Virus record (IMG/VR): IMGVR_UViG_3300033997_000327
Coordinates: 1-27,215 of that record
DNA length: 27,215 bases
Source: a virus
Direction: 5' to 3' (one strand)
The notes below the pieces were generated by a model. The model was not told where the DNA came from. It searched no databases and saw only the letters and a program-made list of their open reading frames with translations. The position numbers and the translations under genes are program-made. Positions 1-27,215 of the stretch are shown piece by piece. Position 1 is the stretch's first letter; each line of letters opens with the position of its first letter.

Positions 1-152
1 CGGCGCTCGGCTGCCGTCAGCTTGGCATAGTCCGCCTGGGCTGACTGCGACATGTCGCTGGTGCGACGCTTCGCCGTCGCAATGGCGGTATCGAACTGCG
101 AGGTATCGACAACAATGTCTAGCCGCGCGGTTCCTATGCTTTCCTGTGCCAT
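1..152 (-). CDS. phage tail tape-measure protein, N-terminus (partial)
   Basis: The first 50 codons of a minus-strand gene run off the left edge of the window. The protein begins MAQESIGTARLDIVVDTSQF and continues with an Ala/Gln/Lys-rich, probably helical stretch. This matches the usual opening of lambda-type tape-measure proteins, which set tail length and are ejected at infection. Position supports the call: it starts 4 bp after the frameshift-fused tail assembly chaperone reading frame, and in lambda-like phages the tape measure always follows G/GT. Most of the gene is outside the window, so domain content cannot be checked. Confidence 0.75.
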   Translation of the reverse strand, partial: MAQESIGTARLDIVVDTSQFDTAIATAKRRTSDMSQSAQADYAKLTAAER

Positions 153-155
153 AGT

Positions 156-482
156 TCAGCTCTTGTGTAGATACTCCAGGGCGGCCCGCTCGATCATTCG
201 AAGCATTTCCATGACCTGGCGCTGCCGCTTGCGCGGCACCCCGTGCAATTGCAGGTCTGCATACATAGCCAGGTAGTCCAGACCAACGGGACCGCCAGCC
301 CCGACCCGCCACTGCGTTTGGTTGCGCACAAAAAGCGCGAAGGCATCCGCCAATTCCGGCGGAACCTCCACCGGCGGCCGCTTGAACAGCGAAGGCCGCG
401 AGCGGATTCCCGCCAGCGCAAGCGCCTGCGCAGATGGCGGCGTCCAATAGAACGCCGCCACCGCCGCCCTTACCCGTTTCCC
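156..482 (-). CDS. tail assembly chaperone frameshift extension (GT-type, DUF1799-like)
   Basis: This reading frame is entered by -1 slippage from the upstream chaperone gene. The frame is open from the slippery heptamer at 476-482 to the stop at 156. A GTG at 459-461 could serve as a start for a 101-residue protein, but no convincing ribosome binding site precedes it. The sequence (FYWTPPS near the start, then LADAFALFVRNQTQWRVG, GLDYLAMYADL) resembles the DUF1799 family found just before tape-measure genes. In lambda the equivalent T domain, made only as a G-T fusion, binds the tape measure and recruits tail tube subunits. The family call is from recall; the frame relation is seen directly. 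Confidence 0.8.
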   Translation of the reverse strand, partial: GKRVRAAVAAFYWTPPSAQALALAGIRSRPSLFKRPPVEVPPELADAFALFVRNQTQWRVGAGGPVGLDYLAMYADLQLHGVPRKRQRQVMEMLRMIERAALEYLHKS

Positions 483-781
483 AGTTCGACCTGGAGCGCT
501 CGGTTGTAGGCCTGGACGATGGCCAGATCCGCGCCGGGCTGGTGCTGCCGCAGGGCGACGATGCCGGCTTCATCCAGCGGCATATCCGCGTTCCAGCGCT
601 CGATCAGCTCCAGCAGCAGCGCATCGGTGCTGAGCTTGCCCTTTTCCACCTTCGCCATGAGGGCGTGGTACTCGTCGCCGGTCTTGTGGCGGAACGCCAG
701 CTCCAGCGTCTGCGTCCGGCCCTGCCCGGTGATCGTCACCTTGGCTTCGATGACGGGGTTCCCTTTGATGATGAACGTCAT
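470..781 (-). CDS. phage tail assembly chaperone (lambda gpG-like)
   Basis: A 103-residue protein lies directly after the tail tube gene (2-bp gap) and before the tape measure, the standard place of the gpG chaperone. Such proteins coat the tape measure during tail assembly and are absent from the virion. The sequence is acidic and helical with no transmembrane segment. The last codons are GAA CTG GGA AAC GGG TAA. They contain the heptamer G GGA AAC in the zero frame, so part of the ribosomes should shift by -1 into the DUF1799-like frame and make a longer fusion. Identification rests on position, size and the slippery site rather than strong sequence recall. Confidence 0.8.
   Translation of the reverse strand: MTFIIKGNPVIEAKVTITGQGRTQTLELAFRHKTGDEYHALMAKVEKGKLSTDALLLELIERWNADMPLDEAGIVALRQHQPGADLAIVQAYNRALQVELGNG
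476..482 (-). promoter_or_regulatory. programmed -1 ribosomal frameshift site (G GGA AAC)
   Basis: On the minus strand the heptamer GGGAAAC is phased as G GGA AAC in the chaperone frame. This fits the canonical X XXY YYZ pattern and is close to lambda's G GGA AAG. It sits two codons before the zero-frame stop. After a -1 slip the next codons (CGG GTA AGG GCG GCG GTG) continue without a stop into the downstream DUF1799-like frame. I see no strong pseudoknot, but the downstream stretch is very GC-rich. Confidence 0.88.
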
Positions 782-783
782 GC

Positions 784-1437
784 TTAGGCCTCGTCGTAGG
801 TCACGGTGTCAGCCACCAGCGACAGCGTGAAGGTGTTCTGCAGGTTGACGTTCTGGCCCCCCGTCGCTTCCTTGCGGAACGAGGGATAGCCGTAGTAGTA
901 CGTGACGCTGCCGTCCGGGTAAGTGGTTTCCAGCACCACCGGCTGGCGCAGGCGGTCGGCCGTGATCAGCGCCTTGTACCAGGGCTTCTTGCGGTCGTAG
1001 TCGACCGTGTACGTCAGCACCGTCGGCGTCTTGACCGTGGGTTTCTGCTGTTGCTTGCCGGTCGGGTCCTCGGTGTACTGGTACGTGTGGTATTGCTGCT
1101 CGCCGCCGGTGATTTGCACGTCGGTGATCTGGTCCAGGCTGACCCAGTCGTTGACCTTGCGGAACGTGCCCGCGCCTTGCCCCGCGGGATACAGGCGCAG
1201 GTCTTCGGTGTCGGCGCCTTCGATCTTGAAGCCGTCAGCAGTCACGCCCGAAGCGCGAAAAACGGAATTGTCCAGAGCCGGCCAGCCCGAGGCCAGCACC
1301 AGCACATCGCCGTCCGTGGGCGGGGTGGCGGTCGTTGCCGTCGGGTCTACCCCGTTCGTTACGGCGCTCATCGCCACCGCCTGCGCGAGCGTCTTCGAAA
1401 CGCGAAATTGCGAACCGTTGATGAAAATGGAAGACAT
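784..1437 (-). CDS. major tail tube protein (lambda gpV-like)
   Basis: A 217-residue protein begins MSSIFINGSQFRVSKTLAQAV, rich in beta-strand-type segments (for example TYTVDYDRKKPWYKALITADRLRQPVVLETTYPDGS). It matches the tail tube proteins of lambda-like siphoviruses, whose hexameric rings stack to form the tail tube. A good ribosome binding site (GAGGA) lies about 7 bases before the ATG. The gene sits between the tail terminator and the chaperone genes, as expected. A terminator-like hairpin lies immediately before its ribosome binding site. The N-terminal region around residues 20-45 (TNGVDPTATTATPPTDGDV) looks like a flexible loop. Confidence 0.8.
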   Translation of the reverse strand: MSSIFINGSQFRVSKTLAQAVAMSAVTNGVDPTATTATPPTDGDVLVLASGWPALDNSVFRASGVTADGFKIEGADTEDLRLYPAGQGAGTFRKVNDWVSLDQITDVQITGGEQQYHTYQYTEDPTGKQQQKPTVKTPTVLTYTVDYDRKKPWYKALITADRLRQPVVLETTYPDGSVTYYYGYPSFRKEATGGQNVNLQNTFTLSLVADTVTYDEA

Positions 1438-1448
1438 ATCGAATCCTC

Positions 1449-1474
1449 AAAAAAATGCCCGGCGTGTGCCGGGC
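1449..1474 (-). terminator. terminator-like hairpin upstream of the tail tube gene
   Basis: On the minus strand GCCCGGC-acac-GCCGGGC (1457-1474) is followed by A and seven T (1449-1455), a textbook Rho-independent terminator facing along the late operon. It lies between the DUF3168 gene and the tail tube gene, and the T-run abuts the tail tube Shine-Dalgarno. It may be read through by an antiterminated late polymerase, or protect a processed tail mRNA 5' end. Confidence 0.75.
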
Positions 1475-1499
1475 GAGAACTTGTTGCGGGGGAGGAAAC

Positions 1500-1856
1500 C
1501 TAGCGGAGATACCAAATGCCGAAGTCCTGGCGGGTTCCGCGCTTCTTGATGGCCTCTTCGTAAAGGTCGGTCGGCGCGCCGTAGGGCTCCACGGCGGGAA
1601 AGTCACTTTCGCAAAGCGCCGTTGCGACCTGGTCAGCAATCGCTTCAGCCTGCAAGCGCGATTCGGCCCACACATGGACCTGTATGCGCCGGTGTCTCTT
1701 CTCGCGCCGCTTGCCCTCGACGTACCATTGCTCTTTGCCGCCCGCGCCCTGGTAGACGATGAGGGGAAAAACGGGCTTGTCCGGAGTGACGTCCGGGTAC
1801 GCTCGCCCCGACACCAGCGGCGCGAGCAGTTCTTTCAGACGTGGTTCAAGTGGCAT
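1500..1856 (-). CDS. tail terminator / completion protein (DUF3168 family)
   Basis: A 118-residue protein begins MPLEPRLKELLAPLVSGRAY and contains FPLIVYQGAGGKEQ, RIQVHVWAES and AEAIADQVATAL. These are typical of the DUF3168 family, related to the lambda gpU-type tail terminators that cap the tail tube and join it to the head. The start is supported by a strong AGGAGG six bases upstream. The gene overlaps the end of the HK97 gp10-like gene by 11 bp, so translation is probably coupled. It is followed by a hairpin terminator. Confidence 0.78.
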   Translation of the reverse strand: MPLEPRLKELLAPLVSGRAYPDVTPDKPVFPLIVYQGAGGKEQWYVEGKRREKRHRRIQVHVWAESRLQAEAIADQVATALCESDFPAVEPYGAPTDLYEEAIKKRGTRQDFGIWYLR

Positions 1857-2343
1857 TCCCCACCTCCTGCGCCGCCAGAAGTTCGGGCAATCTCTCCTGG
1901 CCGCGCTTGATCATGGCCAACCGCGCCCGACCGTTGGCAGCATCGAAGGCCGGCCGCAGGAACGGATATGCCGGCACCCACTTGGGAGAGGCCAGCTTTC
2001 GGCGCTTGTCGGTGACATACGTGCCGTCCGGCTTGCGGATCACGGCATATATCTGCCAGTGGCCGAACTCGACCAGATGACCGTGTGGCGCCTTCCGCTT
2101 GTTCCAGGTCACCGCGTACTGCACTTCCTTTTCGGTAGATCGGTTCTCCCGGAAGGCGAGATAGAGGGCGTCGGCCAGAACGCCGTTGTGTATGTTCACC
2201 CGCGCCTTAGCCTCGTCCCTTAGCACTTCGCCGCCTGCGACGGCCATTGAGCGCGCCAAGCTGACGCGGGCTGACCCCAAGAGCCGATCCAGACCAGCCG
2301 ACCACGCGGAGGTGTCAAAGGTTGCCTGAATTCCGTTAACCAT
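1846..2343 (-). CDS. HK97 gp10-family head-tail/tail completion protein
   Basis: A 165-residue protein has a central GHLVEFGHW segment and a C-terminal YPFLRPAFDAANGRARLAMI segment. Both are characteristic of HK97 gp10-type phage proteins, in which the conserved region carries HGHLVEFGT-like and PFLRPAF-like motifs. The family acts in head-tail joining or tail completion. It overlaps its downstream neighbour by 11 bp and its upstream neighbour by 8 bp, so the joining genes form a tightly coupled block. An AAGGGGG sequence about 6 bases before the ATG supports the start. Confidence 0.82.
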   Translation of the reverse strand: MVNGIQATFDTSAWSAGLDRLLGSARVSLARSMAVAGGEVLRDEAKARVNIHNGVLADALYLAFRENRSTEKEVQYAVTWNKRKAPHGHLVEFGHWQIYAVIRKPDGTYVTDKRRKLASPKWVPAYPFLRPAFDAANGRARLAMIKRGQERLPELLAAQEVGNAT

Positions 2344-2689
2344 CGCCGCCCCCTTGCTCGCAAACCAAGTCCGTCCACTTTCGACCCGCGTAATCCATGA
2401 GGACGTTCTTTATGTCGAAGGGGTCGCCGACCGGCTGGCCGTCGAACAGTTCGACCACCCGCATGCCCTGGTCGATCCCTCGTCGGAATCGAATTCGGAA
2501 GCTATACACGCCGATCGATGCCCCCAGATTGCCCTGGTTTCGTGTGATAGAGCCCATCCCCGTCTGGCCGCGAGGATCTGCGCGCACAGTTGCGACTTCT
2601 TCCCACGCGCCGTTCGGCTGCCCTGCGGCATCGCTACCGTTCCCCCGCTGCTCTATCCGGATCCACAAGCGCAACCGCCCCGCTCTCAT
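2336..2689 (-). CDS. phage head-tail adaptor (head closure, SPP1 gp16-like)
   Basis: A 117-residue protein begins MRAGRLRLWIRIEQR and contains the pattern GAWEEVATVRADPRG, FRIRFRRGIDQGMRV and a late DIKNVL-type segment. This is the familiar layout of phage head-tail adaptor proteins, small beta-barrel head-closure proteins that sit under the connector ring. Its start overlaps the stop of the upstream connector gene (ATGA), which suggests translational coupling. Confidence 0.82.
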   Translation of the reverse strand: MRAGRLRLWIRIEQRGNGSDAAGQPNGAWEEVATVRADPRGQTGMGSITRNQGNLGASIGVYSFRIRFRRGIDQGMRVVELFDGQPVGDPFDIKNVLMDYAGRKWTDLVCEQGGGDG

Positions 2690-3162
2690 GGCATCATCTC
2701 CCGGCGATCAGGGCGCAGGAGTTCTTCGATACCTTGCGGCAATCTCACCGCCGTCGCTCCGACAACGACTTCCTCGCGGTTGGCGTAGAGGTTGCCTAGG
2801 GTCAATCGAACAGCAGCCTCGATCCTCGGCGTTGCGACCATACCGAAGAGAACCCGCTGAAAGCCGGCTTTCGCCTCCTTCAGGCGTTCGGTGGCAAGGT
2901 TGATCGCCATCTGTTGCGCCGCCGAATTGGTGAGTGCGGCCGCGCTTGTGATAGCTGCGTCATAGGCTTCTTGGGCGTCCCCCGCAGCCTGCGGCAAAGC
3001 GTCCTGCGCCGCCAGAAGCTCGTCTTTCGACGTGAAGAAGGCACGATTCAGATGGCCCGCAACAGCGCTTTCCGCACTCGCAAGCAGCTTCGCCAGCAGC
3101 GGGGCATCCGCCGGATCGGCGTTGCATTGCACGATGCACTCTTCAGGGGTCAGCAACGGCAT
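2686..3162 (-). CDS. head-tail connector protein (HK97 gp6-like)
   Basis: A 158-residue, mostly helical protein begins LLTPEECIVQCNADPADAPL and continues with LLASAESAVAGHLNR, a pattern common in gp6-like connectors (an early alpha-helical segment ending in a sequence like YLNR). The C-terminal half (RIEAAVRLTLGNLYANREEVV, then IEELLRPDRR) also fits. Members form a ring below the portal. It has an inserted Ala-rich helical stretch around residues 45-100, longer than in short gp6 proteins. It lies 2 bp after the 83-residue protein. Confidence 0.78.
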   Translation of the reverse strand: MPLLTPEECIVQCNADPADAPLLAKLLASAESAVAGHLNRAFFTSKDELLAAQDALPQAAGDAQEAYDAAITSAAALTNSAAQQMAINLATERLKEAKAGFQRVLFGMVATPRIEAAVRLTLGNLYANREEVVVGATAVRLPQGIEELLRPDRREMMP

Positions 3163-3164
3163 GG

Positions 3165-3416
3165 TCAGTCCTTCTTGCCTTCGGCCAAGGCCTGGCGCAA
3201 CTTGTCCATGCCCCAGCGCTTGTCGTACTTGATCTGCGCTTCATCGAGTTGAGCCCGAAGCGCCGTCAATTCGGGTGCGTCTTCACTGGATTCGTCTACG
3301 GCGCCCAAATCGCGCGCGGCCGGCAGCAGCCAGCCGGGGCAGTCTTCGCCAGCCGCATACTCGACCGGGTAGATTTCACCTTCCGGCACGCCGCGAATGG
3401 TTTTGGTCAGTTTCAT
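3165..3416 (-). CDS. small phage structural-region protein, unknown function
   Basis: An 83-residue protein lies between the capsid and connector genes. It begins MKLTKTIRGVPEGEIYPVEY, has an acidic middle (DESSEDAPEL) and ends in a helical, SAP/HeH-like segment (YDKRWGMDKLRQALAEGKKD). Small genes in this position are common in HK97-like phages. Some bind DNA or assist head completion, but no function can be assigned here. It is separated from the capsid gene by 54 bp carrying a perfect 9-bp hairpin. Confidence 0.6.
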   Translation of the reverse strand: MKLTKTIRGVPEGEIYPVEYAAGEDCPGWLLPAARDLGAVDESSEDAPELTALRAQLDEAQIKYDKRWGMDKLRQALAEGKKD

Positions 3417-3435
3417 GAATATCTCCGGTGTGGCA

Positions 3436-3460
3436 CAGGGGCGCCGAGATTGCGCCCCTG
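3436..3460 (-). other. strong hairpin after the capsid gene
   Basis: The sequence CAGGGGCGC / GCGCCCCTG (3436-3444 and 3452-3460) forms a perfect 9-bp stem with a 7-base loop, 10 bases past the capsid stop. There is no T-run in the direction of transcription. It is more likely an mRNA 3'-end stabiliser or weak attenuator, helping to keep capsid mRNA abundant, than a terminator. Confidence 0.6.
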
Positions 3461-3470
3461 AGCCTGGTGG

Positions 3471-4712
3471 TTACGCGCCGATCTTCATCGCGCGCATGGG
3501 CTCGGGGTTGTGGACACCGCCGCCCACGCGCTTGGTCGTGTAGAACAGCACGAAGGGCTTGTTGGTGTAGGGGTCACGCAGCACCTTCACGCCGACGCGG
3601 TCGTAGATGGTGTAGGTGCGCTTGAAGTCCCCGAACAGCAAGGGCGTGGCGCCGGCCACCGCGTCTGGCATGTCCGGCACTTCGGTGGCAGGGAAGCCCG
3701 CCAGGGTCGCCGGCTGGCCAGCCACCATGGACGGTTGCCACAGGTAGTTGCCTTGCCCGTCCTTGAGCTTGCGGACCAGACCCTGGGTCTTGCGGTTCAT
3801 CGAGAAGCGCGCGTTGCCCGTAAAGGCCGACGGCAGGTCGTAGACGATATCGATGATGGCGTCGGACGTGATCGCGGCCGCTGCACCGCTGTTCACGGCC
3901 TTGATTGCGCCGAACGGGTGCTTGGCGGCGTTGGCGCCGCCCTCGACATAGGTCAAGATGCCAAAGGGCTTGTTCACGCCATTGCCCGACACGTACGCCA
4001 GTCCTTCCTGCTTGGAGAATTCCGTTTCCACCTCCCCGGCCAGCCAGCTTTCGAGGTTGATGGCAGCATCGTCCAGCAGTTGTTGCGTGGCGGCCGGATT
4101 GGCGTAAATCTCGCCCCACCCGAAACCCAGCGATGCGAAGCCCGAAGTGTTCGACTGCGGGCGCGGGTCCGTTTCTCCGACCCAGCCCGAGGCCGTTCCG
4201 CCCAGGTTGTACAGCTTGGTCAGGCCGGCGCCCGAAACCTGCTGCACGTTCGCCAGCTGACGCATGGGGGACACCAGCACCAGTTTGTCGGTGATGGTAC
4301 GGTCCCATTCCACCGGCGCGAGGTAGCCGCCCTCGTCGGCCGCGCCCTTGTTCAAGGCGGCCTGCACATCGCCCTTTTTGAAGTGGGCATTGAACGCCTC
4401 GCTGTACTCGGCGTCCTTCAGGGCTTGACCGCCGCCCCCGCCCATCTGGGCCGATGCGATCTTCAGATTGGCCTCGTCGATGGCCGACTGGAGCCGCGAA
4501 ATGTCGGCGTTGATCTTCTCGACCTTGAGGGCTTGCAGGGCGTCGTGCGTGCCCTTCTTGACCTCATCCAATTGCTTGGTGTGTTCGTCCTTGAACGTGG
4601 CGAAGGCCTGATTCAGGCTCTCGATCAGGGCCTTGACATCGGTCGGGGCGCCGGCGTCGGCGCGAACGGAAACCAGCCCGCGCGGCACGCGGGCATTCGA
4701 TTGGTGCTTCAT
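3471..4712 (-). CDS. major capsid protein, HK97 fold
   Basis: A 413-residue protein follows the ClpP-type protease gene, as in HK97. Residues about 25-100 form a charged helical region (SLNQAFATFKDEHTKQLDEV and following), the usual delta/scaffolding domain. A Gly-rich hinge (QMGGGGGQ) marks the probable cleavage zone. The remainder has the capsid fold signatures: GGYLAPVEWDRTI, a MRQLANVQQ segment, GWVGETDPRPQ, the PAATQQLLDDAAINLESWL E-loop/spine region and LLFGDFKRTYTIYDRVGVKV. The Shine-Dalgarno GAGG lies 6 bases before the ATG, inside the protease stop region. The precise cleavage site is not determined. Confidence 0.93.
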   Translation of the reverse strand: MKHQSNARVPRGLVSVRADAGAPTDVKALIESLNQAFATFKDEHTKQLDEVKKGTHDALQALKVEKINADISRLQSAIDEANLKIASAQMGGGGGQALKDAEYSEAFNAHFKKGDVQAALNKGAADEGGYLAPVEWDRTITDKLVLVSPMRQLANVQQVSGAGLTKLYNLGGTASGWVGETDPRPQSNTSGFASLGFGWGEIYANPAATQQLLDDAAINLESWLAGEVETEFSKQEGLAYVSGNGVNKPFGILTYVEGGANAAKHPFGAIKAVNSGAAAAITSDAIIDIVYDLPSAFTGNARFSMNRKTQGLVRKLKDGQGNYLWQPSMVAGQPATLAGFPATEVPDMPDAVAGATPLLFGDFKRTYTIYDRVGVKVLRDPYTNKPFVLFYTTKRVGGGVHNPEPMRAMKIGA

Positions 4713-4714
4713 GT

Positions 4715-5554
4715 TTAACCTCGCAGGGTTGAAAGTGTGGTTTGCAGCAGGGCTGCTACGTCATCGCCAGCGCACGGCGTGGCAGTTGTGGCAGCGCTCG
4801 GCTTGCCGGAAAAAAGTGCTTTGAAGGTGTCGCGTCGCGACGAACGGCTGTATCCGGCCTTCGCCATGGCCGCCTCAACTTGGGCCAGGGCCCGCCGCTC
4901 CGCGCCGGATTTGGGCGCCTCGCTGATCGCGGCCCCGTCCAGTAGCCCGGTGGCGAACCCATCTTCCACGGCCTGGTCGGCGCCAATCCAGGTTTCCTGG
5001 TCCATCAAGACCGCAGCCTGTTTGGCCGTCATTCCGGTGCGGGCGGCATAGACCTGCGCCATGGCCGCGTCGAACGGCTCCAGCTTCGCCGCAGCATCGA
5101 CCAGGTCATGGCGATTGCCGATGGCGACGGCCCAAGCGTTGTGGATCATCAGGAAAGACCCTTGCCCCATCAGAATTTCGTCCCCCGCCATGGCGATGAC
5201 CGAAGCCGCCGAGGCGGCCAGACCCAACACCTTGATGGTGACCTTGGCCTTGTGTTCGCGCAGAGCGTTGTAGATCGCCACGCCTTCGAAGAAATTCCCG
5301 CCAGGCGAATTGACATTGACCGTCACGTCCCGCGCACCGATGGAGCGCAGTGCAGACTGGATGCGCTTGACGGTCACGCCGCTTCCGTCCCAGGCTTCCC
5401 CGATGGCGTCATAGATCGAGATGCTGGCGTCCTCGGTGTCGTTTGCGGCGCGCACTTGGGGCGCCCACCGCTCCAGGGCGTCAGGCCGAAGATCGAAGTC
5501 GGCGGCGCCCAACCGGGCATCCGCCTTTATTTCAGGCAGTTGGATCAGGCTCAT
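4715..5554 (-). CDS. ClpP-like head maturation protease
   Basis: A 279-residue protein carries the Clp-protease fold. Expected triad residues are visible: Ser in GLAASAASVIAMAG, His in FLMIHNAWAVAIG and Asp within WIGADQAVEDGFATG. The earlier VNVNSPGGNFFEGVAIYN segment also matches. It processes the capsid delta domain during prohead maturation. I prefer the ATG at 5554 over one 18 codons upstream because AAGGA lies about 8 bases before it and the shorter N-terminus fits the family. It overlaps the end of the portal gene by 23 bp. The C-terminal 60 residues are a less conserved tail. Confidence 0.9.
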   Translation of the reverse strand: MSLIQLPEIKADARLGAADFDLRPDALERWAPQVRAANDTEDASISIYDAIGEAWDGSGVTVKRIQSALRSIGARDVTVNVNSPGGNFFEGVAIYNALREHKAKVTIKVLGLAASAASVIAMAGDEILMGQGSFLMIHNAWAVAIGNRHDLVDAAAKLEPFDAAMAQVYAARTGMTAKQAAVLMDQETWIGADQAVEDGFATGLLDGAAISEAPKSGAERRALAQVEAAMAKAGYSRSSRRDTFKALFSGKPSAATTATPCAGDDVAALLQTTLSTLRG

Positions 5555-6818
5555 TGCTCTTTCCTTTCTGGTTTGTCGGGTCGCGCAGCCTGTTGGCCTG
5601 CGGGTCATCGCTGGCGGGTAGGTCCGACAGGTCCCGGATTTCGTTTTGCCACATCCAAGGGGGATGGCCGCCAGCGCCAGACGCCTTGGCGAAGTAGTCG
5701 GCCTGGTCCTTCAGGGTGCCGCGCATGAGCGCGCGCTCGTTGAACTTGTAGGTCAGGCTGTCGAGTTCGTCGTCGCTCAGGAAGGTGCGCATGGCAGCCT
5801 GTTCCCATGCCGTGAACCAGAACTGCAACCCGTACTGCACAAAGAAGATGCCCAGCTGCTCGATGCCTGAACCCCAACTGGTGTCATCCATCATCAGCAG
5901 TGGACGCGGCACACCAAAGGCGCGTGCGACTTCTTCGATCTGGGCGTTCCGGTTCTCGATGTGCTGCGCCTCTGCGGCCGTGGCCGAGAACTTGTTTGCC
6001 TTGGCCCCTTCTTCAAGCAGCATCCAACGCTGCGCGTTATCCGCGCCGGCATAGTCGGTATCGAGCGACTGGCGCATTCGGTTGTAGGCCGTATCCGAAA
6101 GGGGCTTGGGCACCTCCACCGCGCCCCCAGCGAGGTTCCCGGTACGGAACACTCGACCCGCCGCCCGTTCCGCATCGCGCGCCAGCGCAATGGCATCCCG
6201 CGCGAGTTTCATCCGGCCCAGCCCTTCCACTCCGTCGATGGATATATCCCGAAGGTGAAAAACCTCTTTCTGGGAGAGAACAACTTGCTGACCATCCGGA
6301 CGGGTGTACGTGTAGCGCATCTCCCATCCCACCAGTTCCGCCTTGACAGAGCCCAGCGCCATCGGGACGACAGCGATGGGCCGGCCGGCTGACCAGATTA
6401 CGCGGGCATAGCCGTTCCCCTGCTCCAGCGCATGCAGCTGCATCATGCTCTTGAACTCGAACGGGGTTTGCCAGCCGTTCGGCTTGAGTTTCAAGAGGCG
6501 ATAGCCGGGGTGGTTCTTCGCCAACGCCTTTGTCGCGTCATTACGCATCAGGTTGAGCGGCAACATTCCCAGCGACGTAACGATCAGGGAGACACACCGC
6601 AGCGCGGCCATGTTGCGCAACGACTCCACCCGGCGGTGGTAATCGCCGGTTCGCATGTACTCCAGCAGCGCGGGGTCATCAAGACCACTGAAGGCCTGCC
6701 CCCTGGGCTGCTGTGACGCCTGCGCAGACTCGGGCGCAAAGGTCGGCTCCAGGCGCGGGCCGGCTTCAGGCGTCAACTCGCCGCCCGAGCCGCCCAGAAA
6801 TCGGTCCAGTAGTTTCAT
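5532..6818 (-). CDS. phage portal protein (HK97 family)
   Basis: A 428-residue protein contains the portal signatures VESLRNMAALRCVSLIVTSLG, LMRNDATKALAKNHPGYRLL, QLHALEQGNGYARVI and the C-terminal IEEVARAFGVPRPLLMMDDTSWGSGIEQ. The dodecameric ring at one capsid vertex is the DNA gateway and docks the terminase. Order (terminase, portal, protease, capsid) is canonical. The C-terminus is hydrophilic and overlaps the protease start, so expression is probably coupled. Confidence 0.93.
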   Translation of the reverse strand: MKLLDRFLGGSGGELTPEAGPRLEPTFAPESAQASQQPRGQAFSGLDDPALLEYMRTGDYHRRVESLRNMAALRCVSLIVTSLGMLPLNLMRNDATKALAKNHPGYRLLKLKPNGWQTPFEFKSMMQLHALEQGNGYARVIWSAGRPIAVVPMALGSVKAELVGWEMRYTYTRPDGQQVVLSQKEVFHLRDISIDGVEGLGRMKLARDAIALARDAERAAGRVFRTGNLAGGAVEVPKPLSDTAYNRMRQSLDTDYAGADNAQRWMLLEEGAKANKFSATAAEAQHIENRNAQIEEVARAFGVPRPLLMMDDTSWGSGIEQLGIFFVQYGLQFWFTAWEQAAMRTFLSDDELDSLTYKFNERALMRGTLKDQADYFAKASGAGGHPPWMWQNEIRDLSDLPASDDPQANRLRDPTNQKGKSNEPDPTA

Positions 6819-6826
6819 TGGTTCTC

Positions 6827-8533
6827 TCAGATGAATCGGATTCCGCGGGATTCGTATACGGACTGGCCTGAGGCCTCGGGATTGAGCACCATCAGTTGGG
6901 CCGCATCGAAGGTGGCCATCAGTGGGTCAATCTTCGCCGTGCCGCTGGCCTGCTTGGTGATCAGAATCCCATTCGCCCGAAGCTCAACACGGGCATTCCC
7001 CACTACCCAGGCCATCAAGGCTTGATCGCCGTGAAGGAATGTCCCTTCCGCGAGCTTGCGTTCGACGGTCTTGATGATTCCGCCCAGCTTCCAGCCCTGC
7101 GAAACGCCCACAATCAGTTCCTCGGGGACTCCAGCTTCGGCCAGCGCGTCGTTGAACGTGACGCCGCTCTGGTCAGCGCCGATTCCGCATTTCTCGGGAA
7201 AGAGACCGGCGTCATAAACCTGGCGGATCAATGCCGCCAGCTCCGCGGTGTCCTCCCCAATGTGGTCGACAATCACCAATTCGCCAGCCCGCTCAAGGTC
7301 GCGGAGCCTTGATTCGATTTCCTTCCGACGCTCCAGCACCGAGGGGTGCGCCCAGGCGCGTGCCCAATGGAGCCAATTGCCCGTGCCTCGCTCACGGCCG
7401 ATAAACGCCAGCCCGAGCAAGTCGTCCAGGCCGCCACCGTCGATGCCCGCCGTAACGACCTCGGAGCGGTCCAGCAGGGCGCGCAACGTCAGCACACGTT
7501 GACCGCGCTTTATCCAGTGGTCCGCACCTGCCCAACGGTCGGAGCGCAGGCTCAAGCCGATTTCGACGTTCAGGTGCTTTGCCAGGAACTGCTGGAAGGC
7601 CCCATCGGTCCTGGCGCGCAGCAGCTTAAGTTGATCCCCCAGCCATTCAGCGCTGACAGAACGCCCTAGATTCGGATTGGTTATGTAGAAGTTGTCCGGG
7701 TTGAGATACGCCTTGGCCTCGATCATGTCTTCCGGGAATTCGTACAGAATGCCCAGCGTCTTCGGGTCGACTACTCGGCCGTCCCGCACATCGCGCCAAT
7801 AGGCGAGCTTCTCTTTGAACACCCCGGCCGGCGGCTCGTCGCTTTGCGTGGTCAGGTAGATCACCCATCCCTCATCGCGCGATATCTGGCCGCCCAGTGC
7901 CTCAAGGAACATGGCCACAGCATTTGCACGCTTGCCGAATAGCCAAAGCTCATCAACCAGGATGCGGCCCGACTTCTTGCCTGACACTGTATCGGTGTCG
8001 GCTGCTACCACCTTCAAGCTGTTGCGCGTCGTCCGATGCGTAATGGTGCGCACATGATCCTGAACGTGGAACATGTCTGAAAGCTCGTCATCGGCGCGAA
8101 TCATCGCGGCCGCCGGCTTGAAGCTGTTGTCCGCGACCTCCTTCGTTGGCGCCAGGATCAGGTGCTCCTCTTCCTGGCGCCAGCAGATCACCACCGCGGT
8201 TAGCATGATGCCGGCGGCGATGGTCGATTTCGTGTTCTTCTTGCTGATGAGCAGCCCGTATTCTCGGATCAGCTGCTTGCCCGTGGCCGCCTCATAGCCG
8301 CCGAAGATGGCACGCACGAAGTCGAAAACCCACTCTTCCGAGCATTCTCCGAACGTCTGGTGGCGATACCCGCCGACAGCCTCGTCGTAGACCTGCGGGA
8401 GGTCAACCACCTTCAGCTGTTTGAATATCCCAAGCGCGTACTCAGCTTGGTCGGGGAAAATCGGTGGCGGAATGATCGATTTGCGCGCCCGCAGGCGTTC
8501 CGCCCAGTCAGGGCATGCAGTCGTCCAGGCCAT
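6827..8533 (-). CDS. terminase large subunit
   Basis: A 568-residue packaging motor of the Terminase_1 type. The ATPase part shows a Walker A-like loop around residues 96-104 (ISKKNTKST) and a Walker B strand ending in Asp-Glu at about 194-195 (RILVDELW). A coupling-type LTTQSDEP segment follows. The C-terminal nuclease part includes VTAGIDGGGLDDLLGL, VDHIGEDTAELAALI and GIGADQSGV with the acidic residues expected for RNase H-like nucleases. Length is normal for HK97-type terminases. It lies 3 bp after the small subunit gene and 8 bp before portal. The nearby HNH gene suggests cos-type packaging. Confidence 0.94.
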   Translation of the reverse strand: MAWTTACPDWAERLRARKSIIPPPIFPDQAEYALGIFKQLKVVDLPQVYDEAVGGYRHQTFGECSEEWVFDFVRAIFGGYEAATGKQLIREYGLLISKKNTKSTIAAGIMLTAVVICWRQEEEHLILAPTKEVADNSFKPAAAMIRADDELSDMFHVQDHVRTITHRTTRNSLKVVAADTDTVSGKKSGRILVDELWLFGKRANAVAMFLEALGGQISRDEGWVIYLTTQSDEPPAGVFKEKLAYWRDVRDGRVVDPKTLGILYEFPEDMIEAKAYLNPDNFYITNPNLGRSVSAEWLGDQLKLLRARTDGAFQQFLAKHLNVEIGLSLRSDRWAGADHWIKRGQRVLTLRALLDRSEVVTAGIDGGGLDDLLGLAFIGRERGTGNWLHWARAWAHPSVLERRKEIESRLRDLERAGELVIVDHIGEDTAELAALIRQVYDAGLFPEKCGIGADQSGVTFNDALAEAGVPEELIVGVSQGWKLGGIIKTVERKLAEGTFLHGDQALMAWVVGNARVELRANGILITKQASGTAKIDPLMATFDAAQLMVLNPEASGQSVYESRGIRFI

Positions 8534-8536
8534 CGC

Positions 8537-8998
8537 TTAACCCTTCCCGACAACACGGAGATGCGGCGGCGGTGGTGGCGCAGCGAATCTGCCGCCGGCG
8601 GCCGCTTCTCCCGCCGCCTTCTTCTTGGCGTCTTTCTTGCCCTGGTCCGCGACCTTGCCATGCACATACGGAACCCAGGCCTTCGCGGCTTCGACGCGCA
8701 ACTTCATGTCCTGCACTGGGTCGTTTGCAACGGCCTTCAAGAACTCCAAGGGGTCGGAATACAGCGTGCCCAGGTCCGGCAACGAAACCTCCTTTCCGGC
8801 CGCGGAGGCTTCCTCCTTCAGTTTGTTAACTTGGTTAATACGGCCCAGGGCTTCCTGGATATCCTTGTCCTTCATCAATCGGGACGCTGCAACGGCCGCC
8901 CCTTTTTCGCTGTAGCCCGCATGGATAGCGGCTTTCGCTCCGGACAGGCCCGACTGCAACGCCTGAACAAATCGGCGCTTTTTGTCGGTTAATGCCAT
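8537..8998 (-). CDS. terminase small subunit
   Basis: A 153-residue protein of the Terminase_2 type. The N-terminal helix-turn-helix reads ALTDKKRRFVQAL, then SGAKAAIHAGYSEKGAAVAASRLM, the classic small-terminase DNA-binding pattern. A helical oligomerisation part follows, then a Lys/Ala/Pro-rich C-terminus. It recognises the packaging site and feeds DNA to the large subunit. I chose the ATG at 8998 because GAG lies 7 bases upstream; a TTG two codons earlier is possible. Three 13-bp spaced TTAA repeats overlap this start and may be its own binding site. Confidence 0.9.
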   Translation of the reverse strand: MALTDKKRRFVQALQSGLSGAKAAIHAGYSEKGAAVAASRLMKDKDIQEALGRINQVNKLKEEASAAGKEVSLPDLGTLYSDPLEFLKAVANDPVQDMKLRVEAAKAWVPYVHGKVADQGKKDAKKKAAGEAAAGGRFAAPPPPPHLRVVGKG

Positions 8999-9028
8999 TA
9001 ACAATCTCGGTTAACAAATCCGGTTAAG
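8997..9028. repeat. three 13-bp spaced TTAA repeats at the terminase start
   Basis: TTAA cores at 8998, 9011 and 9024 are exactly 13 bp apart. The first two full units (TTAACAATCTCGG and TTAACAAATCCGG) match at 10 of 13 positions. The array overlaps the small terminase start codon. Two further GTTAAC/GGTTAA motifs lie inside the gene at 8825-8830 and 8833-8838. Candidate small-terminase binding sites (cosB-like) or a local operator; function is inferred. Confidence 0.55.
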
Positions 9029-9193
9029 AGGAAATTTTCCGCGCGTGAGGGAACAGGTCGTTTCCGGAAGGCGAACCCGCCAGACTTTCACCCCGCCCCC
9101 CCTCTCGGCATGGCCCTGGCGCCCTCGCACAGCCCCGCCAGGAGGCCGCGCCGGGACTGCCCTGGCAGCGCATACCTCTGGCACTGAGGCGCG
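9029..9193. other. non-coding stretch next to terminase, candidate cos region
   Basis: No convincing gene is visible between the small terminase and the 55-residue ORF. The stretch includes a C-rich run around 9090-9102 and several short GC inverted repeats. In HNH-plus-terminase phages the cohesive end site commonly lies between the HNH gene and the small terminase gene. That position makes this the best cos candidate, but no cleavage sequence can be identified from sequence alone. Confidence 0.4.
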
Positions 9194-9361
9194 CTACGGG
9201 CTTCTGATGACCTCCACGCGGATAGCCCGCTGGATCCATCTGCCCACCCGCTCAGGATTGGGCTCCAAGCCGGTCAAGTATCCCGCCAAGCTGACGCCCG
9301 ACAGATACCAACGGAGCCACCACGCGACATGAAGGCGGATGCGCAACTCAGCCATTGCCAT
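9194..9361 (-). CDS. small conserved phage protein, unknown function
   Basis: A 55-residue protein begins MAMAELRIRLHVAWWLRWYL and ends in a helical part (PERVGRWIQRAIRVEVIRSP). It resembles small basic, Trp-rich proteins next to HNH/terminase genes in related phages. The ATG overlaps the HNH stop (TGATG), and GGAG lies about 8 bases upstream, giving translational coupling. A second in-frame ATG lies two codons later. It could insert in or lie on a membrane (residues 10-30 are hydrophobic with Trp/Arg). No function is known to me. Confidence 0.65.
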   Translation of the reverse strand: MAMAELRIRLHVAWWLRWYLSGVSLAGYLTGLEPNPERVGRWIQRAIRVEVIRSP

Positions 9362-9693
9362 CACGACCGCTCCCGATAGCCCATGTCTCGCCTTGTCTTG
9401 GCGTCATGGCATCCAGCCTTGCGACCGTGGGCATCTCGGTAGACGCACAAGATTTGCGAGTTCTCTTCGGTGTCCTGGCCACCGTCGAACAGGCTTAATT
9501 TGTGGTCGAGTTCGAAGCCGTGGGGATACACGGTCAGCACTCCACAATGCGCACAATGCGGGTTAGCCGACCAGATGCGCAGCCGGCGATCTTGCAGCTT
9601 GCGACCTGTCATGCGCTTGGCGCTGGGCGTGGGCGCAACAGTAAGCCTGGATCCAGCCATCGCAATGCGCGGCTTGAGTGTCTTGAGCTTCAT
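9361..9693 (-). CDS. HNH endonuclease (terminase-associated)
   Basis: A 110-residue HNH nuclease. A CAHCG zinc knuckle is followed by FELDHKLSLFDGGQDTEEN, the DH...N core, and then a CHDAKTRRD segment with the last metal-binding His and Lys. HNH proteins beside terminase genes stimulate or are required for cos cleavage in HK97-type phages. The start at 9693 has GGAGG upstream and overlaps the previous stop (ATGA). The frame stays open about 240 codons upstream, but that extension lacks HNH-family sequence and is antisense to a plus-strand gene, so I reject it. Confidence 0.92.
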   Translation of the reverse strand: MKLKTLKPRIAMAGSRLTVAPTPSAKRMTGRKLQDRRLRIWSANPHCAHCGVLTVYPHGFELDHKLSLFDGGQDTEENSQILCVYRDAHGRKAGCHDAKTRRDMGYRERS

Positions 9694-9965
9694 GCCTGCG
9701 CCCTCCCGATCCGAATCTGAGTGACGTAGGCACGCGCCACAGCCGAGATTGCGTCCACGCGGGATATGTAGTGAGCCATGTAGTAAGCGCGGCGCTCCCG
9801 CTGGACGCCCACGTCGAGCGCCGACAATCCCTTCAGCTTGTGCCGATACATTCGCGCGCAGTCTTCCAGGGCCTGTCGAGCCGCCACATCGAACGCCGGA
9901 TCGGCGCCCGCGCGCCTCGCACACGCAATGTCTCGCCGTGCGGCTGCGGCCATTTCTCGTAACAT
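9690..9965 (-). CDS. small phage protein, unknown function
   Basis: A 91-residue, Ala/Arg-rich helical protein lies just upstream of HNH and overlaps it by ATGA. Sequence includes LREMAAAARRDIACARRAGAD, ALEDCARMYRHKL and VDAISAVARAYVTQIRIG. The second ATG (9965) is preferred: GGAAGG sits 6 bases before it, whereas it directly abuts the first ATG at 9971. I do not recognise a family. It is the first minus-strand gene of the late block visible after the inverted accessory genes, so a late promoter should lie upstream of it. Confidence 0.6.
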   Translation of the reverse strand: MLREMAAAARRDIACARRAGADPAFDVAARQALEDCARMYRHKLKGLSALDVGVQRERRAYYMAHYISRVDAISAVARAYVTQIRIGRAQA

Positions 9966-10003
9966 ATCCATCCTTCCAGAAAGCCACTTGCATTGAGGCG
10001 GTT

Positions 10004-10225
10004 ATGACAAAGACAGAATGCGAACGCGCCATCAGACAGTTGTGCCACCAGTGGAAACTCACCCACCATGCCAGCATCAGCGCCCAGGACGTGCGGTTTT
10101 CCGACTTCCGTATTTGGCTGGAACAACACCATCCCGAACTATTGCAATTCCGCTCCGTCATGCCCCCCGCCGATCTTGCCGAAATGTGGTTTGACCAAGA
10201 GTTCCGGCAGATGTGGCGCAACTGA
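10004..10225 (+). CDS. small conserved phage protein, unknown function
   Basis: A 73-residue protein begins MTKTECERAIRQLCHQW and contains VRFSDFRIWLEQHHPELLQFRSV and AEMWFDQEFRQMWRN. It resembles a family of short acidic phage proteins sharing an SDFxxWL..H...LxFRS.....AEMWFDxE pattern. GAGG lies about 6 bases before the ATG. It is divergent from the minus-strand gene that starts at 9965, with only 38 bp between them. Transcription is opposite to the late genes, so it is probably expressed separately, as an accessory gene or in the lysogen. Confidence 0.65.
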   Translation: MTKTECERAIRQLCHQWKLTHHASISAQDVRFSDFRIWLEQHHPELLQFRSVMPPADLAEMWFDQEFRQMWRN

Positions 10226-10486
10226 CCCAAGCCGCTCGCCCATACTTTTGCTGTTCTCGCCGGGTGCCACAAACTGCACACCACCCGGCGCGATGACCGA
10301 ATCCCCGCACGCCATGCAAAGCGCGCTGACCCTTGATATCGCAAGGGTAGAGACAAATAGGGCAAGCACCAGATCACCGCTTCCGAGAACGGCGTACGCG
10401 TGTCGCGTAATGCGCGCATCGCCCACCAGGCTGCCGGACAAAAATGTGGTACGTTTCAAATAATATCTAAATTATTCAGAAACAAA
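10226..10486. other. intergenic region with inverted repeats, no supported gene
   Basis: No reading frame here has a good start and recognisable protein. Two inverted repeats are visible: a perfect 9-bp CGCCGGGTG / CACCCGGCG (10258-10266 and 10282-10290) just after the 73-residue gene, without a T-run, and ACCCTT / AAGGGT (10329-10334 and 10343-10348). The end of the region (about 10456-10486) is AT-rich with TAATAT and may hold the promoter of the following membrane-protein gene. Confidence 0.4.
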
Positions 10487-10726
10487 ATGGGCGTCATCTT
10501 TTTAATGATTTTGGCAGTCGCCACGGTGTACTGGCTGGTAGGCATCTTGGGACGGAGCTCTCCTGCGCTCGGCAATTTCATCTGCCAGTACAGTACCCAT
10601 ATCGCTATCGCCATATTTTTCTATTGGGGCTACATAGTGATTTACGGCACCGGGAAGAAACTCCCTACCTTGCCCCTGCTTATCGCATTTGGCTTTGCGA
10701 TGATCTCCAGTCGGCGCCGTTTCTGA
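10487..10726 (+). CDS. small multi-pass membrane protein, unknown function
   Basis: A 79-residue protein has two clear hydrophobic helices (MGVIFLMILAVATVYWLVGI and HIAIAIFFYWGYIVIYG) and a weaker third near the end (LPLLIAFGFAMIS), closing with SRRRF. The ribosome binding site is weak; this ATG is the first before the hydrophobic part. Base composition is less GC-rich than the late genes, which suggests recent acquisition. It lies upstream of another membrane protein on the same strand, ending at a strong terminator. Holin is conceivable from topology, but the orientation is opposite to the late operon, so an accessory role seems likelier. Confidence 0.5.
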   Translation: MGVIFLMILAVATVYWLVGILGRSSPALGNFICQYSTHIAIAIFFYWGYIVIYGTGKKLPTLPLLIAFGFAMISSRRRF

Positions 10727-10779
10727 CCCCTCGCCTTGAAACTACGCGTTCCCCGCACACCAACCTAATCGGAGCAGAA

Positions 10780-10995
10780 ATGAGCGAGAACCTCGTGCAC
10801 GGACTCATCAAGGTCGGAAAGGAAATCATCATTGACGATCCGACCGTTAAAGAGACCGGGATATTTGGGGCGGGACTAGTCGTCGTCGCTGGCCTCGTCT
10901 ATGGGGCATACCGACTTCTATCAGACGGAAAAGTTTCGCAGATCAAAGTCGGGCCAGTGGACATTAAGACTTCAGGCCAACACGGGGATCAGTAG
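10780..10995 (+). CDS. small single-span membrane protein, unknown function
   Basis: A 71-residue protein has one predicted transmembrane helix (GIFGAGLVVVAGLVYGAYRLL, about residues 27-47), a charged N-terminal part and a polar C-terminal tail (QIKVGPVDIKTSGQ). GGAG lies 5 bases before the ATG. It follows the 79-residue membrane protein by 53 bp, and a bidirectional terminator follows 12 bp after the stop. The pair looks like a self-contained accessory unit between the Q-like gene and the packaging genes. Confidence 0.6.
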   Translation: MSENLVHGLIKVGKEIIIDDPTVKETGIFGAGLVVVAGLVYGAYRLLSDGKVSQIKVGPVDIKTSGQHGDQ

Positions 10996-11007
10996 TTACT
11001 GCAAGAC

Positions 11008-11044
11008 AAAAAAAGCCCGCTGCTTTTGCATGCGGGCTTTTTTT
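11008..11044 (+). terminator. bidirectional Rho-independent terminator
   Basis: Seven A, GCCCGC, an 11-base loop, GCGGGC and seven T form a symmetric terminator that should work on both strands. It ends the plus-strand membrane-protein pair. On the minus strand it lies about 70 bp past the Q-like gene, so it would also stop early transcripts unless antiterminated. Confidence 0.92.
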
Positions 11045-11112
11045 GAGCGCACTTATTCAAAGTGACTAAACGGGACGAACTTTAGCAGAGAAAATTTAAC
11101 CTGACAAGACCG

Positions 11113-11757
11113 TCAGTCGCACAGGCCCTTGGCGGTCAGCAGGTCGGCGGCATACTCCATCGCAAGCGCCTCGACCCCCTTCTTGCCGTCACCGCGGCCG
11201 CCGCCCTTCTGCTTCGTGGTGCGGGTGCCATACAGCCAGAGTTTGATCTTGCCGTTGTGGTTGGTGGCAGTGGCGGCGCTCACGCCCGCCCGCTCGGCGG
11301 CGTCCGAAAGCTTCACGTCCTTGCCGAAGTACCGCGCCACGATGGCGTCACGCAACACCCGCGCCGTGGGATGGGCCGACAGCGCATCGCACACCGCCGC
11401 GTCGGAGATCTGCCGGATTGCCGCCAGCCAGTCGTGGCGGTCTACCGTACCCTGGCAGCACTTGCATTGCGTCGTGCGCGGCGCGAAGCGTGCAACCAAT
11501 ATCGCCCGGTACAGTTCGGGCAGCGGTTCCAGGGCGCGGAACACAATGGCGGCCTGGCCTACTCCATCGGTTCCGCCCAGCCCCTTACCGCCTTCGGTGG
11601 AAGCCTGGGCCATCCGCGCCATCATGGGCTTGTCATAGACCTGGTCCGAATGGTTGAAAGCGAAGGTCAAGGCGGCGTGCGCGGTTGCGAACAGCCGGCC
11701 GGGCTTGACCTCGACCACCGGGGTGGAGGGCAAGCAGGACATGGTCAGGGCGGTCAT
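11113..11757 (-). CDS. putative late-gene regulator (antitermination Q-like)
   Basis: A 214-residue protein is the last gene of the early minus-strand operon. A zinc-knuckle-like cluster QCKCCQG (about residues 97-103) is followed by a WLAAI helix. A helix-turn-helix-like part occupies about residues 150-176 (LSDAAERAGVSAATATNHNG). A basic Gly/Lys linker follows. Position after replication genes and before a terminator and the late block is that of lambdoid Q proteins, some of which carry a Cys-rich element. The start at 11757 overlaps the upstream stop (TGATG) and has GGAG. Function is mainly inferred from position. Confidence 0.6.
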   Translation of the reverse strand: MTALTMSCLPSTPVVEVKPGRLFATAHAALTFAFNHSDQVYDKPMMARMAQASTEGGKGLGGTDGVGQAAIVFRALEPLPELYRAILVARFAPRTTQCKCCQGTVDRHDWLAAIRQISDAAVCDALSAHPTARVLRDAIVARYFGKDVKLSDAAERAGVSAATATNHNGKIKLWLYGTRTTKQKGGGRGDGKKGVEALAMEYAADLLTAKGLCD

Positions 11758-12179
11758 CAGTAAATCTCCGGGGAATAAATCACTTTCGCAGGCAGCTTTT
11801 CGCGCATCCATTGCATCGCTGCAGCCCAGTCCAGCGTGACGGTGTAGCGCCCCCGCACGGGAAAGGTGCGCGGGTTCACGTCGTGGGCGTCCAGCATCAC
11901 TAGGTCACCGACCATGCCCGTGCGCTTGTAGATCAGCACCGGAATGCGACTTTCGCCGGCCTGCGCCTGGGCCTGGCGCCACCAGGCCGGCAGGCAAAGC
12001 GTGGTCGCGTGCTTGCACTCCACGCTGATGCAGTCAAAGGCCGGGTCATCGGCCACCACGTCGCTGTCGCCTTCGTGGTTCCTGACTCGGCGGCGCCAAA
12101 GCTTGCCGGTATCTTCGGTCAGCCGGTTGGCAATGCGGCGCTCGTAGGCTGCGCCCTTGTTGCGAGACAGCGCGCTCAT
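11757..12179 (-). CDS. PD-(D/E)XK nuclease, Holliday junction resolvase-like
   Basis: A 140-residue protein has a KGAAYERRIANRL helix with Glu13, an Asp near residue 40 (GDSDVV) and a VECKH strand carrying the Glu54-x-Lys56 pair. This is the PD-(D/E)XK core arrangement seen in Hjc-type resolvases and related phage nucleases. It probably processes recombination or replication intermediates. ATG at 12179 overlaps the upstream stop (ATGA), and the stop overlaps the Q-like start, so the genes are translationally chained. The reading frame continues upstream but without family sequence. Confidence 0.72.
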   Translation of the reverse strand: MSALSRNKGAAYERRIANRLTEDTGKLWRRRVRNHEGDSDVVADDPAFDCISVECKHATTLCLPAWWRQAQAQAGESRIPVLIYKRTGMVGDLVMLDAHDVNPRTFPVRGRYTVTLDWAAAMQWMREKLPAKVIYSPEIY

Positions 12180-12877
12180 GCTTCGACTCCGGTATCGACG
12201 GGCGCACCAATGGCGGCCTCGGCCATCCGCAGCACCGCAGGAGGCGGCAGCCGTCCGCTCTCCTGGGCCTTGGCCAGGATTCGCCGCGCCCATCGACGAG
12301 GGTCGCGGCCGGTCGAATTCACGACACCCACCGCCCCCATCTTCGCCATAGCCTTGGCCGCGTCCTCTCGCGTGGCGAGCGTTCCACCTGGCGCAGGCAG
12401 TGCCGGGGCGGGAGTTGGGACCGCCTCCCACTGGCCGCGCGCCAATTCATCCCGGAAGACACGCTCCCAACGCGACCGCAGCACCGCATAGCCGCAGTTC
12501 AGTAGGTCGTGCGTTCCTACCGCCACGGCGGCGTGGAAGATGGCTGGATGCGACCAGACGCCTTTTTCTCCGCGTTTGCGGGCGGCCATGCCTGCCACAG
12601 CCTCATGGAAAGCCGCCTCCGGATCCATCCAGGGCCGGCACAGGCGCATGAACTCCGGCAGGGTCGGCGGCCAATCCCGGCCCAAACAAGCCACCAGGCC
12701 GACACGGGCCTCGGCCTCGGTAAAACCCGCCAGCTTTTGGTTGAAGCTGTCCTTGACCTCCCGCGGCGTCAGGCCCTCCCAGGCCTGCGCGAACTTCGAC
12801 CCGTAGAGCAGGCGCAGTTCGGACACCACCAGGTCACCCAAGGTACGGACGTCAATCGCATCAGTGCGTTGTTGCAT
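12176..12877 (-). CDS. replication protein P-like helicase loader
   Basis: A 233-residue protein contains LVVSELRLLYGSKFAQAW, VKDSFNQKLAGFTEAEARVG and DWPPTLPEFMRLCRP, a pattern seen in lambda P-like replication proteins. P loads the host replicative helicase DnaB at the origin through O. It overlaps the O-like gene by 17 bp, giving the classical O-P order. The C-terminal part is Pro/Ala-rich, then helical (ATREDAAKAMAKMG, RRWARRILAKAQESG). Confidence 0.75.
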   Translation of the reverse strand: MQQRTDAIDVRTLGDLVVSELRLLYGSKFAQAWEGLTPREVKDSFNQKLAGFTEAEARVGLVACLGRDWPPTLPEFMRLCRPWMDPEAAFHEAVAGMAARKRGEKGVWSHPAIFHAAVAVGTHDLLNCGYAVLRSRWERVFRDELARGQWEAVPTPAPALPAPGGTLATREDAAKAMAKMGAVGVVNSTGRDPRRWARRILAKAQESGRLPPPAVLRMAEAAIGAPVDTGVEA

Positions 12878-13691
12878 CGAGAACTCCCATGTCTACTTCG
12901 CGCACGGCGCCGGGTGATGCCACCGCCGCCCCCATTTCCTCGTTCCAGGTCGCCCGCCGCTGGGCCGCACTCGCCGGCTTCGCAGGGCGCGCCGCCCCCG
13001 AGCGCAGAACTCGTTGCAGGTATCCCACCGGCTCTATGGCCTGGTCGTCGACGCATTGCTGGATGGCCCGGACAATCTCTTCGTCCGCATGGCTTTTCCG
13101 GAACATGCCCAGCATCGAGCGCGCTTGCTTCTCAGGCTGGCCGGCGGCGATCAGCAGGGGCAAGCCCAGGGCAAAAATCCGGTCTACAGCCGAAGGCGGC
13201 TCCGGCGGCGTGCCGCCCGTTCCGTTAGGAACGGAATATTTATTGGTTATTGGTTCTTGGTTAGGGTTACGACTGGGTTCTTTCTGGCCCCCGACTGGGT
13301 TTCCTGTCGAATCCGTTTGGGTTCCTTCTGGAATCCCATCAGAAACCGACTGGGTTTCGTTGGGTTTCTTCTTCGGCCTCCCGCCGGCCTTCCCATTAAC
13401 CCGGTTGGTTTGCGCTTTTTGCTGATACGTGGCGATTTCGCTATCCGCCCGCTTGTTGCGCCAAACCCCGCCGTCCAGTTCGAAGAACTCATTCAGGATC
13501 ATCGGCACGGCGGCGCGTTCCTCTTCGCTGCGCGCCCCCACCCAACGGCAGATCAGCTGCAGGTCGTCCTTGATCGGCTGTTCCTCGGCGTAGTAGCGGC
13601 GCAAAAGGCGGCTGTAGATGGCATCCTCAACCAGGCTCAGGTGCATAGTGGCCTGGGCGTAGTCGCCAATGTTGTGGCTGTAGTAGTTCAT
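12861..13691 (-). CDS. replication initiator O-like protein (DUF1376/YdaU family)
   Basis: A 276-residue protein begins MNYYSHNIGDYAQATMHLSL and continues VEDAIYSRLLRRYYAEEQPI, the DUF1376 signature; this winged-helix type domain (about residues 1-95) is typical of phage initiators. A low-complexity, Asn/Gly/Pro/Lys-rich linker (about 95-165) is encoded by a repeat array that looks like the replication origin. The C-terminal domain (SMLGMFRKSHADEEIVRAIQ, then YLQRVLR) probably contacts the P-like loader. The start overlaps the stop of the upstream YbcO-type gene (ATGA). Confidence 0.85.
   Translation of the reverse strand: MNYYSHNIGDYAQATMHLSLVEDAIYSRLLRRYYAEEQPIKDDLQLICRWVGARSEEERAAVPMILNEFFELDGGVWRNKRADSEIATYQQKAQTNRVNGKAGGRPKKKPNETQSVSDGIPEGTQTDSTGNPVGGQKEPSRNPNQEPITNKYSVPNGTGGTPPEPPSAVDRIFALGLPLLIAAGQPEKQARSMLGMFRKSHADEEIVRAIQQCVDDQAIEPVGYLQRVLRSGAARPAKPASAAQRRATWNEEMGAAVASPGAVREVDMGVLDATTH
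13217..13370. repeat. candidate phage replication origin: iterons and AT-rich element
   Basis: Inside the linker-coding part of the O-like gene lie, left to right: a perfect inverted repeat CCGTTCC-gtta-GGAACGG (13217-13234); an AT-rich stretch with three tandem 7-mers TTGGTTA, TTGGTTC, TTGGTTA (13243-13263); then at least four spaced copies of GACTGGGTT-like iterons (13271-13279, 13293-13301, a variant GTTTGGGTT at 13315-13323, and 13348-13356), plus a TGGGTTTC at 13361. Lambda has the same layout of O-binding iterons next to an AT-rich element within gene O. Confidence 0.75.
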
Positions 13692-14170
13692 GCGGTAACT
13701 CCATAAACGGCCAGATACCCCACCTCGGCCTCAATCGGCCACAGGCCCAGCACGATCAACGCCAGGCGGGTTCTCTGAAATCCGGCTTCCCACAACGTGA
13801 CCTTCTCGTCGTAGGTCGCGCCAGTGGTGTTCTGGTCGATATAGGCATGGCACGCGCTGCAACCCCAGGCGGCCGCCCAGTCGTGCGCCTTCAGCCATCC
13901 GGCCTTGCCGTGCCGCGCCTGGTTCGAATGGCACGCTACGGTCGTCTCCGTGCCACCAATGCAAACGTCCGGGATCTGGATCATGCAGGGCTTGCCCTTG
14001 GCCAGATTCAGCAAGGCCCGGTTGCGGTACATCGTCTTGGTGGCGCGCGGCGTGCTGCGACGGGCCGGCATGCGCTTCCCGCTCGACTTCAGGGCCGAGC
14101 CTGGGCGCATGGGCGCGCCACGCTTCATGGGCGTCTTCTGGCGCAATGGCGTCTTGCGGCTCAACGACAT
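13688..14170 (-). CDS. YbcO/DUF1364-type HNH-like nuclease
   Basis: A 160-residue protein has a basic N-terminal tail (about residues 1-50, rich in Arg/Lys/Pro) and then a nuclease core. The core contains KPCMIQIPDVCIGGTETTV, ACHSNQARHGKAG, and HDWAAAWGCSACHAYIDQNT, with paired Cys and His residues matching the YbcO family (DUF1364). These lambdoid proteins are thought to act in recombination, replacing NinG/Rap-like functions. The longer N-terminal tail is unusual but common in Burkholderiales phages. It overlaps the downstream O-like gene by ATGA and the upstream gene by 10 bp. Confidence 0.85.
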   Translation of the reverse strand: MSLSRKTPLRQKTPMKRGAPMRPGSALKSSGKRMPARRSTPRATKTMYRNRALLNLAKGKPCMIQIPDVCIGGTETTVACHSNQARHGKAGWLKAHDWAAAWGCSACHAYIDQNTTGATYDEKVTLWEAGFQRTRLALIVLGLWPIEAEVGYLAVYGVTA

Positions 14171-14463
14171 GCCGCCCCCTGCTGTTTGACCCGATACCAG
14201 TAGGGATAGCGCAAGACGCTCATCCGGCGCTGGACCAGGCCGGCGCGCACCGCATCGAACAGGAACGAATCAACCGCGGCTACTGCGGCCTCTTCGCGCG
14301 AGACGCGCAGCCACGGGCTGACCGCCTTCAGGTCGGGCACCACCAAGGCGCGCAGCGCAAGCACGTCCACCTGGTGGCGCGTGTCGATAATGGCCTGCCG
14401 CACCGCCTCGACCGTCTCCGGCGGAACGCGGTAGCCCTTGAACATGTGCAACGTGTCACGCAT
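14161..14463 (-). CDS. early-operon protein, unknown function
   Basis: A 100-residue protein begins MRDTLHMFKGYRVPPETVEAV and contains IIDTRHQVDVLALRALVV, SREEAAVAAVDSFLFD and RRMSVLRYPYWYRVKQQG. It looks globular and helical with a basic, aromatic C-terminus. I do not recognise the family. It overlaps both neighbours by 8-10 bp in the tightly packed early operon between CII-like and replication genes, where lambdoid phages carry recombination or modulator genes. Confidence 0.6.
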   Translation of the reverse strand: MRDTLHMFKGYRVPPETVEAVRQAIIDTRHQVDVLALRALVVPDLKAVSPWLRVSREEAAVAAVDSFLFDAVRAGLVQRRMSVLRYPYWYRVKQQGAACR

Positions 14464-14761
14464 ACAGGCCGCTCCACTTCAGGAACGGCTTTCGAACCGC
14501 CTCATGGAACAGGGTCGCGGCTGTAGCGTTGTGGTCCAGCTGGGCGCGGCTCTCGATCCCGCAGGCGTTGCGCACGAACTGCGCCGCGTGCTGGTTATCG
14601 CTCACGCCCTGCGGGGCGGCGCCGATGCGGGACACAACCCACCGCTGGAATTTCGCGTTGCCACACATCATGGCCGCAACGCGAGACAGCGCCGCCCCCT
14701 TGCCAGCCGCAGGCGCGCGCCTCGCACGCACCGGGCGCCCCGAATCTCCGCGCGTCAGCAT
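14456..14761 (-). CDS. conserved early phage protein, unknown function
   Basis: A 101-residue protein has a basic, Ala/Arg-rich N-terminus (about residues 1-25) and then a conserved-looking domain: VAAMMCGNAKFQRWVV, NQHAAQFVRNACGIESRAQL, and a final helix with FLKWSGL. I recall short phage proteins with the pattern CxxxxFxxF...AAxxVRxxCGIxSRxELD and unknown function. It overlaps the CII-like gene by 7 bp and the next gene by 8 bp. Confidence 0.62.
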   Translation of the reverse strand: MLTRGDSGRPVRARRAPAAGKGAALSRVAAMMCGNAKFQRWVVSRIGAAPQGVSDNQHAAQFVRNACGIESRAQLDHNATAATLFHEAVRKPFLKWSGLYA

Positions 14762-15282
14762 CCCGCCCTCGCCTTGTCGCCTGCGGCGCGCACTACGTTC
14801 CGCTCAAGGCGCTGGGCCTTCTCCACGATTTTGCGGCACTCGATCACGATGGCCGAGGCATCCGCCTCGCAGATATCGCCATCGGACAGCGCCTCAATCG
14901 CCACTGCCGACAGTTCCCCGTTGAGGTGGGACATTTCCATGACTTTCTGGCGCGCCGCGTCGACCTCGTTCGGGTGCTGGGGCGCCGGCGGCAGAATGTT
15001 GGCGGACACGCCGTGGCGCACGTTGAGCGCCAGCAGCCAATCCCGCGCGTAGCCCTCCCCGCCCTGCTTCTCCATCATCCACTCGGTGGCGAGTTCGAAC
15101 AGGTCCAGAGACATGGATTGGCCTTTCACCCGGCGCAGCTTCTGGCGCAGGGTTTCCGCATGCATCGAAACGCCGCGGCGGTTCGTCATGAACGCGGCCA
15201 GTTCTTCAACGCCCCCGGGCGTCTTCTGCACGCCGATATACAGCGCGTCATGCGGGTCGATCTGTGTGTAGCGGTGGGTCAT
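14755..15282 (-). CDS. CII-like phage regulatory protein (CP76 family)
   Basis: A 175-residue protein begins with DPHDALYIGVQKTPGGVEEL followed by AAFMTNRRGVSMHAETLRQKL, the helix-turn-helix pattern of the Phage_CP76 (CII) family. A helical C-terminal half includes NGELSAVAIEALSDGDICE and AIVIECRKIVEKAQRL. CII-type activators favour lysogeny by turning on repressor and integrase promoters. It lies downstream of the Cro-like gene, as in lambda. AAGG lies 9 bases before the ATG. Confidence 0.8.
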   Translation of the reverse strand: MTHRYTQIDPHDALYIGVQKTPGGVEELAAFMTNRRGVSMHAETLRQKLRRVKGQSMSLDLFELATEWMMEKQGGEGYARDWLLALNVRHGVSANILPPAPQHPNEVDAARQKVMEMSHLNGELSAVAIEALSDGDICEADASAIVIECRKIVEKAQRLERNVVRAAGDKARAGC

Positions 15283-15362
15283 GAGGTCTTACCTTGAAAT
15301 CCGGGTGCGATCAGGGTTTCGGGCTTCCCGCCCCCGCCCTACGATGTGCGACATGGAACACT

Positions 15363-15536
15363 TCACGACACATCAAGCGGGCCTATCCGGATCGCGCCAG
15401 GCGCGGGCGACGTTCGCGTATCGTCGGGGTCGTGACGGTTCAGCCATTCGAGGGGGACGCGCAGGACATGGCTTACCTCTCCGTTCTCCCAATGGACGGT
15501 TGCCAAGCCCCAGTTCAGGGGATCAGCGGTGTGCAT
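15363..15536 (-). CDS. small early protein between Cro-like and CII-like genes
   Basis: A 57-residue protein begins MHTADPLNWGLATVHWENGE and continues VSHVLRVPLEWLNRH. A perfect AGGAGG lies 6 bases before the ATG, among the strongest Shine-Dalgarno sequences in the window. The start overlaps the end of the Cro-like gene by 14 bp, so it should be coexpressed from the same promoter. No family recognised; the size and place suggest a modulator or host-interaction protein. Confidence 0.72.
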   Translation of the reverse strand: MHTADPLNWGLATVHWENGEVSHVLRVPLEWLNRHDPDDTRTSPAPGAIRIGPLDVS

Positions 15537-15780
15537 GGGATACCTCCTGCCCCTGTTCAGAATCCGCGAGATCAGGCCAGATCCGCCGCCATTGGCGGCA
15601 AAGCAACTTGCGCGACACGCCGGACTCCCTTTCGAGTGACACCGCATATTCAGCGGGGACATTCCCAGATCGCTCCCATTGCTGCACCGTTTGATAGTTG
15701 GTTGCTCCAACCTTTCGGGCCGCGGCGACAGGGCCGCCAAGTAGAGCGACGGCCAATGAAATGTGAGGGTTCTTTTCCAT
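15523..15780 (-). CDS. Cro-like transcriptional regulator (YdaS-type HTH)
   Basis: An 85-residue protein carries a YdaS/Cro-type helix-turn-helix: SLAVALLGGPVAAARKVGAT, then NYQTVQQWERSGNVPAEYAV, then LERESGVSRKLL. It is the first gene of the leftward lytic operon and faces the CI-like repressor across an 83-bp operator region with three binding-site-like repeats. The transcript may start at or very close to the ATG: a TTGCAT-17-TAGAGT promoter-like pair ends 6 bases upstream and only a weak GAG is available. Confidence 0.85.
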   Translation of the reverse strand: MEKNPHISLAVALLGGPVAAARKVGATNYQTVQQWERSGNVPAEYAVSLERESGVSRKLLCRQWRRIWPDLADSEQGQEVSHAHR

Positions 15781-15786
15781 GCGCTT

Positions 15787-15815
15787 ACTCTAATACAAGA
15801 AAAACTAGCATGCAA
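15787..15815 (-). promoter_or_regulatory. P_R-like promoter for the lytic operon
   Basis: On the minus strand TTGCAT (15810-15815) and TAGAGT (15787-15792) are 17 bp apart and precede the Cro-like gene. The promoter is overlapped by two of the three operator-like repeats, so repressor binding should block it. The predicted transcript would be leaderless or nearly so. Confidence 0.6.
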
Positions 15816-15847
15816 GATTTTCCTGCAATGACACAAGTTAGTCTTGT
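15795..15847. promoter_or_regulatory. tripartite operator between Cro-like and CI-like genes
   Basis: Three 15-bp sites fit the consensus RCAAG-N5-CTWGY or close variants: ACAAGAAAAACTAGC (15795-15809), GCAAGATTTTCCTGC (15812-15826) and ACAAGTTAGTCTTGT (15833-15847, perfect arms). Centres are 17 and 21 bp apart, much like lambda O_R1-3. The same site type recurs twice before the rightward operon. Confidence 0.82.
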
Positions 15848-15863
15848 GGTTAACCTCGCGCGC

Positions 15864-16496
15864 ATGAGCACTATTCACGCCCGTATCAAAAAGCTCCGCG
15901 AAACCCATCAGATGTCCATGGAGGGGTTGGCAGACGCCGTCGGCGTTTCCTGGCAGACCGTTCAACAGTGGGAAAATGGCAAGACTGCCCCCAAGCGCAA
16001 ACGCCTAGAGGACGTGGCTACAGCGCTTGGCACTACGGTCGATTACCTCTTGACAGGGGGCCAGGCGGCTTACTCGACGCCCGAGTATGTCGAGGTGCGC
16101 CGTATCGACGTCAGGTTGTCAGCTGGTCACGGAGCTGTCGTGATTTCTGAGAGCGAGAAGACGCGCCTTTCATTTCGCGCCGATTTCTTGCGTGACGCAG
16201 GGGCCGACCCTGCCTATACCGTCACCGCGGAGTCGGATGGCGACAGCATGTATCCGGCAATCCCAGATAAAGCGACGGTGCTTCTGAATCTGCAGGACAA
16301 GACGATAAGAAATCGTAAGATCTATGCCTTCCGACTTGATGGCCATTTGCACATCAAACGGTTCATAAAGGAAGGTGCCGGTGCAAAATTGATTGCTCGG
16401 TCAGACAATCCGGCATACCCAGATATCGAAATAAATCCCAGGCAAGATGATTTCGAGCTGATTGGCCGGGCATTCTGGTTTTGCGCACGCCTGTAA
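15864..16496 (+). CDS. CI-like repressor, S24 autoprotease
   Basis: A 210-residue protein. Residues 1-65 are a Cro/C1-type helix-turn-helix (ARIKKLRETHQMSMEGLADA, VGVSWQTVQQWENGKTAP). Residues 80-210 are a LexA-like peptidase S24 domain with an Ala87-Gly88 cleavage bond (RLSAGHGAVV), Ser128 in DGDSMYP and Lys152 as the catalytic pair. The repressor should therefore be inactivated by RecA in the SOS response, inducing the prophage. The ATG lacks a clear Shine-Dalgarno, as lambda cI does from its maintenance promoter. An upstream in-frame ATG at 15810 lies within the operators and is unlikely. Confidence 0.93.
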   Translation: MSTIHARIKKLRETHQMSMEGLADAVGVSWQTVQQWENGKTAPKRKRLEDVATALGTTVDYLLTGGQAAYSTPEYVEVRRIDVRLSAGHGAVVISESEKTRLSFRADFLRDAGADPAYTVTAESDGDSMYPAIPDKATVLLNLQDKTIRNRKIYAFRLDGHLHIKRFIKEGAGAKLIARSDNPAYPDIEINPRQDDFELIGRAFWFCARL

Positions 16497-16549
16497 CCGC
16501 TCAAGTATTCGCCCCCAAAGCAGGAAGCCCACAAAACGCCATCATTGCC

Positions 16550-17452
16550 ATGAAGCTGCTCCCCTTAGCGCTGCTCGCCCTCCCCACCATTTCTCATGCG
16601 GCATGGGAGTACAAAACTGTCCGTGATGAGATGCGCGGCACCGAAGTACGCGTCGCATTGCTGCAATCAACCAACAACGTGCAGCTGGAATTCCCTTACG
16701 CTGGTGGAAGTAAGCTCAACCTGGTGCTGCGTCAGAAATCGGACACCACAGACGCGTACTTGATGATCGACAAGGGCCAATTCGCCTGCCTATCACCATC
16801 CTGCAAGATCAGCGCCCGCTTTGATGAGGGTGATGTCATAGAGCTTGTCGGTGAGCCGGGACAGAACACGTCGACGGTGTTTCTGGAACATCCACAGCTG
16901 ATATCCGAAACTGTCCGCTTGGCCAAGAAATTGATTGTTGAAGTGTCCCTTCACAACCATGGCGCTCGGCAGTTCAAATTCGACTTGGACGGACTGGAGT
17001 GGCCATGGCCTTCAGGTACGCCCTCAATACAGCAAGGCTTGGGCGCACAAAAATGGGCAGCTGCGCCTTTGCCTTCTATGTCTACCCCGACTCAGGCCAA
17101 AGCAACGAACGCAGTCTGCTACGAGGGCCCTATTCCTGACGATCCCCAATGGAAGGCCGCGAACGTCTTGCAGGTCAACTATTGCTTCGTGGATTCAAAG
17201 CTCTGGTACGCCGTCGCAAACTCCCAGGCCTCCCCTAGCGGCATCGCAGCTCTGCGCAAGCTTGCCCTATCCCTGATGGGTCGCAAGCCGGACTCTGCGA
17301 TTCCGGGATACGAAAGCTGGCGTGGAGACACACAGGGCGATCTATTCGGGGCTGCCCTCATGGGGAGCCCTGAGAAAAAAAGCTCGGCGCCCTGGTCGCT
17401 ACTACTCCGATACGAGCCAGTCGGTAGCCTAGCCAAAAAAACCACGAATTGA
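16550..17452 (+). CDS. secreted protein of unknown function, lysogenic cargo gene
   Basis: A 300-residue protein has a clear Sec signal peptide (MKLLPLALLALPTISHA, cleavage about residue 17). The rest is soluble and periplasmic by prediction: AWEYKTVRDEMRGTEVRVAL at the mature N-terminus, a Cys pair region (FACLSPSCKIS) and a C-terminal half with two more Cys (AVCYEGPIPDDP, VNYCFVDSKLWYAV). Disulphides are plausible. It lies 53 bp after the repressor gene and before a terminator, so it is probably coexpressed with CI in lysogens, like lambda rex. Base composition is lower in GC than the structural genes. No Shine-Dalgarno is obvious at the chosen ATG. Function unknown. Confidence 0.72.
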   Translation: MKLLPLALLALPTISHAAWEYKTVRDEMRGTEVRVALLQSTNNVQLEFPYAGGSKLNLVLRQKSDTTDAYLMIDKGQFACLSPSCKISARFDEGDVIELVGEPGQNTSTVFLEHPQLISETVRLAKKLIVEVSLHNHGARQFKFDLDGLEWPWPSGTPSIQQGLGAQKWAAAPLPSMSTPTQAKATNAVCYEGPIPDDPQWKAANVLQVNYCFVDSKLWYAVANSQASPSGIAALRKLALSLMGRKPDSAIPGYESWRGDTQGDLFGAALMGSPEKKSSAPWSLLLRYEPVGSLAKKTTN

Positions 17453-17459
17453 AGCAGCC

Positions 17460-17482
17460 GCCACCTCAGGTGGCTTTTTTTT
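17460..17482 (+). terminator. Rho-independent terminator of the repressor operon
   Basis: GCCACC-tca-GGTGGC (17460-17474) is followed by eight T. It lies 8 bp after the stop of the secreted cargo gene and closes the CI-cargo transcript. The P_L-like operator begins 11 bp further on, so the two units are well insulated. Confidence 0.9.
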
Positions 17483-17492
17483 CACCTGCAAT

Positions 17493-17532
17493 GCTAGTTT
17501 TTCTTGCATGCTAGTTTTTCTTGTGTAAAAAT
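17493..17532 (+). promoter_or_regulatory. P_L-like promoter with two repressor operators
   Basis: Two 17-bp direct repeats contain the sites GCTAGTTTTTCTTGC (17493-17507) and GCTAGTTTTTCTTGT (17510-17524), both matching the operators at 15.8 kb in reverse orientation. A 23-bp block (17502-17524) is identical to the reverse complement of 15795-15817. The promoter is probably TTGCAT (17504-17509) with a -10 in TAAAAAT about 16-17 bp later. It should drive the rightward operon and be silenced by CI. Confidence 0.78.
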
Positions 17533-17818
17533 GCGCTCACGCTCTTTAACAACCTGCCGCCGATGTTGCTCGCCCCGCCTGTGGGGCGTTCCCCGGCTCA
17601 ATCGCACCTACGGGCATGGCCGTAGCTCTGCGCGGTGTCCCTACCGTATCCAGCCCGCCATAGCGCGGTTCACGGTCAAGAGGGTGAGGCGTAGACGGCC
17701 AAGACAAGCAACGGTCACGCCGGTTGGAATCCCGGCCAGCTTTACCCGATCCGCTGAAAAGCGGGTTTCGGCCAGCGCTGCGGGTCAGTGCTGACCGAAG
17801 CCACTCAAGGAGACCCAC
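17533..17818 (+). promoter_or_regulatory. P_L leader with boxA-like antitermination signal
   Basis: This 286-bp untranslated leader starts with CGCTCTTTAACA (17540-17551), a perfect match to the bacterial boxA consensus bound by NusB/NusE. It lies at or within a few bases of the expected transcript start. A GC hairpin CGCCCC-6 nt-GGGGCG follows 19 bp later (17571-17588) and may play the part of boxB. Near the end are CCGC-tgaaaa-GCGG (17751-17764) and the palindrome GGTCAG-tg-CTGACC (17783-17796). I find no supported gene in it; an Arg-rich open frame across it has no ribosome binding site. Confidence 0.65.
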
Positions 17819-18088
17819 ATGATCCTGATTTCTACGCTCCGCAAGATGGGCGACAAGCCGGTTTTCGTCGTCAACGTCCCCGCCCACATCGCCAAGGTTG
17901 GCGACCTGCCGCCCATCAATGTGCCAGCCCACCAAGACGCATTCGCTACGAAGCCGCAGGCCGACAAGTACGCGGCCACGCACGATCCGCGCCAGTTCGG
18001 CGCCAGCGTGTTCCCGGTCGTGTCCCGCATGACCGCCCGCGCCTATGCCGACCAACACGTAGGCTGGACGTTCAAGGCCCCCGCCTAA
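17819..18088 (+). CDS. first protein of the rightward operon, unknown function
   Basis: An 89-residue protein begins MILISTLRKMGDKPVFVVNV and continues through AHIAKVGDLPPINVPAHQDA, with a repeat-like use of VPAH. AAGGAG lies 7 bases before the ATG, a strong site. It is soluble and rich in Pro and Ala. No family recognised. It is the first gene after the boxA leader, the place where lambda has N; however it lacks the basic, Arg-rich N-terminus of N proteins. Confidence 0.65.
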   Translation: MILISTLRKMGDKPVFVVNVPAHIAKVGDLPPINVPAHQDAFATKPQADKYAATHDPRQFGASVFPVVSRMTARAYADQHVGWTFKAPA

Positions 18089-18094
18089 CCCCCC

Positions 18095-18108
18095 GCCCCG
18101 GTAGGGGC
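18095..18108 (+). other. GC hairpin directly before a ribosome binding site
   Basis: GCCCC-ggta-GGGGC forms a 5-bp stem ending two bases before the AGGAG of the next gene. A similar hairpin precedes the following gene, suggesting a shared control or mRNA-processing element. Confidence 0.5.
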
Positions 18109-18120
18109 CAGGAGAACAGC

Positions 18121-18504
18121 ATGCAAAGCAATCTGATCCTCACCGCCGCCCAGGCCCAGGCCGTGTATAGCGCAATGTGCGCGCTGAACCAGATCGGCGT
18201 CAGCTCGGGGGACGTTGTTATCCCCGCCACGGCGACGGAACACCGCATCAACGTGTACTGGAACGCCGAGGGCGTCGCTGTGGTTTTCGGCTTCGGTTCT
18301 CGCCAGGCCTACGCCGATCAAGCCGCCTTCGCCGCCGCCTACGACCTGCACCAGCCGGTCAACGCCGCCCCGCTGCTTAAGGCAGCAGAAAGGGCGGCGC
18401 GCCGGATCGACTGGTTCCTGGACTTGAACCCGGACCACGTCGACAGCACGCTCAACGTGATCCGCCAAGACCTGCGCGCCGCCATGGCCCAGGCCTCTGC
18501 CTGA
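18121..18504 (+). CDS. rightward-operon protein, unknown function
   Basis: A 127-residue protein begins MQSNLILTAAQAQAVYSAMC and continues with a beta-type part (TATEHRINVYWNAEGVAVVF) and a helical C-terminus (LLKAAERAARRIDWFLDLNP, VDSTLNVIRQDLRAAMA). AGGAG lies about 6 bases before the ATG. The protein appears soluble. No family recognised. The C-terminal helices could mediate dimerisation. Confidence 0.65.
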   Translation: MQSNLILTAAQAQAVYSAMCALNQIGVSSGDVVIPATATEHRINVYWNAEGVAVVFGFGSRQAYADQAAFAAAYDLHQPVNAAPLLKAAERAARRIDWFLDLNPDHVDSTLNVIRQDLRAAMAQASA

Positions 18505-18516
18505 CCTTCCCCACCC

Positions 18517-18533
18517 GCCCCGGGCGCCGGGGC
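18517..18533 (+). other. GC hairpin directly before a ribosome binding site
   Basis: GCCCCGG-gcg-CCGGGGC forms a 7-bp stem whose last base touches the AAGGAG of the next gene. It has the same core and placement as the hairpin at 18095-18108. Stem formation could reduce or time ribosome access to this site. Confidence 0.55.
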
Positions 18534-18545
18534 AAGGAGACAACC

Positions 18546-18731
18546 ATGAACGACGCCGAATCCCTCTCCTACGCAATCTCCAAGCAACTCGCCACCGCCC
18601 AGTACCTCAGTACGAACTATGGCGATATCCCCCTCGATGAAGAAATGCGCGCCGCTGTCGACAACGCAGTGCGGCCCATCCTCAAGCGCCGCTTGAATGC
18701 GGTCATCGTCGAAGCTCAACCCCAGCAGTGA
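18546..18731 (+). CDS. small acidic protein, unknown function
   Basis: A 61-residue protein begins MNDAESLSYAISKQLATAQY and continues in a helical pattern (DEEMRAAVDNAVRPILKRRL). AAGGAG lies 7 bases before the ATG. It follows a GC hairpin, and the next gene begins 10 bp after its stop. No family recognised. Confidence 0.6.
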   Translation: MNDAESLSYAISKQLATAQYLSTNYGDIPLDEEMRAAVDNAVRPILKRRLNAVIVEAQPQQ

Positions 18732-18741
18732 GGAAGCGACC

Positions 18742-18972
18742 ATGGAAGAAGTGACCATTCACGAGGCCGGCGCCCTGCTCGCCGCTACCGGCCGCATCAT
18801 GATGCGCCAAGGCGTGCATTTCGACGTGTTGGTCGGTGACTGCCGCGATGATTGCAGCGATGCCGACTTACTGGAAATCATGGGTAATGCCGGCGTGCCG
18901 GAAGAGCGGGCGCGCGAACTGCTCCGCATGGACCTCAGCGACGTGATCGCCGACCTGCACTTCGGCACTTGA
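18742..18972 (+). CDS. small acidic protein, unknown function
   Basis: A 76-residue acidic protein begins MEEVTIHEAGALLAATGRIM and ends DLSDVIADLHFGT. It has a Cys pair (GDCRDDCSDADLLEIMG). AGGAAG lies 6 bases before the ATG, just after the preceding stop. It may be anti-restriction or DNA-mimic like by charge, but that is speculation. It is the last plus-strand gene before the inverted rpiB insertion. Confidence 0.58.
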   Translation: MEEVTIHEAGALLAATGRIMMRQGVHFDVLVGDCRDDCSDADLLEIMGNAGVPEERARELLRMDLSDVIADLHFGT

Positions 18973-18984
18973 CAGCCCCGGCTC

Positions 18985-19017
18985 ATGCCCCGCGAGCGGG
19001 GTATCGGCAGGCGCTGT
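18985..19017 (+). repeat. stem-loop repeat, left copy flanking rpiB
   Basis: The stem ATGCCCC / GGGGTAT with a 6-base loop is followed by CGGCAGGCGCTGT. The 33-bp element matches 19632-19664 at 26 of 33 positions. Several differences fall within the stem and keep it paired (ATGCCTT / AGGGCAT in the other copy). The last 12 bases, GGCAGGCGCTGT, are identical. Confidence 0.65.
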
Positions 19018-19033
19018 ATCGAATCGGGCATCC

Positions 19034-19480
19034 TTAGCCGGGGGTGCAAGACCGCTTCATAGCCTCCAGCATGTCGACTCTCAGTTGATGCCGACCGCCC
19101 TCAAACGGGGTACTGAAGAACACGTCGATGCACTCGCGCGCCGTATCGAAGTCAATGAGCCTGCTACCCAATACCAACACGTTCGCGTCGTTGTGTTGAC
19201 GGCTGAGGCGCGCCATGTCCGCATTCACACATAGCGCTGCCCGAACCGCGGCGAAGCGATTGGCCGCAATGGAAATCCCGATCCCAGACCCACAGATGGC
19301 AACCCCTCGTTGGGCCTTGCCATCTGTTATCGCTTCCCCAAGCCTGAAGCCGAATTCGGGGTAATCAACAGACTCGGACGAACTCGCGCCCAGGTCAAGC
19401 CAGTCGATACCGCCGTATGCCTGCTTCAGCAGCTCTTTAAGTTCGTAGCCGGCATGGTCTGACGCGATAGCAATCATCAT
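19034..19480 (-). CDS. rpiB: ribose-5-phosphate isomerase B-like protein (cargo gene)
   Basis: A 148-residue protein, normal RpiB length. It has ASDHAGYELKELLK at the N-terminus, the SESVDYPEFGFRLGEAI segment, the substrate-binding loop ICGSGIGISIAANRF with Cys63, and ARLSRQHNDANVLVLGSRLI. The family interconverts ribose-5-phosphate and ribulose-5-phosphate; related LacAB and sugar isomerases share the fold, so the substrate here is not certain. All expected active-site residues appear present. It lies antisense inside a phage operon, with its own promoter-like sequence and a flanking direct repeat, so it is probably a cargo gene rather than phage core. GGAG lies about 9 bases before the ATG; a second ATG follows at once. 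Confidence 0.92.
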   Translation of the reverse strand: MMIAIASDHAGYELKELLKQAYGGIDWLDLGASSSESVDYPEFGFRLGEAITDGKAQRGVAICGSGIGISIAANRFAAVRAALCVNADMARLSRQHNDANVLVLGSRLIDFDTARECIDVFFSTPFEGGRHQLRVDMLEAMKRSCTPG

Positions 19481-19532
19481 TTCTAACTCCGCCCCTCTCT
19501 AGATGGAAAAGCCGCAAATTCACCCGGGGCAG

Positions 19533-19560
19533 CATATAGGCGAATGCGCCGCACTGTCCA
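19533..19560 (-). promoter_or_regulatory. sigma70-like promoter for rpiB
   Basis: On the minus strand TGGACA (19555-19560) and TATATG (19533-19538) are 16 bp apart, about 50 bp before the rpiB ATG. Five of six -35 bases match consensus. This would allow rpiB expression in the lysogen independently of phage promoters. Confidence 0.55.
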
Positions 19561-19631
19561 GAATGCCCGGCTTGCGCGCACATAGGGCCCCGCGACCCCA
19601 GCCCATTTACCCCTCGTACCAGCCTCTCCCA

Positions 19632-19664
19632 ATGCCTTGCTCGCAGGGCATTGGCAGGCGCTGT
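19632..19664 (+). repeat. stem-loop repeat, right copy flanking rpiB
   Basis: The stem ATGCCTT / AGGGCAT with a 6-base loop is followed by TGGCAGGCGCTGT. It is the counterpart of 18985-19017, 33 bp long, 26 of 33 identical. A tiny ORF for a 25-residue peptide starts 27 bp downstream. Confidence 0.65.
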
Positions 19665-19691
19665 TGCCTGATCCCCTACCTGGAATTCCCC

Positions 19692-19769
19692 ATGATCAAG
19701 TTCATCGAAGCCCTGCTCGACATTCTCGCGCCCATTCTCAGCGTCCTGGACCGCAACGGAAAGCTGTAA
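19692..19769 (+). CDS. putative 25-residue amphipathic peptide
   Basis: The ORF begins MIKFIEALLDILAPILSVLD and ends RNGKL. It is short, hydrophobic and amphipathic, like small phage membrane peptides or type I toxins. GGAA lies about 7 bases upstream of the ATG. The peptide could alternatively be a leader controlling the genes beyond. Coding status is uncertain because of its length; the position between a stem-loop repeat and a long structured element is suggestive. Confidence 0.4.
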   Translation: MIKFIEALLDILAPILSVLDRNGKL

Positions 19770-19780
19770 TTCCCCGCCCT

Positions 19781-19898
19781 GCCCCGCACGCCGGGGCGGC
19801 TTCGGAGAGCGGGCCGGCGCCGCTTCGTCACCGGCGCAAAAAGTGACTTTCTTCCTGGAAGTGAACTGATCGGGCCTTCCGGCCTGCTCTCCGAAGCC
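19781..19898 (+). ncRNA. highly structured RNA element between tiny ORFs
   Basis: A hairpin GCCCCG-cacgc-CGGGGC (19781-19797) is directly followed by a 20-bp stem whose arms are 19798-19817 and 19879-19898. All 20 positions pair if one G-U is allowed. The 61-nt interior holds two smaller stems: CGCCG/CGGCG at 19818-19822 and 19832-19836, and ACTTT/GAAGT near 19846-19862. No ORF covers it. It could be a regulatory leader of the next two genes, a small RNA, or an RNA-processing site. No T-run follows. Confidence 0.55.
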
Positions 19899-19926
19899 TC
19901 ACCACCGCGCATCCGCGCAAATCCCC

Positions 19927-20055
19927 ATGACCTACATCGAAACCCTCGCCTGGGGCCTGGGCCTGTTCGCGTTCGCGCGGCTGGTGCTGGCGCCCCTCGG
20001 CGACTACCTCTCACGCCGCTACGTCGCGGCCGATCCCTGGAGCGCCACCCAATGA
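19927..20055 (+). CDS. small single-span membrane protein, unknown function
   Basis: A 42-residue protein begins MTYIETLAWGLGLFAFARLV and continues LAPLGDYLSRRY. One hydrophobic helix spans about residues 8-25. The stop overlaps the start of the next gene (ATGA), supporting that both are translated. The Shine-Dalgarno is weak. It lies 28 bp after the long structured element. Phage operons of this type often carry such small membrane proteins; function unknown. Confidence 0.55.
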   Translation: MTYIETLAWGLGLFAFARLVLAPLGDYLSRRYVAADPWSATQ

Positions 20056-20279
20056 ACACCATCAGCGCAAGCGCGCCCCCGGCCTGCATCCGCCCCTTGA
20101 CACTCATCAGCAGGGCAGTTCGCAAGCTGGCCGATTTCATCGCCCCCAGCGACCACGTAGGAAGAGGATACTGGGACAACAACAGCCGCATCCCAATCCT
20201 CGCGTGGTTCGGCGCCGTAGCGTTCGCCTTCATCTTCCTCGTCGTGCTGCCCTGGCTGGGGCGTGGCGCAGGGTTCTGA
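20052..20279 (+). CDS. small membrane protein, unknown function
   Basis: A 75-residue protein has a polar N-terminal half (ISRAVRKLADFIAPSDHVGR) and a strong C-terminal transmembrane helix (AWFGAVAFAFIFLVVLPWLG). It is translationally coupled to the 42-residue membrane protein. The C-terminal anchor leaves the N-terminus facing the cytoplasm by the positive-inside rule. It is the last plus-strand gene before the inverted cargo gene at 20334-21065. Confidence 0.6.
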   Translation: MNTISASAPPACIRPLTLISRAVRKLADFIAPSDHVGRGYWDNNSRIPILAWFGAVAFAFIFLVVLPWLGRGAGF

Positions 20280-20333
20280 CCATGAACGGCATCGACTTCA
20301 TAGTGCGTGACCATGCCCCCTCCCCCGCTACTT

Positions 20334-21065
20334 TTAGAGCTTGTCGAAGTTGACGCGCCGCAAAGACGTCCGTGTCCACTTGGCCAGTTCGACGCGTGCA
20401 GAGGAAACCACCGCTAAAGCAACTTTAATGTGGCTGGCCCATCTTTTAACAAGACGCATTCGGTCTGCTGGCGAGGTAAAGCGGTTATGCATCGCATCGC
20501 GCCACAGCACAACGCTTGCCCTCGTATGGCTCAACCGCGCCAACCCTGCGGCAATGTCGTCGGCACATTTATCGGGTAGAGCTTCGATCAATAGCAATTG
20601 CTCCAGCGCAACGCCGAGGTCAATGCTCCGAAGCTGATTAGTCAACTCGTGGAACGTTTCCGGCTCGATGTCGATTGAGGCATAAGTCTGCAGGCCTGAA
20701 AGCACAAATTCGATCTCGTCCTCAATCATTCGAAGGCGAGGTTCCAACGCAGCCGCGGCCAACGCCGCCAAACGATGGTTGCGATCTTGCTGATCGCGTT
20801 GCACTCGCTCTTGCTTCTCTTTTTCCCGATTCGCTGAATGGCGGGCCTGCCAGAGCGCTACGCCAACCGCGGCAATAGTCGCACCAACAGTTCCAATAGC
20901 CGTCATCACATCCAGGATTCTGACGTTCGCCAGAGCTTCAGGTCGATCGCGCCAAATCCATCCAAGCGCAAACCCGGCTATGAGCATCGCTATTGCGACG
21001 GATAGCCAGAAAGCCGTTTGACGCCAGTCTTCAGAGAAAACTTCCCTCACCCCGAATTTCCGCAT
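20334..21065 (-). CDS. two-helix membrane protein with coiled coil, probable cargo gene
   Basis: A 243-residue protein has two N-terminal transmembrane helices (AFWLSVAIAMLIAGFALGWI and ILDVMTAIGTVGATIAAVGV), then a strongly charged helix (RHSANREKEKQERVQRDQQD) likely to be a coiled coil, then a soluble helical domain. Such proteins occur as prophage cargo and some act in superinfection exclusion or abortive infection; no assignment is possible here. GAGG about 6 bases before the ATG and a CTGACA-17-TACGAT promoter-like pair upstream suggest autonomous expression. It is antisense inside the rightward operon and less GC-rich than neighbours. Confidence 0.68.
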   Translation of the reverse strand: MRKFGVREVFSEDWRQTAFWLSVAIAMLIAGFALGWIWRDRPEALANVRILDVMTAIGTVGATIAAVGVALWQARHSANREKEKQERVQRDQQDRNHRLAALAAAALEPRLRMIEDEIEFVLSGLQTYASIDIEPETFHELTNQLRSIDLGVALEQLLLIEALPDKCADDIAAGLARLSHTRASVVLWRDAMHNRFTSPADRMRLVKRWASHIKVALAVVSSARVELAKWTRTSLRRVNFDKL

Positions 21066-21099
21066 AGATACCTCGCATCAGCCGCAATTTGGCGAGGCG

Positions 21100-21128
21100 A
21101 TCGTACCTCACCCCCAACGGAGTGTCAG
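21100..21128 (-). promoter_or_regulatory. sigma70-like promoter of the inverted membrane-protein gene
   Basis: On the minus strand CTGACA (21123-21128) and TACGAT (21100-21105) are 17 bp apart, about 35 bp before the ATG. It overlaps the ribosome binding site region of the plus-strand ParB-like gene, so the two transcripts would be complementary over their 5' ends. Confidence 0.55.
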
Positions 21129-21129
21129 C

Positions 21130-22080
21130 ATGACCAATCCCCCCGCATCGTTCAAATCCATGATCAACGCCGGCACGCTCAAACGCGCCGATGCGATGAA
21201 AGCCCGCTACAGGGATATCCATGTAAAACCCGATTTCAACCTGCGGGATCGGGACAGCTTCTACGAGACGGCTGTCGAAGAACTCACCGGCTACATCATG
21301 AGCGGCGGCCAGCTTCCCGCGCTGGAGGTGGCCCCGCTCCCCGATGGTTCCGGCGTCGAGCTGATCGACGGCCACCGCCGGCACGACGGATACGGCCGAG
21401 CCATCGCGCGCGGCTTCCCGATTGAATGGGTTCCCATCGTCGCGTTCCAAGGGAACGAAATCGACCGGCAGGCGCGGATCTTCACCAGCAACAAGAATGC
21501 CCCGCTGCGCCCCCTGGAGGCCGCGCGCGGCTTCAAGCGCTTCCGCGGTGCCGGCCTGGACAGCGCCGAAATCGCCGCCATCGTCCATTGCAGCCGCACC
21601 CACGTTGAAAACTATCTCGTCCTGGCCGACGCCGAACGCGATGTGCAAGAACTGGTCCGCGCCTGCACGGTATCCGCCGACGTAGCAATCGAAGCGGTGC
21701 GCAAGCTGGGCGCCAAGGCAGGCGAGTTCCTGGCCGGTAAGGTCGACCAGGCCAAGGCCGCCGGCAAGTCCAAGGTAACGCCCAGCACCATCCACGGCCG
21801 CGCCCTGCCCCGCAAGGTTGTCTCCCCGCTCATCAGCGGCGTGGACGCCTTCATCCAACGCCTGGACGCCAACCAGCGCGCAACCCTCCTGGATATCAAG
21901 GAAGGCCGCGTTGCAGACGAAACCATCACCATCCCCGCCGCCGCCCTGGTCGATCTGTTCCAGGCACACAGCGCCGTCGAAGCCATCCGCGCCAAGCAGG
22001 CCGAGAAAGAACGCCGCGCCGCCGAGGCCGCTGCAGCTGCCGGCCAGGCCTCGATCCCCGAAGAGGAAACCGCCGAATGA
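21130..22080 (+). CDS. ParB-like nuclease-domain protein
   Basis: A 316-residue protein carries a ParB/Sulfiredoxin-type N-terminal domain: YRDIHVKPDFNLRDRDSFYE, TGYIMSGGQLPALEVAP, then VELIDGHRRHDGYGRAIARG, the conserved GHRR box. A helix-turn-helix follows (GLDSAEIAAIVHCSRTHVEN). The C-terminal third is helical and ends in an Ala/Glu-rich tail. ParB-like proteins in temperate phages without ParA often act in DNA replication or regulation rather than partition; no ParA is seen nearby. GGAG lies about 8 bases before the ATG. It is translationally coupled to the next, interrupted gene. Confidence 0.85.
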   Translation: MTNPPASFKSMINAGTLKRADAMKARYRDIHVKPDFNLRDRDSFYETAVEELTGYIMSGGQLPALEVAPLPDGSGVELIDGHRRHDGYGRAIARGFPIEWVPIVAFQGNEIDRQARIFTSNKNAPLRPLEAARGFKRFRGAGLDSAEIAAIVHCSRTHVENYLVLADAERDVQELVRACTVSADVAIEAVRKLGAKAGEFLAGKVDQAKAAGKSKVTPSTIHGRALPRKVVSPLISGVDAFIQRLDANQRATLLDIKEGRVADETITIPAAALVDLFQAHSAVEAIRAKQAEKERRAAEAAAAAGQASIPEEETAE

Positions 22081-22283
22081 TCAAGCTCACCGACTCCAGA
22101 GGCGCCGCGATCTACCTGGCCGCCGACGCCATCGCCAGCATTCAGTAGGCCGGTGCCAGCAGCGCCTGGCATGGCATCCACGCCTACGTCCGCACCTTCG
22201 ACGGCAAGACCTACGAAGTGCAACAGGACGCCAGCGAAATCAACGCCGCGGTGGACGCGGCCCAGCAACGGAGCGAAGCATGA
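22077..22283 (+). pseudogene. small conserved phage protein interrupted by an amber codon
   Basis: The frame begins MIKLTDSRGAAIYLAADAIA, then hits TAG at codon 24 (22146-22148), then continues in the same frame through WHGIHAYVRTFDGKTYEVQQ to a TGA at 22281-22283, 67 residues in all apart from the amber. The start overlaps the ParB-like stop (ATGA) and the end overlaps the next start (ATGA), so the full frame was the functional unit. A single base change from GAG (or CAG/AAG) would explain the stop. It is either a recent mutation, a suppressed or read-through stop, or a truncated 23-residue product. Confidence 0.75.
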
Positions 22284-22858
22284 ACACCCCCGCCCCCAAG
22301 ACCAGCCCCGACGCCGCACTCGGCAACCTCATGGCCGCCGCCCTCGACGTTCCCGCCGCCCCAGAACAGCCCGCGATGCCCGACGACACCCTCGCCCGCA
22401 CAGGCAACACCGCCGACCACCAGGCCGGCTGGTTCGCAGGCATGGAACAGGGCCAGGCCAATGCCCAGGCCAACATGGCGATACGCGCCCCGTTCCGTGA
22501 CTGGAAGGCGATCCAGGTAGCCATCGACGACTATCTCGACGGGTATGAACTGCGGGCCGACGAAGGCGCCCATACGCCCACCGACTTCGAACGCTTCTTG
22601 TTGGACGACTGCATCGCCGGCTTGCTGGCCGATGACGACTTCCTGGCGCTTATCACTGGCAGCGCCGCTCCCGCTGCTGGCGATGCGCTGGATGCGGCGC
22701 GGTATCGCTGGCTCTGCGACAAGTTCGGCATCACGAAACTGCCCTGCGCCATCGAGCGCATCATCGAGGGTTCGTATGTGCCGGACGGCAAGAAAGCCAT
22801 AGACGCCGCCATCGACGCCGCCATTGCAGCCCAGCAGGGCAAAGGCGGTGAGAAATGA
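22280..22858 (+). CDS. phage protein of unknown function
   Basis: A 192-residue acidic, Ala-rich protein. The middle includes DHQAGWFAGMEQGQAN and FRDWKAIQVAIDDYLDGYEL. The C-terminal part has GDALDAARYRWLCDKFGITK, a D-A-x-R-Y-x-W-L pattern common in small phage proteins of unknown role, and ends in Ala/Gln/Lys. The start overlaps the preceding gene's stop by ATGA and its own stop overlaps the next start, so the run of genes is tightly coupled. Confidence 0.68.
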   Translation: MNTPAPKTSPDAALGNLMAAALDVPAAPEQPAMPDDTLARTGNTADHQAGWFAGMEQGQANAQANMAIRAPFRDWKAIQVAIDDYLDGYELRADEGAHTPTDFERFLLDDCIAGLLADDDFLALITGSAAPAAGDALDAARYRWLCDKFGITKLPCAIERIIEGSYVPDGKKAIDAAIDAAIAAQQGKGGEK

Positions 22859-23265
22859 CAACCGGCATCGATATCCTCAACGAGTTCACGAAGGAAGAAA
22901 TCATCGCCTTCGTGCGCGAACAGGGTCTCTTCCTGCGCATCAATCGCCGAGACCTGCTTTTCATCCGCTGGAAGACCGCCAGCCAGAAGCTCCTGGCTGA
23001 CTACGATGCGGAGCTTGCCCGCTGGGATGCGGAAAAGCCCGATTTCAAAAAGCGGGATGCCTTGGCTATCCAATGCAATGCCAGCAAAGACACCCACGAA
23101 AGGCTTCGTCTACTGCGCGAGATCGAACCGTACGACAAGGCTCTGCAAGATCACATTTCGCGCATGCGGAAGCTGGACGCCCGGCAGAAGACCGTTGACC
23201 GCATGTATCGCAACATCGATAGGGAGGCCGCATGCCCCACCAGAACAACGCCGCACAGGGCCTAG
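22855..23265 (+). CDS. phage protein of unknown function
   Basis: A 136-residue, strongly charged helical protein begins MTTGIDILNEFTKEEIIAFV and continues REQGLFLRINRRDLLFIRWK, later LRLLREIEPYDKALQDHISR. It is predicted soluble and possibly coiled-coil forming. The start overlaps the preceding stop (ATGA). Its end overlaps by 4 bp the end of the minus-strand zinc-ribbon gene. No family recognised. Confidence 0.65.
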   Translation: MTTGIDILNEFTKEEIIAFVREQGLFLRINRRDLLFIRWKTASQKLLADYDAELARWDAEKPDFKKRDALAIQCNASKDTHERLRLLREIEPYDKALQDHISRMRKLDARQKTVDRMYRNIDREAACPTRTTPHRA

Positions 23266-23471
23266 GAAAGCGACCAGCCCACCGCCTCGTCTCGCTTGTC
23301 GTGGAAGTAGTCCCATTCCGCGCCACACACTGAGCAGACAAACGCCTCGTGTGTCACGCCTCTTCGAGCGGTGGCGAGGCTGCGGACATGGCCCAGGAAT
23401 ATCAGCCGAGCGTGCCCCTCGGCGCCCCGCTTGTGCTGAACGATCCCCCGGCAATCCCCGCACAAAGACAT
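23262..23471 (-). CDS. small zinc-ribbon protein
   Basis: A 69-residue protein has two CxxC pairs, in SLCGDCRG near the start and in FVCSVCGAEWDYFHDKRD near the end, forming a likely four-Cys zinc ribbon. Basic residues lie between. Similar short zinc-binding proteins occur widely in betaproteobacterial phages with unknown role. AAGG lies about 7 bases before the ATG at 23471; an upstream ATG at 23486 lacks a comparable site. It is antisense within the rightward operon, like rpiB and the two-helix membrane gene. Confidence 0.65.
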   Translation of the reverse strand: MSLCGDCRGIVQHKRGAEGHARLIFLGHVRSLATARRGVTHEAFVCSVCGAEWDYFHDKRDEAVGWSLS

Positions 23472-23512
23472 TTCTCCACCTTTCATTATTCTTTCAGCGG
23501 AGATACTACAAA

Positions 23513-24256
23513 ATGAAACCTGCTTTGAGGCTCACGAATCCTCACTCGGCCACCACTCACTATGAACCTGTAGCCGATGAGCGGGCGGCCGTGGCGTATC
23601 TCGACCTGGGTACCGGCGGCTATATGGATGTGGGCACCAACCTGACCGACGAGCAACTGGCCGCACTGCCTAAAGGCCGGCACATGCTCGCCATCATTGG
23701 CACTCACGGCGTGAACGGGTATACCCCGGCAAGCGCCCCTGTAGCCGGGGAGCCGTTCATGTACGGAATCATGGGGCCGGACGGCAAGGCGCACTTCGAA
23801 GAGTTTTGCGTGTCCGGCGACCGCAGCGAACTGCAAACCGAGGTGGTCGACCACTTGAACCGCGACAATCCCGAGGGCGGCACCTACTCAGTGGTAGCGC
23901 TGTTCCGGGATGCCGCGCCCCAGGCCAGCGCCGAGGCGTTCGACTTCGTCGCCCATCTGGCGCGGCAAGCCGAATTCTCGGCCCGCACCTTCGGCCCTGG
24001 CGCTCGCGTGGCCGGCGTCTGCGATCACATCCGCAAGGAACTGATCGAGGTCGAGACGAGCGGCGGCGACCTGAAGGAATGGGTTGATGTGATCATCCTG
24101 GGCCTGGATGGCGCATGGCGCAGCGGCGTCACACCGCAGGAAATCATCGCGGCCATCGTCGCCAAGCAGGCGAAGAACGAGGCGCGCACCTGGCCGGACT
24201 GGCGCACCGTCGACCCGACCAAGGCAATCGAACACGACCGCGGGGGCCAACCGTGA
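23513..24256 (+). CDS. DUF550/MazZ-like dATP/dGTP pyrophosphohydrolase-domain protein
   Basis: A 247-residue protein has two parts. The N-terminal half (about residues 1-130, including LGTGGYMDVGTNLTDEQLAA) is of unknown type. The C-terminal part reads FDFVAHLARQAEFSARTFGP, then GVCDHIRKELIEVETSGGDL, then EWVDVIILGLDGAWRSG and ARTWPDWR. The E..E...(D/E)WvD spacing is that of all-alpha MazG-like nucleotide hydrolases of the DUF550 family. Some members, called MazZ, hydrolyse dATP and dGTP to monophosphates. GGAG lies about 11 bases before the ATG, which is far. Confidence 0.78.
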   Translation: MKPALRLTNPHSATTHYEPVADERAAVAYLDLGTGGYMDVGTNLTDEQLAALPKGRHMLAIIGTHGVNGYTPASAPVAGEPFMYGIMGPDGKAHFEEFCVSGDRSELQTEVVDHLNRDNPEGGTYSVVALFRDAAPQASAEAFDFVAHLARQAEFSARTFGPGARVAGVCDHIRKELIEVETSGGDLKEWVDVIILGLDGAWRSGVTPQEIIAAIVAKQAKNEARTWPDWRTVDPTKAIEHDRGGQP

Positions 24257-24360
24257 CCGCCCTTTACCTACTCGTCCTGCCGGCGGCGCTCGCTGTCGGC
24301 GCCGTCGCCGGCCTGGTGCTGTCTCCGCATCGCACCAGGCGCCCCGGCGGCTACCGCTAA
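24253..24360 (+). CDS. small membrane protein, unknown function
   Basis: A 35-residue protein starts at GTG overlapping the preceding stop (GTGA). It has one hydrophobic helix (YLLVLPAALAVGAVAGLVL) and a basic tail (SPHRTRRPGGYR). Coupled start and clear membrane topology support it, despite the length. Function unknown. Confidence 0.5.
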   Translation: MTALYLLVLPAALAVGAVAGLVLSPHRTRRPGGYR

Positions 24361-24387
24361 CCGCTCACCCCAATCTACTGACCACAT

Positions 24388-24419
24388 GAACGGCGTCCAC
24401 TGAAAAGCGGCCGCCGTTC
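24388..24419 (+). promoter_or_regulatory. hairpin before the excisionase gene
   Basis: GAACGGCG / CGCCGTTC (24388-24395 and 24412-24419) are perfect 8-bp arms with a 16-base loop. It lies 6 bp before the ribosome binding site of the AlpA-type gene. No T-run follows, so attenuation or operator function is more likely than termination. Confidence 0.45.
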
Positions 24420-24438
24420 TCTGTTGGAGAAACGAAAC

Positions 24439-24687
24439 ATGGAGCTTCGAATTGAGCCTGTGTACGTCGACCTGCCCACGGCGGCGTCCATCACCACCCT
24501 CGCTGAATCGACCATTCAAAGCATGGTCACCAAGGGAGAATTCCCCGCCCCCCGTGAGTTGTCCGGTCGGCGCGTCGGCTACCTTTACTCGGAAATCATG
24601 GACTGGGCGCTCAGCCGCCCCCGCTCCGAGCTTCTGCCTCCGAAGAACACCGGAGCCCGCAAGGCCAAGACCGTCGAAGCCAGTTAG
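24439..24687 (+). CDS. AlpA-type excisionase / HTH regulator
   Basis: An 82-residue protein contains YVDLPTAASITTLAESTIQS, then MVTKGEFPAPRELSGRRVGY and LYSEIMDWALSRP. This is the winged-helix pattern of the AlpA/MerR-like family that acts as excisionase or activates integrase genes. Its gene is convergent with the integrase and overlaps it by 4 bp. The ATG at 24439 is chosen with GGAG 9 bases upstream. The basic tail may contact DNA. Expression from the CI-controlled rightward operon would link excision to induction. Confidence 0.85.
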   Translation: MELRIEPVYVDLPTAASITTLAESTIQSMVTKGEFPAPRELSGRRVGYLYSEIMDWALSRPRSELLPPKNTGARKAKTVEAS

Positions 24688-25973
24688 GCGCGACCGGCAG
24701 CCAACTCTTCCAGATACGTCGACAGGCGGCCGAGCCAATCACGCCTTTCCTTGTCGTAGGCGTGCCGGTTATAGACCCCTTCCACGCCGGGCAGCATGTG
24801 CCCCAATAACACCTCGCCCACCTCACGCGGGCACCCCAGCGAAGCCAGGAACGTGCGCGACGTGCGCCGCAAGTCGTGGGGCGACCAGTGGGTTACCGTC
24901 AAGCGGACGCGCTTCCTGTGCGGCGACGTTTCGCTATAGGGCTGGTGGTAGTAAACCCGCGTCTGGACCGACTTTTGCTCCCAGTGGCCGGATTTTCCGT
25001 AGGACGGGAACAGGTAGCCGCTCCCGTAAGCCGCTTTCCGACGCCTGACTACCTGTTCGGCGCGGCCAACCAGCGGGACGCGGAAATCCGTAGCCTCTGC
25101 CCGCTTCGCATTCTTCGTTTTCTCTTTTGGCACGGTCCACCACAGGCCGTCAGCTTCTTCCGAGATTTCCTCGGCCTCCATCGCTCCGATTTCGGCCCCT
25201 CTGGCGCAAGTCCAGAGATATAGCGTCAAGAAATCCTCCACGTCGCGCGAAAAGTTAGGCAACCAGGGAATCAATTCCCCCGCCTCCGCCGGCGACAACA
25301 CGCGCTTCTTGACGCCACTCTTCTTGCCGTTGATCGCCTTCCCTTTCGATTTCAGCTTTCCCCGGAGGATCGCCCTCCACCAGTTCGGTACGGTTTCGGG
25401 CAGCTTGCCCGCGTCGTGGCAATAGTCCCAGGCCGCCCCCAGTTCGCGGCGCAGGATCTGAGCCTGCACCGGGGTGTGGGCGAACGATTCAATCAGGGCG
25501 AACGCGTCGGCGCGCGTGACGGCCTCGGCGGGCTTGTCGGCAAGCGGGCCCAACATCGTTCGGAACGTCCGCGCGATTTCGACCTGCCCCTTCATGCTCC
25601 GATGCTGCTTTATATGCCCGGCATGGTACAGGTCGCAGGCACCCTTCACCGTCAACGCCCCCTTGGCCTTCTCCTGGGCCGCCACAGCGGCCGCCTTGGC
25701 GGCCTGGCGCTGCTGCTTGGCTTCTACCGCCACGTCGACGCCTGCCTCGCGTTGCTGGCGTAGCTTTTCCCACTCGACAACAGCCCCGGCAATTGACATG
25801 GCTGGCCAGCGCCCCAGCTTCTTCTGGCGCATCTTTCCGTTCACCGGGCTCTTGTATCGGTAGATCCAGGTTCTTGTGGTCGCGGATGCCTCCAGGCGCA
25901 GCCCGGGGTAGCCATCAATGGTAAGGTGTCGGCCTGGTTCAAGCAGCTTGGCGGCGCGGGCGTCGAATTGCAT
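24684..25973 (-). CDS. int: tyrosine-recombinase integrase
   Basis: A 429-residue protein. Residues 1-65 are a short DUF4102-like N-terminal domain (LLEPGRHLTIDGYPGLRLEA, then MRQKKLGRWPAMSI). About 70-105 is a charged helix. About 110-200 is the SAM-like core-binding domain. About 225-415 is the catalytic domain with Arg258 (CARGAEIG), His366-x-x-Arg369 (HDLRRT), His392 (LLGHM) and nucleophile Tyr401 (GVYNRHAY), all in place. It catalyses integration and, with an excisionase, excision. The gene is at the prophage end beside mutS. A promoter-like pair overlapped by an inverted repeat lies upstream. Confidence 0.95.
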   Translation of the reverse strand: MQFDARAAKLLEPGRHLTIDGYPGLRLEASATTRTWIYRYKSPVNGKMRQKKLGRWPAMSIAGAVVEWEKLRQQREAGVDVAVEAKQQRQAAKAAAVAAQEKAKGALTVKGACDLYHAGHIKQHRSMKGQVEIARTFRTMLGPLADKPAEAVTRADAFALIESFAHTPVQAQILRRELGAAWDYCHDAGKLPETVPNWWRAILRGKLKSKGKAINGKKSGVKKRVLSPAEAGELIPWLPNFSRDVEDFLTLYLWTCARGAEIGAMEAEEISEEADGLWWTVPKEKTKNAKRAEATDFRVPLVGRAEQVVRRRKAAYGSGYLFPSYGKSGHWEQKSVQTRVYYHQPYSETSPHRKRVRLTVTHWSPHDLRRTSRTFLASLGCPREVGEVLLGHMLPGVEGVYNRHAYDKERRDWLGRLSTYLEELAAGRA

Positions 25974-25981
25974 AGGGCGGT

Positions 25982-26037
25982 GGATTCTCTGGCGTAACTT
26001 TTGCGAGAATCCTATCCCAAGCGGCGTAACTTCTCAA
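25982..26037 (-). promoter_or_regulatory. integrase promoter with overlapping inverted and direct repeats
   Basis: On the minus strand TTGAGA (26032-26037) and TAGGAT (26009-26014) are 17 bp apart, just upstream of int. A perfect inverted repeat GGATTCTC / GAGAATCC (25982-25989 and 26005-26012) covers the -10 and transcript start. A 10-bp direct repeat GGCGTAACTT occurs at 25991-26000 and 26023-26032, flanking the -10. These may be autoregulatory or arm-type recombinase sites. Confidence 0.6.
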
Positions 26038-26184
26038 TTCGCCCCCTCCAAAACCTACGCCAAACCGGCAAGTGTTGGCGGGTTTTGATGGGCGTTGCTG
26101 GGCCATATAAGCAACACAACTCACCCGACTTTCCCCGTGGAAATGCAAGTAGCACAAGGCAAGAAGCCCAAATCACAGGCTGAA
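26038..26184. other. probable prophage right junction (att region)
   Basis: Between int and mutS there is no supported gene. The attachment core should be here because int lies at phage ends and mutS is a host gene. An imperfect inverted repeat with 12 paired positions (26050-26063 and 26075-26086, arms AAAACC..CGCCAA and TTGGCGGGTTTT) is the strongest structure. No tRNA is seen. The core cannot be fixed without the left junction. Confidence 0.5.
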
Positions 26185-27215
26185 ATGGACGATCAGCTTT
26201 CCGGCCACACCCCCATGATGCAGCAATACCTCCGCCTGAAAGCGGAGGCCGGCCCATTGCTGCTGTTCTACCGCATGGGCGACTTCTATGAAATGTTCTA
26301 TGAAGACGCGGAACGCGGCGCGCGGCTGCTCAACCTGACGCTGACCAAGCGCGGCTCGTCCAACGGCACGCCCATTCCCATGGCCGGGCTGCCGGTGCAC
26401 GCGATGGAGCAGTACCTGGCGCGGCTGGTGGCGATGGGCGAGTCCGTCGCCATCTGCGAGCAGATCGGCGATCCCGCGGCCTCCAAGGGCCCGGTCGAGC
26501 GCCGCATCGTGCGCATCGTCACCCCCGGCACGCTGACCGACGACGCGCTGCTGCCGGCCAAGGCCGACCGCGCGCTGGCCGCGGTGTTCGTCACCGGCAA
26601 TGCGCGCGCGCCGCGCGCCGGTCTCGCATGGCTGAACCTGGCCAGCGGCGACTTCCGCGTCACCGAATGCGCGCCGGCGCAGCTCGAATCCGAACTGCAC
26701 CGCATCGCCCCGGCCGAAATCGTCTGCGCCGACAGCGCCGAATTCGACTTTCCGTTCGAAGGCGCCCGTTCGCGCGTGCCGGACTGGCACTTCGAAAGCG
26801 ACGGCGCCCGCGCGCACCTGCTCGCGCATTTCAAGACCGACACGCTGGCCGGCTTCGATATCGAAGACATGCCGGCCGGCATCTGCGCCGCCGGCGCGCT
26901 GCTGCGCTACGCCGCCCGCACCCAGTCGCAGGCGCTGGCGCACGTGCAGAGCCTGTCGGCCGAGCGGCCCGGCCAGTTCGTGCTGCTCGATCCGGTCACG
27001 CGCCGCAACCTGGAGCTGACGCAGACGCTGTCGGGCGAGGATTCTCCCACGCTGTTCTCGCTGCTGGACGGCTGCCGCACGCCGATGGGCAGCCGCCTGC
27101 TGCGCCGCTGGCTGCACCATCCGCTGCGCGACAACGCCCCGGCCCAGGCCCGCCAGCAGGCCATCTCGACGCTGCTGGCCGGCCGCATGGACGTCGAACA
27201 GACCTTCGGCTCGGC
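26185..27215 (+). CDS. mutS: DNA mismatch repair protein MutS, N-terminal part
   Basis: The first 343 codons of MutS run off the right edge. The N-terminal domain has [16 protein letters not shown] and the mismatch-reading loop [16 protein letters not shown] with the Phe-Tyr-Glu motif. Later segments include [45 protein letters not shown] and [10 protein letters not shown] with [15 protein letters not shown]. MutS binds base mismatches and starts repair with MutL. An in-frame ATG at 26143 is an alternative start that would place the prophage junction very close to, or inside, the coding sequence. The ATPase domain lies beyond the window. Confidence 0.95.

Follow-up and report, generated by a model that had tools for sequence, protein, structure and literature searches.

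The window, the whole stretch of DNA analysed here, is a virus record of 27,215 bases in which a gene for ribose-5-phosphate isomerase B (rpiB) lies between two groups of phage genes, with terminase, portal, protease, capsid and tail in one and repressor, ParB and integrase in the other. Its sequence identifies it as a temperate phage related to prophages of Achromobacter and Bordetella, and the host is presumed from these relatives. The rpiB gene is antisense to the flanking plus-strand phage genes, and the locus comprises the following features:

18697-18972 (+), hypothetical phage gene upstream, its stop codon in contact with hairpin copy 1
18973-19016 (+), hairpin copy 1, immediately after the stop of the upstream gene, 17 nt from the rpiB stop
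19018-19664 (equally 18973-19619; no strand), segment inserted relative to the empty site, from the empty-site comparison
19034-19480 (-), rpiB, ribose-5-phosphate isomerase B, 148 aa, a complete ORF with profile matches to TIGR01120 and PF02502
19531-19560 (-), weak promoter-like site for rpiB, TGGACA-18-TATGCT
19620-19663 (+), the diverged copy 2 of the hairpin (73% identity over 45 nt), with 18 of 20 positions pairing
19692-19769 (+), small ORF MIKFIEALLDILAPILSVLDRNGKL, of a family often found 3' of the hairpin in sibling phages
19778-19926 (+), downstream structured element with a 20-bp stem, GGCTTCGGAGAGCGGGCCGG..., the right-hand marker of the slot described below

The rpiB product matches the curated equivalog profile TIGR01120 over residues 3-141 of 148 with 160.0 bits (cut-off 138.65), and PF02502 with 172 bits. 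A ribosome-binding site, GGAG, can be read 6 nt 5' of the ATG. The motifs SDHAGY, ICGSGIG, RQHNDAN and GGRHQxR align with solved RpiBs, and C63, H96, R130 and R134 have counterparts in E. coli RpiB (1nn4/2vvr), where the Cys and His are catalytic and the Arg residues bind phosphate. In the CG(T/S)G motif beside the Cys, Thr is replaced by Ser, which is common to the Achromobacter homologues. With full-length profile matches and aligned catalytic positions, the active site is predicted to be intact, as the sequence-only reading had proposed for this antisense gene among phage genes. The promoter-like site is sigma-70-like and matches at 9 of 12 positions, with a chance expectation of about 0.5, so the match is weak. 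No intrinsic (U-tract) terminator for rpiB was found in a search of the locus; hairpin copy 1, which starts 17 nt past the rpiB stop, has no U run. PADLOC gave no defence match for rpiB, nor for four further antisense proteins, of which three belong to the sibling slots described below and one to the window.

In the tree, the phage RpiB groups with the chromosomal RpiBs of Achromobacter (support 100/98), with 66-75% identity to the full-length homologues, and no particular Achromobacter RpiB is singled out as donor. The codon differences concentrate at third positions (54-64%, compared with 16-23% at first and second positions), which indicates that RpiB is kept under purifying selection. Within Achromobacter, RpiB is accessory, as about 11 of 43 genomes give a full-length match, and the chromosomal genes are scattered and apparently solitary. 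RpiA is encoded in 41 of the same 43 genomes, so the basic supply of ribose-5-phosphate does not need RpiB. The gene has been listed, with manA and glgA, among viral auxiliary metabolic genes (PMC6359870), which the window gene resembles in being phage-encoded. It differs from them in lying in a temperate phage, in a slot of lysogen-type cargo, and in being nearest to Achromobacter chromosomal proteins: a single-protein RpiB scan of viral contigs brought up no close relative, and the alignment query returned only environmental viral RpiBs, at no more than 47% identity among full-length matches.

The rpiB gene is flanked by two 33-bp repeats (18985-19017 and 19632-19664) with seven differences, so that the earlier count of 26/33 identical positions is exact; the repeats extend to 45 nt at 73% identity (18973-19017 and 19620-19664). 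Folding of both copies shows that the repeat ends are the ends of a hairpin, a discrete imperfect palindrome of 44 nt (CAGC...GCTG) with the 33-bp repeat as its core, and that both copies adopt this same fold. Pairing survives the changes between them, with C-G becoming U-A at one pair and G-U becoming G-C at another, and these changes bear out the earlier observation that the stems are kept. The two copies have in common an exact 12-nt core, GGCAGGCGCTGT, and the diverged copy 2, ATGCCTTGCTCGCAGGGCAT, stands ahead of the small ORF. An alternative fold, with two tandem hairpins (an ATGCC stem and a CAGGC/GCCTG stem), is adopted by the sibling locus L002, whereas the window copies form one long hairpin, and we therefore consider both folds as possible states. 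A reading of the hairpin as a leader peptide (ATG CCC CGC...) was set aside: in L015 and copy 2 the stem changes alter the amino acids and keep the pairs, and the ATG shares the frame of the small ORF in the window but does not do so in L002. Neither hairpin copy matched Rfam.

Hairpin relatives were gathered by ParB, by the core sequence and by a covariance model. The 25 distinct versions found in related prophages have 14-18 of 20 positions paired, with a nearly fixed 3' arm, GGCAGGCGCTG, and a variable 5' arm in which pairing is largely kept. Compared with slid and shuffled controls, the covariation beats most on cell counts and score, but the number of pairs does not beat the shuffles, and for this reason we consider the covariation as moderate support for the structure. 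The covariance-model search finds 0-3 copies per Achromobacter-group genome, so the hairpin is not a genome-wide repeat. A slightly decayed copy (L128, A. kerstersii G005:C9:192273-192315) lies among chromosomal-looking genes, including an ECF sigma factor and an oxidoreductase, and is flanked on either side by small secreted-type proteins encoded antisense.

The repeat is short and 73% identical, and this phage has many GC-rich hairpins, which would suit a chance palindrome at copy 2 and the entry of rpiB by plain illegitimate recombination. We find this scarcely credible, as the best 45-nt match between the rpiB flanks (33/45) lies above all 500 dinucleotide-shuffled pairs (mean 23.4, maximum 29), and the exact 12-nt core is followed, after copy 2, by TTGCCTGATCCCC, the leader that siblings usually have at this point and that copy 1 lacks. 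Copy 2 also scores 57.6 bits with the covariance model, although it is itself part of that model.

The earlier proposal had led to the expectation that a single stem-loop would remain in siblings lacking rpiB. This is what is observed: the hairpin usually occurs once in siblings, and those without rpiB (L002, L009, L015, L018, L020, L117 and others) have exactly one, directly 5' of the same small-peptide gene, and the contrary pattern, in which all relatives would carry rpiB without repeats, is not seen. Hairpins with the common 5' arm usually lie flush against the stop codon of the preceding gene, which varies between phages. In most siblings the sequence 3' of the hairpin is TTGCCTGA, or a shorter form with CCTGA; a small ORF of one family often comes next, and the structured stretch lies beyond. 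In the window, rpiB-side DNA replaces the usual TTGCCTGA after copy 1. We define the slot as the interval from the hairpin to the downstream structured RNA. It measures 155-169 nt in 12 distinct loci where it is empty and 258-3109 nt in 14 loci where it is filled, with cargo sizes read from ORFs rather than annotation and some loci possibly near-duplicates of each other.

The left flank of rpiB is 97.3% identical to L121, 96.2% to L018 and 94.4% to L003, and this homology ends at 19017, the hairpin end. In the best empty-site match, L117, the left flank joined to position 19665 onward aligns along the sibling with few mismatches and small gaps. The join can be placed so that the insert is 19018-19664 or equally 18973-19619, an ambiguity that is due to the repeated hairpin. 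The inserted segment has a GC content of 0.59, compared with 0.65 on its left and 0.645 on its right. The slot taken up here by rpiB and its upstream region is, in relatives, either empty or filled with other cargo.

The sequence-only reading had suggested insertion by recombination at stem-loop boundaries. For rpiB, insertion at a hairpin boundary is supported by the one-hairpin siblings, by the end of left homology at the hairpin end, and by a second, unrelated hairpin-cargo-hairpin locus (L021/L135), and hairpin-to-hairpin recombination fits the window locus. The simplest account is an exchange through the hairpin with a phage bearing a diverged version of it. An ancestor with a single-hairpin slot would have gained rpiB, its upstream region and the diverged hairpin as one segment, probably from another phage carrying its own hairpin version, by a crossover through the 12 identical nucleotides GGCAGGCGCTGT with homology extending beyond them. 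Against this account, the two copies are no more than 73% identical, and the searches found no donor phage with rpiB and a copy-2-type hairpin. As a general rule, the proposal does not stand: among the 14 filled loci, only two show a hairpin pair and the other 12 a single hairpin, and the cargo may lie 5' of the hairpin, 5' of the small ORF or 3' of it. Hairpin exchange is therefore neither the general rule nor the only route of insertion, and, since most filled slots have a single hairpin, the element need not be a recombination site.

Several of the cargo genes around the hairpin are antisense, like rpiB. This cargo includes a cold-shock protein (CSD; L019, L046), a Mn-catalase (Mn_catalase; L023), and a histidine kinase with a response regulator (HisKA/Response_reg) inside the doubly flanked locus L021/L135. 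A BLUF-EAL protein (L042/L133), a response regulator-HD-GYP protein (HD; L049), a metallo-beta-lactamase-fold hydrolase (Lactamase_B; L026) and a reverse transcriptase/Avd pair (L118) are described only as near the hairpin and not as cargo of a bounded slot, because the right-hand marker was not located at these loci. In L118, and also L044, the stretch from the hairpin to about 3 kb downstream contains a reverse transcriptase (RVT_1), an Avd-like protein (below cut-off) and two lectin-like genes of similar C-termini; these genes look like a diversity-generating retroelement directly after the hairpin. The cargo interval of L010 contains a broken tRNA-like sequence (4940-5065).

The single hairpin in 12 of 14 filled slots would also be expected if the hairpin played no part in insertion and served the small-peptide gene as a leader or intergenic RNA element, or were a transcript-end or processing hairpin. 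In that case cargo, hairpin and small ORF would have moved as one block in an ordinary mosaic swap between phages, and copy 1 would be the leftover hairpin of the recipient. In many siblings the hairpin lies 5' of a gene of the small-ORF family, which agrees with such a swap, as do the listed common-5'-arm hairpins, nearly all of which directly abut the stop codon of a variable upstream gene, and the loci L022, L037 and L041, where an unrelated antisense gene lies directly 5' of the hairpin, as rpiB does before copy 2. This explanation, however, gives no reason for the break in homology at the hairpin end, nor for the joining of several unrelated modules at the same 44-nt element, and we consider it rather unlikely.

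The hairpin could instead be an active, structure-recognised recombination site, either integron attC-like or IS200/REP-like, next to which a dedicated recombinase inserts cassettes. In favour of this, the palindrome is a discrete one of 44 nt whose 3' arm, GGCAGGCGCTG, is conserved and whose 5' arm varies yet still pairs; the DNA to either side of it is varied, and two cargo loci are flanked by hairpins. Such systems have a recombinase nearby and many hairpin-flanked cassettes, whereas here no recombinase gene was recognised beside the slot, the 0-3 copies per genome are unlike REP arrays, most cargo lacks two flanking hairpins (2 of 14 filled loci have them), and the join points differ by several nucleotides. 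An active site of this kind is thus most improbable. That the hairpin is a dedicated site for single-gene cassette exchange among Alcaligenaceae prophages, a phage counterpart of the integron, we regard as very improbable.

The reading that we favour, and consider probable, is that rpiB is a moron, an antisense accessory insert at a hotspot bounded by the hairpin on the left and by the small-peptide gene and structured RNA on the right. Morons are accessory genes located between genes that are contiguous in relatives, typically with their own promoter and terminator (PMC3029335), and rpiB is absent from close relatives with contiguous flanks (L117, L018, L002 and others). It also resembles morons in its opposite strand, its GC content below that of its neighbours and the variation of cargo between relatives; it differs in having only a weak promoter match and no intrinsic terminator found, and in that a conserved hairpin, duplicated on either side of the cargo, marks its site. 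The same work (PMC3029335) also discusses short conserved sequences at the boundaries of mosaic phage modules, and the hairpin is like them in lying at the join of unrelated modules and in being able to support homologous exchange. In contrast to these, it folds as a 44-nt palindrome, of which empty sites have one copy, whereas two different cargoes are each surrounded by two. RpiB on viral genomes (PMC6359870), morons and boundary sequences (PMC3029335) are already known, whereas a limited literature search found no description of this hairpin-marked cargo slot.

As a moron, rpiB would be transcribed from its own promoter, and mainly in the lysogen, because it opposes phage transcription. The additional RpiB-type isomerase may then give the lysogen a small gain in fitness. 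Nucleotide supply through the pentose phosphate pathway, suggested earlier as the benefit, is weakly supported and not specially favoured, given that RpiA is so widespread in Achromobacter and that the other slot cargo concerns stress and signalling. In view of this company, a benefit to the lysogen appears more likely than a lytic role in nucleotide supply. The slot is a fixed site at which a temperate phage family repeatedly swaps host-type genes, for stress, c-di-GMP signalling and central metabolism, into Achromobacter-type hosts, and the empty-site series makes the insertion history readable. If the hairpin guides exchange, it would offer a testable answer to how morons enter without breaking the phage genome, as well as a sequence handle for finding further lysogenic cargo.

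The small ORFs encode amphipathic peptides of 24-25 aa (MIKFIEALLDILAPILSVLDRNGKL; MLAAFIRFLEELIDVANFGRDVSK). Their reading frames are conserved and the DNA upstream of them varies, and their products could be small membrane-active peptides. The structured element that follows (19778-19926; folding z -4.1) is also present in L002, L003, L004, L009, L018 and L117, and its 3' end is the start of a small membrane-protein gene. It was unmatched in Rfam and is possibly an undescribed phage RNA. Elsewhere in the window, Rfam recognises a Burkholderiales-2 RNA (RF02917, 92.8 bits) at 17559-17631 (-), and about 200 nt around this match are 87% identical in Bordetella avium phages. A second antisense gene (20334-21065, -), with low GC3 (0.586), encodes a 243-aa membrane/coiled-coil protein for which no family match was found. 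Look-alikes of this protein occur in the sibling slots L005, L021, L022 and L116, and the gene is possibly a second moron.
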